DNA of 56,508 nucleotides, from the NCBI GenBank assembly GCA_028284765.1, contig JANQRA010000009.1, forward strand, positions 1-56,508, written 5' to 3'. Each line of letters starts with the position of its first letter. Within the stretch, counting starts at the first letter, position 1. This DNA is from Acidimicrobiia bacterium (GTDB taxonomy: Bacteria > Actinomycetota > Acidimicrobiia > Spongiisociales > ZC4RG35). Positions 1 through 56,508 of the stretch are shown here, piece by piece. A model generated the notes under the pieces. It did no database searches. It saw nothing but the letters and a program-made list of their open reading frames with translations, and was not told the origin of the DNA. Position numbers and translations under genes: made by a program.

Positions 1-110
1 TCCGTATCACCGGCAGTTGTGCTCGTCGTGTCGGACTCACCAGTCCCACACGCAGCCAACACCATCGCCAAAATGGCCACCACAGCCAACAGCGAACGCT
101 TCGAAGTCAT
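1..110 (-). CDS. Lipoprotein N-terminus (partial), probable zinc ABC transporter substrate-binding protein
   Basis: Only the first 36 codons are in the window; the gene runs off the left edge. The start is the ATG whose complement ends at 110, preceded by AGAAAGG about 8 nt upstream. The visible peptide has a basic n-region, a hydrophobic core and the lipobox LAAC, followed by a Ser/Thr-rich linker, so it is an exported lipid-anchored protein. It is divergent from a Zur-type regulator and a zinc-type ABC ATPase across an intergenic region holding a Zur-like box. By context it is probably the metal receptor (AztC/ZnuA type), with the permease beyond the edge because none is found here. The lipoprotein call is directly supported; the zinc-receptor role is inferred from neighbours only. 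Confidence 0.6.
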   Translation of the reverse strand, partial: MTSKRSLLAVVAILAMVLAACGTGESDTTSTTAGDT

Positions 111-138
111 CGGTTTGCCTTTCTCAAATGTAGATATA

Positions 139-153
139 GAATGAGAATCGTTA
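139..153. promoter_or_regulatory. Zur/Fur-type operator (copy A)
   Basis: GAATGAGAATCGTTA matches the core of the classical 19-bp Fur-family box (AATGATAATCATT) at 11 of 13 positions. It lies in the 79-bp gap between the divergent lipoprotein and the Fur-family gene, where it could control both. Three similar sites occur at 1464, 2408 and 4013, all next to metal genes. Confidence 0.65.
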
Positions 154-189
154 CAGATTTGTTTCTAACGTTAAGGGAGGGACTTCGAT

Positions 190-627
190 ATGCCAACCAC
201 GAATCTGGATCGACGCGTGGAAGCAAGGCTCGCTGAACACGAGGTGCGCTATACGTCGGGCCGCAAGGCCGTTATCCAGGCTCTGTCAGAGGTCGAAGGT
301 CCCAGATCTGCGGCGGAGCTCAGTGAGATAGTTGGAGACTCGGTGCCTCTGTCGTCGCTCTACAGGACACTGGCCGTGCTCGAGGACGCTGGTGTGGTTG
401 CTCCTCACTTCTCGAAGAACCTCGCTCGCTATGAGCTAGCCGAGTGGTTGGCAGGTCACCATCACCATCTTGTGTGCATCGACTGCGGGACCATCGATGA
501 CATAGCCATTCCTGAGACTCTCGAGGTGCGAGTTGAAGAAATCGTGACCGCAATCGGGGATATATCGAAGTTCAGGGCCAGCAATCATGCCCTCGAAGTA
601 GAGGGCACCTGCGCCCGCTGCGCATGA
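190..627 (+). CDS. zur: Fur-family transcriptional regulator, probable zinc uptake regulator Zur
   Basis: The 145-aa product has the normal Fur-family length: an N-terminal winged helix (about residues 15-80, with SLYRTLAVLEDAGVV as recognition helix region) and a C-terminal dimerisation domain. Metal-site residues are visible as HHHHLVCIDCG (about residues 89-99) and a terminal CARC, giving the two CxxC pairs of a structural zinc site. A strong ribosome binding site (GGGAGG at 175-180) fixes the ATG at 190. The stop overlaps the next gene by ATGA, so it is translationally coupled to a zinc-type ABC ATPase. Fur boxes at four metal-gene promoters and the AztD-like neighbour favour zinc over iron. 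Likely autoregulated through the box at 139-153. Metal specificity is inferred, not visible. Confidence 0.85.
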   Translation: MPTTNLDRRVEARLAEHEVRYTSGRKAVIQALSEVEGPRSAAELSEIVGDSVPLSSLYRTLAVLEDAGVVAPHFSKNLARYELAEWLAGHHHHLVCIDCGTIDDIAIPETLEVRVEEIVTAIGDISKFRASNHALEVEGTCARCA

Positions 628-1394
628 ACGAACCTGCGGTCAAGGCCACATCTCTGGTCCTCGGATACGACGATCAAGTAGCGGTCACTGAGTCCTCGTT
701 TCGCGTCCCGGCCCAGAAAGTGACCGCCATCATCGGCCCGAACGGTTCCGGTAAGTCGACAGTCCTGAGAGCGATAGCTGGCTTGATAGAGCCGATGTCG
801 GGTCGAATGACGGTCGTCGCACCGCCCGCCCGGGTGGCCTTCGTACTTCAGTCGACTTCGGTGAGTGAGAGCCTACCGGTGAGTGTTAGGGAGGTTGTGG
901 CGATGGCCCGCTATCCGGCGCTTGGGTTCTACGGGCGGTTTGGAAGACACGACCATGAAGCGATCGACAACGCCATGGAGCGGGCAGGTATCACCGAACT
1001 GGCGTCGAAGCAGCTTCATACCCTGTCAGGGGGTCAGCGTCAGCGGGTCCTGGTTGCCCAGGGCCTCGCCCAGGATCACGATCTGCTGCTACTCGATGAG
1101 CCGTTCACGGGAATCGACATCCCAACGGCACGTGCGATCGACGACATGATCCATCAAGAGCGAGACCGAAACAGCACCATCGTGATCTCGACCCACGACC
1201 TGTCAGAGGCCAGGCACGCCGACCATGTGCTGTTGCTGGCCGGCCGGCTGATAGCGGAAGGCCCGCCAGCGGACGTGATCACGTCGGCGAATCTGCTCAC
1301 CGCTTACGGCGCCGGCATCCTGCATCCCGAACAAGGCGATGCCTTCATCGACGACCCTGCGCATGCGCCGGTCGTTGATCGTCACATCCACTAG
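624..1394 (+). CDS. aztA: Metal ABC transporter ATP-binding protein (AztA/ZnuC type)
   Basis: A 256-aa ABC ATPase with Walker A GPNGSGKST (about residues 39-47), a Q-loop in VLQSTS, the signature LSGGQRQRV, Walker B LLLLDEPF and a switch His in STHDLSEA. It powers import by a metal permease located on the cytoplasmic membrane. It overlaps the Zur-type gene by 4 nt (ATGA). The substrate-binding lipoprotein is divergent and off-window; no permease is found in the window. The C-terminal tail has several His residues (HPEQ, HAPVVDRHIH), which may bind metal. Zinc (or Mn) uptake is assigned because of the Zur and AztD neighbours; an iron or haem role is a less likely alternative. Confidence 0.8.
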   Translation: MNEPAVKATSLVLGYDDQVAVTESSFRVPAQKVTAIIGPNGSGKSTVLRAIAGLIEPMSGRMTVVAPPARVAFVLQSTSVSESLPVSVREVVAMARYPALGFYGRFGRHDHEAIDNAMERAGITELASKQLHTLSGGQRQRVLVAQGLAQDHDLLLLDEPFTGIDIPTARAIDDMIHQERDRNSTIVISTHDLSEARHADHVLLLAGRLIAEGPPADVITSANLLTAYGAGILHPEQGDAFIDDPAHAPVVDRHIH

Positions 1395-1411
1395 GGCCCT
1401 CACATGAACCT

Positions 1412-1459
1412 TTGCTCTCTGAACATCGACGGGGTATAGTTCAGCCGTGACTGAACTAT
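1412..1459 (+). promoter_or_regulatory. Leaderless promoter with ArsR-type operator of the CmtR-like gene
   Basis: A -35 element TTGCTC (1412-1417), a 17-bp spacer and a -10 element TATAGT (1435-1440) end 6 nt before the GTG start at 1447, so transcription should begin at or beside the start codon. A perfect 9-bp inverted repeat, ATAGTTCAG (1436-1444) and CTGAACTAT (1451-1459) with a 6-nt centre, covers the -10 box and start codon. Repressor binding there would block transcription, as expected for autoregulated ArsR/SmtB repressors. Confidence 0.7.
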
Positions 1460-1770
1460 TTCAGAATGATAATCGTTCTACGGATGCCATAAGTCGGCTG
1501 GGTGTAGCGCTCAGCGATCCGATCCGTCAGGCGATTCTTCTTCGCCTCACCCGGGGCCCGGCCTACCCGAGCGAGCTTGCTGAGCTGGTTGACACCACCC
1601 GGCCCAACCTCTCCAACCATCTCTCGTGTCTTCGGGGCTGTCATCTCGTTGTTGCTGAACGGGAGGGTCGCAACGTTCGTTACGAACTGACCACCCGCGA
1701 GCTCGGCGCTGCCATTCGAGCGCTCGAAGCTGCAGTGGACGCCGCAACCCTCGTATCCCATGGTCAATGA
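1447..1770 (+). CDS. ArsR/SmtB-family metal-sensing repressor, CmtR-like
   Basis: The 107-aa winged-helix repressor has the DNA-binding stretch PNLSNHLSCLRGC, closely like mycobacterial CmtR (Cd/Pb sensor). Cys61 and Cys65 of SCLRGC correspond to two of the three CmtR metal ligands (C57, C61). The third, C-terminal Cys of CmtR is absent: the protein ends in VSHGQ, where a His could substitute. GTG at 1447 is chosen because the -10 box TATAGT lies 6 nt upstream, giving a leaderless mRNA. The gene overlaps the downstream transporter by 11 nt, forming a sensor-efflux pair. A Fur/Zur-like box also lies inside codons 6-11, suggesting a second layer of zinc control. The metal sensed is inferred. 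Confidence 0.85.
   Translation: MTELFQNDNRSTDAISRLGVALSDPIRQAILLRLTRGPAYPSELAELVDTTRPNLSNHLSCLRGCHLVVAEREGRNVRYELTTRELGAAIRALEAAVDAATLVSHGQ
1464..1478. promoter_or_regulatory. Zur/Fur-type operator (copy B), inside the CmtR-like CDS
   Basis: GAATGATAATCGTTC is the best palindrome of the four sites (6 of 7 half-site positions symmetric) and matches AATGATAATCATT at 12 of 13. It starts 17 bp downstream of the predicted transcription start at 1447, where a bound repressor would act as a roadblock or block promoter escape. It is within coding sequence, so chance is possible, but the match is very good. Confidence 0.6.
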
Positions 1771-2389
1771 TCTGACCCGCCCCGTAGCGGTTCGTCGCGC
1801 TCGCATCCTCAACTGGGCAACCATTGGATGGAATGTCATCGAAGGCATCGCAGCGATCACTGTTGGTCTCGCTGTGGGCTCAGTCAGTCTCGTCGGATTC
1901 GGGCTCGACTCTGCAATTGAGGTCTCCGCTGCCGGTGTTCTGACTTGGCGTCTGGCCAGGGAGAGAAGGACGGGATGCCGTCAAGACGATGATCGAGTGG
2001 CGCAACGTCTCGTCGCAGCTTCGTTTGCCTTGCTGGCTGGCTATGTAGGAGTGAATGCGGCCAATGGTCTGATCTCAGGTCAAGTCCCCGAACCGACTCC
2101 TGTTGGCGTGGCTATTGCCGCGCTGTCTCTCGTCGTGATGCCTTTCATCGCCCGTGCCAAGCGCAGGGTGGCTCCGGTGATCGGATCCAGGGCCGCCGAG
2201 GCTGAGGCGTGGCAAACAGATCTGTGTACAGCGCTTTCAGCCGCTCTACTGGCCGGACTTGGCCTCAATCTCGCACTGGGTTGGTGGTGGGCCGACCACC
2301 TGGCCGCACTGACGATCGCCGGGCTGGCTGGCTACGCCGCGGTGAAGACGTGGCAGGCTCCTTCTCTCGCTGACACCTGCTGTGCTTGA
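1760..2389 (+). CDS. Short CDF-like cation transporter (cation efflux family, membrane domain only)
   Basis: A 209-aa protein with about six predicted membrane segments. GFGLDSAIE in TM2 and WADHLAAL in TM5 correspond to the two conserved acidic/His metal-site positions of cation diffusion facilitators. It is much shorter than a typical CDF protein (about 300 aa) and has no cytoplasmic C-terminal metal-binding domain; it ends in TCCA, with two Cys that could serve as a ligand. It overlaps the CmtR-like gene by 11 nt, so the repressor likely controls it. Probable role: export of a divalent metal (Zn, Cd, Co or Pb) across the cytoplasmic membrane. The substrate cannot be read from the sequence. 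Confidence 0.75.
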   Translation: MVNDLTRPVAVRRARILNWATIGWNVIEGIAAITVGLAVGSVSLVGFGLDSAIEVSAAGVLTWRLARERRTGCRQDDDRVAQRLVAASFALLAGYVGVNAANGLISGQVPEPTPVGVAIAALSLVVMPFIARAKRRVAPVIGSRAAEAEAWQTDLCTALSAALLAGLGLNLALGWWWADHLAALTIAGLAGYAAVKTWQAPSLADTCCA

Positions 2390-2407
2390 TTGCCGGCAAT
2401 CTGGTTA

Positions 2408-2422
2408 GGCTGATAACCATTC
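2408..2422. promoter_or_regulatory. Zur/Fur-type operator (copy C), upstream of the micro-ORF
   Basis: GGCTGATAACCATTC is the weakest of the four sites but keeps the shared core TGAKAAYCRTT. It lies 33 bp before a 22-codon ORF with a strong ribosome binding site and just after the stop of the cation transporter. It has no other downstream gene to serve on the plus strand. Confidence 0.45.
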
Positions 2423-2455
2423 TTGGAACGAGCTCAGAGAACGGAGGTGCGCAGG

Positions 2456-2524
2456 ATGAAGAGGTTCATGGTTCCTCGCGTCGCACACTGCGACGACGGC
2501 TGTAAACGCCGGTCCTGGACATGA
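2456..2524 (+). CDS. 22-aa Cys-containing small ORF, candidate Zur-controlled micropeptide or regulatory RNA
   Basis: An ATG at 2456 follows GGAGG (2443-2447) with 8-nt spacing. The 22 codons end at TGA 2522-2524. The peptide is basic with the motif HCDDGC, a possible metal-binding His-Cys-Cys set. A Zur-like box lies 33 bp upstream and a strong hairpin terminator 40 bp downstream, so it sits in its own short transcription unit of about 180 nt. I recognise no family. It might encode a zinc-responsive micropeptide, be a leader remnant, or be the incidental ORF of a small RNA. The parts are seen directly; the function is unknown. Confidence 0.4.
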   Translation: MKRFMVPRVAHCDDGCKRRSWT

Positions 2525-2564
2525 CGAGAAACTGTCTTTCTCTCCTTGGATAGTTCAAATGGTG

Positions 2565-2606
2565 AGACGACAGGGCGCCGTGAGCACCCTGTCGTCTCTT
2601 GTTTTG
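2565..2606 (+). terminator. Rho-independent terminator
   Basis: An 11-bp perfect stem (AGACGACAGGG, 2565-2575, pairing with CCCTGTCGTCT, 2587-2597) with an 11-nt loop is followed on the plus strand by a T-rich tail (CTTGTTTTG). It terminates the micro-ORF transcript and/or the cation-transporter operon, and separates them from the convergent aztD-like gene ending at 2611. Confidence 0.85.
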
Positions 2607-2610
2607 GGGA

Positions 2611-3996
2611 CTAGCCGTTGGCGATCGTCAGGAAGCCCGGCGTGAAGTCGACTGCGAAGGTCCGCTCCATTGTCAGAGTGTCCCCACCAACCTCCATTTC
2701 GATGATCTGACCGTTGTCCGGGTCGGTCAAATAGATGTGATCGCCGGTCACGGCGAGCTGTTTGAAGGCCTGCGCCGGATCGCCTTCTTCAAACGGCGCC
2801 ATCACTTCGAGCGAGCTCACGACCGAGCCGTCGTCGGGCTCGACCAGATGCAGGACACCGTCGATGGTCAACACCAGAACGTGTCCATCCTCAGCGAACG
2901 CAACACCGAGTGTGGCGATCCGAGTGCCCATATCAAATGACTCCATGGATTCGGCTGCGGGATCCACGATGAGCAGGTGCTGGCCACCGTGTGGTGCGGC
3001 GATCAGATCGGCGTCACTGTCGACGTTCAGTAGCCAGGCGCGGGCCGGCCCAAATCCAAACGGGTCTTCATCGACTACTTCGGGGTAGGGGAGGTACGTG
3101 CCTGTCCAGGTTCCGTCGGCTTCGGTCACATAGATGACGCCGTCGGTGCAACCAGCAGCCACTCCATCGGCGACACTGGCCTCGCCGTGGGTGGCAGGGC
3201 AGTCGAACTCTGCAGCAAGCTCACCGTCGGCGTCGCTGATACCCACCACGTTCGGGAGTTGCTCCATGTCAGCTGTCGGAACAGTCACGAAGAACTCATC
3301 GTGGGTTGGCAGAGCGAATCCGTGGTGAGGCGCACTAGTTGGCACTTCGGCGATGACTGTCACCTCGCCACTCTCGAGGGCCTCCTCATCGATGAGTTGA
3401 GCTGAGCCGGTCCCATCGAAGTAGAGGGCGCTCACACCGCCATGGCTGATCAGGTGGGTAGGCATCGGTCCCTCGACGCTCCCGAGGATCGTTGGGTCTT
3501 TCGCGTAGTGGTGAAAGTGGTCACCATGTGGTTCGGACCACACACCAGTGTCCAGAATCGTGACCGACTCACCATGACCCGCAAGCAAGAAGCGGCCCGA
3601 CTCGGTGATTGACGAAGAAAGAGCAGCTGGAGACTCCAGGTCGATTGAAATCACGGAGCCATCAGCGATGTCGATCAAATCGACGACCGGGAGATCGAAA
3701 GCACCGACAACAAGGAGACTGCGAGGTCCGTCGAGTTCCATCACCTCATCGTCGGAAGGTTTGTCAGACTCTTCCTCGTGATCGTGCTCGTCGTCTTCGT
3801 GGTCGTGGTCGTGGTCTTCCTCCTCTTCGGGAGCGGAGGTCGTAGTTGTCGTCTGGACCACGGTGGTGGTTGTTGTTGTCTCTTCTGTTTCTGCGTCAGT
3901 TGTGCCCTCACCACAGGCCGCAAGGACCAGGGCGAATATCAGTAAGAGTCCAAGAATGAATGGGGACCTGAAACGGGTCCCAGTTTGATGTCTCAT
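2611..3996 (-). CDS. aztD: AztD-like zinc metallochaperone lipoprotein
   Basis: The 461-aa product starts with a lipoprotein signal (lipobox LAAC about residue 25-28), then a Thr/Val-rich linker and an acidic His stretch of repeated HDH/HEE units (about residues 60-80) typical of flexible zinc-binding loops. The remainder resembles a WD/YVTN-type beta-propeller with scattered His (HGDHFHHY, HHGF, HGGQH), matching the architecture of AztD, the periplasmic chaperone that passes zinc to the receptor AztC. Being lipid-anchored fits a Gram-positive cell without a periplasm. A near-consensus Zur box ends 17-31 bp upstream of the ATG, so expression is probably induced in zinc starvation. The gene converges on the terminator at 2565. 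The AztD name rests on architecture and context, not on an alignment. Confidence 0.75.
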   Translation of the reverse strand: MRHQTGTRFRSPFILGLLLIFALVLAACGEGTTDAETEETTTTTTVVQTTTTTSAPEEEEDHDHDHEDDEHDHEEESDKPSDDEVMELDGPRSLLVVGAFDLPVVDLIDIADGSVISIDLESPAALSSSITESGRFLLAGHGESVTILDTGVWSEPHGDHFHHYAKDPTILGSVEGPMPTHLISHGGVSALYFDGTGSAQLIDEEALESGEVTVIAEVPTSAPHHGFALPTHDEFFVTVPTADMEQLPNVVGISDADGELAAEFDCPATHGEASVADGVAAGCTDGVIYVTEADGTWTGTYLPYPEVVDEDPFGFGPARAWLLNVDSDADLIAAPHGGQHLLIVDPAAESMESFDMGTRIATLGVAFAEDGHVLVLTIDGVLHLVEPDDGSVVSSLEVMAPFEEGDPAQAFKQLAVTGDHIYLTDPDNGQIIEMEVGGDTLTMERTFAVDFTPGFLTIANG

Positions 3997-4012
3997 GGTG
4001 GCAGAGTATCAA

Positions 4013-4027
4013 TAATGAGAATCATTC
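4013..4027. promoter_or_regulatory. Zur/Fur-type operator (copy D), upstream of aztD
   Basis: TAATGAGAATCATTC matches AATGATAATCATT at 12 of 13 positions and is symmetric at 5 of 6 core positions. It lies 16 bp upstream of the aztD-like start (3996), and 30 bp before the divergent GNAT gene (4058). Confidence 0.7.
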
Positions 4028-4057
4028 ACAAACTAGTGTGCGGTATGCTCCTTCCCT

Positions 4058-4549
4058 ATGGACGAACAACCAGAACCAGTCATACGCCTCGCAGTTGCCA
4101 GTGATCGTCCGGAACTGGACCGTTTCGCACGGGAGGTCGTTCCTGAGGTCTACGGACGGTTGGTCGATGACGACTACGCCCAGAGCCTGGTCTCAAACTG
4201 GTGGTTGGACTACTTCTCCGGACCTATTGACGCCGGGAGGGTTCTTGTGGTCATGGCCGACGATCGGATGGTCGGCATGGCTGAGTTCGACCAGATTGGA
4301 GATGACTGGGTGATATGGAAGCTCTACATCGAGAGTGATCAACGCAGTCGTGGCCTGGGCGCTCGACTCCTCGATGCCGTTGTCGCTGAGCTACCCGAAG
4401 GAACTCGGAGAGTCGTTCTGGAGCACGTCGTTTCGAATGAGGACGCGGCGCGCTTCTACGAGAGGGAAGGGTTTGAGTTGGGCCGTATCGACGAGGCGGA
4501 AGACCCGCGTCTGTCGATCGTGTGGCGGTCCAAGATGCTCGACGCCTAG
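4058..4549 (+). CDS. GNAT-family N-acetyltransferase
   Basis: The 163-aa protein has a GNAT fold: the acetyl-CoA pyrophosphate-binding segment [14 protein letters not shown] (about residues 95-108; R/Q-x-x-G-x-G/A type) and the C-terminal segment [15 protein letters not shown]. It transfers an acetyl group from acetyl-CoA to an unidentified amine. TATGCT at 4044-4049 lies 8 nt before the ATG, consistent with a leaderless transcript. The Zur box at 4013 lies between this gene and aztD and may affect both. It converges with purE, and the two TAG stops share the CTAG at 4546-4549. Substrate unknown. Confidence 0.85.
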
Positions 4550-5034
4550 CCCTCGTCAGCGCCGAGTCGCTCGTTGGCGGCCCGCGCCTTCTCCGCAAGT
4601 GAATCGGCATGCTCCGCTAGCTTCGCCAGAAGAGCTTCGTCGCCGACGGCGAGAATCCGGACTGCCATCAGCCCCGCGTTCTCCGCTCCGCCTATGGCCA
4701 TGGTTGCCACCGGGACCCCTCGTGGCATCTGGACGATCGACAGAAGACTGTCCAGGCCGTCGAGTTTCGACAACGGCACGGGAACCCCAATCACCGGAAC
4801 GGTCGTCGTCGACGCCAGCATGCCGGGAAGGTGAGCGGCGCCGCCAGCACCAGCAATGATCACATCGATGCCACGGCTTCTGGCTGTCTGTCCGTACTCG
4901 ATCATGTCGGTTGGGGTCCGATGTGCGGAAACAACCCTCGTTTCGGATGCAACTCCGAACTGATCGAGGACGTCCACCGCGGGTTTCATCGTCGGCCAGT
5001 CTGAATCTGAGCCCATCACCACACCGACGGTCAC
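4546..5034 (-). CDS. purE: N5-carboxyaminoimidazole ribonucleotide mutase
   Basis: The 162-aa protein is a class I Pur[10 protein letters not shown] near the N-terminus, SAHRTP (about residues 40-45), and [11 protein letters not shown] with PVIGVPV, all hallmark active-site segments. It converts N5-CAIR to CAIR in de novo purine synthesis. It overlaps the 3' end of purK by 4 nt (ATGA), so the two are cotranscribed and translationally coupled, as expected for consecutive steps. Length is typical. The stop shares CTAG with the convergent GNAT gene. Confidence 0.97.
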
Positions 5035-6203
5035 GACGTCTCTCCTACTGATGGTGAACCGCTACCGGCGAGAACGTTGGCCACAGCGGTCGCTCTTCTC
5101 AGCGCGTCTTCGGGTTCCTGATCGATGACAGTCACGTGGCCCAATTTACGGCCTGGCCGAGGGGTCTTGCCATACAGATGGACTTTGGCCGCAGGATCGA
5201 GGGACGTTGCTTGTGCCAGAAGGTCCATCGGAGCCACAGAATCTGAGCTGCCCAATATGTTCGCCATTCCAACGGCCGGAACGAGCAGGGAAGGATCGCC
5301 GAGCGGGAGGTCGACGACGGCCCTCAGGTGATTCTCGAACTGCGATGTCGTGGCGGCCTCGATGGTGTGATGACCCGAGTTGTGGGGACGTTGGGCGATT
5401 TCTGAGACCAACGGTTGGCCATTGTGGATGAACATCTCCGCCGCACAGATGCCGACGACATCGAGATGGTCGGCTATCGAATGGGCCAGCCCTTTGACTT
5501 CGGATTCCAGCGCCGGGTCGAGACCCGCAGGAGCTTGAAGACCTACGCAGATGCCATCGCGTTGAAACGTGCGGACCGGGTCGTATATGACGGCCTCACC
5601 ATTTGGTCGACGGACGACCATCACAGCAACTTCGAACAGCTCCGGGAGTCGTTCTTCGACAATTGCCGTAGTGCCATTGGCGGTGATCTTGCCGACTAAG
5701 CAGCTCAGCTCCGATTGACTCTCTGGAAACCACACGCCACGTCCGTCGTAACCCCCGCGCGCTGCCTTGACCACCGCTCCCTCCGGCCAGTCAGGGAGAT
5801 CCGGAAGTTGCTGACCGGGCTTCACCACCATGTGATCGGCAAACTGAACCTCCAGGCCCTGCAGGCGATCCCGGAGAACGCTTTTGTCGACTGCGGCTTC
5901 GAGGCTATGTGGACCGGGGCGCACCGGTGTGCCGCCATCGACTAGTTGCTCGAGCAGATCGAGGTCGACCAGTTCGTGGTCGAGCGTGATCACGTCACTC
6001 TTGTCGGCTAGCGATCGGACATCATCGGGGTCGTCGGGATCGCCGTGAACGGCTCCCGGAACAACCAGTCCGGCGCCCTGAGCCATGTCTGCGCACAGCA
6101 CCAGCAACTCGAGATCGAGGGCGATGGCGGCCGGATGCGACATGCGGGCTAACTGGCCTCCGCCGATCATCCCCACCGTCGGCCGCTTGGTGTGAGTCGT
6201 CAT
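5031..6203 (-). CDS. purK: N5-carboxyaminoimidazole ribonucleotide synthase
   Basis: A 390-aa ATP-grasp protein with the N-terminal [11 protein letters not shown] dinucleotide-like loop, ATP-grasp segments [15 protein letters not shown] and [28 protein letters not shown]. It makes N5-CAIR from AIR, bicarbonate and ATP, feeding purE, which overlaps its end. A gene for a small membrane-anchored protein ends 16 bp upstream, so transcription may start further upstream. The sequence [11 protein letters not shown] has Gln where PurK usually has Pro-Arg (EIAPRPHNSGH), a small variation of a conserved loop; other motifs are intact. Confidence 0.96.
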
Positions 6204-6219
6204 CCTTTTGGCCGAAGAT

Positions 6220-6819
6220 CTACGCGCCCGCGGCGTTGCGGGTGTTGGTCACCTCGGTGTCGAAGTCCGTCGCTGCCGTGGCATATGTTTCGACGGCACT
6301 GCGTCTGAGGCTGCCGTCATCGGTTGACTGGAGACCACTGAGCGCCTCCCTCGCGGCATCCTCGGCAAGGCTCAAAGTCGTCTGCAGATTGGCGTGGTTG
6401 GTCTCGAGCGCGGCAGGCACGGTGGCGGAGTTCAGACGTTCATTCAATGTGGTGGTGGCGTCGATCACGCCCTGGAATCTCGCGACGGCTTCGTCGAAGG
6501 TGACTTCTCTCGGATCAGCATCAAACCCGGTGTTGGCCGCAGTGAGCTCTCCGCTTTGCACTTGCAGCTCATTGTTGATGGCATCGATTTCGTCCAGGTA
6601 TGCCTGAGTCTCCGGATCGAGATCGCTCGATCCGTCGGTTGTGGATGTCGACCCATCAGCCGGAGTGGTGGTCGTTGTCGTATCGTCACCCGAGATAAGC
6701 GTGGTCTCGGTGGAAGCTTCGGGTAGCTCGCGGACGAAGAAATAAGTGAACGCGATCATCCCCAGAATCACGAGGGGGAGGATCCAGCGGCCCGGTTTCG
6801 GGTCGGGGTTGACTGCCAT
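6220..6819 (-). CDS. Membrane-anchored protein with Thr-rich linker, function unknown
   Basis: I place the start at the ATG ending at 6819, giving 199 aa; a longer reading frame exists upstream but overlaps the divergent gene at 6909 and its promoter. One membrane segment (about residues 12-30) is followed by a Thr/Ser-rich spacer and an alpha-helical, Ala/Asp/Glu-rich extracytoplasmic region likely to form coiled coil. TATCGT lies 10 nt before the start. It precedes purK by 16 bp on the same strand. I recognise no family; an envelope-associated role is plausible only from topology. Confidence 0.6.
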   Translation of the reverse strand: MAVNPDPKPGRWILPLVILGMIAFTYFFVRELPEASTETTLISGDDTTTTTTPADGSTSTTDGSSDLDPETQAYLDEIDAINNELQVQSGELTAANTGFDADPREVTFDEAVARFQGVIDATTTLNERLNSATVPAALETNHANLQTTLSLAEDAAREALSGLQSTDDGSLRRSAVETYATAATDFDTEVTNTRNAAGA

Positions 6820-6873
6820 TGCTCTAAAGACGATAGCCAGACCCCTGACAGTTCCCGGTACTGGACAACCCCC

Positions 6874-6912
6874 TTGTTTCGCCATCTCGCCCCCCATACG
6901 TTCGACGTATGG
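6874..6912 (+). promoter_or_regulatory. Leaderless promoter with inverted-repeat operator
   Basis: TTGTTT (6874-6879), a 17-bp spacer, TACGTT (6897-6902) and 6 nt before the ATG at 6909 form a canonical leaderless promoter. A perfect 8-3-8 inverted repeat, CCATACGT and ACGTATGG (6894-6912), spans the -10 box and start codon and may be an operator. Confidence 0.6.
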
Positions 6913-7694
6913 AGCCAGAGAGACACGAGACGTACGAGAGAATTCCCTGGGAGACTCTCGAATCCAAACCCAGCGACCGGAATTGGCTGGTCTACGCAAT
7001 CGCAGGCGCGGTGGCTGTGGGAGCTCTCGCGTATTCCTTTGCTCGAAGCCAGCCGGTCGAGGTTCCGGCGGCCGCACCGTCGATTGCCCCTGCAGCCGTG
7101 GCACCGGGACCTGCGGTCACTTCTCCACCCGCAACCGTCACCTCGCCGATCGTCGTGTCTGAGGCCGACCTCTTTGCGGTCGAGCCGGATGCTTTCGCCC
7201 GCCTGGCCGCAGCTCATGCCGAGCTCGCCGCCGTCGCCTACATCTCTGCGGACGGCGTTGAGTCACTTCTGCCAGCCGATCTACCGCCACCTGAACTGCC
7301 ACCGGGCACCAGTGTCTTCGTTGATTGGGCTGGAACCTCACGAGTAACGGAGATTGACCAACTGAACTACGAGGTCGACGTGTCCGTGCGCTCGTTGCGT
7401 GCTCAAGATGAAGGTCCCTTCGTGCGTCAGCCGACGCTCAACGTCTCCTTCTTGATCGGGATCGACAACGAGGGGGCGCCCTACGTCCGGGCCGCCCCTA
7501 CGTTGGAGGAGGCGTCGTTCGCCAACGGCCATTCGTCCGAGCTAGCCCAGCCTCCAGCTGACCTGGTGGCCTCAGTGGAGGTCGAGCACGGTCCGGTAGT
7601 TGGTGGCACACAGCTGCCGGATGGCCGGTGGAGCGTGGTGGTGATGGAGCTGGGGCCCGACGGAGTCAGCCGTCCAGCCACTATCTATCCCTGA
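6909..7694 (+). CDS. Single-pass membrane protein, unknown function
   Basis: The 261-aa protein has a short cytoplasmic N-terminus, one membrane helix (about residues 29-45), a Pro/Ala-rich spacer (about 52-85) and an extracytoplasmic C-terminal domain of mixed alpha/beta character (about 90-261). The layout resembles exported accessory or secretion-associated proteins of actinobacteria, but I cannot assign a family. Start chosen from the promoter geometry (TACGTT 6 nt upstream). It is divergent from another membrane-anchored protein and overlaps the convergent Nfu-like gene by 10 nt at their stops. Confidence 0.65.
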   Translation: MEPERHETYERIPWETLESKPSDRNWLVYAIAGAVAVGALAYSFARSQPVEVPAAAPSIAPAAVAPGPAVTSPPATVTSPIVVSEADLFAVEPDAFARLAAAHAELAAVAYISADGVESLLPADLPPPELPPGTSVFVDWAGTSRVTEIDQLNYEVDVSVRSLRAQDEGPFVRQPTLNVSFLIGIDNEGAPYVRAAPTLEEASFANGHSSELAQPPADLVASVEVEHGPVVGGTQLPDGRWSVVVMELGPDGVSRPATIYP

Positions 7695-7954
7695 GAGAGT
7701 CCCTCGAAATGCCTCTCTAGGATCTCCGAGGCAAGTGGGGTGATGTCTTCCCACGTCGAGTCAGGAGTCTTGGAGATGGTTACGAAGTTCGAAGTGAAAA
7801 AGACGCTTGCGACGCCATCCAAAGCGACCAACTCCGCAGCAAACTCTTCTTCTGGGTCTGATCCCTTTACATATGTGCCGGGGCCGCCAACCGCGTCACC
7901 GACGGTGAACTTCATCGCGTTGGGGTTAGGGGTTCGTTCAACTACGACACTCAT
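7685..7954 (-). CDS. Nfu/NifU N-terminal-domain protein
   Basis: The ATG ending at 7954 gives an 89-aa protein that opens with ERTPNPNAMKF, the hallmark of the Nfu/NifU N-terminal domain (PF08712 type), and continues with VASVFFTSNFVTISK, also typical. In full-length Nfu proteins this domain precedes the CxxC Fe-S scaffold domain; here it stands alone and has no Cys. A longer in-frame extension upstream overlaps hyuA and is not believed. Role: probably accessory to Fe-S cluster carrier function, but not shown. It is divergent from hyuA with only 22 bp between them. Confidence 0.8.
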   Translation of the reverse strand: MSVVVERTPNPNAMKFTVGDAVGGPGTYVKGSDPEEEFAAELVALDGVASVFFTSNFVTISKTPDSTWEDITPLASEILERHFEGLSQG

Positions 7955-7976
7955 CTCGAGTCGAGAGTAACTGCTG

Positions 7977-9812
7977 GTGGCGATCGTCGGTGTCGATGTC
8001 GGTGGGACCTTCACAGACGTAGTCGTCGTCGACGGTTCCGAGGTCCGAACCTGGAAGACACCCACCACCGATGACCAATCCGTTGGGGTGTCGGAGGCCC
8101 TGTCCGATGTCGACGCCGACGTCTTTCTGCATGGCACCACGGCTGCAACCAACACCTTGCTCGAGAGTCGAGGTGCTGATGTCAATCTTCTCACGGATCC
8201 TGGATTCGAAGATCTGATCGAGATTGGCCGCCAGGATCGACCGTCCCTCTACGACTCGTTTCTCGATCGCCCGGAACCGTTGGTTCCGCGTCGCCGAAGG
8301 CTCGATTCTCCGCAGTCGATCGAGGGCGGCGAGATCGTCGCCGTCTGCCTGCTCGGCTCTTATCGGGACGACGCATCGGAGAGAAGGCTGGCTGAACAAG
8401 TCGTTGACCTTCCGACGGTCCTGTCTGCGGATGTGTCACCGGAGTTCCGGGAGTATGAGCGTGTCGCTACGACTGTCCTGACTGCGTATCTGACGCCATC
8501 GGTGTCGGAGTATCTCGCAGGGCTGGATCGCTCGGTCGCCATCGACACCAGGCTGGTCATGACATCCGCTGGTGGCCTCATTCCCTTCGGTGAGGCCGGG
8601 AGCAACGCCGGCCGTCTTGCTCTGTCTGGCCCCGCTGGGGGAGCCGTGGCCGCGGCAGCAGTTGGCCAGCACCACGGATATCGGAGCGTCATTTCCTTCG
8701 ACATGGGCGGTACGTCGACAGATGTCGCTCGAATCACCGGGGGAGCGGCCAACGCTGGAGCGGGTCATCGTGTGGCCGGGCGGGTGAATCGGGTCCCTTC
8801 AATCCCGATCAAGACCATCGGCGCCGGCGGTGGAAGTGTGGCTTGGGTCGACCCGGGCGGTGCCCCGCGAGTGGGGCCGAGGTCTGCAGGTGCGAACCCT
8901 GGGCCCGCGGTTTACGGACGCGGAGGTCGAGAGTTGACTGTCACTGACGCCAACGTGTTGTTGGGCCACATCCCGCCAACCCTCTCCCTGGGGGGCACTG
9001 TCGCTCTGGACATCGAGGCAGGAAAGGCGGCCGCCACCACGCTCGCTTCGAGAGTTGGACTCGATGTGGATCACGTCGTGGCCGGGGTCATAGAGATTGT
9101 CGACGCTCACATGGAAAGGGCATTGCGGTCGGTGACCGTGGAAGAAGGCTCAGATCCAAGGGAGTCGGTCCTGGTCGCCTTTGGTGGTGCCGGGGCGCTT
9201 CACGCCACGAGGCTGGCGCGACGGCTCGGTATGAAGAAGGTTCTAGTTCCTCCACATTCGGGAGTTCTTTCCGCTCTGGGACTGCTGATGGCGACACCAC
9301 GTGCGGATTCAGTCCAGACGGTGATGCTTTCGGAGGGAACTCAAGGGCTGACTGAGCAGCTTGCAAGGGTCGGCCACGAAGCGGGTGGCAGGTACCAGTC
9401 GATGTTTGGTGCCGAGTGCGGTGACATCCGCCTGACTCTCGACGTCAGATATATCGGCCAGTCTCACGAATTGGAGATCACCGGGTCAGATCAATGGGTC
9501 GATGTCGTCGACAGATTTCACGTTGCCCATGCTGAGCGCTTCGGCTTCAAACGCGACGAGCGTGTCGAGGTGGTCAATGTGCGAGCTGTGGCCTCCGGCA
9601 AGGCGCCTCTGGACTGGTCAGCGCTACCTGAAGTCGGCCCGTCCGTTCCAGTCGGGAGCGACGGAGTCTGGAGTCGGGCGACCCTCCCCGCAGGTTTCGA
9701 GGTAGAAGGGCGAGCCGTGGTCGTCGAGGACACATCTGCCACTTTGCTTGAAGAGGGCGATCGAATGGTGGTTCTCGGCGACGGCACCCTGGAGGTCGAG
9801 GTCGGCAGCTGA
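7977..9812 (+). CDS. hyuA: Hydantoinase/oxoprolinase family protein, subunit A
   Basis: The 611-aa product begins with GVDVGGTFTDVVVVDG, the phosphate-1 motif of the HyuA/acetone-carboxylase beta family, and contains GPAGG, SFDMGGTSTDVA and FGGAGALHA, the ASKHA-type ATPase motifs. These proteins pair with a B subunit to hydrolyse cyclic amides such as 5-oxoproline or N-methylhydantoin using ATP. The length is shorter than that of long forms (about 690 aa), as commonly seen. The matching B subunit is at 11952, separated by a methyltransferase and two small genes rather than adjacent. Start is GTG. Substrate unknown; 5-oxoproline is a reasonable guess. Confidence 0.9.
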   Translation: MAIVGVDVGGTFTDVVVVDGSEVRTWKTPTTDDQSVGVSEALSDVDADVFLHGTTAATNTLLESRGADVNLLTDPGFEDLIEIGRQDRPSLYDSFLDRPEPLVPRRRRLDSPQSIEGGEIVAVCLLGSYRDDASERRLAEQVVDLPTVLSADVSPEFREYERVATTVLTAYLTPSVSEYLAGLDRSVAIDTRLVMTSAGGLIPFGEAGSNAGRLALSGPAGGAVAAAAVGQHHGYRSVISFDMGGTSTDVARITGGAANAGAGHRVAGRVNRVPSIPIKTIGAGGGSVAWVDPGGAPRVGPRSAGANPGPAVYGRGGRELTVTDANVLLGHIPPTLSLGGTVALDIEAGKAAATTLASRVGLDVDHVVAGVIEIVDAHMERALRSVTVEEGSDPRESVLVAFGGAGALHATRLARRLGMKKVLVPPHSGVLSALGLLMATPRADSVQTVMLSEGTQGLTEQLARVGHEAGGRYQSMFGAECGDIRLTLDVRYIGQSHELEITGSDQWVDVVDRFHVAHAERFGFKRDERVEVVNVRAVASGKAPLDWSALPEVGPSVPVGSDGVWSRATLPAGFEVEGRAVVVEDTSATLLEEGDRMVVLGDGTLEVEVGS

Positions 9813-9826
9813 GTTGGGTGGTCTCG

Positions 9827-10645
9827 TCAGTTGGTGGTTTTCCTGGCGACGATTTCCATCGGTTGGATCGTCCCGGCTTCCACCGCCTTGACCATGTTCC
9901 CGTATCTTGTCGGCGCTTCACTTCCCATCAGAAGATGAAGACCGATCGGCGGAGGCGGGCCTGTTCTCTCTCTGAGGCTGGCAAAGAAGTCGAGGGCGAA
10001 CCTCGAACGGTCGACCACGTCGATCTCGCCAAAGCCAGCTCCCTCAAGGTGAACTGCGTATTCACTTGCGGTTGCGAGACAACTCTCCTCGGAGGTAGAC
10101 GCCCAAGGCACCGGGTAGTTCAGCTGAGCGGTTGCCTCGCCGATGATGTCGTAGATGGCGAAGACTCCGCCATCTACAAGGACTCGTGCAACCTCGGAGA
10201 AGGCTCGTTGCTTGTCGGCGATGTTCATGCCCACATGAAGCATGAATGCTCCATCGAAGCTCTCAGCGGGGAATGGGAGATCAAGAACGTCAGCTTGTTC
10301 AAAGCCCGCCTTGGCATCGAGTCCCACAAGCCGAGTCAGTGCCGTTGCTGTCTCCACGTACTCCGGAGTCAGGTCGATCCCGGTCACTACGTGCCCATGA
10401 TTGGAAGCTAGATACCTCGCCGTGCCGCCGACCCCGGAACCAACATCGAGGATGCGTTTCCCGTCGGGAAGCCCTGCACGTGCGACGAGGCTTTCGGTTG
10501 CGGAGCGACCGCCGACGTGGAATTCGTCGACCGGGCCGAGATGATTGACCGTGACTTCATCGAGATCGATACCCGCCACAACAAGAGCGTCGGTTATCGC
10601 CTCGAAGATCCCGTCCCGGCCGTAGTGATCCTTGACTGCGCTCAC
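9827..10645 (-). CDS. Class I SAM-dependent methyltransferase
   Basis: With the GTG ending at 10645 the product is 272 aa. It has motif I ILDVGSGVGGTARYLA, motif II GIDLTPEYVETA, ADVLDLPFPAESFD (motif post-II) and RVLVDGGVFAIYDI. This pattern resembles glycine/sarcosine or small-molecule N/C-methyltransferases of the UbiE-like group. The GTG start is preferred over an ATG 45 nt upstream because TAGGGT lies 7 nt before it (leaderless) and the upstream residues look unconserved. It is divergent from the USP-like gene. Substrate unknown. Confidence 0.85.
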   Translation of the reverse strand: MSAVKDHYGRDGIFEAITDALVVAGIDLDEVTVNHLGPVDEFHVGGRSATESLVARAGLPDGKRILDVGSGVGGTARYLASNHGHVVTGIDLTPEYVETATALTRLVGLDAKAGFEQADVLDLPFPAESFDGAFMLHVGMNIADKQRAFSEVARVLVDGGVFAIYDIIGEATAQLNYPVPWASTSEESCLATASEYAVHLEGAGFGEIDVVDRSRFALDFFASLRERTGPPPPIGLHLLMGSEAPTRYGNMVKAVEAGTIQPMEIVARKTTN

Positions 10646-10716
10646 ATCGCCAACCCTACGTGCCGAATTCCCGGGTGTTGCGGTTCGCATGTTGGGAGTG
10701 ACGTAGCATGACGATC

Positions 10717-11214
10717 ATGAACAACTCGAACCCTCGCCGTCTGCTCGTTGTCGCCGTTCAGACAATCGCTGGGCCATCCGCTGGTTCCGAGCTCTACAAG
10801 AAGTCTCAGGAACAGGACACGGAGTTCCACCTGCTGATGCCGGTTATGAAACCTGAGTACGGGATGACATGGACCGAGGCCCAGGCGGACAAAGATGCTG
10901 AGGATCGTCTTGCGTTGATGCTCGAATTCATGCGAAGAGCTGGCATGAAGGTCACTGGCGAAATCGCTCGAGGAGACCCTGTCGCCGTTGTCAGGGCGAC
11001 CATTGATGCAAAGGGGCCGTTTGACGGCATCGTGGTTGTCTGGCGGCAGAAGAAGCACCGACTGTTGTATGCCAGTGAAGGTAGAGCCCTGGCAGACGAG
11101 CTCGGGATCCCACTCGACGAAGTCCGCGCTGACCCTCCCGCCAAGAAAAGCAGCATCGAAAACGCGGACAAGCTTCGGGACGCCTTCAGGGAGTGGGAGA
11201 AGTCTCTCCGCTGA
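10717..11214 (+). CDS. Universal-stress-protein-like protein
   Basis: A protein of about 165 aa with an alpha/beta fold suggested by alternating hydrophobic strands (RRLLVVAV, TEFHLLMPV, GEIARGDPVAVV, FDGIVVVW), like UspA or response-regulator-like domains. I prefer the second ATG (10717): TAGCAT (10704-10709) overlaps the first ATG and lies 7 nt before the second, giving a leaderless start. No clear ATP-binding G-x2-G-x9-G(S/T) motif is seen, so nucleotide binding is doubtful. It precedes the AlkD-like gene by 45 bp. Function not assigned beyond fold resemblance. Confidence 0.55.
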   Translation: MNNSNPRRLLVVAVQTIAGPSAGSELYKKSQEQDTEFHLLMPVMKPEYGMTWTEAQADKDAEDRLALMLEFMRRAGMKVTGEIARGDPVAVVRATIDAKGPFDGIVVVWRQKKHRLLYASEGRALADELGIPLDEVRADPPAKKSSIENADKLRDAFREWEKSLR

Positions 11215-11259
11215 ACTCGTGGGTTCGCCTGACTGTCGGCTCCATAGACTGCTCGTCGC

Positions 11260-11955
11260 ATGAAGGTCGATGAACTAGTCGCTTTCGTCCAGGCCGAGTT
11301 GGACGAAGCCCGAAACCCCGAAAAGGCTGAGGGCATGGCTTGGTACATGAAGACCGAGATGCCGTTCTACGGGGTCCAGAAGCCCGGCCGCACCAAGATC
11401 ATGCGAGAGATCAAGAAGCGCTTCGCACCTGAGTCGCACGACGAGTACCTGGCAATGGCCACCGCACTGTGGGAACTGCCCCATCGAGAAGAGAAGTATC
11501 TCGCTCAAGGTGTGGCGGTCACCTTCGGGGAGTACATGGTCCCGGATTCGCTTCCCCTCTATACCCGCTTCATTGTCGAGGGTGCCTGGTGGGACTTCGT
11601 TGATGAGACGGCGACGCACATGATCAGAGAACTGGTTCTCGACTTCCCCGACGAGATCTGGCCGGTCGTCGACACATGGATCGATGACGAGGACAGGTGG
11701 CTTCGGCGAACGGCTCTGATCTGCCAGGTCGGGGCCAAGGAACAGACGGATAGCAACCGGCTCTTTGATTTCTGCACCCGCCGAATGCATGAGAAGGAGT
11801 TCTTCATCCGAAAGGCGATTGGGTGGGCGTTGCGGGAATACGCAAAGACCGATGCCCAAGCGGTGGCCGACTTCGCCAAGGCCAATCGAGAGGAATTGAG
11901 CGGCCTTTCTTTTCGAGAAGCCACCAAACACATCGGGCATCTGGTCAACAAGTGA
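11260..11955 (+). CDS. DNA alkylation repair protein, AlkD-like HEAT-repeat family
   Basis: The 231-aa all-helical protein shows AlkD/AlkC-family signatures: MAWYMKTEMPFYGVQKPGR near the N-terminus, EGAWWDFVDETATHMI, DEDRWLRRTALICQV, EFFIRKAIGWALREYAKTD at the C-terminus. In the family, HEAT-like repeats cradle DNA and remove N3- and N7-alkylpurines, using conserved Trp and Asp residues that are visible here (WW-D). TAGACT lies 9 nt before the ATG. The stop overlaps the hyuB GTG start, so the two genes are cotranscribed although functionally unrelated. Confidence 0.9.
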   Translation: MKVDELVAFVQAELDEARNPEKAEGMAWYMKTEMPFYGVQKPGRTKIMREIKKRFAPESHDEYLAMATALWELPHREEKYLAQGVAVTFGEYMVPDSLPLYTRFIVEGAWWDFVDETATHMIRELVLDFPDEIWPVVDTWIDDEDRWLRRTALICQVGAKEQTDSNRLFDFCTRRMHEKEFFIRKAIGWALREYAKTDAQAVADFAKANREELSGLSFREATKHIGHLVNK

Positions 11956-13490
11956 TCGATCCGATCACCCTCGAGGTGGCCCGAAATCAGTTCGCTGCGA
12001 TCGCAGACGAGATGGGTGTCGTTCTTCGTCGGACATCTCTGTCACCGAACATCAAGGAGCGCGCTGACTGCTCGGCGGCGATCTTCACCCCGGATGGGGA
12101 GATGCTTGCCCAAGCCGAGCACATTCCCGTTCATCTGGGGTCTATGCCGGCTTCAGTGCAGGCCTGCCTGGATGTGTTCGAGCCAGAGCCCGGCGTTCAG
12201 TACGCGGTGAACGACCCGTATCACGGAGGGACCCATCTCAACGACCTCACCATTCTCTCGCCGGTCTTCGTCGGTTCGACCCACGTGGCATGGGTAGCAA
12301 ACCGAGCTCATCACGCTGATGTTGGTGGCGAGGCGCCGGGATCGATGCCAGCGCATGCCACACGACTGGAACAGGAAGGTCACATCGTGTCTCCGACCGC
12401 AGCTGTCCAAGACGGTGCTTGGCTCGAGGGGTTTCTGTCACCGTTCCTCTCGGCATCCAGGACACCCTGGGAGCGACGCGGCGATCTCGATGGTCAGATG
12501 GGAGCGAACGCTGTGGCCACCAGACGTCTGATCGAGTTGATCGAGTCAGAAGGCACCGAGCACTACTTCGATCTGGCGCAAGCACTACTCAGCTACGGGG
12601 AAAGACGGATGGTGGCGGCGCTACGGGACCTTCCGAATGGGGTCTACGAATTCACCGACCACATGGAGCTCGGCGAAGAAGACATCGCGATCAAGGTGGC
12701 GATCAATATCGACGACGAAGGTCTGACTGCGGACTTCGCAGGAACCGACGATCAGGTGGAGGCAAACTTCAATGCGGTTGAGGCCGTGACCCGGTCTTGT
12801 CTCTACTACGCGGTCCGGGTGGCGGCTGATCCGTCGATACCGGCAAATGGGGGTTGCTACCGACCACTCGCTCTGTTGGCGCCCGAGGGCAGCCTCGTCA
12901 ATGCAAGTCCGCCTGCCGCGGTAGCTGCCGGAAACGTCGAGACCAGCCAACGAATAGCGGACACCCTGCTCGGTGCGTTGGCCCAGGCAGCCCCGGAACG
13001 AGTCCCCGCTGCCAGTCAGGGAACGATGAACAACGTCCTGATCGGTAGTGACGACTTCGCCTATTACGAGACGGTCGCAGGGGGCCAAGGTGCTCGTCCT
13101 GGACGTGACGGTCAGTCTGGGATCCAGACCGGGATGACCAACACCCAGAACACACCGATCGAGTCTCTCCACGGCCACTATCCCATTCGGATCACGAGCT
13201 ACACGCTGCGTCGTGGCTCAGGGGGAGTTGGGGAGTTCGAAGGAGGTGAAGGGATCCATCGAGAGATCGAGTTCCTGGAGCCAGCGACCTTGTCTCTGAT
13301 GGGTGAGCGGCGACGAAACCAACCTTGGGGGCTGAATGGTGGAGGTCCCGGCGCCGCAGGTGAAGACTGGCTCACGCGTGTCGGGGGATCACGTGAGAGG
13401 CTGCCCGGCAAGTGCACTGTTGAAGTGGATCCCGGAGATCGTCTTACGGTCATGACCCCTGGTGGTGGTGGGTGGGGCACTCCAACGTGA
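11952..13490 (+). CDS. hyuB: Hydantoinase/oxoprolinase family protein, subunit B
   Basis: The 512-aa product opens with IDPITLEVARNQFAAIADEMG and contains NDPYHGGTHLNDLT, GGNVETSQR-like AAGNVETSQRIAD and the C-terminal RRGSGGVGEFEGGEGI and MTPGGGGWGTP, all hallmarks of HyuB/acetone carboxylase alpha-type subunits. The GTG at 11952 overlaps the AlkD stop (GTGA) and puts the conserved sequence directly at the start; a longer upstream frame runs through the AlkD gene and is rejected. It should act with the A subunit at 7977 in ATP-dependent hydrolysis of a cyclic amide; the specific substrate cannot be read. Confidence 0.92.
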   Translation: MIDPITLEVARNQFAAIADEMGVVLRRTSLSPNIKERADCSAAIFTPDGEMLAQAEHIPVHLGSMPASVQACLDVFEPEPGVQYAVNDPYHGGTHLNDLTILSPVFVGSTHVAWVANRAHHADVGGEAPGSMPAHATRLEQEGHIVSPTAAVQDGAWLEGFLSPFLSASRTPWERRGDLDGQMGANAVATRRLIELIESEGTEHYFDLAQALLSYGERRMVAALRDLPNGVYEFTDHMELGEEDIAIKVAINIDDEGLTADFAGTDDQVEANFNAVEAVTRSCLYYAVRVAADPSIPANGGCYRPLALLAPEGSLVNASPPAAVAAGNVETSQRIADTLLGALAQAAPERVPAASQGTMNNVLIGSDDFAYYETVAGGQGARPGRDGQSGIQTGMTNTQNTPIESLHGHYPIRITSYTLRRGSGGVGEFEGGEGIHREIEFLEPATLSLMGERRRNQPWGLNGGGPGAAGEDWLTRVGGSRERLPGKCTVEVDPGDRLTVMTPGGGGWGTPT

Positions 13491-13520
13491 CCCGGACCGG
13501 CGACAAGTAGCCTGACGTTG

Positions 13521-14945
13521 ATGACTCTGACTCAGGATCTACGAGAGGCGCTGGGCGACGAGAACGTCCTCGAAGAGCCTGTTGAGCTCCACCTGTTCTC
13601 GAAGGACGCCTCGCTGATGAGGGGCGAGCCGTCAGTTGTGGTGTTCCCAGCGAATGCCAACGAGACGGCTGCCGTCGTCCGGATTGCAGAGAGGCACCGG
13701 GTTCCGATCGTGGCTCGAGGAGCAGGGACCGGCCTGGCGGCAGGTGCCAGCCCAACTCAGGGCGGGATCGTGGTCGTGACGACACGTATCAAAGACATTG
13801 AGATCGATGTTGAGAACAGAACAGCGTGGGTCGGGGCAGGTGTGATCAACCTGGATCTCTCAGTGGCTGCGAAGCCGCACGGTCTCTATTTCGCTCCAGA
13901 TCCGTCGTCACAATCAGCTTGCACGATCGGCGGAAACGTCGCCAACAACAGCGGTGGTCCCCACTGCCTATCTGAAGGGAGCACCACGAGCCACGTCCTC
14001 GGCATGGAGGCGGTCCTCACAGGAGGTGAGGTGGTCGTTCTCGGCGGGGCCGCTCCGGACCCGATCGGACTGGACCTGAAAGGGGCGTTGGTTGGCTCCG
14101 AGGGGACTCTCGGAATTGTCACCCGTGCGTTGGTGAGGCTATTGCCGATCGAACCGGATGTGCGAACACTTCTGATGGACTTCGCCACGGTGGAAGATGC
14201 CGCCCGCACAGTTTCAGATGTCATCGCGGCAGGTGTAGTTCCGGCCGCTCTCGAGCTGATGGATCAGGAGATGGTGCGGGCAGTGGACAACTGGCTCGGA
14301 GCAGGTCTTCCGATCGACGCGGCTGCTGTCCTCTTGGCCGAGGTCGTCGGTGAGACCGAGGGCGTTGTCGCCCAGTCTGAGCTGATTTCCGACATCGGAA
14401 GACAGAACCACGCGACCGGCGTCCAGGTGGCCGCCGACGATGATGAGCGGGCGCTCTTATGGCTAGGCAGGAAGTCAGCCTTCGGGGCGATAGCCCAGCT
14501 TGCGCCCGACTACTACCTCCATGATGCCGTGGTGCCCCGAACCCGCCTCGTCGAGGTCATGACGGGCATCTATGGCATCGCCGAGAAATACGGGCTGACG
14601 ATGTGCAATGTGTTCCATGCCGGTGACGGCAATCTGCATCCGCTGATTGCATTCGATTCGTCCGACCCGGAGATGAACAGGCTTGTGCATGAGGCTGGAG
14701 ATGAGATTGTGGCGCTCTGTCTCAAGGCTGGCGGTGCCCTTTCCGGTGAACACGGCATTGGTATCGAGAAACGCGATCTCATGAGAGCCTCCTTCTCGGA
14801 ACTGGATCTCGATGCGCAAGCGCGTCTCAAAGAAGTCTTCGATCCGGCTGGTGTCTTCAACCCGACAAAAGTCCTCCCCGAAGGAAGTCGTTGCTTCGAC
14901 TTTGGCGGAGTCCGCAGAGAGCTCCCAGACGGCGTGTGGGTGTGA
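13521..14945 (+). CDS. glcD: Glycolate oxidase FAD-binding subunit GlcD
   Basis: A 474-aa FAD-linked oxidase of the VAO/PCMH fold: FAD-binding segment VARGAGTGLAAGASPTQGG (about residues 73-91), FAPDPSSQSACTIGGNVANNSGGPHCL, and the C-terminal NVFHAGDGNLHP, SGEHGIGIEKRD and DPAGVFNPTKVLP segments. It oxidises glycolate (or D-lactate) to the 2-oxoacid. The ATG at 13521 is favoured over the TTG at 13518 because TAGCCT (13508-13513) lies 7 nt before it. It is first in a tightly overlapping glcD-glcE-glcF operon. Confidence 0.95.
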   Translation: MTLTQDLREALGDENVLEEPVELHLFSKDASLMRGEPSVVVFPANANETAAVVRIAERHRVPIVARGAGTGLAAGASPTQGGIVVVTTRIKDIEIDVENRTAWVGAGVINLDLSVAAKPHGLYFAPDPSSQSACTIGGNVANNSGGPHCLSEGSTTSHVLGMEAVLTGGEVVVLGGAAPDPIGLDLKGALVGSEGTLGIVTRALVRLLPIEPDVRTLLMDFATVEDAARTVSDVIAAGVVPAALELMDQEMVRAVDNWLGAGLPIDAAAVLLAEVVGETEGVVAQSELISDIGRQNHATGVQVAADDDERALLWLGRKSAFGAIAQLAPDYYLHDAVVPRTRLVEVMTGIYGIAEKYGLTMCNVFHAGDGNLHPLIAFDSSDPEMNRLVHEAGDEIVALCLKAGGALSGEHGIGIEKRDLMRASFSELDLDAQARLKEVFDPAGVFNPTKVLPEGSRCFDFGGVRRELPDGVWV

Positions 14946-16027
14946 CACGAAATCCACCACACATTGCCCGACTCGAGGTCGATCAATCCCTTGCAGCGGA
15001 CGGTGCCGCAACACTCGAGCCGCGATCGGTCGACGATGTCGCCGCCATCCTCAAACACGCGTCCGAGCGAGGTCTGAAGGTGCAAGTGGTCGGCGGCGGT
15101 ACTCATTCAGGGTATGGCCGACCTGTCAGCCCAGACCTGCTGATGGTGATGAATGGCCTGACCCAGGTCGAAGTCTGGAATCCGGATGACCTCACCGTCG
15201 TGGTGGCGGCAGGGGCGCCGATTGCCGAGATGGAGGCGAAGCTCAACGAGGCAAACCAGACCTCAGTCATGCCCGAGCATCCGGGGAGCGGAACAGTCGG
15301 AGGCGCCATCTCGGCCGGAGTGTCGGCGCTACGGAGAGGCAAACTCTACCCAACTCGTGAGCGAGTCCTGGAGGCCACTCTGGTGACGGGTGACGGCCGG
15401 GTGGTGCGAAGCGGGGGACGTGTGGTCAAGAACGTGACTGGCTACGACCTTCATCGTCTTGCGGTCGGAGCATTCGGTGCGATGGGAGTTGTGGTTTCCG
15501 TTTGTCTCAAACTCTGGCCGGTTCCCGAAGGCCAAATGACGGTCCAGGTGGATGATCCGGACAGGGCCTCAGAAGTGACCCGACCACTCGCCGTGCTCGA
15601 GACGAGGGAAGGCGTGTCGGTGTTCCTGGCGGGCACTCATTCGGAGGTAGAAGCACAGACGAGGAGGCTTGGCGGGACGGCTCGCCCTGGTCACAGCTGG
15701 CCGGTCGACCCTGCTGGTGAGTTCACGTGGTCTCTGCGCGTTCCGCCTGCCGAGATGGCGAACGCGATCGAACGGATGCCCGACGCGTGGGGCTTTCTGG
15801 CGGTCCACGGCGTCGGTGAGATTCGATGCTCCTCAGACTCGTTCGACCCAGACTTCCGGAGTTGGGCTGAGTCCGTCGGCGGCCGACTCGTGGTGACATC
15901 GGGCGAGGCCGAAGACTTCGACCCCTGGGGTTCCCCTCCACCGGGTGTCGACCTCCAGGCCAAGTTGATTGCACAGTTCGACCCGAGACGTGTGATCAAC
16001 CCCGGCCGGCTTCCGGGAGGCCTGTGA
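14942..16027 (+). CDS. glcE: Glycolate oxidase subunit GlcE (FAD-binding)
   Basis: The 361-aa product is a second, shorter FAD-binding oxidase subunit. It has the PCMH segment VVGGGTHSGYGRP, PEHPGSGTVGGAISAG, and GRVVKNVTGYDLHRLAVGAFG, a GlcE-typical motif, and ends in FDPRRVINPGRLP. GTG at 14942 overlaps the glcD stop (GTGA), and the conserved sequence begins close after it. It forms a complex with GlcD and GlcF that passes electrons from glycolate to the quinone pool. A longer frame upstream overlaps glcD and is not believed. Confidence 0.92.
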   Translation: MTRNPPHIARLEVDQSLAADGAATLEPRSVDDVAAILKHASERGLKVQVVGGGTHSGYGRPVSPDLLMVMNGLTQVEVWNPDDLTVVVAAGAPIAEMEAKLNEANQTSVMPEHPGSGTVGGAISAGVSALRRGKLYPTRERVLEATLVTGDGRVVRSGGRVVKNVTGYDLHRLAVGAFGAMGVVVSVCLKLWPVPEGQMTVQVDDPDRASEVTRPLAVLETREGVSVFLAGTHSEVEAQTRRLGGTARPGHSWPVDPAGEFTWSLRVPPAEMANAIERMPDAWGFLAVHGVGEIRCSSDSFDPDFRSWAESVGGRLVVTSGEAEDFDPWGSPPPGVDLQAKLIAQFDPRRVINPGRLPGGL

Positions 16028-17214
16028 TGGCCTGGGTCACCGATCACCATCCCACTAGGTCCGAACTCGATGCATGTGTTCAATGCGGGCTATGCCTTCC
16101 GGCTTGCCCAACCTTCCGGTTGACCGGACGGGAGACGGCGTCGCCACGGGGGCGGATTCAGGCGATGGATGCTGTCGCCAAAGGTCTTGTGCCGGTCGAC
16201 GACACCTTCGCCGGGTTGCTCGACTTCTGTCTCGGATGTCGTGCTTGCGAACCGGTCTGTCCGGGAATGGTGCCCTATGGCCGCATGCTCGAAGGTGCCC
16301 GTGCCGAGATTGAGGAGCAGGTCCAGGGTCGGTCGCGACTGAGTGGGCTGCTCGCCGGCACAGCGCTCCGTTCGAGGTTGCTGCGAAAGCTGTCGGGCTG
16401 GAGCCTCGCCGCCGCTCAACGTCTCAAGCTCACTTCGTTGAGCCCACGGAGGTTCCGAAGGCTGGTAGCGGGAGCACGTGACCTGCGCCAGAGGGGGCCG
16501 TCGATTGTTGGCTATTCGAGCGGCGAGGCAACGAAAGTCGCTCTTCTCGCCGGCTGTATTCAGGACGAGTGGTTCCGGCCAGTGAATCGGGCGACGGTCC
16601 AACTTCTCGAGCGCGCCGGTTATGGCGTGGAGGCTCCGAACGACCAGACATGCTGCGGGGCTCTGGCTGCGCACTCAGGCTTGACCGCACAGGCAGAGCA
16701 GATGTCGAGTCAGAACCTTGATGCGTTTGCACAGTTCGACACTGTCGTGGCTACCGCTGCCGGCTGCTCCGCACACTTGCGTGAGGCTGGATGGGAAGGA
16801 ACCGAGGTTCTGGATGTCACCGTGGCCATCGCCAGGGCCGTATCAGAAGGGCGTCTCCCCGAACTCCCACCCAACGGAAAGGAGATCGCCGTCCAGGATC
16901 CTTGTCATCTCCGTCATGCACAGCGTGTCGTCGACGAACCGCGGCAGATTCTTGTTGCGGCCGGATACACCGTGGTTGAGATCGACACTGTGGGCATGTG
17001 CTGCGGTGCAGCAGGGCTCTACACCATCAATCAACCGGAAGCGTCGGCTCAGCTCGGAGAGGCCAAGGCCCAGCAGGTCAGGGAAGCGAGGACCCGTCTG
17101 GTGGCTTCTGCGAACCCAGGCTGCGAGATGCAACTGCGTTCCTATCTAGATTCCGACTACGAGATTCGTCATCCTGTCGAGTGGTATGCGGAGGCGATAG
17201 GGTCGGGTCGGTGA
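16024..17214 (+). CDS. glcF: Glycolate oxidase iron-sulfur subunit GlcF
   Basis: A 396-aa protein with two 4Fe-4S motifs: Cys18, 21, 24, 28 (CVQCGLCLPACP) and Cys69, 72, 75, 79 (CLGCRACEPVCP), followed by two CCG-type domains (DQTCCGALAAHSG and VGMCCGAAGLYTI), the standard GlcF layout. It relays electrons from the GlcDE flavins to the membrane. It overlaps glcE (GTG/ATG beside the TGA at 16025) and is followed by a membrane protein whose GTG overlaps its stop. Either GTG 16024 or ATG 16027 could start it. Confidence 0.95.
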   Translation: MMAWVTDHHPTRSELDACVQCGLCLPACPTFRLTGRETASPRGRIQAMDAVAKGLVPVDDTFAGLLDFCLGCRACEPVCPGMVPYGRMLEGARAEIEEQVQGRSRLSGLLAGTALRSRLLRKLSGWSLAAAQRLKLTSLSPRRFRRLVAGARDLRQRGPSIVGYSSGEATKVALLAGCIQDEWFRPVNRATVQLLERAGYGVEAPNDQTCCGALAAHSGLTAQAEQMSSQNLDAFAQFDTVVATAAGCSAHLREAGWEGTEVLDVTVAIARAVSEGRLPELPPNGKEIAVQDPCHLRHAQRVVDEPRQILVAAGYTVVEIDTVGMCCGAAGLYTINQPEASAQLGEAKAQQVREARTRLVASANPGCEMQLRSYLDSDYEIRHPVEWYAEAIGSGR

Positions 17215-17801
17215 CTGACACTCAGGCCAACACGAGCATGGGTCTTCTCAAGAGGTATGGGATCCTCGCCTACGGAGCCTTTGGGACGATGGCTGACGTC
17301 GGTCTGATGGTTCTCGGGGCGATCCTCGTCGGTTTGGCTGTTGCCGTCGCGATAGGTGGCTTCGGGCTCATGGTGGTCACAAATGAGGATCTCTCGACAG
17401 GCGAGATGTTGGTTTCAGCGATCGTCCTTGCGGTGACAGGAGGGTTCTGCTTGGGAGTGGCCTCCGAAGGTCCTCTCGGCCGTGGGAGAAGGCTCGTTGG
17501 CTTCAAGCTCTGGGAAGTTGGCATCGGCAGGACGTTGGCCGTTTTCCTGGTTGGGTTCGTCGGTCTGTTGATCTATGAGTTCGTCGGAGGGCTCGTCGAT
17601 GGGGTTCCCACTCCGATCTTCCACGGGCTCGAGGTGATGCGGGTGACCGGCGTGGTCGGTATGACGATCATGCCTCTGGTCGGTGTGCCGCTGTCCCTGG
17701 CGTTTCGCGCCGCTCCTGACAAGTACGCCTGGGTCCGGAATGGTGACTTGCCGGTCATGTTCGTGGTCTGGGCTGTGGCCGTGTTCCTCCAGATGGCCTA
17801 G
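17211..17801 (+). CDS. Polytopic membrane protein, unknown function
   Basis: With the GTG at 17211 (overlapping the glcF stop) the product is 196 aa, with about five hydrophobic segments (about residues 24-50, 62-80, 100-120, 140-160, 178-196) and a conserved-looking RRLVGFKLWEVGIGRT loop reminiscent of RDD-type membrane proteins. It is the last gene of the glc operon by overlap, so it could be a membrane partner or simply a passenger. The ATG at 17239 is an alternative start. Its stop shares CTAG with the convergent GNAT gene. No family assigned with confidence. Confidence 0.65.
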   Translation: MTDTQANTSMGLLKRYGILAYGAFGTMADVGLMVLGAILVGLAVAVAIGGFGLMVVTNEDLSTGEMLVSAIVLAVTGGFCLGVASEGPLGRGRRLVGFKLWEVGIGRTLAVFLVGFVGLLIYEFVGGLVDGVPTPIFHGLEVMRVTGVVGMTIMPLVGVPLSLAFRAAPDKYAWVRNGDLPVMFVVWAVAVFLQMA

Positions 17802-18640
17802 ATGGGCTTGGCCCAAAGGGTCTGCCCGAAGGTCGTAGCTCCTACACGCTTTGCAGCCTCCCGAGTCCAGCCGACGTCCGGAAGCTTGAAATTGAGCTCC
17901 GGCAGCTGACGAGCAGATGTCGCCTCAAGGAGACCGTCGATGAGCGCCAGGATGTCTTCAGGAGTGGTGACCATCCACTCGACAGCGAGCCATTCGGCGT
18001 GCTCTCGGATGCTGGCCCACCCTGCCGCCGACTGAAGCAGCCTTCCTTCTTGTGCTGCCTCGATCGGGTCGTCGGGTCGACTCCTCCGCCACCTCCAGCC
18101 CCGTGCGATCATCTCGCGGGCGTCCCGGGCGAGGTCGCTGGGAGCCCATGCCATCCATGAAGCCTCAGCATCTGTAGAAATCGCTGGCCTGAGCCGAAAC
18201 TGCTCCTCGCTATGTTGCGGCCCGTCAACGGAGACTTCGGCGTAGAACCAGCGACCGATGGATCGATAGCCGAGCGCTTTCACTTGTTTGACGGCGGGTT
18301 CGTTGGTCGTCTCCGTGGCCAACCGGATGACCTGACATCCTCGTTCAGCTGCCCACTCGACCCCCGCATGATTCAGTGCGGTTCCGAGGCCCTGCCGCCG
18401 GTGGTCGGGGTGCACTCGAGCCGCCTCCATCCACGCTTCTCGCTCCGACATCTGTACTGCGTTGGCGAGAGCGATCGGCTCATCGGAGCTATCAACACAC
18501 ACAAAGACTGAAGTGTCCTTCTCTTCGAGCCAAGTGTGGAAGCGGTGACGGACGTAGTCGCCCCAGATGAATGTGTCCTTGGTCCATTCTGCGATCGACT
18601 TGAAGTCGTCGGCTGTCGCCAACCTGATTTCTGTCATCAC
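17798..18640 (-). CDS. GNAT-family N-acetyltransferase, 280 aa with C-terminal extension
   Basis: The N-terminal half (about residues 1-140) is a GNAT domain: the acetyl-CoA-binding loop HRRQGLGTALNHAGVEWA and the ERGCQVIRLATETTNEPAVKQ / LGYRSIGRWFYAE segments. The C-terminal 130 residues contain a second weakly GNAT-like stretch (SWMAWAPSDLARDAREMIARGWRWR). Substrate unknown. It overlaps the 3' end of argS by 4 nt, so it is cotranscribed with it. Confidence 0.8.
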   Translation of the reverse strand: MMTEIRLATADDFKSIAEWTKDTFIWGDYVRHRFHTWLEEKDTSVFVCVDSSDEPIALANAVQMSEREAWMEAARVHPDHRRQGLGTALNHAGVEWAAERGCQVIRLATETTNEPAVKQVKALGYRSIGRWFYAEVSVDGPQHSEEQFRLRPAISTDAEASWMAWAPSDLARDAREMIARGWRWRRSRPDDPIEAAQEGRLLQSAAGWASIREHAEWLAVEWMVTTPEDILALIDGLLEATSARQLPELNFKLPDVGWTREAAKRVGATTFGQTLWAKPI

Positions 18641-20361
18641 ATTCGCTCGGGGACCTCGATCCCGAGGATGTAGAGCAGAGTCTCCAGGGCGCTTTCAGCC
18701 CACTGAGCCACCGCTAGCCAGGAGGCCTGTCGAGCAGCGTTTTCCTCGGTGAGGATGTGGCAGTTCTCATAGAAGCGGTTCCACTGCCTCGCCAATTCGA
18801 AGCTGTATTCGGCGATGTGGTTTGGTTCCCGAAGGTCGATGCTTCGTTGTATGACTTCCGGCATCTCCAACAGCAACAAGAAGAGGTTGGTCTCCACTTC
18901 GGACGCCGGGGCGAGGATGGCACCTGTCTTCAGGCCCCGCTCTTCGGCGATGCGGAGAATCGATTTGATACGCACCGCTGCGTACTGGAGGAACGGCCCG
19001 GTCTTCCCATCGAAGGAGCTGAAGCGTTCCAGGTTGAACACGTAGTCAGAGTTTCGGTTGTTGATCAGGTCGCCGTACTTGAGGGCGGCGACACCAACCT
19101 GTCGTGCAATCAGCTCACGTTCTTCCTGGGGATAGTCGGCGGCGAGGTTGGCCTCGTCGAGTCGGTCCCGGGCGGCGTCGGTCACCAACTCGATGACGTC
19201 GGCCAATCGGACAACGCCACCTTCCCTGGTCTTGAATGGCTTGCCGTCGGGACCGTTCATGGTCCCGAACCCGATGTGTTCCATCTCGACATCGGGACTG
19301 GCGATCCCGGCTTTTCGAGCCACGCGAAACACTTGTGTGAAGTGGTCACCCTGTCGGTGGTCGACCACGTAGAGCATCAGGTCGACTTCGAGGTCATCGA
19401 CACGGTGTTCCAATGTCGCAACGTCAGTTGTCGAGTACAAGAAACCGCCAGCTGACGACTTGACGATGAGGGGAGGCCACTCCCGGTTGTCGTCGTTCTC
19501 TTGCACTCGAACCACCAGCGCTCCATCGGACTGCTCGGTGACACCGGCTTCAATGAGTCTCTGCACCAAGGGTTTGAGCCGGTTGGAGACATCTGACTCG
19601 CCGTACCAGAGGTCGAACTCCACCCCTAACGCCGAGAAGTCCTGGCGCTGAGAAGCCTCAGATACCGACTTCATCTGTTTCCAGATAGCCAACGCTTGCT
19701 CATCACCTGACTGGAGTGCGACGGTGGTTGCCCGGGCCACATCGGCGAAGTCCTCGTCGGTCCGGGCTCTCTCGGAAGCCTCGGGGTAGATCCGTTGCAG
19801 GTCGGCGAGTGTGATCGTCTTTGGATCAATCCCTTCTTCTTCGACGGTGGCGATCAGTAGCCCCATCTGAAAACCCCAGTCTCCGAAGTGGGGGTCCCGG
19901 ATGACGTTGTGGCCGGCGAAATCGAAGACACGTGCGAGAGAGTCGCCGATGATCGTCGCCCGGAGGTGCCCGACATGCATCGCCTTGGCGACATTGGGAC
20001 CGGCGTAGTCGACGAGAACCCGGTTCGGAGTCTCGACGGTATGGAAGCCGAGCTTGTTGTCGGCGGCAGAGGTGGTGGCCCATTGAGCCAACGCCTCAGG
20101 GGTGAGGTCGATGTTGATGAAACCGGGACCGGCAACGTCGGTGGCGGCGATCTCTTCGTGGGCTTCGAGCGTCTTTGCGACGTCTGCGGCGATGTCCCGC
20201 GGGCTTCTTTTTGCCTGTTTGGCGGCTGCCATGGCACCGTTGCACTGGTATTGGGCCAGCTCAGGCCGCTGCGAAGGAACCACCTCGCCCAGCTCTGCTG
20301 GGAGGCCTAGCTCCTCGAACGCGTGCCCTGCGAGCTCAGATAGGTGGGAAAGGACCGACAT
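18637..20361 (-). CDS. argS: Arginine--tRNA ligase
   Basis: With the ATG ending at 20361 the product is 574 aa, normal for ArgS. It has the N-terminal additional domain (Add1), the HIGH-type motif in GPNVAKAMHVGHLRATIIGD (about residues 115-134), the DHRQGDHFTQVF segment, EHIGFGTMNGPDGKPFKTREGG in place of a KMSKS loop, and a C-terminal DALR anticodon-binding domain. The start is chosen because TACCCT lies 8 nt upstream (leaderless) and the upstream extension crosses a large hairpin. It charges tRNA-Arg. A 43-nt hairpin lies immediately upstream, after the stop of the E1 gene. Confidence 0.97.
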   Translation of the reverse strand: MSVLSHLSELAGHAFEELGLPAELGEVVPSQRPELAQYQCNGAMAAAKQAKRSPRDIAADVAKTLEAHEEIAATDVAGPGFINIDLTPEALAQWATTSAADNKLGFHTVETPNRVLVDYAGPNVAKAMHVGHLRATIIGDSLARVFDFAGHNVIRDPHFGDWGFQMGLLIATVEEEGIDPKTITLADLQRIYPEASERARTDEDFADVARATTVALQSGDEQALAIWKQMKSVSEASQRQDFSALGVEFDLWYGESDVSNRLKPLVQRLIEAGVTEQSDGALVVRVQENDDNREWPPLIVKSSAGGFLYSTTDVATLEHRVDDLEVDLMLYVVDHRQGDHFTQVFRVARKAGIASPDVEMEHIGFGTMNGPDGKPFKTREGGVVRLADVIELVTDAARDRLDEANLAADYPQEERELIARQVGVAALKYGDLINNRNSDYVFNLERFSSFDGKTGPFLQYAAVRIKSILRIAEERGLKTGAILAPASEVETNLFLLLLEMPEVIQRSIDLREPNHIAEYSFELARQWNRFYENCHILTEENAARQASWLAVAQWAESALETLLYILGIEVPERM

Positions 20362-20379
20362 CGGGCCGCAGGGTATCGG

Positions 20380-20422
20380 GCGTGTGCATCTGAGCACGCT
20401 ATGCGTGCACAGATGCACACGC
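20380..20422 (-). terminator. 43-nt near-perfect hairpin between the E1 gene and argS
   Basis: GCGTGTGCATCTG (20380-20392) pairs perfectly with its inverse at 20410-20422, and inside it GCACGC and GCGTGC pair around a 3-nt TAT loop; only one A-A mismatch separates the two stems. It starts 4 nt after the E1 stop and ends 19 bp before the argS start. There is no T-tract, so it could be an intrinsic terminator of the U-less type, an mRNA stabiliser, or an operator. Confidence 0.55.
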
Positions 20423-20425
20423 TTG

Positions 20426-22453
20426 TCAATACTTGGCGAGCTCCTGTGCTCTCTCCACGATCGCCTCGGCCGTCGGGTACAGGGCGTTTTCGAGGGACCC
20501 AGCGTATGGCATCAAGGGCACATCGGGGAGGGCGTACCGCTTTACCGGGGCATCCAGCCACTCGAAGGTCTTGTCCGCGATCTGAGCTGCAATCTCAGCC
20601 CCGTAACCCACGAATTCGTTGTCCTCATGCATGACGAGGGCGCGTGACGTCTTCTTGATCGAGGCCTCAATCGTTGGCCAATCGAGCGGTTTCAGCGTTC
20701 TGAGATCGATCAATTCCGGACTGATCCCGAGCTCTTCGAGAATCGGAACCGCCTGCATCGCAAAGTGAGCCATAGCTCCGTAGGCGATCATCGTGAGATC
20801 GGTTCCTTCGTGTCTCAGCGCGGCCTTTCCGATCGGGACCCGATGTTCGCCCTCTGGGTAGGGACCTTTGGCGAGCCGGTAGAGCTTCTTCGGTTCGAGG
20901 AACATCACCGGATCAGGGTCTTCGATTGCCGAGTGCAAGAGTCCTTTGACGTCTGCCGGAGTGGACGGCACGACGACCTTCAGGCCGGGGACGTGGCTGT
21001 AGAAGGCCTCGATGGATTGTGAGTGATATTGGGCGCCGTGGATCCCGGCACCGTAAGGGGTTCGGATGACGATGGGTACGTTCCAACGTCCGTCGGACCG
21101 ATAGCTGACACGAGCAGCCTCGGAGACGATCTGATTGAAGGCCGGATGGATGTAGTCGGCGAACTGAATCTCGGGCAGGACCTTGAAACCCGTAGCCGAC
21201 ATACCTACCGCACAACCGATGATCGATGACTCCGCAATGGGAGTGTTGAAACACCGATCGGGGCCAAATCGCTCGGTCAGGCCTTCGGTGGCCTTGAACA
21301 CGCCACCTTTCCGTCTTGCGACGTCTTCACCGAACAGGACAGTATCGTCGTGGGCTTCGAAAACCTCGTGCAGGGCTCGGTTGATCGACGTGATGAGGTT
21401 GATGGTCTCGCCCTGAGGTATCGGTTCCACCTCGGTCGTCGGCTCAGTCGGCACAATTGGGTTGGCATACACATGGGTGGTCGGTTGATCGGGGTTGGCG
21501 GCGGCTTCGGCTATCTCGACGGCTTCAGCCAGCTCCTGGGTCACCCTGTCGTCCAGCTCAGCCTCCTGGGCTTCCGAGAGAAGTCGGTTCTCGATCAGGT
21601 ACTGCTGAAGCTTGACCAGGGGATCCTTCTTCTTCCAAGCCTCCACTTCCTCACGGGTCCGATAAAGCGTGTCGTTGTCGTCGGAGGTGTGAGCCGAATA
21701 GCGATAGGTCATCGCTTCGATCAACGTCGGTCCTTCGCCGGCCCGGGCGCGAGCTACCGCCGCCCGCATCGTGGCCAGAACTTCGAAAGGGTCATTTCCG
21801 TCGATGAGGTGACCGGGAAACCCGTAGCCAGCAGCGCGGTCGGCGATCTGGCCCGCCACCTCCTCCTCTGAAGGGACCGAGATTGCGTACTGGTTGTTCT
21901 CGACGACGCAGATGTAAGGCAGGTTGTGGATGCCAGCCCAATTCATCGCCTCGTGCCAGTCGCCTTCCGACGTGGCGCCCTCGCCTCCGTACACAACGGC
22001 GACGGCGTCGGAGCCTTTGGTCTTGAGCCCATGAGCGATACCGGCGGCGTGAGGGAACTGAGTCCCGATGACTGACGACTGAGTGAATACGTTGCGGTCG
22101 GGGTCGGACCAATGGCTCGGAAGCTGTCTACCTCCTGAGGAGGGATCATCCTTCTTGGCGAATACGCCGAGGAAAACCTCCAGCGGGGTGAAACCCCAGG
22201 CCAGCCCAACACCCATGTCCCGGTAATACGGGAGCACCCAGTCCTTCGTTGTGTCGAGCGCAAACACCGACGCGACCTGCACTGCCTCATGACCCGAGGA
22301 GCCGAGGACAAACGCCGCCCGCCCTTGCCGTTGCAACGCCCACATGCGGTCGTCGACGCGGCGGCACATCAGCATCAGGCGGTACATCTCGACGACCTGG
22401 TCGTCGGATAGCCCCAGGCTCTTGTGGTCGGATGGAGTGTCGAACGTGTTCAC
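20426..22453 (-). CDS. Fused E1 alpha-beta subunits of branched-chain 2-oxoacid (2-oxoisovalerate) dehydrogenase
   Basis: The 675-aa protein joins an E1-alpha half (about residues 1-330) with the thiamine diphosphate motif GGEGATSEGDWHEA...ENN and YRYSAHTSDD, to an E1-beta half (about 345-675) with LFGEDVARRKGGVF, FADYIHPAFNQIVSEAA, PYGAGIHGAQYHSQSIEAF and the C-terminal transketolase segment. The alpha-half sequence matches branched-chain type more than pyruvate type. It decarboxylates 2-oxoacids from Val, Leu and Ile for transfer to lipoyl-E2. E2 and E3 are not in the window. It follows a Leu/Val dehydrogenase gene by 2 bp, forming a branched-chain amino acid catabolic operon. Fusion of alpha and beta is seen in some bacteria. 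Confidence 0.93.
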   Translation of the reverse strand: MNTFDTPSDHKSLGLSDDQVVEMYRLMLMCRRVDDRMWALQRQGRAAFVLGSSGHEAVQVASVFALDTTKDWVLPYYRDMGVGLAWGFTPLEVFLGVFAKKDDPSSGGRQLPSHWSDPDRNVFTQSSVIGTQFPHAAGIAHGLKTKGSDAVAVVYGGEGATSEGDWHEAMNWAGIHNLPYICVVENNQYAISVPSEEEVAGQIADRAAGYGFPGHLIDGNDPFEVLATMRAAVARARAGEGPTLIEAMTYRYSAHTSDDNDTLYRTREEVEAWKKKDPLVKLQQYLIENRLLSEAQEAELDDRVTQELAEAVEIAEAAANPDQPTTHVYANPIVPTEPTTEVEPIPQGETINLITSINRALHEVFEAHDDTVLFGEDVARRKGGVFKATEGLTERFGPDRCFNTPIAESSIIGCAVGMSATGFKVLPEIQFADYIHPAFNQIVSEAARVSYRSDGRWNVPIVIRTPYGAGIHGAQYHSQSIEAFYSHVPGLKVVVPSTPADVKGLLHSAIEDPDPVMFLEPKKLYRLAKGPYPEGEHRVPIGKAALRHEGTDLTMIAYGAMAHFAMQAVPILEELGISPELIDLRTLKPLDWPTIEASIKKTSRALVMHEDNEFVGYGAEIAAQIADKTFEWLDAPVKRYALPDVPLMPYAGSLENALYPTAEAIVERAQELAKY

Positions 22454-22455
22454 GA

Positions 22456-23538
22456 TCAGTTGCGGTCGTCCCCGCTCCGGCGGAAGCGTCTCAGGTCACC
22501 GATGTCCCTGATGCGGTCCTCAGCAACCTTCTCCGCCGCGGCATTGGGGTTGATTCCGTGTTCTTCGGCTGTATCGAGAATGCGCATCGTTGCGTCATAG
22601 ATCGAGTCGACCTTGTGAAGAGCTCTCATCTTCGAATAGCCGTGTAGCTCGTCGTAGACGTTGATCAGCCCACCGGCATTCACCACGAAGTCAGGTGCGT
22701 ACAGGATTCCTCGATCGGCCAACCTCTCGGCGTCGTCGTCTGTCGCGAGCTGGTTGTTGGCGCTACCCACGATCGCCTGGCAGTTGAGCTTGGGGATGGT
22801 GGATTCGTTCAGCGATGCGCCGAGTGCGCAGGGAGAGAAGACATCGCAGTCGACGTTGATGATGTCGTCGGGCTCGACCGGTTTCACTCCGTAGTTGTCG
22901 ACCGCAGCTTGGATCGCAGGTTCATAAGCGTCGGTGACGATGATCTCGGCCCTCGCTTCGACGAGAAGCTGCACGAACGCTCCACCCACTTTGCCTACTC
23001 CCTGAACCGCGAAACGGCGACCAGCCAGGTCTTGATCTCCCCAGAGCTTCTGGGCCACGGCTCTGGTGGCGGCAAAAAGGCCGCGGGCAGTGACGGGTGA
23101 AGGGTCGCCTGCTCCGCCGAGAGCCACGCTGTTGCCGAGGGCCCAACGGGTCTCGGAACGAACCGTGTCCATGTCCTGTGTGGTCGTTCCAACATCTTCG
23201 GCGGTGATGTACCGCCCCTGCAAAGAGTCGACGATGCGGCCGTATGCCCGAAAAAGTCGCTCTGATTTCATTTCCCTGGGGTCGCCAATGATGACGGCTT
23301 TGCCACCCCCGAGGTCGAGGCCTGCAGCTGCGGCCTTGTAGGTCATTCCCTTGGAAAGACGAAGAACGTCTTCGACGGCTTCTGCTTCAGATTCGTACGG
23401 AAAAAAGCGAGTCCCGCCTAAAGCGGGACCGAGGGCTGTGCTGTGGATCGCAATGATCGTCTTGAGGCCAGACACCTTGTCGTATCCGTAGAGGACCTGT
23501 TCGTGGCCCTCAATGGCAACAGCGTCGAATACACCCAA
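22456..23538 (-). CDS. Glu/Leu/Phe/Val dehydrogenase, probable leucine or valine dehydrogenase
   Basis: A 360-aa protein with the family signature GLDLGGGKAVIIGDP; Lys68 and Lys80 line up with the catalytic lysines of leucine dehydrogenase. A Rossmann NAD site follows (VQGVGKVGGAFVQLL, about residues 190-204). It oxidatively deaminates branched-chain amino acids to 2-oxoacids, the substrates of the E1 protein encoded 2 bp downstream. The start is TTG at 23538, fixed by a strong AGGAGG 9 nt upstream. Length is standard for Leu/Val dehydrogenase and shorter than glutamate dehydrogenase. Confidence 0.93.
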   Translation of the reverse strand: MGVFDAVAIEGHEQVLYGYDKVSGLKTIIAIHSTALGPALGGTRFFPYESEAEAVEDVLRLSKGMTYKAAAAGLDLGGGKAVIIGDPREMKSERLFRAYGRIVDSLQGRYITAEDVGTTTQDMDTVRSETRWALGNSVALGGAGDPSPVTARGLFAATRAVAQKLWGDQDLAGRRFAVQGVGKVGGAFVQLLVEARAEIIVTDAYEPAIQAAVDNYGVKPVEPDDIINVDCDVFSPCALGASLNESTIPKLNCQAIVGSANNQLATDDDAERLADRGILYAPDFVVNAGGLINVYDELHGYSKMRALHKVDSIYDATMRILDTAEEHGINPNAAAEKVAEDRIRDIGDLRRFRRSGDDRN

Positions 23539-23642
23539 GGTTGTTGACCTCCTCGATTTTTGGGACCAGGTGTGGTGATCTTACCGGGCTGGACGGCGTT
23601 GCGTCCGGGCGCACACCTCGTCGGATATGCCAGGATGAACGG

Positions 23643-24380
23643 ATGACGAAGGCTGCCTACCTCAGGGTCTATTCACCTGAAGTTGCCGCCTCCGACGCGC
23701 CCGTCCCCGGCTTCGTCAGGACATACGGTTTGTTATCGGAGGAGGCCGGGCAGGCCGGCTGGTCAGTGGAATGGGATGGCCGACGACTCACATGCCCCCG
23801 GAATCTCCGTCTCAGAGTCCTAGAGTCGACGGTCGCGTTCGCCAATACCTACCGAGGGATGGGAGCGGGTCTGATCCCCGAGGGGTCTGCTGAAGCGGCC
23901 GACGCTGAGCTCAAGGCCTATCGCCGTGCCAATCCTGAACACCGCTCCCACGTGTTGGTGTCCGCGTGGCACGTGCCTGTGCGCTGGTTTGTCGGATTCG
24001 ACCCGTCGGACAAAGAGGTCTACGACGGGCCGAACGGGCCCCGCCTCCGATATCGGGCCGACATCGAGCCAGCAAGACGTCGGATCGCCAATGCGCATCG
24101 AGTTCTGGTGAATCTTGGGGTGTTCGCGGGGCCTGCTGAGGAGCTTTCGCATCTGGTGGATTGGCTGCAACCGTTCTCGGCTGATTCGATGCTCGAGCTC
24201 GACTACGCGTCCGTCTCGGAGCTGTTCGATCCCCAAGAGCTCGTCTTTGACGATTCCTGCGAACAGATACAGGAGTCGGTCCGCTCGTTGGAGGCCGGAG
24301 ACATGCTCGCTGCCGGAGAGTGTTACGGACGGGTTGTCACCCGTTGGGCCCCCGCCTTCTCGGTCACCTTCAGCAACTGA
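23643..24380 (+). CDS. Conserved-looking protein of unknown function, 245 aa
   Basis: The ATG at 23643 gives a soluble 245-aa protein with no signal peptide or membrane segment. Recognisable local stretches are RVLESTVAFANTYRGMGAGLIP, HVLVSAWHVPVRWFVGFDPSDKE and RRRIANAHRVLVNLGVF, with strong codon bias and no in-frame stop, so it is a real gene. No enzyme motif is evident. It is divergent from the Leu dehydrogenase gene across a 104-bp gap and is followed by an inverted repeat 8 nt after the stop. Confidence 0.7.
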   Translation: MTKAAYLRVYSPEVAASDAPVPGFVRTYGLLSEEAGQAGWSVEWDGRRLTCPRNLRLRVLESTVAFANTYRGMGAGLIPEGSAEAADAELKAYRRANPEHRSHVLVSAWHVPVRWFVGFDPSDKEVYDGPNGPRLRYRADIEPARRRIANAHRVLVNLGVFAGPAEELSHLVDWLQPFSADSMLELDYASVSELFDPQELVFDDSCEQIQESVRSLEAGDMLAAGECYGRVVTRWAPAFSVTFSN

Positions 24381-24387
24381 CTTAAGG

Positions 24388-24405
24388 GCGGCCGACTTTG
24401 GCCGC
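24388..24405. terminator. Inverted repeat after the unknown gene, possible U-less terminator
   Basis: GCGGCC and GGCCGC surround a 6-nt centre GACTTT 7 nt after the TGA. There is no T-tract. The same 17 bases (GGCCGACTTTGGCCGCT) recur at 24516-24532, so it may instead be a repeated regulatory element. Confidence 0.35.
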
Positions 24406-24515
24406 TTGCCTCCTGCGTTGACGTATGGATTCGGCCTCGGGGGTCATCGTCGGGGTGGGTCGTGTCCAGCCGCTCTGTCGGCCAAACAGACGCCGGTCGG
24501 CCGCATCTGGGTCTC

Positions 24516-24532
24516 GGCCGACTTTGGCCGCT
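24516..24532. repeat. 17-bp direct repeat, second copy
   Basis: GGCCGACTTTGGCCGCT at 24516-24532 is identical to 24390-24406, 126 bp apart. The centre is dyad-symmetric (CGGCC/GGCCG). Meaning unknown. Confidence 0.5.
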
Positions 24533-24824
24533 GTAGCGGACCCTGGATTCCTACTCCTCACTAATAGGCGCGAACCCTGAGTTTTGAGTATTTCTTCAAA
24601 AAGTGGGAACCGTTCCGGAACCGGGTGCGTCAGAGACTTTGTGAACAAACGCACAAGCGTTTGATCCTCCTCCAACTTGCGACGGAGCGGAGAAACTCGC
24701 CACTTCCCCGAGTGGCACCCCTTCTCCTCATCCTCATCTCCGCTCCAGTCGCACCTTCACCGCGGGGCCTGGGCGTCCACCCCATTCCTAGGCCCTGCGG
24801 TGTCCTTCTCTTAACGTTGACGTC

Positions 24825-25439
24825 ATGGAACTCGTCGAGGTCCTCGTATGGGTCGGGACCCTCACTTTCGCCGTGGCCGGCGCGCTTACCGCTGTTGCCA
24901 AAGGCTTCGACGTCGTCGGCGTGATCGTCCTGGGTTTCGTGACGGCAGTCGGGGGTGGGTCCATCCGGGACCTCATCGCCGGGACAATTCCACCAACGTC
25001 GCTCACGAATGAAGCTCTCCTGTGGGCGATTGCCTTTGCTTGCCTTGTTGTCTTCGTTGGGCATCGTTGGATCCCCCAAGGATGGATTCTCTACGGGTTG
25101 GACACTCTCGGCCTGGCCCTGTTCGCGGCGCTCGGTGCGGCCACGGCACTGGAGTTGGGCTTCAATTTCTGGGGGACAGTGTTCGCAGGCGTGGTGAGCG
25201 GTGTCGGAGGGGGAATGATTCGAGATGTTCTCGCGGGTGACATTCCGGGGGTCCTCTATCGATCTGGTGACTTCTACGCCTCGGCAGCCGCTGCTGCCGC
25301 AGCCACGGTCTTTCTCACCGCTCCGCTGAACGACGACTTCAGGCTTCTCCTGGGGGTCCTTGTTGCCGTCGGTCTTCGATTCGGGTCGAGGCTCATCGAT
25401 GTCAAGCTCCCGGTTCCCAGGGTCGGTCCCGTAGGTTGA
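24825..25439 (+). CDS. Trimeric intracellular cation (TRIC) channel family protein
   Basis: The 204-aa membrane protein has about seven hydrophobic segments and the internal pseudo-repeat of UPF0126/TRIC proteins: FVTAVGGGSIRDLIAG in the first half and GVVSGVGGGMIRDVLAGDIP in the second, the conserved GGG-x-x-RD motifs that line the pore in prokaryotic TRIC channels. It is a probable homotrimeric K+/cation channel of the cytoplasmic membrane; older annotations link such proteins to glycine transport. TAACGT lies 7 nt upstream of the ATG (leaderless). The following selenoprotein gene starts 4 bp after its stop. Confidence 0.92.
   Translation: MELVEVLVWVGTLTFAVAGALTAVAKGFDVVGVIVLGFVTAVGGGSIRDLIAGTIPPTSLTNEALLWAIAFACLVVFVGHRWIPQGWILYGLDTLGLALFAALGAATALELGFNFWGTVFAGVVSGVGGGMIRDVLAGDIPGVLYRSGDFYASAAAAAAATVFLTAPLNDDFRLLLGVLVAVGLRFGSRLIDVKLPVPRVGPVG
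25432..25437 (+). promoter_or_regulatory. -10 box of the selenoprotein gene
   Basis: TAGGTT ends 6 nt before the ATG at 25444, the same geometry as other leaderless genes here. It overlaps the stop of the TRIC gene, so the selenoprotein may have its own promoter as well as read-through. Confidence 0.4.
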
Positions 25440-25443
25440 CCTG

Positions 25444-25992
25444 ATGCCATGGATTGAAGCCCCGCATGAAGACGACTGGGAGGGGGATCTCGCCGACATC
25501 AAGCCTCAGGTGATCGACCCCGCACACGATCGAGTGGACTGGATCATGAGAGTGCATGCTCTCGACGCTGGAAGCATGGATGCGCACAACGTGCTCTACC
25601 GGCAGGCGATGAAGTCGACCAAGACCCTGAGGAAGGTCGATCGAGAGATGATTGCGGTCGTCGTCTCCCAGGCGAACGACTGTCATTACTGAGTGACCCA
25701 TCACCGGCGCGGTCTGCGCCGACTGCTCAGGGACGACACGCTCGTCGAAGCCATCGAGGACGATTTCGAATCGGCCGCCATTTCGACCAAGCGGAAGGCC
25801 ATGTTGCGTTTCGCGCTGAAACTCACTGCCAACCCGGGCGGGATGGTGGAGGCAGATGTCGATGGTCTCAGGGACGAGGGTTTCAGTGACACCGACGTCC
25901 TCCACATCGTGGAAGCCACCGCCTACTACGCATATGCCAATCGCATCGCCGACGGTCTCGGGATTCCTCTCGAGGAGTGGATCCAGGATTGA
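25444..25992 (+). CDS. Selenocysteine-containing AhpD-like peroxidase-related protein
   Basis: The reading frame 25444-25992 is open for 182 codons apart from one in-frame TGA at 25690-25692 (codon 83). The TGA occupies the second position of the AhpD redox motif: DCHY-TGA-VTHH, where homologues of the peroxidase-related / carboxymuconolactone decarboxylase-like family have CxxC followed by V-x-H-H. Translation on both sides of the TGA is family-typical (REMIAVVVSQANDCHY before, LRFALKLTANPGG and VEATAYYAYANRIADGLGIP after). Directly 3' lies a SECIS hairpin with a GGTCT apical loop 18 nt from the TGA, the same distance and loop as in E. coli fdhF. So TGA should be read as selenocysteine, giving a CxxU active site for hydroperoxide reduction. 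A broken gene is much less likely. SelA/SelB/SelC are not in the window. Confidence 0.93.
25693..25721 (+). promoter_or_regulatory. Bacterial SECIS element
   Basis: Immediately after the TGA, a 6-bp perfect GC stem (CGGCGC 25705-25710, GCGCCG 25716-25721) carries the 5-nt loop GGTCT (25711-25715). The loop begins 18 nt after the TGA. SelB recognises GGU in such loops; the fdhF SECIS of E. coli has the same GGUCU and spacing. Confidence 0.92.
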
Positions 25993-27251
25993 CCTTCCGT
26001 TACTTCGCATACGGATCGAACATGTGGGGCCCTCAAATGAGGAGCCGCTGCCCGTCTGCGAAGTTGGTGGGCAAAGCAACGATCTCGGGATGGAGGGCCG
26101 CCTACGACAAGCCATCCGTTGACGGTTCGGCGAAGCTGAATATCCGCCCAGTCGCAGAGGGTTCTGTTGGGGGAGTCCTTTGGGATATCGACGACGAGGA
26201 GCGTGAACTACTCGACCTGGCAGAGCCGTTGTATGACCCTGTCGACACCGAGGTTGGCCTCACCTACTCCTACGCGGGTGCACCAGCTGATGTCGGTCCC
26301 TATGACTGGTACGTGTCGATGGTGGAGCGAGCCGCCGAACAACATGGGCTGCCGGTGCCGTCGGCTTGTACCCTGCCGGATCCCCTGGCGCAAGGTGTCA
26401 GACCGGCGGATGAAAGCGACTTGCCGCTACTTCAGGACATCCTTTCGGAGGGTCTGGCCGCCGGAGGAAGCCGCTACTACTCGCATCCGGGTGAGCTGGG
26501 GTGGTGGATGTATCACGCAGACGACCGGCACCCGTTTCTCTGGTGGGTTCAAGGCGAAGATGCCTTTTCGATCGTCGATCGCTCTCGTGACCGGGAGATC
26601 TTCGTCTTCGGTCGTCCCGGCAAACCGTTGATGCCTCTGGTCGAGTGGTCACAACGCCTGCTTGGAGGTCGCGGGGAGGTTGCATGGGTATCTGAGCAAG
26701 ATCCGGAGTTGGAGTCAGATCTCCGCAAGCGAGATCTCGAGCCAGTGTTCTCTTGGATTGCCTACGAGTGGGACTTGGATCGTCACCCGACACCCGAGCC
26801 AAGACTCCCCGAAGGTTGGTCAATCCGAGCGGTGAACGGTGAACATGAGGCGGACGAACGGCGACGGGCATCACATGCCGCGTTCGAGTCCTCGATGGAT
26901 CCGCAAACGCACCTCGAGCGATATCTGAGGTTCATGAGGTCACCGGTCTACATGGCCGAGCGAGATCTCGTCGTAGTCAGGGAAGACGGTCGCATCGGAG
27001 CGTTTGTGGTGTGGTGGGCAGACTCCAGCGGCATCGCTCAAATCGAACCATTCGGAACGCATCCCGAGTTCCAGCGCATGGGTCTGGGTCGAGCCCTGTT
27101 GCATCATGCTCTCAATGACATGAAGGCCGCCGGAATGAGCATGGCTCGGGTGACTACCGACGAGCCACGGGCGGCGAACGCCTTCTACTCCTCGGTTGGT
27201 TTCGAGAATGTGGGTCGTCTCCGAAACTGGGCCTTACCCTCGGCGCCATGA
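25977..27251 (+). CDS. Gamma-glutamylcyclotransferase-like (AIG2/GGCT) domain fused to a GNAT acetyltransferase
   Basis: The first about 115 residues show the GGCT fold signature YFAYGSNM (substrate-binding loop) and the VGGVLWDIDDEE and LYDPVDTEV segments; an acidic residue in the EERELLDLAE region could be the catalytic Glu. Residues about 140-424 carry two GNAT-like stretches, the C-terminal one complete (EFQRMGLGRALLHHALNDM acetyl-CoA loop; RAANAFYSSVGFENVG). The start at GTG 25977 or TTG 25989 overlaps the end of the selenoprotein gene, and the end overlaps the next SDR gene, so this is a coupled operon. The fusion suggests a two-step modification of a gamma-glutamyl or peptide amine, but this is inference. 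Confidence 0.85.
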   Translation: MDPGLTFRYFAYGSNMWGPQMRSRCPSAKLVGKATISGWRAAYDKPSVDGSAKLNIRPVAEGSVGGVLWDIDDEERELLDLAEPLYDPVDTEVGLTYSYAGAPADVGPYDWYVSMVERAAEQHGLPVPSACTLPDPLAQGVRPADESDLPLLQDILSEGLAAGGSRYYSHPGELGWWMYHADDRHPFLWWVQGEDAFSIVDRSRDREIFVFGRPGKPLMPLVEWSQRLLGGRGEVAWVSEQDPELESDLRKRDLEPVFSWIAYEWDLDRHPTPEPRLPEGWSIRAVNGEHEADERRRASHAAFESSMDPQTHLERYLRFMRSPVYMAERDLVVVREDGRIGAFVVWWADSSGIAQIEPFGTHPEFQRMGLGRALLHHALNDMKAAGMSMARVTTDEPRAANAFYSSVGFENVGRLRNWALPSAP

Positions 27252-28075
27252 ATCAACCTTTGGCAGGAAAGACGGCCCTAATCACCGGCGGTAGTCGTGG
27301 TCTCGGCGCGTCGACGGCATCAAAGCTCTCGAGCTGGGGAGCTCGTGTTCTCATCACCTACCGCGAACAGAGTGAAGCTGCGACTGCGGTGGTTGAGAGT
27401 TGCGGAGACGCGAGAGCTATCCAGATGGACCTCCTGGATGAACAGAGTGTCACAGAGGCTTTCGAAGAGATCGTCGCTACCGAAGAGCGCCTCGACTTTC
27501 TCATCGCCAACGCCGCCGCAACGGCGTTGAAGCCGCTGCTGGCTCTCAAGATGCATCACATCGATAAGACCTTCGCCATATCCGTCAGGCACTTCATCCT
27601 CATGGTTCAACTCGCGTTCCCGATGTTGGAGAAGTCGGGCGGCCGGATCATCGCCATTTCTGGTGCTGACACCGTCGGCTATATCCCCACACATGGGCTG
27701 TTGGCGGCAGCCAAGTCGTCGATGGAAACTCTCGTGAAATATCTGGCTTCGGAGTTGGCGCCGATGGGAGTCACTTCTGTCGGTGTGTTGCCCGGATACG
27801 TGGACACCGATTCGATCCGAATGATGACCGGCTCTCTCTATGAACCGCTCAAGGCGGCAGAGAGCGAAACCCATCCTCTTCGAGAGGCAGCGAGTCCCGA
27901 GGATGCTGCCGAAGCCGTGGCCCTGATGTGTCTGCCTGAGGCTCGATGGCTCAACGGTCAGGTTGTTCAGAACGACGGTGGTGGCCTTTACGCCATGCAG
28001 GGAAGGTTCTTTCAGACGGCTGTCCAAGCCATGGGCCAAGAGCCGGGGAGCGATTCGCCAATCATCGGCATCTAG
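27248..28075 (+). CDS. SDR-family oxidoreductase, FabL/enoyl-reductase-like, with atypical catalytic site
   Basis: The 275-aa protein has a Rossmann motif TGGSRGLGASTASKL (about residues 13-27), ANAAAT, SGADTVGYIP and a Lys in AAAKSSMETL. Its overall pattern (NDGGGLYAM tail, GYVDTDSIR) is like FabL-type enoyl-ACP reductases. The usual Tyr is missing: the residue four before the Lys is Leu (YxxxK in classical SDRs), and the residue seven before it (FabL-type) is His. It may be inactive, use His, or have another role. It overlaps the GGCT-GNAT gene by 4 nt (ATGA). Confidence 0.8.
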   Translation: MNQPLAGKTALITGGSRGLGASTASKLSSWGARVLITYREQSEAATAVVESCGDARAIQMDLLDEQSVTEAFEEIVATEERLDFLIANAAATALKPLLALKMHHIDKTFAISVRHFILMVQLAFPMLEKSGGRIIAISGADTVGYIPTHGLLAAAKSSMETLVKYLASELAPMGVTSVGVLPGYVDTDSIRMMTGSLYEPLKAAESETHPLREAASPEDAAEAVALMCLPEARWLNGQVVQNDGGGLYAMQGRFFQTAVQAMGQEPGSDSPIIGI

Positions 28076-28125
28076 AGGTTGCCATCGTTGTCTGAGTCGG
28101 TGCTGACCCCGTACTCAAACCGAGT

Positions 28126-28141
28126 AAGGCGCCGCCGCCTT
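28126..28141. terminator. Small hairpin between convergent genes, possible terminator
   Basis: AAGGCG and CGCCTT pair with a 4-nt loop CCGC in the 71-bp gap between the SDR gene (plus) and acyl-CoA dehydrogenase gene (minus). No T-tract follows; low confidence. Confidence 0.3.
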
Positions 28142-28146
28142 CGGAA

Positions 28147-29328
28147 TCAGGCGACTCCCAGACCCATCGTTCGGGCGATGACGTTGCGCATGATGTCGTC
28201 CGTTCCACCCCCGATAGGGCCCACTCTCGCGTCTCGCCAGAACCGTTGAGCCCGATATTCCATGAGCGCACCGGACCCTCCGTGAACCTGGACGCACTCG
28301 TCGGCGACTTTGAGCGCCAGGCGTTGGGAGTGAAGTTTTGCCATCGAAGTCAGCCTGACCAGCTCATCCCTGTCCTCCTCTTCGCTGTTCTCTGCTGCGA
28401 TGTGGAGTCGGAGCGCCCGGTAGGCGAGTGCCTTCGATGACCTGATCCGCATCACAAGGTCGGCAAACCGATGCTGCCAGACCTGGAACTTGATGATCGG
28501 TCTGCCGAAAGCCGAACGATCAGTTGCATATTGAATGGCGGTCTCAAGCGAGAGTTCGGCCATCGATAGTGCACTGAGCGACATCAAGAGCCTCTCCCAT
28601 TGGAAGTTCTGCATGATGTGGCCGAATCCTGAGCCGACATCCCCGAGTCGTTGCTCGTCGGAGATGCGGACGTCGTTGAAGTAGAGCTCGCCGGTGTGGG
28701 ATGTCTTCCAGGAAATCATGTCCATTCTTCGCCGGTCGAAGTCTGGGGTGTCGCCTTCGACGATGAACAGCGTGATGTTCTTATGCCCGGGGTCGTCGGA
28801 TGTCTTGGCTGCCACCACGACGTAGTCAGCCCAAGAGCCGTTGGTGATGAAGGTCTTCGGACCGTTAATGAGCCATTCGTCGCCGTCTCGCGTTGCCTTG
28901 GTTTGGATTCCGTTGACGTCGCTGCCGGTTCCTGGCTCAGTGACGGCGAGCGCGCCAACTGCCGTCCCCTCGATGGAAGCCCTGAGGTAGTTGTCCTTTT
29001 GTGTCTCTGTTCCGAATCGATCGACGTAGAGAGCAGCTAGCGAGGAATGAGCACCGAGATCTGAGGCGAGGCCGAATGCTCCGCAGCGAGATACCTCTTC
29101 GACCCACACGGCCTCGGCAGCGAAGTCAGGTCCGGTTCCGCCCCAACGCTCGCTGAACTTCGCACCGAAGAAGCCAGCAGACCCCACCTTTGCGAACAGT
29201 TCCTTGGGATAGTCCCGCTCTGCTTCCCAGCGGTCGGCGTTGGGTGCCAGCTCCTTCTCGACGAACATCTGCGCTGCCTGGCGGTACGCCTCGTGCTCTT
29301 CGAGGAAGAGCGGTGTTAGGCCGCTCAT
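28147..29328 (-). CDS. Acyl-CoA dehydrogenase (second copy of the pair)
   Basis: The 393-aa flavoprotein has the FAD-binding signature GALAVTEPGTGSDVNGIQTKA (about residues 120-140), KTFITNGSWADYVVVAAKT, the catalytic-base-region helix and the C-terminal VQVHGGSGALMEYRAQRFWRDARVGPIGGGTDDIMRN. Such enzymes introduce the alpha-beta double bond in acyl-CoA. A Glu equivalent to the catalytic base is not certain to me. It overlaps the upstream acyl-CoA dehydrogenase by 4 nt, so the two probably form one operon and could make a heterodimer or act on related substrates. Confidence 0.92.
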   Translation of the reverse strand: MSGLTPLFLEEHEAYRQAAQMFVEKELAPNADRWEAERDYPKELFAKVGSAGFFGAKFSERWGGTGPDFAAEAVWVEEVSRCGAFGLASDLGAHSSLAALYVDRFGTETQKDNYLRASIEGTAVGALAVTEPGTGSDVNGIQTKATRDGDEWLINGPKTFITNGSWADYVVVAAKTSDDPGHKNITLFIVEGDTPDFDRRRMDMISWKTSHTGELYFNDVRISDEQRLGDVGSGFGHIMQNFQWERLLMSLSALSMAELSLETAIQYATDRSAFGRPIIKFQVWQHRFADLVMRIRSSKALAYRALRLHIAAENSEEEDRDELVRLTSMAKLHSQRLALKVADECVQVHGGSGALMEYRAQRFWRDARVGPIGGGTDDIMRNVIARTMGLGVA

Positions 29329-30479
29329 CCGATGCCCATCGTCTTGGCGAGAATCTGACGTTGAACCTCATCTGAGCCCCCACCGATCCGCCCGATCCTC
29401 ATGCCCAGCCACTCACGACTTATGAACGAGCCTTCGACGAGCCCGGCTCCCCCCATTGTCTGGACTGCTTCGTCGACCACCTTGTTGCAAAGCTCGCCGA
29501 CGCTGAGTTTGGCCATTGCCACTTCCTCCGTGGCGTAGATACCCCGGTTCCAGAGGTCGCAACACTCGTATATGAGGGCCTCCACTGCCTCGATCTCGGT
29601 GGCCATGTCGACCAGACGATGGGATAGGGCTTGGAAGTCTCCGATGGGTCTACCGAAGGCGTGCCTCTCGCAGGCGTAGCTCAGAGCCTCGTCGAGAACC
29701 GCCTTTGCCCCAGCCACTCCGAAGACTGAGACGCCAAGTCGTTCGCCTTGAAGCTCCCACATGATTTGCTTGAAGCCCTCGCCTTCAACGCCAAGCAGCG
29801 AGTCAGGGGGAAGGCGGACGTCCTCCATGAATAGGAGAGCGGTATCGGACATCTTCATTCCGGACTTCTCGAGCTTCTGGCTCACCTCGAAGCCGTCGAG
29901 GCTGGTGTCGACGATGAACATCGATATTCCACCCCAAGGATCGGCCTCTTCGATCGGCGCGGTTCGCACCACCATGGTTATGAAGTCGGCCCTTGCCCCA
30001 TTTGTGATGTACATCTTCTGGCCATTCAGGATCCATTCATCGCCGTCACGCACCGCGTTGGTGCGTATCGAGGCAACGTCGGATCCGGTGTCCGGCTCGG
30101 TGATCCCGATTGCGCCGATCAGCTCTCCATTGAGTGCCGGTTTGAGCCATCGGTCGATTTGCCGCTCGGTCCCGAATTTGAGAAGCGGTGGCGTTGACAT
30201 GTCCGTTTGCACAGAAAGGACCATGGCAATGGCCTGGCTCACTTTGCCCAACTCTTCTAGGAACACGACCTGGGACCAGTAGTCGCCGCCCTGACCACCA
30301 GCCGACTCGGGGAATGCCAAACCCAGGAAGCCAAGCTCCCCCGCGCGGCGAAACACATCGTTTGAAAACCAACCGTCGTCCTCCCATTGAGCCAGGTTGG
30401 GGGTGACTTCGGCTGCCACCCATTCAGCGATCGTCTGCCTCAGGAGATCGTGTTCCTGGGTGAAGGGCGCGAGAGACAT
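29325..30479 (-). CDS. Acyl-CoA dehydrogenase
   Basis: A 384-aa acyl-CoA dehydrogenase with GAIGITEPDTGSDVASIRT, KMYITNGARADFITMVVRT and the C-terminal QTMGGAGLVEGSFISREW and RIGRIGGGSDEVQRQIL motifs. TAATGT lies 9 nt before the ATG, and its -10 region overlaps the -10 of the divergent AtuA-family gene, so both promoters compete or are co-controlled. Together with the AtuA gene it suggests catabolism of a branched or isoprenoid acyl-CoA; the substrate is unknown. Confidence 0.93.
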   Translation of the reverse strand: MSLAPFTQEHDLLRQTIAEWVAAEVTPNLAQWEDDGWFSNDVFRRAGELGFLGLAFPESAGGQGGDYWSQVVFLEELGKVSQAIAMVLSVQTDMSTPPLLKFGTERQIDRWLKPALNGELIGAIGITEPDTGSDVASIRTNAVRDGDEWILNGQKMYITNGARADFITMVVRTAPIEEADPWGGISMFIVDTSLDGFEVSQKLEKSGMKMSDTALLFMEDVRLPPDSLLGVEGEGFKQIMWELQGERLGVSVFGVAGAKAVLDEALSYACERHAFGRPIGDFQALSHRLVDMATEIEAVEALIYECCDLWNRGIYATEEVAMAKLSVGELCNKVVDEAVQTMGGAGLVEGSFISREWLGMRIGRIGGGSDEVQRQILAKTMGIG

Positions 30480-30488
30480 CGGATTCGG

Positions 30489-30498
30489 ACATTACCTT
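30489..30498. promoter_or_regulatory. Overlapping divergent -10 boxes
   Basis: On the plus strand TACCTT (30493-30498) lies 7 nt before the GTG at 30506. On the minus strand TAATGT (30494-30489) lies 9 nt before the ATG at 30479. The two boxes share 2 bp, so both polymerases cannot bind together. Confidence 0.45.
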
Positions 30499-30505
30499 TG
30501 AGCTT

Positions 30506-32185
30506 GTGTCTGAAGAGAAGGTGGTGAGAATTGCCGGGGCTGCGGGGGCGTGGGGTGACTCTTCGCTTTCCACGCCTCAGCTGATATCGGATGGGCGGTC
30601 CGACTATGTGATCTATGAGGGGCTGGCTGAGATCACGATGGCGATCCTGAGTCGAGCCAAGCGGGCTGATCCCAGTCTGGGATATGCGCGCGATCTCATC
30701 GAGACGATCGCAGCCAACGTCTCCAGGTACCGAGAATCGGGAATCAAGGTGATCACCAACGCCGGGGGAGTGAATCCCAAAGCGGCGGCTGAGCTGATCA
30801 GAGCCACCGATCCATCTGCCCGAGTGGCGGTTATCGAAGGCGACGACCTCAGCGAAACCGATTTCATGCCCGAAGGAGCCATGTCCGCCAACGCCTATCT
30901 GGGTGCTTGGCCCATTGCCGAGGCTCTTGGGTTGGGTGCGGAGATAGTTGTCACGGGTCGAGTGGTCGACTCGGCTCTTGCGCTGGGGCCCCTCATTCAT
31001 GAGTTCGGTTGGGCCAGGAGCGATCTCGACCTTCTTTCGGTGGGTTCTCTCGCAGGTCACTTGATCGAGTGCGGGCCTCAATCAACAGGGGGCTTGCTCA
31101 CCGATTGGGAAGACACTGCGAGTTGGTCTAACCCGGGATACCCCATCGTGGAGGTCTCTCAGGGCGGGTCAATGGTCTTGACTGCCGCAGGCGGCTCGAA
31201 TGCTGTCGTCGACGAGAGGACCGTCACTGAGCAGATCCTCTACGAGATCGGCAACCCCGCTGCCTACCTGCTCCCCGACGTCACATGTGATTGGTCAGCC
31301 GTGACGGTTGAGGATCTGGGTGACAACCGGGTGGAGGTGCGAGGTGCGAGGGGAAGGACGCCGCCGCAGTTCTACAAAGGCTGTGCTCAGGTCCAGGACG
31401 GTTGGCGAGCCATGTCGCTGCTCTATATCGGTGGCATTGACGCTGCTCGGAAGGCGCACCGGGCCGGCCACGACATCCTCGAACGAGGACGTGAGATGTT
31501 GACCGAAGCCGGAGCCGGCGACTTCGCTCAGGCTTCTGTCGAGGTCATCGGGTCGGACGACGAAGTCATGTTGAAGGTCGCCGTCCACCATGCCGACAGG
31601 GAAGCGGTAGCCAGATTCGTCCGTGAGGTGCCGTCCTTGGGACTTGCAGGACCTCCGGGCGTCACCGGAGGTGGAGCTGGCCTGCCACGGCCGACGCCAC
31701 TCATAAGGTTGGAGTGTTTCGGAGTGCCGAGATCGGTGTTGAGTCCGACTGTCATCTTCGAAGGCCAGGAGATCGAGGTTCCGATCACCGCGTCGGCGGG
31801 TCCGGATAGTCCACTGGAGCCAGCGGTTTCCGAGATCGAGCAGTTTGCCGGCGAAACGCAAAGGGTTCGCCTGGTCGAGGTGGCCCACGGCCGCTCGGGT
31901 GACAAGGGGAGCGATGTAAACGTCGGGATCCGGGCTCGACGTTCTGAACTCTGGCCGGTGCTGCGGCGTGAGCTGACGGTCGATCGGGTTGGTGCACACC
32001 TGAAGGGTCTGGGTGCGACCGAAGTGCAACGCTACGAACTCCCCGGTATCAGGGCTCTTAACTTCCTGTTGGTCGGCGGACTGGGAGAGGGCGGAACCGC
32101 CTCACTTCGAATGGACCCGCAGGGCAAGACAGTGGCACAGCAATTGCTGGCCATGGAGATCGAGGTTCCGGTCGATCTGATCTAG
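30506..32185 (+). CDS. Acyclic terpene utilization AtuA-family protein (DUF1446)
   Basis: The 559-aa protein has the AtuA-family core: VRIAGAAGAWGDS at the N-terminus, YEGLAEITMAIL, NAGGVNP, GAYLGAWP-like NAYLGAWPIAEAL, VTGRVVDSAL and HLIECGPQSTGG. The C-terminal 100 residues form the separate small domain (VEVAHGRSGDKGSDVNVGI) typical of long AtuA forms. AtuA takes part in citronellol/geraniol degradation in Pseudomonas, but the molecular activity is unknown. Context with two acyl-CoA dehydrogenases (divergent) agrees with acyl-CoA or terpenoid catabolism. GTG at 30506 is favoured by the TACCTT box 7 nt upstream. Its stop shares CTAG with the MFS gene. Confidence 0.9.
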   Translation: MSEEKVVRIAGAAGAWGDSSLSTPQLISDGRSDYVIYEGLAEITMAILSRAKRADPSLGYARDLIETIAANVSRYRESGIKVITNAGGVNPKAAAELIRATDPSARVAVIEGDDLSETDFMPEGAMSANAYLGAWPIAEALGLGAEIVVTGRVVDSALALGPLIHEFGWARSDLDLLSVGSLAGHLIECGPQSTGGLLTDWEDTASWSNPGYPIVEVSQGGSMVLTAAGGSNAVVDERTVTEQILYEIGNPAAYLLPDVTCDWSAVTVEDLGDNRVEVRGARGRTPPQFYKGCAQVQDGWRAMSLLYIGGIDAARKAHRAGHDILERGREMLTEAGAGDFAQASVEVIGSDDEVMLKVAVHHADREAVARFVREVPSLGLAGPPGVTGGGAGLPRPTPLIRLECFGVPRSVLSPTVIFEGQEIEVPITASAGPDSPLEPAVSEIEQFAGETQRVRLVEVAHGRSGDKGSDVNVGIRARRSELWPVLRRELTVDRVGAHLKGLGATEVQRYELPGIRALNFLLVGGLGEGGTASLRMDPQGKTVAQQLLAMEIEVPVDLI

Positions 32186-33486
32186 ACCTCGGCCAGCGCC
32201 TTCGCCTCTTCGATTCTCGATGTGTTCAGCCGGGGCAGGGCGTAGACGAAGAGCCCGATGGTGATGGCACCGGCAATCAGGAAAGGGCTGCGGAGAGCCA
32301 ACTCGCGACCAATGATCGGCTCCGAGATGGCGGCAATCAGCCCACCCAGCGCCGAACCGATCGGCATCATCCCCCAGCCAAGGAATCGGTAGACGGAGTT
32401 GACCCTCCCGAGGATTCGGTCCGGGATCAGCGACTGCCTGAGGCTGACGGTGATCACATTCCACAAGGTTCCTGTCGCCGCCGAGACCAAGCCCATCGCC
32501 CAGAACACCCAGAACGAGGAAGTGAGTCCGCTCACCACCAGTGAGACGGCGCCGAGGATGATGGTGGTGAATAGAGACGCTCCTTGGCCGAGGGCTTTGG
32601 CCACTCGGTCGGCGGTCAACGCACCGACAACGCCACCCACAGCAACACCAGTGGTGAGAAGTCCAAACCCCGTTGCGTCCAACTCGAGCACCTCTTGTGC
32701 GAATAGGACCAAGGTGGCGGCGGCCATCATGAACGTTCCGTTCAGGATTCCGAGAGCAATTGCCATAGGGCGGAAGAGCGGGTGCTGCCAAAGCCAGCGG
32801 ACTCCCTCTTTGAGGTCTTCTTTGAACGAAGCGCGCGGCTTCTCATCTTGACCCGTCGGAGCGAAGCTGCCGGTGATCATGAACAGGAGCGCCGCCGCCA
32901 CCGCGAATGTCCCGGCGTCCACGAAGAATGGCACCGCAAAGCCGATCGCGATGAGCACACCCGCGAGTGGAGGGCCGACGAAGGAGTTCATGACCATTTC
33001 GGCCCCCCACATCTGACCGTTTGCTCGTTCGAGGTGTTGCTTGTCGACGATCGCGGGAAGAAGTGTCTGGGCTGAGTTGTCTCTGAAGACCTCGGCAATC
33101 CCGAGTAGGAGTGCTGCGGCGTAGATGAGAGCGAGCAGCAGAGCAGATTCTGGTGTTGTTGCAGTGCCAGCTTCGATCTCCTCAGGTGTGGGCAGATCCG
33201 AAGCGCTGAGGAAGACCACGATCGAAACGCCGATGGTCACGATGAAGCGGCCGACGTCCATCCATGCGGCCAACTTGCGGCGATCGACCCGATCGGTAAC
33301 TACTCCTGCAGGCAAGGAGAAGAGCAGCCAGGGGAGTCGGGCCACAAGCGCGACTCCGGCGATATGAAGAGGACTTCGGGTCACAGCGGACGCCAGCCAC
33401 GGGTAGGCGATGGCCGCAACCCCGTCTCCCAGGTTGGAGATGACCGAGGCCGTCCACAGCTTCCAATAGTTCGCTCCCAGTTTCAT
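32182..33486 (-). CDS. MFS transporter (MFS_3/enterobactin-exporter-like, probable drug or siderophore exporter)
   Basis: The 434-aa protein has 12 predicted membrane segments in two blocks. The first contains LARLPWLLFSLPAGVVTDRVDRRKL (MFS motif A: G-x-x-x-D-R-x-x-R-R) and the second AVGGVVGALTADRVAKALG. It overlaps the ArsR-type regulator upstream by 4 nt (ATGA), so the regulator probably represses it. Its stop shares CTAG with the AtuA gene. Substrate unknown; exporter direction is inferred from the family. Confidence 0.88.
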   Translation of the reverse strand: MKLGANYWKLWTASVISNLGDGVAAIAYPWLASAVTRSPLHIAGVALVARLPWLLFSLPAGVVTDRVDRRKLAAWMDVGRFIVTIGVSIVVFLSASDLPTPEEIEAGTATTPESALLLALIYAAALLLGIAEVFRDNSAQTLLPAIVDKQHLERANGQMWGAEMVMNSFVGPPLAGVLIAIGFAVPFFVDAGTFAVAAALLFMITGSFAPTGQDEKPRASFKEDLKEGVRWLWQHPLFRPMAIALGILNGTFMMAAATLVLFAQEVLELDATGFGLLTTGVAVGGVVGALTADRVAKALGQGASLFTTIILGAVSLVVSGLTSSFWVFWAMGLVSAATGTLWNVITVSLRQSLIPDRILGRVNSVYRFLGWGMMPIGSALGGLIAAISEPIIGRELALRSPFLIAGAITIGLFVYALPRLNTSRIEEAKALAEV

Positions 33487-34091
33487 GATTCGTCGGGGAG
33501 GTGGGGACGGTCTGTGGGGTAGAACGCAATCAGTAGCCCATAGGTGGTGTCGCCCGAACGCGGCTCGGAGGTGAACTCATCGGTCAGCTCGAATAGGCGT
33601 TGGGCCCACTCTGCGGCTCGTTCTGAAGGGATGCGGGCGTAGCGCAGAGTGCTGCCGGGGAGGCCGGACTCGTCGTCGATGGCCGTGCCGTACTCGGCCA
33701 TCGCTTGTTCGAGGAAATGCCCGGGAGTGAGATCGATACCGGCTTTCTCGTCACCAGGTTTCCCGCCGAGTAGGTATGTCCTGGCCACACGCCCGTAGTA
33801 CTTGGCCTCGATTGCTCTGACTTTCTTGGTCCTCACCACCTTGATGAGACCGGCTTCTTCCAAGGTCGCTACGTGGTGGCCGATCGTCCCTTTTGGCTTG
33901 CCAAGCGTGTCAGAGAGCTCCTTGATGGTTGCGGCCCTTTCGAGGAGCAAGTCGCAGATTTGAAGACGGGTTGGCTCGAACAGGGCTTTGTACTGGTCGG
34001 CTTCTTCGAATTGGAGAGCTGGCTCGAGGTCGTAGTCGGGTGCCCGGTCTGGTTTGTCTGTATGGTCGGTTTCTATCGAATGGTCGGCCAT
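33483..34091 (-). CDS. ArsR/HTH_5-type transcriptional regulator controlling the MFS transporter
   Basis: A winged-helix regulator: FEPTRLQICDLLLERAATIKEL, GKPKGTIGHHVATLEEAGLIKVV form HTH and wing, followed by a 110-residue C-terminal effector region. The start is uncertain. I favour the ATG at 34091 (202 aa), because TTGACA (34126-34121), a 17-bp gap and GACCAT (34103-34098) end 6 nt before it. The ATG at 34109 is an alternative; a third ATG at 34154 lies within a perfect palindrome and is unlikely. It overlaps the MFS gene by 4 nt. The repeated ATGGTCGG half-sites across the 5' end suggest autoregulation. Ligand unknown. Confidence 0.8.
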   Translation of the reverse strand: MADHSIETDHTDKPDRAPDYDLEPALQFEEADQYKALFEPTRLQICDLLLERAATIKELSDTLGKPKGTIGHHVATLEEAGLIKVVRTKKVRAIEAKYYGRVARTYLLGGKPGDEKAGIDLTPGHFLEQAMAEYGTAIDDESGLPGSTLRYARIPSERAAEWAQRLFELTDEFTSEPRSGDTTYGLLIAFYPTDRPHLPDES

Positions 34092-34119
34092 TGCCGTATG
34101 GTCGGCCATTCCCGACCAT
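34062..34119. promoter_or_regulatory. 18-bp-phased ATGGTCGG repeats, probable operator array
   Basis: ATGGTCGG occurs at 34062, 34080 and 34098 (exact 18-bp spacing) and inverted as CCGACCAT at 34112-34119, which with 34098 forms a perfect 8-6-8 inverted repeat overlapping the -10 and spacer of the regulator promoter. The phased copies run into the coding region, where they encode a repeated ADH-like peptide, so either selection on protein or on DNA could keep them. Confidence 0.5.
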
Positions 34120-34140
34120 GTGTCAACCCAATAACAACGA

Positions 34141-34186
34141 AACCCGGGGTTCATATCGCCATATATGGCGATATGAACCCCGGGTT
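34141..34186. terminator. 46-bp perfect palindrome downstream of the SHOCT gene
   Basis: The two 23-nt arms (34141-34163 and 34164-34186) are exact reverse complements with no loop spacer. It lies between the stop of the SHOCT-domain gene (34205) and the ArsR-type gene. On the minus strand a moderately T-rich stretch (TTTCGTTGTTATT) follows, so it could be a strong terminator; it could also extrude as a cruciform or bind a dimeric regulator. The centre ATATCGCCATATATGGCGAT is AT-rich, flanked by CCCGGGG-type blocks. Confidence 0.6.
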
Positions 34187-34204
34187 CGCTAATTGGTGGA
34201 GGGT

Positions 34205-34585
34205 TTAGGAGAGGAGTTTTGCCTTTTGGGCTGCGAACTCGTCTTCCGTCAGGGCGCCGGAGTCCTTGAGCTTGGCGAGCTTCTCGATCTCGTCGGCTGC
34301 AGAAGCACCGCCACCAGCGGCTTCCCGGATGTACTCCTTCTGAGCAGCTTCCATGGCCTTCATGGTGTCGATGTCGCGTTGTGCCATGTCACCACCGTTG
34401 GCAATGAGGTAGATCAACGCACCGATCAACGGGAAGAACAGCATCAGAACAACCCAACCGGTCTTACCCCATCCTGACAGGTCGTCACGACGGAAGATGT
34501 CGGCAAAGAGCTTGATCAGAAGCCAGATCCACATGACCCAGAGGAACAGGATCAACATGAACCAGAAAAGGTCTAAAAGAGGCAA
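34205..34585 (-). CDS. Small membrane protein with PLDc_N-type segment and SHOCT domain
   Basis: The TTG ending at 34585 with AAGGAG 5 nt upstream gives 126 aa. Two membrane helices (LFLWVMWIWLLIKLFADI about residues 14-31 and GWVVLMLFFPLIGALIYLIA about 43-62) match the phospholipase-D nuclease N-terminal-type membrane region. A C-terminal helix pair EIEKLAKLKDSGALTEDEFAAQKAKLL is a SHOCT domain, an oligomerisation element. Function unknown. A longer frame starts upstream, but its extra residues overlap the next gene. It ends just before the 46-bp palindrome. Confidence 0.8.
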   Translation of the reverse strand: MPLLDLFWFMLILFLWVMWIWLLIKLFADIFRRDDLSGWGKTGWVVLMLFFPLIGALIYLIANGGDMAQRDIDTMKAMEAAQKEYIREAAGGGASAADEIEKLAKLKDSGALTEDEFAAQKAKLLS

Positions 34586-34604
34586 GAGATCTCCTTGGTT
34601 TTGC

Positions 34605-35033
34605 TTAGTTGGACTGGTCGAGCATAGGCATCTTTTTCCCAGGTGTCTCTTTGACGACATAGGGATATGAGATCCACGTGGCGATCGCTGCCGGAACCCC
34701 AAAGAATCCTGCGACCTGGATCGCGTTCACGCCTACCAAGCCAACGAGACCGCCTACGAGGAACACGGTCATCAAAGACACGATCACCCTTGGGATATGC
34801 GAGTCCATTCGATGGATGTTGGTTACCACCAGTGTCAGTCCGAGGATTCCACCTGTTGCCAAACCGACGATCCCTCCAGCCATCGTGGCCAGGAGGACGT
34901 TCTCGGTGAGGGCGCCGTTTTCGACTATTTCGAGAATCGAGCTGGCCGAAGCACCAACGACAACACCCATGATCAGCCCGAACACAGCCGAACGGAACAG
35001 GACGAGCCATGGATTGGGGTGGTCTTGTCCCAC
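34605..35033 (-). CDS. Four-helix membrane protein, unknown function
   Basis: A 142-aa protein with four hydrophobic segments (about residues 14-33, 48-70, 83-105, 112-125) and Gly-rich stretches (MAGGIVGLATGGILGL). GTG at 35033 is preceded by TAGAGT 6 nt upstream (leaderless). It lies upstream of, and on the same strand as, the SHOCT gene, with 19 bp between them. I do not recognise a family. Confidence 0.7.
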   Translation of the reverse strand: MGQDHPNPWLVLFRSAVFGLIMGVVVGASASSILEIVENGALTENVLLATMAGGIVGLATGGILGLTLVVTNIHRMDSHIPRVIVSLMTVFLVGGLVGLVGVNAIQVAGFFGVPAAIATWISYPYVVKETPGKKMPMLDQSN

Positions 35034-35093
35034 TTCGACACTCTACGGCCATTTCCTCAATCAGGATCGTGGCGCCTAGAAGGCCTTGCTAGG

Positions 35094-35801
35094 TCAGGCC
35101 TCGACTTCCCAGACTCGGGCGGTCCATAGGAAGCGACTTCCCCGCTGTTTGAGAGCGATGATTCTGTCCCGAAGCATCCTGGTCACGGCCGGGTCTTCTG
35201 CGAGCGACGAGGGGAGTGGGATGGCGCGTTCACTCAATTGGGTGATCTTGCCGAATCGGGCCCGAGCTCGGGCCAAAATCGATGTCTCATCTTGAAGCGA
35301 CCCGGTAGGGAGAAGAAGCCTTCCTCCCTTCTTGAGTCTCTCTTTTGCCTGGTCAAGCATGCGCATCGGGATCTCGGCACCTGTCGGCCCCCCTGCCAAT
35401 CCCGAGGGAAACCATCCCGAGGCGGACGCGATCTCGTCGGGGATCCCTGACACATCACCAATAACTACGTCGGCCTGCAGCCCCGGATCAACCGGCTCGA
35501 AGAGGTCGCCCTCCTTGATTTCCACGATGTCGTCGACTCCGTGGGCAACCGCGTTGGCCGTTCCTACTTCCACGGTGCGGGCGGCGGCGTCCACTCCCAC
35601 AACCCGAGCCGCACCAAGCTTGGCCGCGATGATCGATAGGATTCCTGACCCGCAGCCAACGTCGAAGACGACGTCCCCGGACTCGATCTTCAAGGCATCA
35701 GCCAGAAGGCTGGTGATGGTGCTCGGTCGGAAAGTGTCGTCTCCAACCACGAGATCCATCGGGCCGAACCGTCCCTTCCAGGTGATTGTTTCAGTGGTCA
35801 T
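35094..35801 (-). CDS. PrmA/arginine-methyltransferase-like class I SAM-dependent methyltransferase
   Basis: The 235-aa protein has motif I VVFDVGCGSGILSIIAAKLGAARVVGVDAA, motif II-like VEIKEGDLFEPV and the Asp-containing VVIGDVSGIPDE, where PrmA has an N/DPP-type substrate motif (here GDVSG). It probably methylates a protein or small molecule; the ribosomal L11 assignment is uncertain because the N-terminal substrate domain of PrmA is missing. The ATG overlaps the upstream lipoprotein stop (TAATG). Confidence 0.82.
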   Translation of the reverse strand: MTTETITWKGRFGPMDLVVGDDTFRPSTITSLLADALKIESGDVVFDVGCGSGILSIIAAKLGAARVVGVDAAARTVEVGTANAVAHGVDDIVEIKEGDLFEPVDPGLQADVVIGDVSGIPDEIASASGWFPSGLAGGPTGAEIPMRMLDQAKERLKKGGRLLLPTGSLQDETSILARARARFGKITQLSERAIPLPSSLAEDPAVTRMLRDRIIALKQRGSRFLWTARVWEVEA

Positions 35802-36307
35802 TAGTTGTCTCCGTAGAGGATGCTGACGATGGTCTGGTCTTCGGATATTTGAGTGACAGTCACGGTCCTCAATCCGCCGGATGATGTGTTCCAGGCGAAC
35901 GATGCGCTTGGCGGGTTGGATGCCTCACTGGTGAAGCGGTCTTCGTCGCCCGCCGATTGGTCCTCGTATACAGAGCGAAAGTGCTCGACAAGGGAGTCGA
36001 ACTCGTTCCCGTCATAAACCAATGAGACAGAACTGCCGTCATTCGACGAGAGAACTGTCTGCACGTCCCCGCCACCGGGAACGTCGAAGGGGACATCGTC
36101 TGGGAGTTCACCTCCACCGAAGGTTGCCACCTCGCCGTCCTCGCCGGTGATTTCGATAGATCCGTCATCGCTGTCGATGTCGACATCGATGTCTCCGACT
36201 CCGTCCTGACTCTCGATGGCTCCCTCGATGAGGTTGTCTGCGAGGTCGCTGGGGGAACAGGCGGCGACGGTGAGGCTTACTGCAGCGAGTGCGATCAGTT
36301 TCTTCAA
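35801..36307 (-). CDS. Acidic lipoprotein, unknown function
   Basis: A 168-aa protein starting (TTG) with a typical lipoprotein signal and lipobox VAAC (about residues 13-16). The mature region is very acidic (DIDVDIDSDDGSIEI repeats) then a beta-rich domain of about 100 aa, likely a substrate- or cation-binding extracytoplasmic module. AGAGAG precedes the TTG. It is cotranscribed with the downstream methyltransferase. No family recognised. Confidence 0.7.
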   Translation of the reverse strand: MKKLIALAAVSLTVAACSPSDLADNLIEGAIESQDGVGDIDVDIDSDDGSIEITGEDGEVATFGGGELPDDVPFDVPGGGDVQTVLSSNDGSSVSLVYDGNEFDSLVEHFRSVYEDQSAGDEDRFTSEASNPPSASFAWNTSSGGLRTVTVTQISEDQTIVSILYGDN

Positions 36308-36368
36308 TGACTCTCTTCCATGGCTCGAGTGGTCAGAGCCTACGCCTTTGATGACGTGGCTCGTACCG

Positions 36369-37574
36369 TCAGTTTTCGCGACCTGGAACGACCTTCCAAA
36401 GCTGGCCGTCGAGGGTGGTCACGAGCAGCTCGCCGGCGATGTCGGTGCCGAAGCTTGTGATTCGTCCGAGTCGTCCCATGTCAGCTTCCCAGTCGTGGAC
36501 TTCAGGTTCCTCCGCTTCGTCAAATGACAAGGAGCGAACCCAACCAAGGCAGAAGTCGCCGAAGAAGTAGTGACCGTGAATCTCGGGTATTCGCGAGCCG
36601 CGATAGACACTTCCCCCGACCACAGCGCATCCGTTTCCCTCGTGCAGATACTCGTAGTCAGGAAGCCGGGTTCCCGAAAGGTCGCACGAATCTGCTTCCA
36701 GACACACGGTCCCCTCGGCAATGGCCCATCCAAAGTTCAGTCCTCCATCTTCCAGGTCGACGACGTTGATTTCCTCCGAACCGGCTTGTCCAACGTCGGG
36801 AATGAACACGCGGTTGGTCTCGAGGTCTATATGGATGCGCCACGGGTTTCGGACGCCGTACCCCCAAACCTCTGGAGCACCAAGGTCCGTGCCTACGAAT
36901 GGATTGTCGTTGGGTATCCCATAAGGATGCTTCGAATCGTTGATTCGGATGATGGACGCCTTGATGGTGTGAGGATTCTGGGAGTGCCTTTCTCGCGCAG
37001 TCCGGTTCCCACCATCACCTATCGACACCCACATGTTTGCTTCTCCGTCGAATGCAATCGAGCCAGATTGGTGATACTGAAACTCCTGAGGGATGTAGAG
37101 AATCCTCCGGAGTGTCCGCCGATCGATGACCGGCTGCTCGACCCCTGAGACCCGGCCCTCCATGAGAACGGATGTGCCGGAGAAGTCTGTGAAGAAGAGA
37201 AAGACTCGGCAGTTCTCTGAGAAGTCAGGATGTGGCTCGAGCGTCAGAAGTCCTTGCTCGTTGCTTCTATCGAGAATGAGGTCCTGAATGTCGAGGACCG
37301 GCTCTTCGATTCTGGCGCCGTCTCGCACGACCACGACTCTCCCGGGTTTCTCGGAGACGAGTAGTGACTGCGTGCCCGGCACTGGCATGACATCGGTTGG
37401 CTCCTCGAGGTCGTCGACTATCAGTTGGGCGCTGAGCCCATCAGACGTGTCGGCACTTTCTTGCTGGACGGGATCTGCTCCGACGCAGGTCTCGGCCTCG
37501 ATGGGATTGGCTATGGCGACAGCAAGGCCGACAGATATCGCCAGGGCCAGCGCTGCGTATGCGGCGGCTTTCAA
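36369..37574 (-). CDS. PQQ-dependent sugar dehydrogenase-like (glucose/sorbosone dehydrogenase family), secreted
   Basis: The 401-aa protein has a signal/anchor segment (about residues 1-24), then a six-bladed beta-propeller of the soluble aldose sugar dehydrogenase type: LTLEPHPDF, SIAFDGEANMWVSIGDGG, AQNPHTIKASIIRIN-like SQNPHTIKASIIRI, EVWGYGVRNPWRIHID, DVGQAGSEEINVV, SVYRGSRIPEIHGHYFFGDFC. It would oxidise sugar or aldehyde groups outside the cell with PQQ. It overlaps the Rieske oxygenase upstream by 4 nt, so it is cotranscribed. Cofactor synthesis genes are not nearby. Start TTG. Confidence 0.9.
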   Translation of the reverse strand: MKAAAYAALALAISVGLAVAIANPIEAETCVGADPVQQESADTSDGLSAQLIVDDLEEPTDVMPVPGTQSLLVSEKPGRVVVVRDGARIEEPVLDIQDLILDRSNEQGLLTLEPHPDFSENCRVFLFFTDFSGTSVLMEGRVSGVEQPVIDRRTLRRILYIPQEFQYHQSGSIAFDGEANMWVSIGDGGNRTARERHSQNPHTIKASIIRINDSKHPYGIPNDNPFVGTDLGAPEVWGYGVRNPWRIHIDLETNRVFIPDVGQAGSEEINVVDLEDGGLNFGWAIAEGTVCLEADSCDLSGTRLPDYEYLHEGNGCAVVGGSVYRGSRIPEIHGHYFFGDFCLGWVRSLSFDEAEEPEVHDWEADMGRLGRITSFGTDIAGELLVTTLDGQLWKVVPGREN

Positions 37575-38623
37575 GACGGCTCCGCGTATCGGACGAGTGA
37601 TTGCAGGTGATCTTCGAAGTGCTTGATCAGATGCTCGGAGTCCATGAACAGCACGCCCGTTCGCTGTGGCCGAGCCTTGAGTCCCTTCTGCATATCCTCG
37701 ACCAGCACCTTGTCTTCGGCGCCGACCTGATCATCGAAGGCCAGCATCGACTCGATCCAATCGTCGGCGACGTCCGGCCCGAAGAAGTAGTCGAGAAAGC
37801 GGCTCGTCGAAGATGGAGACTCCGGAACTATCGGACCTATGGAGAGGTTCGGCTGTCCGGCGAGCATGTTGATGGCGGTGTTCGGGTACAGGAGGTGGAA
37901 CTGTGAACGTTCGATCTCGCCGCTCAGGTCGATGATCGTGTTCTTGTCTCTGACGGGCCCGATCTGTGTGCTGAATGTGTCGGAGGTATCGAGCAGGTAC
38001 GCATCAGCGTCGGTGTCGATGGCTTTGGCGAAGCGAGGGTGGGCGACGCGACAGTGGTAACACTCGAGGAAGTTCTCGGCACAGAGCTTCCAGTTGGCGG
38101 CGAGGGTGAAGTCGACTCGACGGTTGAATACGAGGCTTTCGACATCGATTCCAGCTCTCTCCACGCGTTCCGGAAGGTCTCCCAAGAACTCGTCGAAGGT
38201 GAGTGAGCTCGGGTCCGGTGCCACGAACATGAATGGCCCCCACCTTCCGATCGGTAGCTCTTCGAGAAAGTGGTCACTCGGGTCGAAGCCGGGCTCCCGG
38301 TTTGAGCGGGGAGCCGAGAGGAGTTGCCCGTCCAGTCCGTAGCGCCAGGCGTGATAAGGGCAAGTCAGCGAATCTCGAGACGAGGGTTCTTTGCAAACGA
38401 TGGAGCCTCGGTGAGCACAAACGTTGACAAAGGCTCTCGTCTCTTGGCCCGTCGAGGTGAGGACTACGGGGACGCCGCCGACCTCGGCCGGTATTGAGCG
38501 CACGTCTTCGCCGAACATCCCAATGTGGCCTGCGTATTGCCAACTGCGACGGAAGATCTGGAGCTTTTCCTGGTCGAGGATGGTGGGACTCGAGTAGGCG
38601 AAGTAAGGAAGGGTTCGAGTCAC
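37571..38623 (-). CDS. Rieske non-heme iron aromatic-ring oxygenase alpha-subunit-like protein
   Basis: The 350-aa protein has a Rieske [2Fe-2S] site with C69, H71 (CAHRGS) and C88, H91 (CPYHAW), then NWKLCAENFLECYHCRVAHPRF with the mononuclear-iron His pair and an Asp later. It hydroxylates or demethylates an organic substrate using a reductase not found here. GTG at 38623 follows TAGCAT by 7 nt. Divergent from the FGE-sulfatase pair. Substrate unknown; family members include choline/carnitine monooxygenase-like and aromatic dioxygenases. Confidence 0.92.
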   Translation of the reverse strand: MTRTLPYFAYSSPTILDQEKLQIFRRSWQYAGHIGMFGEDVRSIPAEVGGVPVVLTSTGQETRAFVNVCAHRGSIVCKEPSSRDSLTCPYHAWRYGLDGQLLSAPRSNREPGFDPSDHFLEELPIGRWGPFMFVAPDPSSLTFDEFLGDLPERVERAGIDVESLVFNRRVDFTLAANWKLCAENFLECYHCRVAHPRFAKAIDTDADAYLLDTSDTFSTQIGPVRDKNTIIDLSGEIERSQFHLLYPNTAINMLAGQPNLSIGPIVPESPSSTSRFLDYFFGPDVADDWIESMLAFDDQVGAEDKVLVEDMQKGLKARPQRTGVLFMDSEHLIKHFEDHLQSLVRYAEPS

Positions 38624-38656
38624 TCCGCGGATGCTAGATGCCGCCGGTTCTTCGAC

Positions 38657-38705
38657 GAACCCAGGGCTCCTGACTTCGCTCAGCGGGGTCTAGAACCCAG
38701 GGTTC
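38657..38705. promoter_or_regulatory. Repeated GAACCCAGGG sites in the Rieske/FGE divergent promoter
   Basis: GAACCCAGGG occurs at 38657-38666 and 38693-38702. The second copy is part of a perfect 13-bp palindrome GAACCCAGGGTTC (38693-38705). Candidate operator sites. Confidence 0.35.
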
Positions 38706-38723
38706 GCTTCTAGTCTCACGCTG

Positions 38724-39626
38724 ATGTCTGAGCAGGTGTGGATCGAGCCGGGAGAGTTTCTCATGGGTTCGGATCGTCACTATCCCGACGAGGGGCCCGC
38801 AAGACGGGTATTGGTTGACGGCTTCCACATTGACGTCACCCCGGTCACCAACGCCGATTTCGCACAGTTTGTCGACGAAACGGGGCACGAGACCGTTGCG
38901 GAGGTCGCACCAGATCCTGCGGACTACCCAGGTGCACTCCCCGAGCAACTAGTTCCCGGATCGCTGGTATTCACGATGACCAGTGGTCCCGTTCGACTGG
39001 ACGACCACCACCAGTGGTGGGCATGGGTGCATGGCGCCGACTGGCGTCATCCAACAGGACCGGAATCGTCGATCGATGAGCTGGATGATCACCCGGTTGT
39101 CCATGTGGCCTATGAGGACGCTGTTGCTTATGCCAACTGGGCGGGCCGAGATCTGCCGACCGAAGCCGAATGGGAGTTCGCGGCGCGTGGTGGTCTGGAT
39201 GGAGCGGAGTTCACATGGGGCTCTATCAACTCACAGGAAGCCGGTGAGTCCCGGGCCAACACCTGGCAGGGGCGCTTCCCTTACGAGAATTCAAAGTTGG
39301 ACGGCTGGGAGAGGACCAGCCCGGTTGGGTCCTACGAGCCGAACGGATACGGCCTCCACGACATGGCGGGCAATGTCTGGGAATGGACCAAGGACTGGTA
39401 TTCGAAGCCGGCAACTGCCCCATCCTGTTGTGCCCCCGAGCGACCAACTGAGGCCTCGAGCTACGACCCACGTCAGCCGGAGATGAAGATCCCTCGTCGC
39501 GTGATCAAGGGAGGCTCTCATCTTTGCACCACCCAATACTGCTTCAGGTATCGGCCTGCTGCGCGCCAGCCGCAGATGGTCGACACCAGCACCAGCCATA
39601 TCGGCTTTCGCTGCGTGACCCGCTGA
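38724..39626 (+). CDS. Formylglycine-generating enzyme (sulfatase-modifying factor)
   Basis: The 300-aa protein matches the SUMF1/FGE-sulfatase domain: FLMGSDRHYPDEGPARRVLVDGF, NADFAQFVDETGH, HPVVHVAYEDAVAYANW, LPTEAEWEFAARGG, MAGNVWEWTKDWY, GGSHLCTTQYCFRYRPAAR. The two Cys in CTTQYC align with the catalytic Cys pair of FGE. It oxidises the sulfatase active-site Cys to formylglycine. It lies directly upstream of a Cys-type sulfatase. TAGTCT (38711-38716) lies 7 nt before the ATG (leaderless). Confidence 0.95.
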   Translation: MSEQVWIEPGEFLMGSDRHYPDEGPARRVLVDGFHIDVTPVTNADFAQFVDETGHETVAEVAPDPADYPGALPEQLVPGSLVFTMTSGPVRLDDHHQWWAWVHGADWRHPTGPESSIDELDDHPVVHVAYEDAVAYANWAGRDLPTEAEWEFAARGGLDGAEFTWGSINSQEAGESRANTWQGRFPYENSKLDGWERTSPVGSYEPNGYGLHDMAGNVWEWTKDWYSKPATAPSCCAPERPTEASSYDPRQPEMKIPRRVIKGGSHLCTTQYCFRYRPAARQPQMVDTSTSHIGFRCVTR

Positions 39627-39679
39627 AGCGTCGACTTGGTAAGTTCTGAGTTCGCCGACTCCTGAGAAAGGTCCTCGCC

Positions 39680-41179
39680 ATGTCCGATAAGCCCAACGTC
39701 CTTGTCATTTGGGGAGACGACATCGGGATCACCAACCTCAGTTGCTACAGCGACGGGTTGATGGGCTACCGGACACCCAACATCGATCGGATCGCCGATG
39801 AAGGTGGTCGGTTCGTCGACTATTACGGCGAGCAGAGTTGCACCGCCGGCCGCGCCGCTTTCATCACCGGACAGAACCCTTACCGAACCGGTCTCACCAA
39901 GGTCGGTTTCCCCGGTGCGGATATCGGTCTCAGGCCGGAGGATCCCACCATCGCCACAGCCATGAAAGAGCATGGCTACGCCACTGGCCAGTTCGGCAAG
40001 AACCATCTAGGCGACCGCGATGAATTCCTGCCCACCATGCACGGATTCGATGAGTTCTTCGGCAATCTCTATCACCTCAACGCCGAAGAAGAGCCGGAGC
40101 ACGAGGACTATCCGAGTGAGGAAGACTTCCCTAACTTCCGGACCCGATACGGCCCACGCGGTGTCATCCGGTCGAAGATGCATGAAGACGGAACCCACGA
40201 GATCGAAGACACCGGACCGTTGACCCGGAAGCGGATGGAGACCTGTGACGAGGAGTTCCGCGACGCCGCCGTCGATTTCATGAAGAGGAAGAGCGCGGGA
40301 GACGAGCCGTTCTTCGTTTGGTTCAACTCGACTCACATGCACTTCCGCACCCACACCAAAGAGGAGAGCAAAGGACAGGCTGGGCGGTGGCAGTCGAACT
40401 ACCACGACACGATGATCGACCACGACAACGTGGTCGGCTCGTTGCTGGACACGCTCGACGAATTGGGGATCGCCGAGAACACGATCGTCATCTACTCCAC
40501 TGACAACGGTCCCCATATGAACACATGGCCCGACGCGGGCATGACACCGTTCCGCAACGAGAAGAACTCCAACTGGGAAGGTGCATACCGGGTGCCGGCC
40601 GTCATTCGCTGGCCGGGGAAAATCGAGCCCGGGACCATTTACAACGACATCGTGTCACATGCCGACTGGTTTGTGACGCTCTTGGCGGCCGTCGGTGATA
40701 GCGATGTCGCCGATCGGCTGAAGCAGGGCACCACTCTCGACGGGAAGCAGTACCGGGTGCACCTCGACGGTCACAATCAACTGGACTACCTCACAGGATC
40801 CAGCGAGAGAGGTGCGCGTCAGCACTTCTTCTACGTCTCCGACGACGGGGATCTCACTGCCATCAGGTATGACAACTGGAAAGTCGTGTTCATGGAACAG
40901 CGGGCGGAAGGGACGCTGAACATCTGGGCGGAGCCGTATACGGAGCTACGCGTTCCAAGAATCTTCAACTTGAAGACAGATCCGTACGAGCGAGCGAATA
41001 TCACTTCGAACACGTACTACGACTGGCTGATCGACCGCGCCTACATTCTGGTGCCGGTACAGCAGTACGTGGCCCAGATGCTGGTGACATTCCGAGAGTT
41101 CCCGCCACGTCAGGAACCGGCGAGCTTCACGATCGACAAAGTCATGGAGAAGCTCCAAGCCGGTCTCGGATCTGACTGA
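39680..41179 (+). CDS. Cys-type sulfatase (arylsulfatase family)
   Basis: A 499-aa alkaline-phosphatase-fold hydrolase with WGDDIG metal ligands, the formylglycine motif SCTAGRAAF (Cys54, Arg58; C-x-A-x-R), TGQFGKNHLGD with Lys and His, and STDNGPHMNTWPD metal ligands near residue 280. Cys54 is converted by the FGE encoded just upstream. There is no signal peptide, so it acts in the cytosol or is exported without a classical signal. A SD-like GAGAAAGG lies upstream of the ATG. It hydrolyses a sulfate ester (substrate unknown). The HAD gene follows within 2 bp. Confidence 0.94.
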   Translation: MSDKPNVLVIWGDDIGITNLSCYSDGLMGYRTPNIDRIADEGGRFVDYYGEQSCTAGRAAFITGQNPYRTGLTKVGFPGADIGLRPEDPTIATAMKEHGYATGQFGKNHLGDRDEFLPTMHGFDEFFGNLYHLNAEEEPEHEDYPSEEDFPNFRTRYGPRGVIRSKMHEDGTHEIEDTGPLTRKRMETCDEEFRDAAVDFMKRKSAGDEPFFVWFNSTHMHFRTHTKEESKGQAGRWQSNYHDTMIDHDNVVGSLLDTLDELGIAENTIVIYSTDNGPHMNTWPDAGMTPFRNEKNSNWEGAYRVPAVIRWPGKIEPGTIYNDIVSHADWFVTLLAAVGDSDVADRLKQGTTLDGKQYRVHLDGHNQLDYLTGSSERGARQHFFYVSDDGDLTAIRYDNWKVVFMEQRAEGTLNIWAEPYTELRVPRIFNLKTDPYERANITSNTYYDWLIDRAYILVPVQQYVAQMLVTFREFPPRQEPASFTIDKVMEKLQAGLGSD

Positions 41180-41180
41180 C

Positions 41181-42080
41181 CTGCTGGGTTCCTGGAAGCC
41201 GGGTCCGACTCGTGACTCGTTGATTGACTTCCTCGATCGGGTAGACGAGATCCCGATCGAGAACAGACTTGCGTGCTTTGACAACGACGGAACTCTCTGG
41301 TGTGAGAAGCCGTCTTACATCCAGTTCGATTTCTTCGTCGACGCGATGAAGCAGGCGATTGTGCTGAACCCCGAACTGGCTTCCAAGCCTGAGTTCGCAG
41401 CTCTCATCAACGACGACAAACAAGCCCAAGGTGAGTTGGGTCTGGCACGAATAGCTGGCGCACTCGCTGGACTGTTTGCCGGGATGAGCACCGAGGAATT
41501 CAGCGCTCGCACACGTGAATTCATGGAGCAAACCATCCACAGTGGCTCCGGTCGTCCGATGATGTCGATGGTCTATCAACCAATGCTTGAGCTGCTCGAT
41601 GCTCTCCGAAGTCGCGGATTCACGATCGCCATCGCCACCGGTGGGGGAACCGAATTCGTTCGAGCCATCAGTCGACAGCTCTATGACGTGCCACCGGAGT
41701 TGGTTGTGGGGACTCTGATTGGGTACGAGTACTCGCGTGATGCCAATGGTGTCCCGCAGCTTGCCCGGACCACAGACCTTGGGTCGAGTGCCAATGAAGG
41801 ACCAAACAAGGTCGGTCACATCCAGGAGCACCTAGGTCGCCGTCCAGTGTTTGCCGGGGGCAATTCGAGTGGTGATCGGGAGATGCTCGAGTGGGCGGCG
41901 GGTGGGCCTGGTCCCGGAATGGCACTACTCGTCAACCACGATGACGCCGAGCGGGAGTACGCCTACGAGAGTCTTGGTGCGACCACAAGCAACGAGGAAC
42001 CGATCACGGACGTAGGCCGCAGGCTGGGTTGGACTGTTGTCAGTATGAAAGACGACTGGACTCAGGTCTTCCCGAGCTAG
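41181..42080 (+). CDS. HAD-family phosphoserine-phosphatase-like hydrolase
   Basis: The HAD motif I is FDNDGTLW, motif II ATGGGTEF and motif III GPNKVGHIQ...GGNSSGDREML, all present. Family members of this type have an N-terminal SW-x-x-G-x-(T)R stretch before the DNDGTLW motif; GSWKPGPTRDSLIDFLDRV is visible from 41187 onward, upstream of the first ATG/GTG/TTG codon (TTG at 41220). No in-frame ATG/GTG/TTG covers it, so a CTG start at 41181 or 41184, adjacent to the sulfatase TGA, may be used, or translation starts by coupling. Substrate unknown; it follows the sulfatase gene closely, suggesting co-expression. Stop shares CTAG with the convergent YCII gene. Confidence 0.8.
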   Translation: MLGSWKPGPTRDSLIDFLDRVDEIPIENRLACFDNDGTLWCEKPSYIQFDFFVDAMKQAIVLNPELASKPEFAALINDDKQAQGELGLARIAGALAGLFAGMSTEEFSARTREFMEQTIHSGSGRPMMSMVYQPMLELLDALRSRGFTIAIATGGGTEFVRAISRQLYDVPPELVVGTLIGYEYSRDANGVPQLARTTDLGSSANEGPNKVGHIQEHLGRRPVFAGGNSSGDREMLEWAAGGPGPGMALLVNHDDAEREYAYESLGATTSNEEPITDVGRRLGWTVVSMKDDWTQVFPS

Positions 42081-42385
42081 AGCATCTCCAGGATCTCGAT
42101 CGAACCATCGGCGTCGAAGATCGGACACCCGTCGACGAGAGTCACCGCGTGGTCGTAGTTATCAGCCTCGATCATGGTGTAGCCGGTGACCGGGTTGACC
42201 CCGCCGCCTTCTGTTACTGATCCGTCCGCATGAACAGTCTTAGAGGAGTTGGCAGGCGCTCCAGGGTCTTGGAGAGCAGGACCGAGCCCCTCCATCCAAC
42301 TCGCCCACTTGGCGACCAGCCCTTGAGCCTCTTCGGGACTTCTTGGCGAGGCGCCACCATGGAATGCCAGCACGTACTTAGTCAT
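42077..42385 (-). CDS. YCII-related domain protein
   Basis: The 102-aa protein begins KYVLAFHGG and contains the YCII/DGPF-type pattern (WASWMEGLGPALQDPGAP, GYTMIEADNYDHAV, DGSIEILEM). Such small dimeric ferredoxin-like proteins are often found with ECF sigma factors, but none is in the window. Function unknown. It lies just downstream of, and on the same strand as, the tricorn-like gene, with 1 bp between, and so is probably cotranscribed with it. Confidence 0.88.
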   Translation of the reverse strand: MTKYVLAFHGGASPRSPEEAQGLVAKWASWMEGLGPALQDPGAPANSSKTVHADGSVTEGGGVNPVTGYTMIEADNYDHAVTLVDGCPIFDADGSIEILEML

Positions 42386-42386
42386 T

Positions 42387-45300
42387 TCAGCTCACTTTCG
42401 GGTCAGGCAGGGGCGGTGGAGCTGCCGCAGGCTCATCTTCGAGCCTCGACAGGGACTCGGCTATTGCACGGTCGAGCTGCGGGTCTGCATCCGAGAAGAA
42501 GTCGGCAGGAGTGTGGATGACCTCGATATCGGGATCAACACCGTGGTTCTCGACCCCCCAGTCCTTTCCTTCGAACCAGGACGCGTATCTCGGTTGTGTC
42601 ACGACGGTTCCATCGACGAGGTCGAAACGTCCGTCGATTCCGACAACGCCACCCCAGGTTCGGACGCCGATCACCGGTCCCACGCCGACGGCCTGACTGG
42701 CGGCGTTGATGATGTCCCCGTCGGAACCCGAGTTCTCGTTGGCCACCAAGACGACCGGTCCTCTGGGCGCGGCATTGGGATAGGTGGATCGGTTCTCCGC
42801 ATGGCGTCCAATCGTCCAACCAATTACCCGTTTGGCGATGCGTTGCAGAACGAGCTGACTGGTGTGTCCACCACGGTTGAACCGCACGTCGACTATCAGT
42901 CCCTCTTTCAGAGTCGCATGACGCAGGTCGCGATGGAGTTGGGCCCAGCCGACGCTCATCATGTCGGGCACGTGCACATACCCGAGTCGGCCTTCTGAGT
43001 GCTCATCGACGTACTCGCGGCGAGACCGGACCCATCCTTGATATCGGAGTGTCTCCTCGTCGTCGACGGGGACCACAGCTACACGCCTGGAGCTGTCGCC
43101 TCGCTGCAGCGTGAGCTCGACCGGTTTGTTGGCAGCACCGATCAAATGTCTAGCGGGACCGAAGTCGCTATCGACCTGCACCCCGTCGACTTCGGTGATG
43201 AGGTCTCCTTCTCGTGCGTCGACGCCCGCGGCGCGCAGAGGAGAGCGCGCGGCAGGGTCACTCGACTCTCCCGGAAGGATGCGGTCGATGTGCCATCCAC
43301 CGTCGGTCGGGGATAGGTCAGCGCCTAAGAGCCCGAGTTTTCTCTTCTGATCTCCGGGCGGGGTCGTGGGCATCACATATGCGTGAGAGGTGTTTAGTTC
43401 GCCAACGGTCTCCCAGAGGACGTCGACCAGATCGTCGTGGGTAGCGATGGTATCGACGACTGGTCGCCACCTTTCAACAACGGCGTCCCAATCGACACCG
43501 TCCATGTCCTCCCTCCAGAAATGGTCGCGCATCAGGCGAGTGGTCTCATCGAACATCTGAGCCCATTCCAGGGCGGGGTCGATCTCGAATCGGAGACGAC
43601 TCAGGTCGATAGGCACTCTTCCCGGGTCTTTCTCTTCAGCTTTGCGGTCTGCCGGATGGACGAACATCGACTGCTTGTGCCTCACGACCAACTGCTTTCC
43701 GTCGCCAGACACCGAGTAGTCGGTGACGGCGTCGACGATCGTCTCGGACGAACGTTTCTTCCACGACCAGAGTTGGAGAGTGTTGGGTGGCGGCTCACCT
43801 GTGACCCCTGCTCGCTTGGACCCCAGCTGGCCGTCTTCACGGTTGACCTGAATCCAAAGAACTCCTGCTTCGGTCGTCTCCAGACGGCGATACGTACCGG
43901 ACGGGACCGGGAAGGGGATCGCACGATCTTCGGCTCCGTCGACGTCGAACTCGGGATCTTCCGATTCTGCTTCGTCTGCAGAATCGTCATCCCCGTTGGC
44001 CGGTTTCTCAGCACTGATTCGCCATCCATCTGCAGTGGGCCCGAAGGGTGGTGGCTGCTCTGCGGACAGTGGGATCAGCCAAGGTCTGGTGGTGTCGGAG
44101 AAGGAAAGCCCGAACTCGTGACGGTCGTACTCGGGGTCGAAAGTCCGATCCGACAGAAACACGATATGGGCGCCGTCACGCGTGAATCGTGCGCTGTGGT
44201 CGTGGTACGTGCCGGTTGTGACCGCAGCCGGTTCTTCTCCCGCCTCGGTGTCATAGGCCATGAGCTGGTGGATACCGAACCGGCTTTGTGCGGGTTGCGA
44301 CCACATCAGATATCGCCCTTGCGGTGAGAACGTCGGAGCGACCGGTTCACCGTTTCGAGATTGTCCAACCTCCTTCACTTCTCCGGACTCGATGTCGATG
44401 ATCGAAACGCGTCCGTCGTGGGAAATGGCGCAGAGTCTCGAACCTTCCGGGTCGGACACGAGGTGGAGGATCCTTCCCAGCTCTCCTGTGAGGATCCCCC
44501 GAGTCTCCTCTTCTCCTGCGAGATGGTGGATCTCAATCGAGTCTTCGCCCTGTGAGTCCGTCACAAGGGCGCAGAAGCCTGTCTGGCCGAGAAGCACTGG
44601 TTGGCGAACACGTACTGAGGATTCGGCGACAAGGGCCCGGGCCGGTCCCTCGCGATGGGTCAGCCAGTAGGCGTTGCCTCGCCATGCCACGAGGCTGGCA
44701 TCACCACCGTGGTCCGGTACCGGGCGGCCCAGCCGCTTGGAAGGGGCTGCCAGTCGAGTTTCCGGTGCCGAACCAGGAAGCGTGATCTCGACCCGCCGAG
44801 GCTCGGAAGCGAGAGAGTCGAGTAGGTAGATGTTGCCCTTGCTGTGCCAGACGACACGCTTGCCGTCGGTAGAGGCGTCGCGCACGTACCCCTGGTCCGG
44901 ACCCTGATCGGTGACCTTCCTCGGCTCTCCGTCGACATCGTCGAGGGCCCACAGGTTGGCTTGCTTGTCGGCCAACTCGCGCGGGCCGGGTAGCTCTGCC
45001 TCTCGGTCCGAAACGAAGATCAGGGTTCGGTTGATCCACATGGGGTCGACGAGAGAGGCGGTGTCTTCGGCAAGGAGTTGGCGCCACTCGTCGTTCTCTT
45101 TCATCCACAGCTTGGGTGCAGTGCCTCCTCGATAGCGTTTCCATTGGGCTGGTGGTCTCGATCCTGGCGTGCCGACTACGACCCGCCCATCGTGGGCGAT
45201 GGCCACACCCCAAGTCGGGCCGTATTCGAGGCGCTCGACGGAGCCATCCAGCCCGACTGCCTTGGCGACGGTGTGTCTGAGATTGTCTTCGCCCGCGTGG

Positions 45301-45611
45301 GTCGCAGCGAGGATTCGGCCGTCGTCCGTCCAGCCGAGGACGAGGGTGTTCTTGGCGCCCCAATAGGTGAGCCGCTTGGGAGATGCGTTCCCGTCAACTG
45401 GAACGACGTAGACCTCCGGATGACCGTCTTTGAAAGATATGAAGGCGATGTGCTGCCCGTCGGGAGAGAACCTCGGAGTCCGCACCGGCTGAGAGTCGTC
45501 AGTAAGGCGCCAAGCTCGACCTCCTTGGGTTGAGGCGAGCCAGATGTCATCGGCACCGGTGAACGTGATCAGGTCGTCATGAATGTGTGGGTATCTGTGA
45601 TAGGAGGGCAC
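42387..45611 (-). CDS. Tricorn-like S41 peptidase
   Basis: A 1074-aa tricorn homologue: an N-terminal six-bladed propeller (about 1-310), a second propeller (about 315-660) with an acidic insert (ADEAESEDPEFD), then the C1 domain, a PDZ domain (GLLGADLSPTDGGWHIDRIL) and the C-terminal S41 catalytic domain with VDVRFNRGGHTSQL and ENSGSDGDIINAA containing the nucleophile Ser. In archaea and actinobacteria tricorn degrades peptides downstream of the proteasome. GTG at 45611 follows TAACGT by 6 nt (leaderless). The YCII-type gene follows. Confidence 0.93.
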   Translation of the reverse strand: MPSYHRYPHIHDDLITFTGADDIWLASTQGGRAWRLTDDSQPVRTPRFSPDGQHIAFISFKDGHPEVYVVPVDGNASPKRLTYWGAKNTLVLGWTDDGRILAATHAGEDNLRHTVAKAVGLDGSVERLEYGPTWGVAIAHDGRVVVGTPGSRPPAQWKRYRGGTAPKLWMKENDEWRQLLAEDTASLVDPMWINRTLIFVSDREAELPGPRELADKQANLWALDDVDGEPRKVTDQGPDQGYVRDASTDGKRVVWHSKGNIYLLDSLASEPRRVEITLPGSAPETRLAAPSKRLGRPVPDHGGDASLVAWRGNAYWLTHREGPARALVAESSVRVRQPVLLGQTGFCALVTDSQGEDSIEIHHLAGEEETRGILTGELGRILHLVSDPEGSRLCAISHDGRVSIIDIESGEVKEVGQSRNGEPVAPTFSPQGRYLMWSQPAQSRFGIHQLMAYDTEAGEEPAAVTTGTYHDHSARFTRDGAHIVFLSDRTFDPEYDRHEFGLSFSDTTRPWLIPLSAEQPPPFGPTADGWRISAEKPANGDDDSADEAESEDPEFDVDGAEDRAIPFPVPSGTYRRLETTEAGVLWIQVNREDGQLGSKRAGVTGEPPPNTLQLWSWKKRSSETIVDAVTDYSVSGDGKQLVVRHKQSMFVHPADRKAEEKDPGRVPIDLSRLRFEIDPALEWAQMFDETTRLMRDHFWREDMDGVDWDAVVERWRPVVDTIATHDDLVDVLWETVGELNTSHAYVMPTTPPGDQKRKLGLLGADLSPTDGGWHIDRILPGESSDPAARSPLRAAGVDAREGDLITEVDGVQVDSDFGPARHLIGAANKPVELTLQRGDSSRRVAVVPVDDEETLRYQGWVRSRREYVDEHSEGRLGYVHVPDMMSVGWAQLHRDLRHATLKEGLIVDVRFNRGGHTSQLVLQRIAKRVIGWTIGRHAENRSTYPNAAPRGPVVLVANENSGSDGDIINAASQAVGVGPVIGVRTWGGVVGIDGRFDLVDGTVVTQPRYASWFEGKDWGVENHGVDPDIEVIHTPADFFSDADPQLDRAIAESLSRLEDEPAAAPPPLPDPKVS

Positions 45612-45642
45612 GCCGCCACGTTACCGAGCCGGAGTGACAGGG

Positions 45643-46005
45643 CTATTGGTCCGTGCTCTTGTCGATGACACAGAATCGATTGCCTTCCGGGTCCGCCAAG
45701 ATCACGTAGTCGGCGTCGGAAGGGCGATTCTCCCAATGAACCCGGGTGGCACCCAGGCCGACGAGACGGTCGACCTCGACGCCTTGATTATCGGAATAGA
45801 GATCGAGGTGGATCCGCGGTGGAACCTGGGCCTCTGACGGAACTGCGTCCAGTGACACGTTGGGCCCAACACCGTCGGAGGGGTAGAGCAGGGCGAAGTC
45901 ATCGCTGTCGTCGATTCTGCGTTCGTAGCCGAGCGCAGCTTGCCAGAAGGCTGCTTGTCGCTCGAGATCGTCGACCCGGATGACGATGGAACCCACTCGG
46001 AGCAT
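45643..46005 (-). CDS. Glyoxalase/VOC-superfamily protein
   Basis: The 120-aa protein has the VOC beta-alpha-beta-beta-beta layout: SIVIRVDDLERQAAFWQAALGYE at the N-terminus and DYVILADPEGNRFCVID at the C-terminus. One metal ligand candidate is Glu/His in RIHLDLYSDN; the typical N-terminal His is replaced by V/R. It probably binds a small molecule; enzymatic function unknown. ATG is preceded by TAGGCT 6 nt upstream (leaderless), and it lies just upstream of the tricorn gene on the same strand. Confidence 0.85.
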   Translation of the reverse strand: MLRVGSIVIRVDDLERQAAFWQAALGYERRIDDSDDFALLYPSDGVGPNVSLDAVPSEAQVPPRIHLDLYSDNQGVEVDRLVGLGATRVHWENRPSDADYVILADPEGNRFCVIDKSTDQ

Positions 46006-46088
46006 TCAGCAAGCCTACGTGGGCGATCTGGATCCCAGGCTCCTCGGCGGGTGACCCTCACGTTGGCGCAGGGCTACCGTCCTCAGCG

Positions 46089-46919
46089 ATGAGCGACACG
46101 ATCGATTCACTTCCCGATTTTGTGATCGCTGGCGCCATGCGATCGGGAACCACGTCTCTCACCAGGTATTTGGGGGCCCATCCGGACATCTTCATCGCTC
46201 CCAAAGAGCTGGGTTTCTTCACTGAGCACTACGACAAGGGAACTAGCTGGTATCGACAGTTCTTCATCGCTGCCGAGCCTGGCAGTCTGCTTGGCGATTC
46301 GACTGCGGACTACCTGGCCAGGGGTGATGCGATGGAACGGCTCAAAGCCACGATTCCTGACGCCCGGGTCATAGTTGTGCTTCGCGACCCGGTCGAGCGA
46401 GCCTGGTCCCACTATTGGCTGCAGCGAGAGCGGGCAAAGGACGACCGGTCGTTCGAAGAGGCGATCGATTTCGAAATCGACGCTGTCAATGCCGAGGGAC
46501 CAACTGCGGACGGGGTCTTCTACGTGTTCCACAGTCTCTACGACACGCAACTCGAGAAGGCGCTGGATCTGTTTCCCCGCGAGCAGCTCTCAGTGACGAT
46601 CTTCGAGCGGATGGTGGACGACCCGGCTGATACATATACCTCCGTCTGCCGGTGGCTGGGGCTTGACGTCTCCGAGGTCCCCGAAGTCGTGGGCCGTCAG
46701 ATCAATCCGTATGTCACGTTCCGCTCGCTTCGGGTCCGTTCGTTGTCCTTACGGCTCCCAACACTGATGCAGAAGGCGGTTGGCAGGCTGAATACTCGTC
46801 GCAAGGTGACTTACCCCACCATGCCCGAGGCCACAGAGGAGAAGCTGCGCGATTTCTTCGCACCGCGAATCGAACGTGTCGAGTTCCTGCTCGATCAGGA
46901 GATACCGGAGTGGCAGTGA
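46089..46919 (+). CDS. PAPS-dependent sulfotransferase
   Basis: The 276-aa protein has the PAPS 5'-phosphosulfate loop IAGAMRSGTTSLTRYL (about residues 15-30) and the 3'-phosphate segment VIVVLRDPVERAWSHYW (about residues 96-112). A C-terminal YVTFRSLRVRS stretch follows. It transfers sulfate from PAPS to a hydroxyl of a sugar, lipid or secondary metabolite. TACCGT lies 8 nt before the ATG. Its neighbours are two glycosyltransferases, a polysaccharide deacetylase and the NRPS genes, so its product may be a sulfated glycoconjugate or peptide; this is inference. Confidence 0.9.
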   Translation: MSDTIDSLPDFVIAGAMRSGTTSLTRYLGAHPDIFIAPKELGFFTEHYDKGTSWYRQFFIAAEPGSLLGDSTADYLARGDAMERLKATIPDARVIVVLRDPVERAWSHYWLQRERAKDDRSFEEAIDFEIDAVNAEGPTADGVFYVFHSLYDTQLEKALDLFPREQLSVTIFERMVDDPADTYTSVCRWLGLDVSEVPEVVGRQINPYVTFRSLRVRSLSLRLPTLMQKAVGRLNTRRKVTYPTMPEATEEKLRDFFAPRIERVEFLLDQEIPEWQ

Positions 46920-46923
46920 ACCG

Positions 46924-48066
46924 TCAGCCAACGACTGTGTCGTACAGATCCCTCGTTCGCTGAGCGACCGCTTCGATGGTGTAGTTCTCAAGAAAACGCT
47001 TGCGGCCAGAATCGGCAAGAAGACGAGCTTCGGCTTGGTTCTCGATCAGCCCGACGATTCCACGAGCCATGTCTTCGACGGACTCGAGAGGCGACAACAC
47101 GACTACCGAGGGGTCTTCGCCCGCGATCTCGACAACCGATGGGATGTCGCTCGCCACGGTTGGAGCTTCGAGAGCCAGAGCTTCGATCAAGACTCCCGGT
47201 GAACCTTCGGCCCGGGAGGGGAGGACGAAGACATCGGTCGCTGTCATGAGGTCGGGGACGTCGGGTCGGTACCCCATGAACCTCACGTTGGCTTCGACTC
47301 CACCTTCTTTCGCCAAGCGATGGAGTTCGGGTGTGGCAGGCCCGTCCCGCCCCGCGATCAGTAGGACTGCGTCCGGCGTCGATTCGAGGACGTAGGGAAA
47401 GGCCCTCAGCAGGATGTCGAGGCCCTTCATATGGAAGTGTCTTGCAGCGGCCAGGACGAGTGGCCTGCCTGTCTCGACAGCAAATGACTGGCGGGCCCGG
47501 GCGGCCCGTTCCGGTGACCTCACTCCGAGAGTCTCGGGGTCTCGGCCGCGCGGGACGACGACCATCCGGTGTTTTGGAATCCTCAGACGTTCCTTCATCA
47601 ACTCACCGGTACTGGTCGAAACGGCGTGGAAGGTGTCGACGAGGCGTGCAGTGGCGATGTCTGCGAGTTGGGCGCCCCGCACCTTCCAGCGGCGGTATTC
47701 GGGGTTGTCGATGTGCTCGGGACCGTACATCTCGCTCACGAGGCTCGACACGACAGGCAGTCCGACCGATTTGGCGGCAACTCTACCTGCGAAGTCGGCT
47801 TCGAAGAGAGTTGTGTGCACCAAGTCGGGCTCGATGGCCTTCATCAGCTGTCTCAGGCGGATGACGTTTCCGGGCCGGCCGCCGGCACCGCCTGCATAGT
47901 GGAGGACAGTTCCGGACTCTTCGAGGGGCGAAGCGAGGGTCGTGTCCGGCTTCAGATAAGCAACGTGAAGGTCCACCCCCGTGGACCGCAAGTGCGGGCT
48001 CACGGTGGCCAGCGAGCGCTCGGCTCCTCCTACCGCAAGGCTGTCGATGACCGCCAGAACTCTCAT
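46924..48066 (-). CDS. GT4-family glycosyltransferase
   Basis: A 380-aa GT-B enzyme: N-terminal LAVIDSLAVGGAERSL (acceptor-side Gly-rich loop), ARHFHMKGLDILLRAF and EGSPGVLIEALALEAP (the EX7E motif). It transfers a sugar from a nucleotide donor in an inverting or retaining (GT4 retaining) manner; acceptor unknown. It overlaps the 3' end of the deacetylase gene by 4 nt, forming an operon. Convergent with the sulfotransferase (4-bp gap). Confidence 0.92.
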   Translation of the reverse strand: MRVLAVIDSLAVGGAERSLATVSPHLRSTGVDLHVAYLKPDTTLASPLEESGTVLHYAGGAGGRPGNVIRLRQLMKAIEPDLVHTTLFEADFAGRVAAKSVGLPVVSSLVSEMYGPEHIDNPEYRRWKVRGAQLADIATARLVDTFHAVSTSTGELMKERLRIPKHRMVVVPRGRDPETLGVRSPERAARARQSFAVETGRPLVLAAARHFHMKGLDILLRAFPYVLESTPDAVLLIAGRDGPATPELHRLAKEGGVEANVRFMGYRPDVPDLMTATDVFVLPSRAEGSPGVLIEALALEAPTVASDIPSVVEIAGEDPSVVVLSPLESVEDMARGIVGLIENQAEARLLADSGRKRFLENYTIEAVAQRTRDLYDTVVG

Positions 48067-49022
48067 GGGCCCTGCAGGCGATCCGCGACCTGTCCCATGG
48101 TCAGATTCTCAGCCAGGCCGGAATCGACCGCCTCGTTCATGTCGGCAAATAGTGCATCCATGGCGCTCAAACCCCGGGTGAGGTTCTCAGCCAGATTGTG
48201 AGTGTGGAACCAAAGATGGAACAGGGAGCCGGTCTGTACTGCGCCAAGAAGGCGTCTCTGCATCAGCCTGGTCCACAGTGATGTGCCCAGACGTCTGGCT
48301 GTCACTGAATCGGGATCGAACAAGTAGGTCTGTGGGACGTTCACAAGGCCGCCTTCGACCCGCGCATGTTGTGGTGGGTGTCTGCTCGGGATGAGTATCC
48401 GAACGGCAGAATCGACCGCCCCGCCCACCCGTCCACGCTGCTGTCGTGGTGTGAGCGGTGCGCCTCGGTATGCGGCGAATCCCTTCCTCTCCAGCACGTC
48501 AACGTGGCCGATGGAGTTCCGGGGGTACACATACGAACGCAGTTGCAAACCCGCTGAGTCGGCGACCTGGATACAGGCGTCGAGGTCGCTCTCGAAGGCC
48601 GCCTCGTCGCAGTCGGGGTCACCGGCGATGATGTGACCGAACGAGTGCGAACCGATCTCTTGCTCGACTCCACAAGACCGGATCATGTCGACGAGGTCAG
48701 GGCCATACCAGGTGGGGTCGCTGGTCAAAGACGAAGCCGGGTCGAGGTCGTACCAGTCAGCATCGTGCCAGCGGTAATCCGGTCGTCGGATGTCGGGATG
48801 TTTGCGACCGTCCACAGCCGCGCACGACCGGAGGAATAGATGGCCGACGATGGCCCATGTCGAGGAGATCCGGTGCTTCTCCATCAAGTCCAAGACCCCA
48901 CGGACGATCTCGCGTTCCTTCTCATATTGTCTTGTTCGGTGCGGACGCCCGTGGTGGACTGATCCCCATGACATTTCCAAGTCGATCGAGATCACGAACG
49001 TCGCAGTTGCCGTCTTTTCCAC
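48063..49022 (-). CDS. Polysaccharide deacetylase family protein (NodB-like)
   Basis: A 319-aa protein with FVISIDLEMSWG (metal Asp), the zinc-binding HSFGH (His pair) in EIGSHSFGHIIAG, SYVYPRNSIGHVDVL and the C-terminal LWFHTHNLAE. It removes N- or O-acetyl groups from a polysaccharide or glycan. The GTG start at 49022 is preceded by TAGCCT 9 nt upstream. It overlaps the GT4 gene, so the pair acts in the same glycan pathway. No signal peptide is seen, suggesting a cytosolic substrate. Confidence 0.88.
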   Translation of the reverse strand: MEKTATATFVISIDLEMSWGSVHHGRPHRTRQYEKEREIVRGVLDLMEKHRISSTWAIVGHLFLRSCAAVDGRKHPDIRRPDYRWHDADWYDLDPASSLTSDPTWYGPDLVDMIRSCGVEQEIGSHSFGHIIAGDPDCDEAAFESDLDACIQVADSAGLQLRSYVYPRNSIGHVDVLERKGFAAYRGAPLTPRQQRGRVGGAVDSAVRILIPSRHPPQHARVEGGLVNVPQTYLFDPDSVTARRLGTSLWTRLMQRRLLGAVQTGSLFHLWFHTHNLAENLTRGLSAMDALFADMNEAVDSGLAENLTMGQVADRLQGP

Positions 49023-49132
49023 AGGCCAACGAGGCTAACGAGGGGATTCAATTGCGCCGCACACGTGGGCGATTGTCGGTCATGGCCCTAATGGAACGCT
49101 TCCCGAGCGGTTGTTGATCGGTAGGAGAACTG

Positions 49133-50497
49133 TTGGCCAGAATCCTCATCCTCAGCAGCGATCTCAGCGGTCGGCTCAACGCTCTGTCGGAAGTCACAAG
49201 GAGGCTCGCCGCTGCAGGTCATGAGGTCACGCTGATGAGTCCCCGCGATGCTGATGATTTGCCGTCCCCGCCGTCGGGTACGTATGAGAGCCTGCCTTCC
49301 GCACCAGAGGCGGAGAGTCAAACCCCAAACTCATCGCGGATGGTGGCCTTGTTCAAGCGTCTGGCTTCGGCTCGAGGGGCGTCGCAACGAAGGGATCGGC
49401 GGGTCGATCTCCTGAATCCCGAGGGGTTGGTCTCACTGATCCACGCTCAGAACCCCGATCTCGTGCTCGTCGATATCGAGTTGCCTGTCGAGGTCATGGC
49501 CGCTCACACGACTGGTCGTCGGCTTGCTGTCGTAAGCGACATGTTCTCGCTGTGGCGACGTCCCGGGCTCCCACCGTTGAGCTCAGACATCGTCCCCGGC
49601 AGGGGTTGGCGGGGACAGCCTTGGTCTATCGAGCTGTCATGGCTCAGGTTCAGGGCATGGAAGTGGCTCAATCGGGCTCGAATGAGCATCACCCGGGTTG
49701 GAATGGACCGAAGGTCGGTCCTGAGGAGGGTGTCCGAGCGCACCGACTTTCCTTTCGACTCGGAGACATCAACCAGCCATTGGCTGATTCCGTTCGTGTA
49801 TCGATCGATTCCGACGATCGTGCTCAACGCACTCGAAATCGAATTCCCCCACGAGCCCTATCCAAATGTCACCTATGTCGGGCCCCAGGTCTCCAGCGTG
49901 TCGGCCAGCTCGGAACATCGACCAACACCGCTGCATGGCGATGATCTCGATCGGGTTCTGGCGCGTCGGCTGAATCGCGAAAGCGAGGCTCTGATCTACT
50001 GCAGTTTTGGGGCGGTGGACAAGACAGATCGATCGGTCCTCCAACGCGTCATCGAGGCAGTAGGCGATCAAGACGGATGGGAGCTTGTGGTTGGTTTGGG
50101 TGGGAGAGGGTTGCCCAAAGGCCAGACATCCTTTCCCGACAACGTCCACCTCTACCAATGGGCGCCACAGCGCGAGGTTCTAGAGGCGGCTGACTGTTCA
50201 GTCCACCATGGGGGAACACACAGCATCAATGAGTCTGTGCTCGCTCAGGTCCCAATGGTTCTGTACCCAGACGACAAGCTGGACCACAAGGGGAACGCGG
50301 CGCGGGTCGCTTTCCACCGACTGGGTGTGGTCGGAGACCTCTCGTCGGACGGGCCCACCACGATCAGGGCGCGGATCTCGCACTGCCTGGAGAGCTCCGA
50401 GATTCGAAGCAGCCTCTCGACCATGGCCCAACACCTGCGCGGCTACGAAGACCGAAGGGCTCTGGAAACATCGATTGGAGCCTTGCTCGAGGGCTAG
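49133..50497 (+). CDS. GT1/UGT-like glycosyltransferase (MGT family)
   Basis: A 454-aa protein of GT-B fold with ILILSSDLSGRLNALSEVTRRLAAAGHEVTLMSP at the N-terminus and the C-terminal donor motif VHHGGTHSINESVLAQVPMVLYPDDKLD, which carries the UGT-type HGG-x-x-S/T-x-x-E pattern. It glycosylates a small molecule or peptide. The TTG start is fixed by GGAG 7-9 nt upstream. The convergent NRPS gene shares CTAG at the stops. Its position beside the NRPS suggests tailoring of the peptide product. Confidence 0.9.
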   Translation: MARILILSSDLSGRLNALSEVTRRLAAAGHEVTLMSPRDADDLPSPPSGTYESLPSAPEAESQTPNSSRMVALFKRLASARGASQRRDRRVDLLNPEGLVSLIHAQNPDLVLVDIELPVEVMAAHTTGRRLAVVSDMFSLWRRPGLPPLSSDIVPGRGWRGQPWSIELSWLRFRAWKWLNRARMSITRVGMDRRSVLRRVSERTDFPFDSETSTSHWLIPFVYRSIPTIVLNALEIEFPHEPYPNVTYVGPQVSSVSASSEHRPTPLHGDDLDRVLARRLNRESEALIYCSFGAVDKTDRSVLQRVIEAVGDQDGWELVVGLGGRGLPKGQTSFPDNVHLYQWAPQREVLEAADCSVHHGGTHSINESVLAQVPMVLYPDDKLDHKGNAARVAFHRLGVVGDLSSDGPTTIRARISHCLESSEIRSSLSTMAQHLRGYEDRRALETSIGALLEG

Positions 50498-53400
50498 TCC
50501 ACCTCGGCGACGGCCGCCATCTCCGCGATGGTGGGATGCTCGAAGAACTGTCTTGGCGTGACTCGGAGGCCGGCCTCATGAGCGCGAGCGACAATCCGCA
50601 GGCTGAGGAGGGAGTCTCCTCCCAATTCAAAGAAGTTTTCGAGGAGTCCGATGGAGTCCCGGCCCAGGACGTCGGCCCAGATCTCAGCGAGCTGGCTTTC
50701 AACTTCGCTCATTGAGCCTTCAACAGCGGGTTCTACTGTTGGGACCTCAGGCTCGGGCAGAGCCTTCAGGTCGACCTTGCCGCTGCTAAGTCTTGGCAGC
50801 GGGTCGAGCGAAAGGATCTGCGTCGGGATCATCACCGCAGGCAACGACTCAGCCAGGTGTTGGCGCAGTGATGTCGGCTCGACGGATGCCTCGATATAGG
50901 CGATCAATTGGGTCGCTCCGGTGTCGGTGTGATGGGCGATGACCGCAACGTCTTCAACTTGGTGGTGGCTTCTGATGTTTGCTTCGATCTCTTCGAGCTC
51001 GATCCGCTGGCCGCGAACCTTGACCTGACGATCGATCCGCCCAATCAGGTCGAGTCTGCCATCACCTCGCCATCGGCCTAGATCACCAGTCCGATATACA
51101 CGCCTGGTCCCCACACCCGGGATGTCAACGTGTGGGAAGGCCGATTCGGTGAGTGCCATCTCGCCTGTGTATCCGCGGGATAGCCCTGGCCCTGCGATGC
51201 AGATTTCGCCGGTAGCTCCCACCGGGACCGGTCTGAACCGTCGGTCCAGCACGTACACCTCAGTTCCCGGGATGGGTCTACCGATCGAGACGCGGGGAGC
51301 TGTCTCCGAATGGCGTTCGAGCCGCTCCACCGTGGCCCAAACCGTGGCTTCCGTTGGCCCGTACTCGTTGCAGAGCTCAGATTCGGCCAGTCGGTGGTGG
51401 TCTTCGACGACCGACGGGTGACAGGGTTCACCGGCGACGATCACCGTCTTGAGAGACCTGAGTTTCGCCGGCTCCGTGTGGTTGAGCAGCAGCTGGTAGA
51501 TGGTGGGAAGGGTGAGCATGTGGGTGACCTGATGTCTCTCGATGAGTTGCGACATATGTGCAACATCACCCTCCATGCCCGGGTCTGGAAGCACCAGTTT
51601 TCCCCCAGTGGCCAGGGTCCAATAGATGCCCGCCACGGAGCTGTCGAATGTGAAGGGAGAAGGCACCAGGTAACTGCTCGGCTGAGTTGTGTAGTAGTCG
51701 AGTCGCGCCGCGGTGGAGGCGAGGAGGTTGCCGTGTGTTATCTCGACGCCTTTCGGCTTGCCGGTAGAGCCGGAGGTGTACATCACATACGCCAACGCTT
51801 CGCTGTCGATCGGCGGCAGAGAGGCAGTGGCGTCGCGCATGGCAGGGTCGAGTTGACCAAGCGGATCAACTCTGATCTCTTGGATGCCGAAGTCGGGTGC
51901 GTCCGCCCCACACAGGACAGCCGACGCGTCGGTGTCGGCAAGGACGTGTTGGATTCGATCTGGGGGAAGAGCCGGGTCGATAGGCACATATGCCATACCG
52001 GCCCGGAGACAGCCGAGCATCGAAACCAGCATCCCCGGAGACCGTTCCAACACGATGGTGACTCTGTCGCCGGGCTGCCCTCCGGCATGCTTCAGTTCCC
52101 CGGCGAGGGCGGCGCTACGGAGGTCGAGCTCGCCGTAGGTCACTTCTCCAGCCGCCCCCGAGACGGCCACATGGCCCGACCTTGAGGTGAAGTGTGGCTC
52201 TAGGAGCTCCAGGATCGAACTGTGTGAAGGCTCTTTCCTCGGCGAGTTCCAGCGGACGAGAACCTCTTCCAGTTCTTCTCGAGGGAAGAGCCTGATGTCA
52301 GAAACGTCGTCCTGAGGACGGTCACACATTTCCTCGAGGACCGTCTCGATCTGACCCGTCAACCTGGAGACGATCGATTCATCGAATCGCTGGTCGTCGT
52401 AGAGGCAGATGAGTTCGAACTCCGGCTCAGGCATCACCAGTAGCGCCAATGGGTAGTTGCTTTGCTGGTGGTATCGAGCCGCTCGCTGTCGAACTGGCCC
52501 CTCGACCGCCGCTGGGTCCGGGATGTTCTCCATGACCAGGATCGAATCAAACAATTGGTCGTCGCTCTCGACCTCGCTGTGCTTTTTCACCTCTGCCAAC
52601 GGCGATGCCTCGAAGTCGGTCATCTCGGCTTGGTCGCGTTGGATCTTTCGCAGCCAGTCGACGACTGATAGGCCTCCTTCGGTCTGAATTCGAATCGGCA
52701 GCGTGTTGATGAAGAGCCCCACTGTGCTCAGACTTCCCGGGAGCTGGGCCGGGCGTCCGGAGACAGTTGCACCGAATACGACGTCATCGTCCCCCGAGTA
52801 ACGACTCAGGGCGATTGCCCATGCGCCACGCATGATCGAACTGACGGTCACGCCGTTGGCTTTGGAGAGAGTTTTGATCCGCTCGAGGAGGCCATTGCGG
52901 AACCGGTGTCTGTATTCGACTTGACCATGTGCCCATCGCTTGGGGCTGCCGGGGCCGAGGTGAGGCAGCATGTTGGGCTCGTCGAATCCCCTGAGGTAGT
53001 CCGACCAATACGCCCTCCGAGACAATTCGTCGTCTTGCTCTTGCAGCCAAGCCGTGAAGTCACCGAATCGCACAGCGGGCGCCGGGTCGTGGGATGTCCC
53101 GTCAAGGATTGATCCGTAAGTTTCCATGACATCGGCGACAACCAACCCGAGCGACCAACCGTCGAGGATCAGGTGGTGGTGGCTCCACACGAAGTGGTAC
53201 TCCTCGTCGGCTAAGCGGAACAGAGCGAATCTCATCAAGGGGGCTTGATCGAGTGCGAAGCCCCGATTTCGGTCCTTTCCCAAGAAAGAGTCGAGGAGGG
53301 CCGTTTGTTCTTCAGACGGCTTGCCGCGCCAGTCCTCCACGAACCACTCGAGATCGACGTCCGTTCTGATGACTTGGAGAGGTTGCTCTCTTCCTTCCCA

Positions 53401-53613
53401 GACGAAGAGCGCTCGGAGGGCCTGATGCCGACCTGTCACCATTCCCCAGCTTCGCTTGAGGGTTTCTACGTCGACGCTCCCGCTCAGACGGACGCTGTAC
53501 TGCTGCACATACAAGGGCGCCGACTCCTCATACAGAACGTGGAAGAGAATGCCTTCCTGCGCAGGGGTGAGTGGATAGACGGCCTCAATGCCGCTGCTGG
53601 TGTTACTCGCCAT
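50494..53613 (-). CDS. NRPS, C-A-T module
   Basis: A 1039-aa protein (ATG ending at 53613, GGAG 7 nt upstream): condensation domain (about residues 10-440) with HHLILDG (about 148-154), adenylation domain (about 460-900) with core YTSGSTGKPKG, YGPTE, TGD and NGK-like SGK motifs, and a thiolation domain with ELGGDS (Ser about 1003 by the longer numbering). There is no thioesterase or reductase after it, so release is elsewhere. The A-domain pocket positions I align to the GrsA code read D-S-A-L-V-G-E-V-W, for which I know no clear substrate. It overlaps the upstream NRPS by 11-17 nt and is colinear with it. Convergent with the GT1 gene. Confidence 0.93.
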   Translation of the reverse strand: MASNTSSGIEAVYPLTPAQEGILFHVLYEESAPLYVQQYSVRLSGSVDVETLKRSWGMVTGRHQALRALFVWEGREQPLQVIRTDVDLEWFVEDWRGKPSEEQTALLDSFLGKDRNRGFALDQAPLMRFALFRLADEEYHFVWSHHHLILDGWSLGLVVADVMETYGSILDGTSHDPAPAVRFGDFTAWLQEQDDELSRRAYWSDYLRGFDEPNMLPHLGPGSPKRWAHGQVEYRHRFRNGLLERIKTLSKANGVTVSSIMRGAWAIALSRYSGDDDVVFGATVSGRPAQLPGSLSTVGLFINTLPIRIQTEGGLSVVDWLRKIQRDQAEMTDFEASPLAEVKKHSEVESDDQLFDSILVMENIPDPAAVEGPVRQRAARYHQQSNYPLALLVMPEPEFELICLYDDQRFDESIVSRLTGQIETVLEEMCDRPQDDVSDIRLFPREELEEVLVRWNSPRKEPSHSSILELLEPHFTSRSGHVAVSGAAGEVTYGELDLRSAALAGELKHAGGQPGDRVTIVLERSPGMLVSMLGCLRAGMAYVPIDPALPPDRIQHVLADTDASAVLCGADAPDFGIQEIRVDPLGQLDPAMRDATASLPPIDSEALAYVMYTSGSTGKPKGVEITHGNLLASTAARLDYYTTQPSSYLVPSPFTFDSSVAGIYWTLATGGKLVLPDPGMEGDVAHMSQLIERHQVTHMLTLPTIYQLLLNHTEPAKLRSLKTVIVAGEPCHPSVVEDHHRLAESELCNEYGPTEATVWATVERLERHSETAPRVSIGRPIPGTEVYVLDRRFRPVPVGATGEICIAGPGLSRGYTGEMALTESAFPHVDIPGVGTRRVYRTGDLGRWRGDGRLDLIGRIDRQVKVRGQRIELEEIEANIRSHHQVEDVAVIAHHTDTGATQLIAYIEASVEPTSLRQHLAESLPAVMIPTQILSLDPLPRLSSGKVDLKALPEPEVPTVEPAVEGSMSEVESQLAEIWADVLGRDSIGLLENFFELGGDSLLSLRIVARAHEAGLRVTPRQFFEHPTIAEMAAVAEVD

Positions 53614-56508
53614 CCCCAATCTCCTCTAACAGCCGGTTGAGGTCGTCAGCTGTCAGCCCTGACTGTTCGTAGTCGATCTCGCTGCTCGAACGCCGCTTCA
53701 GTTCCACCGGTACCGCCATGCCGGTGGCTACCCGTGCCAGCTCAGCGATGGTGTCATGCTCGAAGACTTGCCTGGGGGTGAAACTCAGTCCTCTCTCGGC
53801 GGCGCGAGCTACCACTTGGATGTTGAGGATCGAATCTCCTCCGAGGTCGAGGAAGCGATCGTGGACTCCAACCTCGTCGAGGTTCAGTACCTCTTTCCAT
53901 GACTCGGCGAGGATCAACTCGGTGGGTGTGCTCGGCGATTCGAAGGGTGAGTTCGTGATCCTCGATCTGGTCCCAGGGTGCGGTAGCGCGTCGCGGTCAA
54001 CTTTGCCGTTCTGTGTCAATGGCACCTCATCGAGGGGGACGAAGAAGCTCGGCACTACTGCTGGTGGAAGATGTTGCTCGGCGAACCGGCGTGCATCATC
54101 AGGAGTGACGTCTTCCCCATCTGACACGTAGTAGGCAACCAGCCGCGGTCCCGGCGTTGTGAGGCTGGAGGTGTCGACGGCATAGCCGATCTCGTCGAGG
54201 ATGCGTGCAACGTCGATCTCGTCGATCTCGTCGTTCAGTTCCTCGACAGCCGAATCCAGGGTCTTGTGGCCAAGTCGGACGTCCCAGCTGTAGGGCAGCG
54301 CATAGTTGTGATAGCCCCGTTCGCTTCTGTGGACGAATATCCCGGTGTCGTTGATGAGGCAGTTCGTCGATCGGCCTGTGTCCGAAGGACGGACCCACGA
54401 CGCGCGATCCCGCAAGAAGTCATACATCTCATCGAGACCAGCGTCGTGATAGCGGTAGAAGTCGATGATCTTCAGCTGATCGAAGAAGGCGTCGTCCTGG
54501 AACGGTCCGGTGTCGAGGCATGATGCGACTACGTCGTCCATCTGGTGGTAGGCCCGCCGGGCTTCGATGATGGCGGCGTCGACGTCATCGGGATCCGTTA
54601 TGCCGATTCGAAACAGATCCGCGAGCCGAGTCTCGAATATCTGGCCTCGGGACAAACCCGTCACAACGTTACGAATGCCGCGCTCCAAAGCCAGATTCAT
54701 ACCCAGCGTGTAGATCGTCTTGAAGCAGCCCTGGCAGACGTTCGAGAACTGCTGGAGACTGTCGGTGAAGATGCGGTCCATCGAAGGTGTCGTCGCCATG
54801 ACCAGCTCAAAGCCGAGGTCGTCGCACACGCGACGGATGTTGGCCTTTGCTTCCTCGGAGATGTAGCCGTTGTCGAAGCTGAAGACGAGGACGTTGTATC
54901 CCATCTCGGCGAGTTGGTAGAGGGCGTAGGTGCTGTCCTTGCCACCGCTGAGGAGCATCAGACAGTCGTGTGTCTCGTTCCCACCGTCAGCCAGTGTGTC
55001 CTGCAGATCCTCGTTGGTCTTGAAGTATCTGTCGGCGTCGGATCGGTGCTCTTCGTAGAAGCGACATGGTGCGCAGATGCCGTCTTTGTCCAGATTGGCT
55101 TCGGGATGATTCGCCTGGAGGCCACATCGCGGGCAACTCGAGGCGATGGCTGTCGTCTCTCGGCGTGAGCCTTCGACGATGTCGATGGTGGTTTGGGTGA
55201 TGTTGGGGTGTTGGGTGAGGGTGTTTTCGATTTCGGTTGGTTCGATGCGGTGTCCGCGGATTTTGAGTTGGGTGTCGGTGCGGGAGTGGTAGGTGATGGT
55301 GTTGGGTTTGGTCCAGGTGGCGAGGTCGCCGGTGTGGTAGATGGTTTGGTTGGGTTTGGTGGGGTGGGGTGTGAATTTGGTTTGGGTTTGTTGGGGGTTG
55401 TTGTGGTAGCCGGCGGCGAGGTTGGGTCCGGTGACGCAGATTTCTCCTGGGATGTGTGGGGGGACGGGTTGGTTGTTTTGGTCGAGGATGAGGATTTGGG
55501 TGTTGTGGGCTGGGGTGCCGAGGGGGACTGAGGGGGTGGTGTCGGTTTGTGGGTTGTATTTGTGGGCTATGCAGGCGACGGTGGCTTCGGTGGGGCCGTA
55601 TTCGTTGTAGATGGTGAGTTGGCCGCCTGAGGTGGTGTGGACGTGGTGGGCGAGGCTGGTTTTGAGGTCTTCTCCGCCGACGATGAGGGTGTGGATGCGG
55701 CTGGTTTGGAGGTGGTGGGGTTGGATTAGGGCGAGGTGTGAGGGGGTGAGTTTGACTGCGTCGACTTGGTCGTCTTCGAAGACGTCGAGGATGGAGAGGT
55801 CGGTTGTGTTGGTGGTTTGGGGGTAGATGACTATTTGTCCGCCGGTGAGGAGCGGCAGGTAGAGGCTGGTGACGGTGAGGTCGAAACCGAAAGAGGAGTA
55901 GAGGGGGAGACTGATCGGGTTTTCACCGGCGTAGAGGTCTCGGGCCCAGTTGAGATAGTTAGCGAGCCCGCGGTGGGTGACTGCCACTCCTTTGGGGGTT
56001 CCTGTGGAACCCGATGTGTACATGATGTAGGCCAGGTCATCGTCTGACACTTCGACTGTCAGGTCGTGTTCGGGGTCTAAAGGTTGGTTGTCGACGACCA
56101 ACATTTCGACGCCGCATTCGGAAGCAACCTGACCCATCTCGGACGCCAACTCTGGTGACGTCACCAACACGTCGACTTCGCTGTCTTCGAGCATGAACCT
56201 GATCCGCTCCGCCGGATACGCCACATCCACCGGCACGTAACAGCCACCAGCCCGCAACACGCCCAACACGCAAGCCACCAGACCAGCTGACCGGCCCATC
56301 ACCACACCAACCCGAGGCCGCGACCCCCCAGCCTCCACAAACCTCGCAGCTAACCCAGAAGACCAACCATCCAAAACCGAATACGAAACCCCCACACCAC
56401 CATCAACCACAGCCACCAAAGACCCATCAACCCCAACCCGACCCACAAACCCCTCAACCACCGAACCAAAACCAACCACCACCCCCAAACCAACAAACTC
56501 ACGCTCGA
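53603..56508 (-). CDS. NRPS A-(PP-loop insert)-T protein, 5' end cut by the window
   Basis: The frame stays open to the window edge, so the true start lies beyond; residue numbers use TTG 56488 as residue 1 (961 aa visible). The A domain has YIMYTSGSTGTPKG (about 154-167), YGPTE (297-301), TGDLATW (387-393), RGHRIEPTEIE (411-421). Between this and the A10 motif NGKVDRDALP (827-836) lies an insert (about 450-775) with zinc-type CPRC (452-455) and CAPC (472-475), a PP-loop SGGKDST (514-520), CQGC (585-588), resembling alpha-ANH / N-acetyl-sugar amidotransferase (WbpG-type) proteins. T domain has DLGGDSILN (881-889). Pocket positions read D-L-T-K-V-G-E-V-A, near the Asn/Asp type. The insert and the unusual composition of the A core are described in the findings. 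Function of the insert is inference. Confidence 0.93.
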   Translation of the reverse strand, partial: EREFVGLGVVVGFGSVVEGFVGRVGVDGSLVAVVDGGVGVSYSVLDGWSSGLAARFVEAGGSRPRVGVVMGRSAGLVACVLGVLRAGGCYVPVDVAYPAERIRFMLEDSEVDVLVTSPELASEMGQVASECGVEMLVVDNQPLDPEHDLTVEVSDDDLAYIMYTSGSTGTPKGVAVTHRGLANYLNWARDLYAGENPISLPLYSSFGFDLTVTSLYLPLLTGGQIVIYPQTTNTTDLSILDVFEDDQVDAVKLTPSHLALIQPHHLQTSRIHTLIVGGEDLKTSLAHHVHTTSGGQLTIYNEYGPTEATVACIAHKYNPQTDTTPSVPLGTPAHNTQILILDQNNQPVPPHIPGEICVTGPNLAAGYHNNPQQTQTKFTPHPTKPNQTIYHTGDLATWTKPNTITYHSRTDTQLKIRGHRIEPTEIENTLTQHPNITQTTIDIVEGSRRETTAIASSCPRCGLQANHPEANLDKDGICAPCRFYEEHRSDADRYFKTNEDLQDTLADGGNETHDCLMLLSGGKDSTYALYQLAEMGYNVLVFSFDNGYISEEAKANIRRVCDDLGFELVMATTPSMDRIFTDSLQQFSNVCQGCFKTIYTLGMNLALERGIRNVVTGLSRGQIFETRLADLFRIGITDPDDVDAAIIEARRAYHQMDDVVASCLDTGPFQDDAFFDQLKIIDFYRYHDAGLDEMYDFLRDRASWVRPSDTGRSTNCLINDTGIFVHRSERGYHNYALPYSWDVRLGHKTLDSAVEELNDEIDEIDVARILDEIGYAVDTSSLTTPGPRLVAYYVSDGEDVTPDDARRFAEQHLPPAVVPSFFVPLDEVPLTQNGKVDRDALPHPGTRSRITNSPFESPSTPTELILAESWKEVLNLDEVGVHDRFLDLGGDSILNIQVVARAAERGLSFTPRQVFEHDTIAELARVATGMAVPVELKRRSSSEIDYEQSGLTADDLNRLLEEIGDGE
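54157..55150 (-). other. PP-loop (alpha-ANH) domain inserted in the NRPS A domain
   Basis: Residues about 448-778 of the NRPS. The order zinc-type CPRC/CAPC, SGGKDST PP-loop, CQGC and GLSRGQIFETRLADLF is that of stand-alone N-acetyl-sugar amidotransferase-type proteins. It lies between the A8 region and the A10 motif, like the methyltransferase inserts known in other NRPS A domains. Confidence 0.8.
55180..55830 (-). other. Composition-anomalous patch in the NRPS A domain
   Basis: Plus strand is extremely G/T-rich (runs of gtggt, gggtt, gtttgg), so the coding strand is C/A-rich and the protein is unusually rich in Thr, His, Asn, Gln and Pro (residues about 221-437). The patch ends sharply just before the PP-loop insert. 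Before it, 56230-56508 shows the opposite asymmetry (coding strand G/T-rich). Suggests a swapped A-domain segment. Confidence 0.6.

Follow-up and report, generated by a model that had tools for sequence, protein, structure and literature searches.

An AhpD-like gene of an Acidimicrobiia bacterium with a conserved in-frame UGA and an fdhF-like SECIS hairpin: a probable selenoprotein of the CxxU type

The window, the whole 56,508-nucleotide stretch of DNA analysed here, carries on its plus strand (positions 25444–25992, stop codon included) a gene that very probably encodes an AhpD-like (TIGR01926, peroxidase-related) selenoprotein, in which an in-frame UGA would be read as selenocysteine (Sec) through SelB and an adjacent RNA hairpin to give a CxxU enzyme of the AhpD fold. 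Comparative sequence evidence supports the coding unit, the conservation of the UGA and of the RNA element, the presence of the Sec machinery and the predicted fold; from these, insertion of selenium at codon 83 is the probable outcome.

The reading frame and its family

The frame runs from an ATG at 25444 to a terminal TGA at 25990–25992, and its sole interruption is the TGA at 25690–25692. The joined frame comprises 182 codons, counting the UGA, and reads ...SQANDCHYUVTHHRRGLRRLL... around it. A preliminary description, made from the letters of the DNA, had placed this TGA in the motif DCHY-TGA-VTHH of a frame otherwise open for 182 codons, and had expected a gene finder to split the gene; re-reading bears out the former, and a mechanical list of open reading frames indeed gives two products of 82 and 99 amino acids. 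Automatic annotation would thus cut this selenoprotein gene in two, and relatives across one order confirm that it is a single gene.

The joined protein scores 137.5 bits against TIGR01926 (cut-off 81.8), with residues 2–175 of 182 aligned to positions 1–174 of the 178 in the model, and 45 bits against PF02627 (Pfam CMD; cut-off 23). It falls below the thresholds of TIGR00777, AhpD sensu stricto (19.5 against 191.95 bits), and of NF041238, the AhpD-related (seleno)protein CFYUT (43.9 against 175 bits), whose members share the AhpD-type core with CxxU but are longer. AlphaFold models the joined chain as all-helical, with confidence along its whole length (mean pLDDT 94.5) and Foldseek TM-scores of 0.75–0.88 to 2prr, 6k40, 2pfx and 3c1l. 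These peroxidase-related proteins are its top fold matches, and the debrominase Bmp8 is also among the fold matches.

By sequence, the closest PDB entries are two peroxidase-related proteins, 3c1l (Mesorhizobium mlr4105) and 2pfx; their residue aligned with the UGA (codon 83, second position of CxxU, here CHYU) is the second Cys of CxxC, as the preliminary description had proposed for the family. Together with 2prr, 2oyo and 6k40 (the Deinococcus radiodurans AhpD-like protein), they have the same fold and a similar length, but Cys and no UGA where the window protein has Sec. Cys also occupies this position in CxxC relatives. The AhpD of Mycobacterium tuberculosis (1knc, 1gu9) likewise has a CxxC-type site whose Glu and His are spaced as in the window protein (PMC3141380), but it is only 9–10% identical, has a TM-score of about 0.5 and belongs to a family model whose cut-off lies far above the score of the window protein.

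AhpD-like proteins had been put forward in the preliminary description as reported selenoprotein candidates, and a 2026 review in fact lists “AhpD-like protein, TIGR01926, CxxU” as a selenoprotein (PMC13188914). AhpD-like CxxU selenoproteins first came to light in 2005, in data from the Sargasso Sea (27 sequences; PMC1088965), and the GOS data contain 299 AhpD-like selenoprotein sequences; this set, “AhpD-like 1” of COG2128, is possibly the same family as the window gene (PMC2398784). Judged by sequence, the window gene is a member of the already catalogued CxxU family. It has every defining feature that could be tested, including the family model, CxxU with Sec second and a bacterial SECIS behind the UGA, and we found no defining difference. 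Our literature search returned no report of this gene in its lineage. What is new lies in the detail: near-fixation of Sec in the subfamily across one order, a loop whose sequence and distance from the UGA resemble those of fdhF, and a second Sec paralogue encoded by the genome.

Conservation of the UGA, the hairpin and the Sec machinery

A homologue search of 198 related genomes yielded about sixty genes, 51–71% identical and nearly all with exactly one TGA. Read individually, codon 83 is TGA in all 59 sequences of the subfamily, the window gene included. One further relative outside the 59 (L045, genome G121) has TTA (Leu) at codon 83; L053 and L077 carry UGA, so that L045 is the only true Leu form. 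This sequence (L045:218-763, minus strand) retains an intact SECIS hairpin, and neither SelA nor SelB was found in its 79%-complete genome; it represents either a recent loss of Sec or an assembly error. Among named genomes, a scan found a single close relative, L085, in the metagenome-assembled genome “Actinobacteria bacterium PMV_6.36”, and two distant ones. Mean protein identity between the window protein and its homologues is 58% before the UGA and 62% after it, with no loss of conservation behind the TGA, and third codon positions take most of the changes on both sides.

The UGA is followed by a hairpin of the bacterial SECIS (bSECIS) type at 25705–25721 on the plus strand, with a 6-bp stem (CGGCGC, 25705–25710, pairing with GCGCCG, 25716–25721) and the apical loop GGTCT (25711–25715). 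The stem and loop agree with the preliminary description, which, however, counted the 18 nt from the TGA to the hairpin: this is the distance to the loop, and the stem begins at 12 nt. The likeness it drew to Escherichia coli fdhF holds, as fdhF has a TGA followed at 18 nt by GGTCT (checked against E. coli genomes, where the query sequence matched 5368 of 5426). The stem sequence differs from that of fdhF, and the window stem is an unbroken 6 bp.

Among 39 distinct sequences, 97.4% of stem cells are paired and three of the six stem pairs show double-sided changes, most commonly G-C to C-G at the third pair. Covariation scores 0.245, where shuffles average 0.073 and none of 500 reaches the observed value, and the signal is destroyed by sliding the partner strand. 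Synonymous constraint peaks at codons 88–92, with homozygosity of 0.51–0.93 against an expected 0.27–0.35. The GG of the loop is invariant and T occupies loop position 3 in 57 of 59 sequences; 57 of 59 spell the loop Gly as GGT, even though these genes most often use GGC for glycine. Single-sequence folding indicates a stability that is not unusual for the composition (z = 0.29), so it is covariation and codon constraint, rather than stability, that argue for the structure. Published bSECIS rules call for a loop of 3–9 nt with G in its first two positions, a stem of 4–16 bp, a loop 16–37 nt after the UGA and a minimum free energy of -7.5 kcal/mol or lower (PMC13188914); the window hairpin has a 5-nt loop opening with GG, 6 bp, a distance of 18 nt and -14.4 kcal/mol (UGA plus 44 nt). 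Searching the stretch with Rfam produced a single chance match and no SECIS family, and a genome-wide pattern for this SECIS type recovered the window site only, revealing no further selenoproteins.

A selenoprotein here would demand SelA, SelB, SelC and SelD in the host, as the preliminary description pointed out, naming absence of selB or selC as grounds for rejection. The genome, 2.9 Mb in size and 98% complete, encodes all four. SelA (354 bits) and SelB (61 bits for the wing) lie close together on one contig, tRNA-Sec (selC) scores 74.7 bits with anticodon TCA, and SelD (384 bits; L013:1489-2511) has its own in-frame UGA in HGAGUACKLG. SelB was detected in all 39 TGA-form genomes with a completeness of 90% or more, against a background of 101 of 127 genomes (hypergeometric value 4e-5, which ignores relatedness and is a guide only). 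Six less complete TGA-form genomes (56–86%) lacked a detectable SelB; SelA, in whole or in part, is present in three of them.

These data bear on three other readings of the UGA. Two separate genes of 82 and 99 amino acids, the second starting by termination-reinitiation at the GTG that directly follows the window TGA, would agree with the gene-finder list, in which both frames appear. We consider this highly improbable: ATG, GTG or TTG follows the UGA in only 26 of the 59 homologues, the others having GTC, ACG, ATC, CTG, AGG, TCG and further codons; TIGR01926 spans the junction; and in the confidently modelled joined chain a split would be predicted to break helix 81–95, which bears the active site. 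A decayed or misread Cys codon (TGC or TGT to TGA) would take a single-base change in any one genome, and the preliminary description had allowed for resequencing to reveal one. The occurrence of this TGA in independent genomes rules out sequencing error, and the relatives also refute a pseudogene, with the same TGA in 59 divergent genes from dozens of genomes and coding-type constraint in both halves; there is hardly any room left for this explanation. General reassignment of TGA in the lineage, for example to Trp, would account for UGA interrupting the frame in both the AhpD-like gene and SelD. It is the least credible of the three and is refuted by the terminal TGA of the window gene and of 40 of the 59 homologues at about the same place, by Cys rather than Trp in homologues and by the full Sec machinery.

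Selenocysteine among AhpD-like groups

A tree of 89 proteins places the 59 rows of the window subfamily in one well-supported group with no Cys form, and a second subfamily is likewise Sec. A small third AhpD-like group mixes Sec (L104, L105) and Cys (L095), possibly reflecting recent Sec/Cys exchange. Together with the two Sec subfamilies, this mixed group places Sec in at least three AhpD-like groups of the class, though the tree involves long branches that bear on any number of Sec gains. The near-fixation of Sec in the window subfamily contrasts with the Sargasso Sea survey, where most selenoproteins were sporadic beside widespread Cys forms.

The second Sec AhpD-like gene of the same genome (G000:C5:81328-81726, minus strand; L001/L075) also has its UGA in CHYU and is 41% identical to the window gene. 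Its hairpin (GATCTC-CGGGCT-GAGATC) places the loop 24 nt after the UGA, with compensating changes in relatives (GACCTC/GAGGTC).

Predicted active site, reductant and function

Predicted proton-relay residues E68, C80, Y82, U83 and H87 fall in codons 68–87 (25645–25704, plus strand) with the spacing of AhpD; E68, C80, Y82 and H87 are invariant in the alignment. Matching spacing is found in PA0269 of Pseudomonas aeruginosa (Glu36/Cys48/Tyr50/Cys51/His55) and M. tuberculosis AhpD (Glu118/Cys130/His132/Cys133/His137) (PMC3141380). The E68/C80/U83/H87 pattern appears consistent with an AhpD-type peroxidase, and the likeliest function is that of a Sec-dependent thiol peroxidase or a redox adaptor of the AhpD fold.

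We propose that SelB with Sec-tRNA-Sec would bind the GGUCU hairpin just behind codon 83, allowing the UGA to be decoded as Sec. The product would be a 182-residue, all-helical AhpD-fold protein with the active site C80-x-x-U83. By analogy with AhpD, the U83 selenolate, activated by E68 and H87, is probably the peroxide-reactive group and would attack hydroperoxides, with C80 the likely resolving residue, forming a selenenylsulphide with oxidised U83. A dithiol protein, plausibly a lipoyl domain or thioredoxin, would return the enzyme to its reduced state; lipoyl-dependent reduction is known for M. tuberculosis AhpD (PMC8945050).

The Sec protein might instead not be mainly a peroxidase but, for example, a dithiol-type adaptor through which a lipoyl domain would supply a peroxiredoxin with electrons, or a redox enzyme with another substrate, which we regard as a serious but less than even prospect. 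M. tuberculosis AhpD doubles as an adaptor to AhpC (PMC3141380), and the presence of Bmp8 among the fold matches points the same way. Tyr82 replaces His132 of M. tuberculosis AhpD, a substitution that may weaken direct peroxidase activity, as has been argued for PA0269 (PMC3141380). On the other side stands the Cys-form DR_1765 of D. radiodurans, whose loss raises sensitivity to H2O2 and whose two CxxC cysteines matter (PMC8945050), which suits a peroxidase or peroxide-defence role.

The adaptor reading also draws on the Sec paralogue, which immediately follows the lipoyl-domain E2 gene of an E1-E1-E2 cluster. The arrangement recurs in G011 and G017 and is absent from G034 and G181. This position fits lipoyl-dependent reduction of the kind known for M. 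tuberculosis AhpD, suggestively only, and the link concerns the paralogue, not the window gene, and only close relatives. It makes the reductant of AhpD-like selenoenzymes a testable question.

Close to the window gene itself, the opposite strand carries genes for a fused E1 and a Glu/Leu/Phe/Val-type dehydrogenase, an order common to the same-family genomes G013, G011 and G017. Since it is limited to these three and was not found in 12 other genomes examined, gene order gives little on function. A tentative and rather doubtful extension is that the lineage runs a selenium-dependent, lipoyl-coupled peroxide defence, in which two Sec AhpD-like enzymes would draw electrons from 2-oxoacid dehydrogenase complexes, one encoded right behind its E2 gene and the other, the window enzyme, in the neighbourhood of the fused E1 and the dehydrogenase.

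Two further genes lie near the window gene on the plus strand. Positions 23541–24380, in the interval that separates the AhpD-like gene from that of the Glu/Leu/Phe/Val-type dehydrogenase, encode a 279-amino-acid protein that has no Pfam or NCBIfam match and is 64–69% identical in same-family genomes. Overlapping the end of the AhpD-like gene, positions 25977–27251 encode a gamma-glutamylcyclotransferase-like (AIG2) domain fused to a GNAT domain, which is also found nearby in three same-family genomes.
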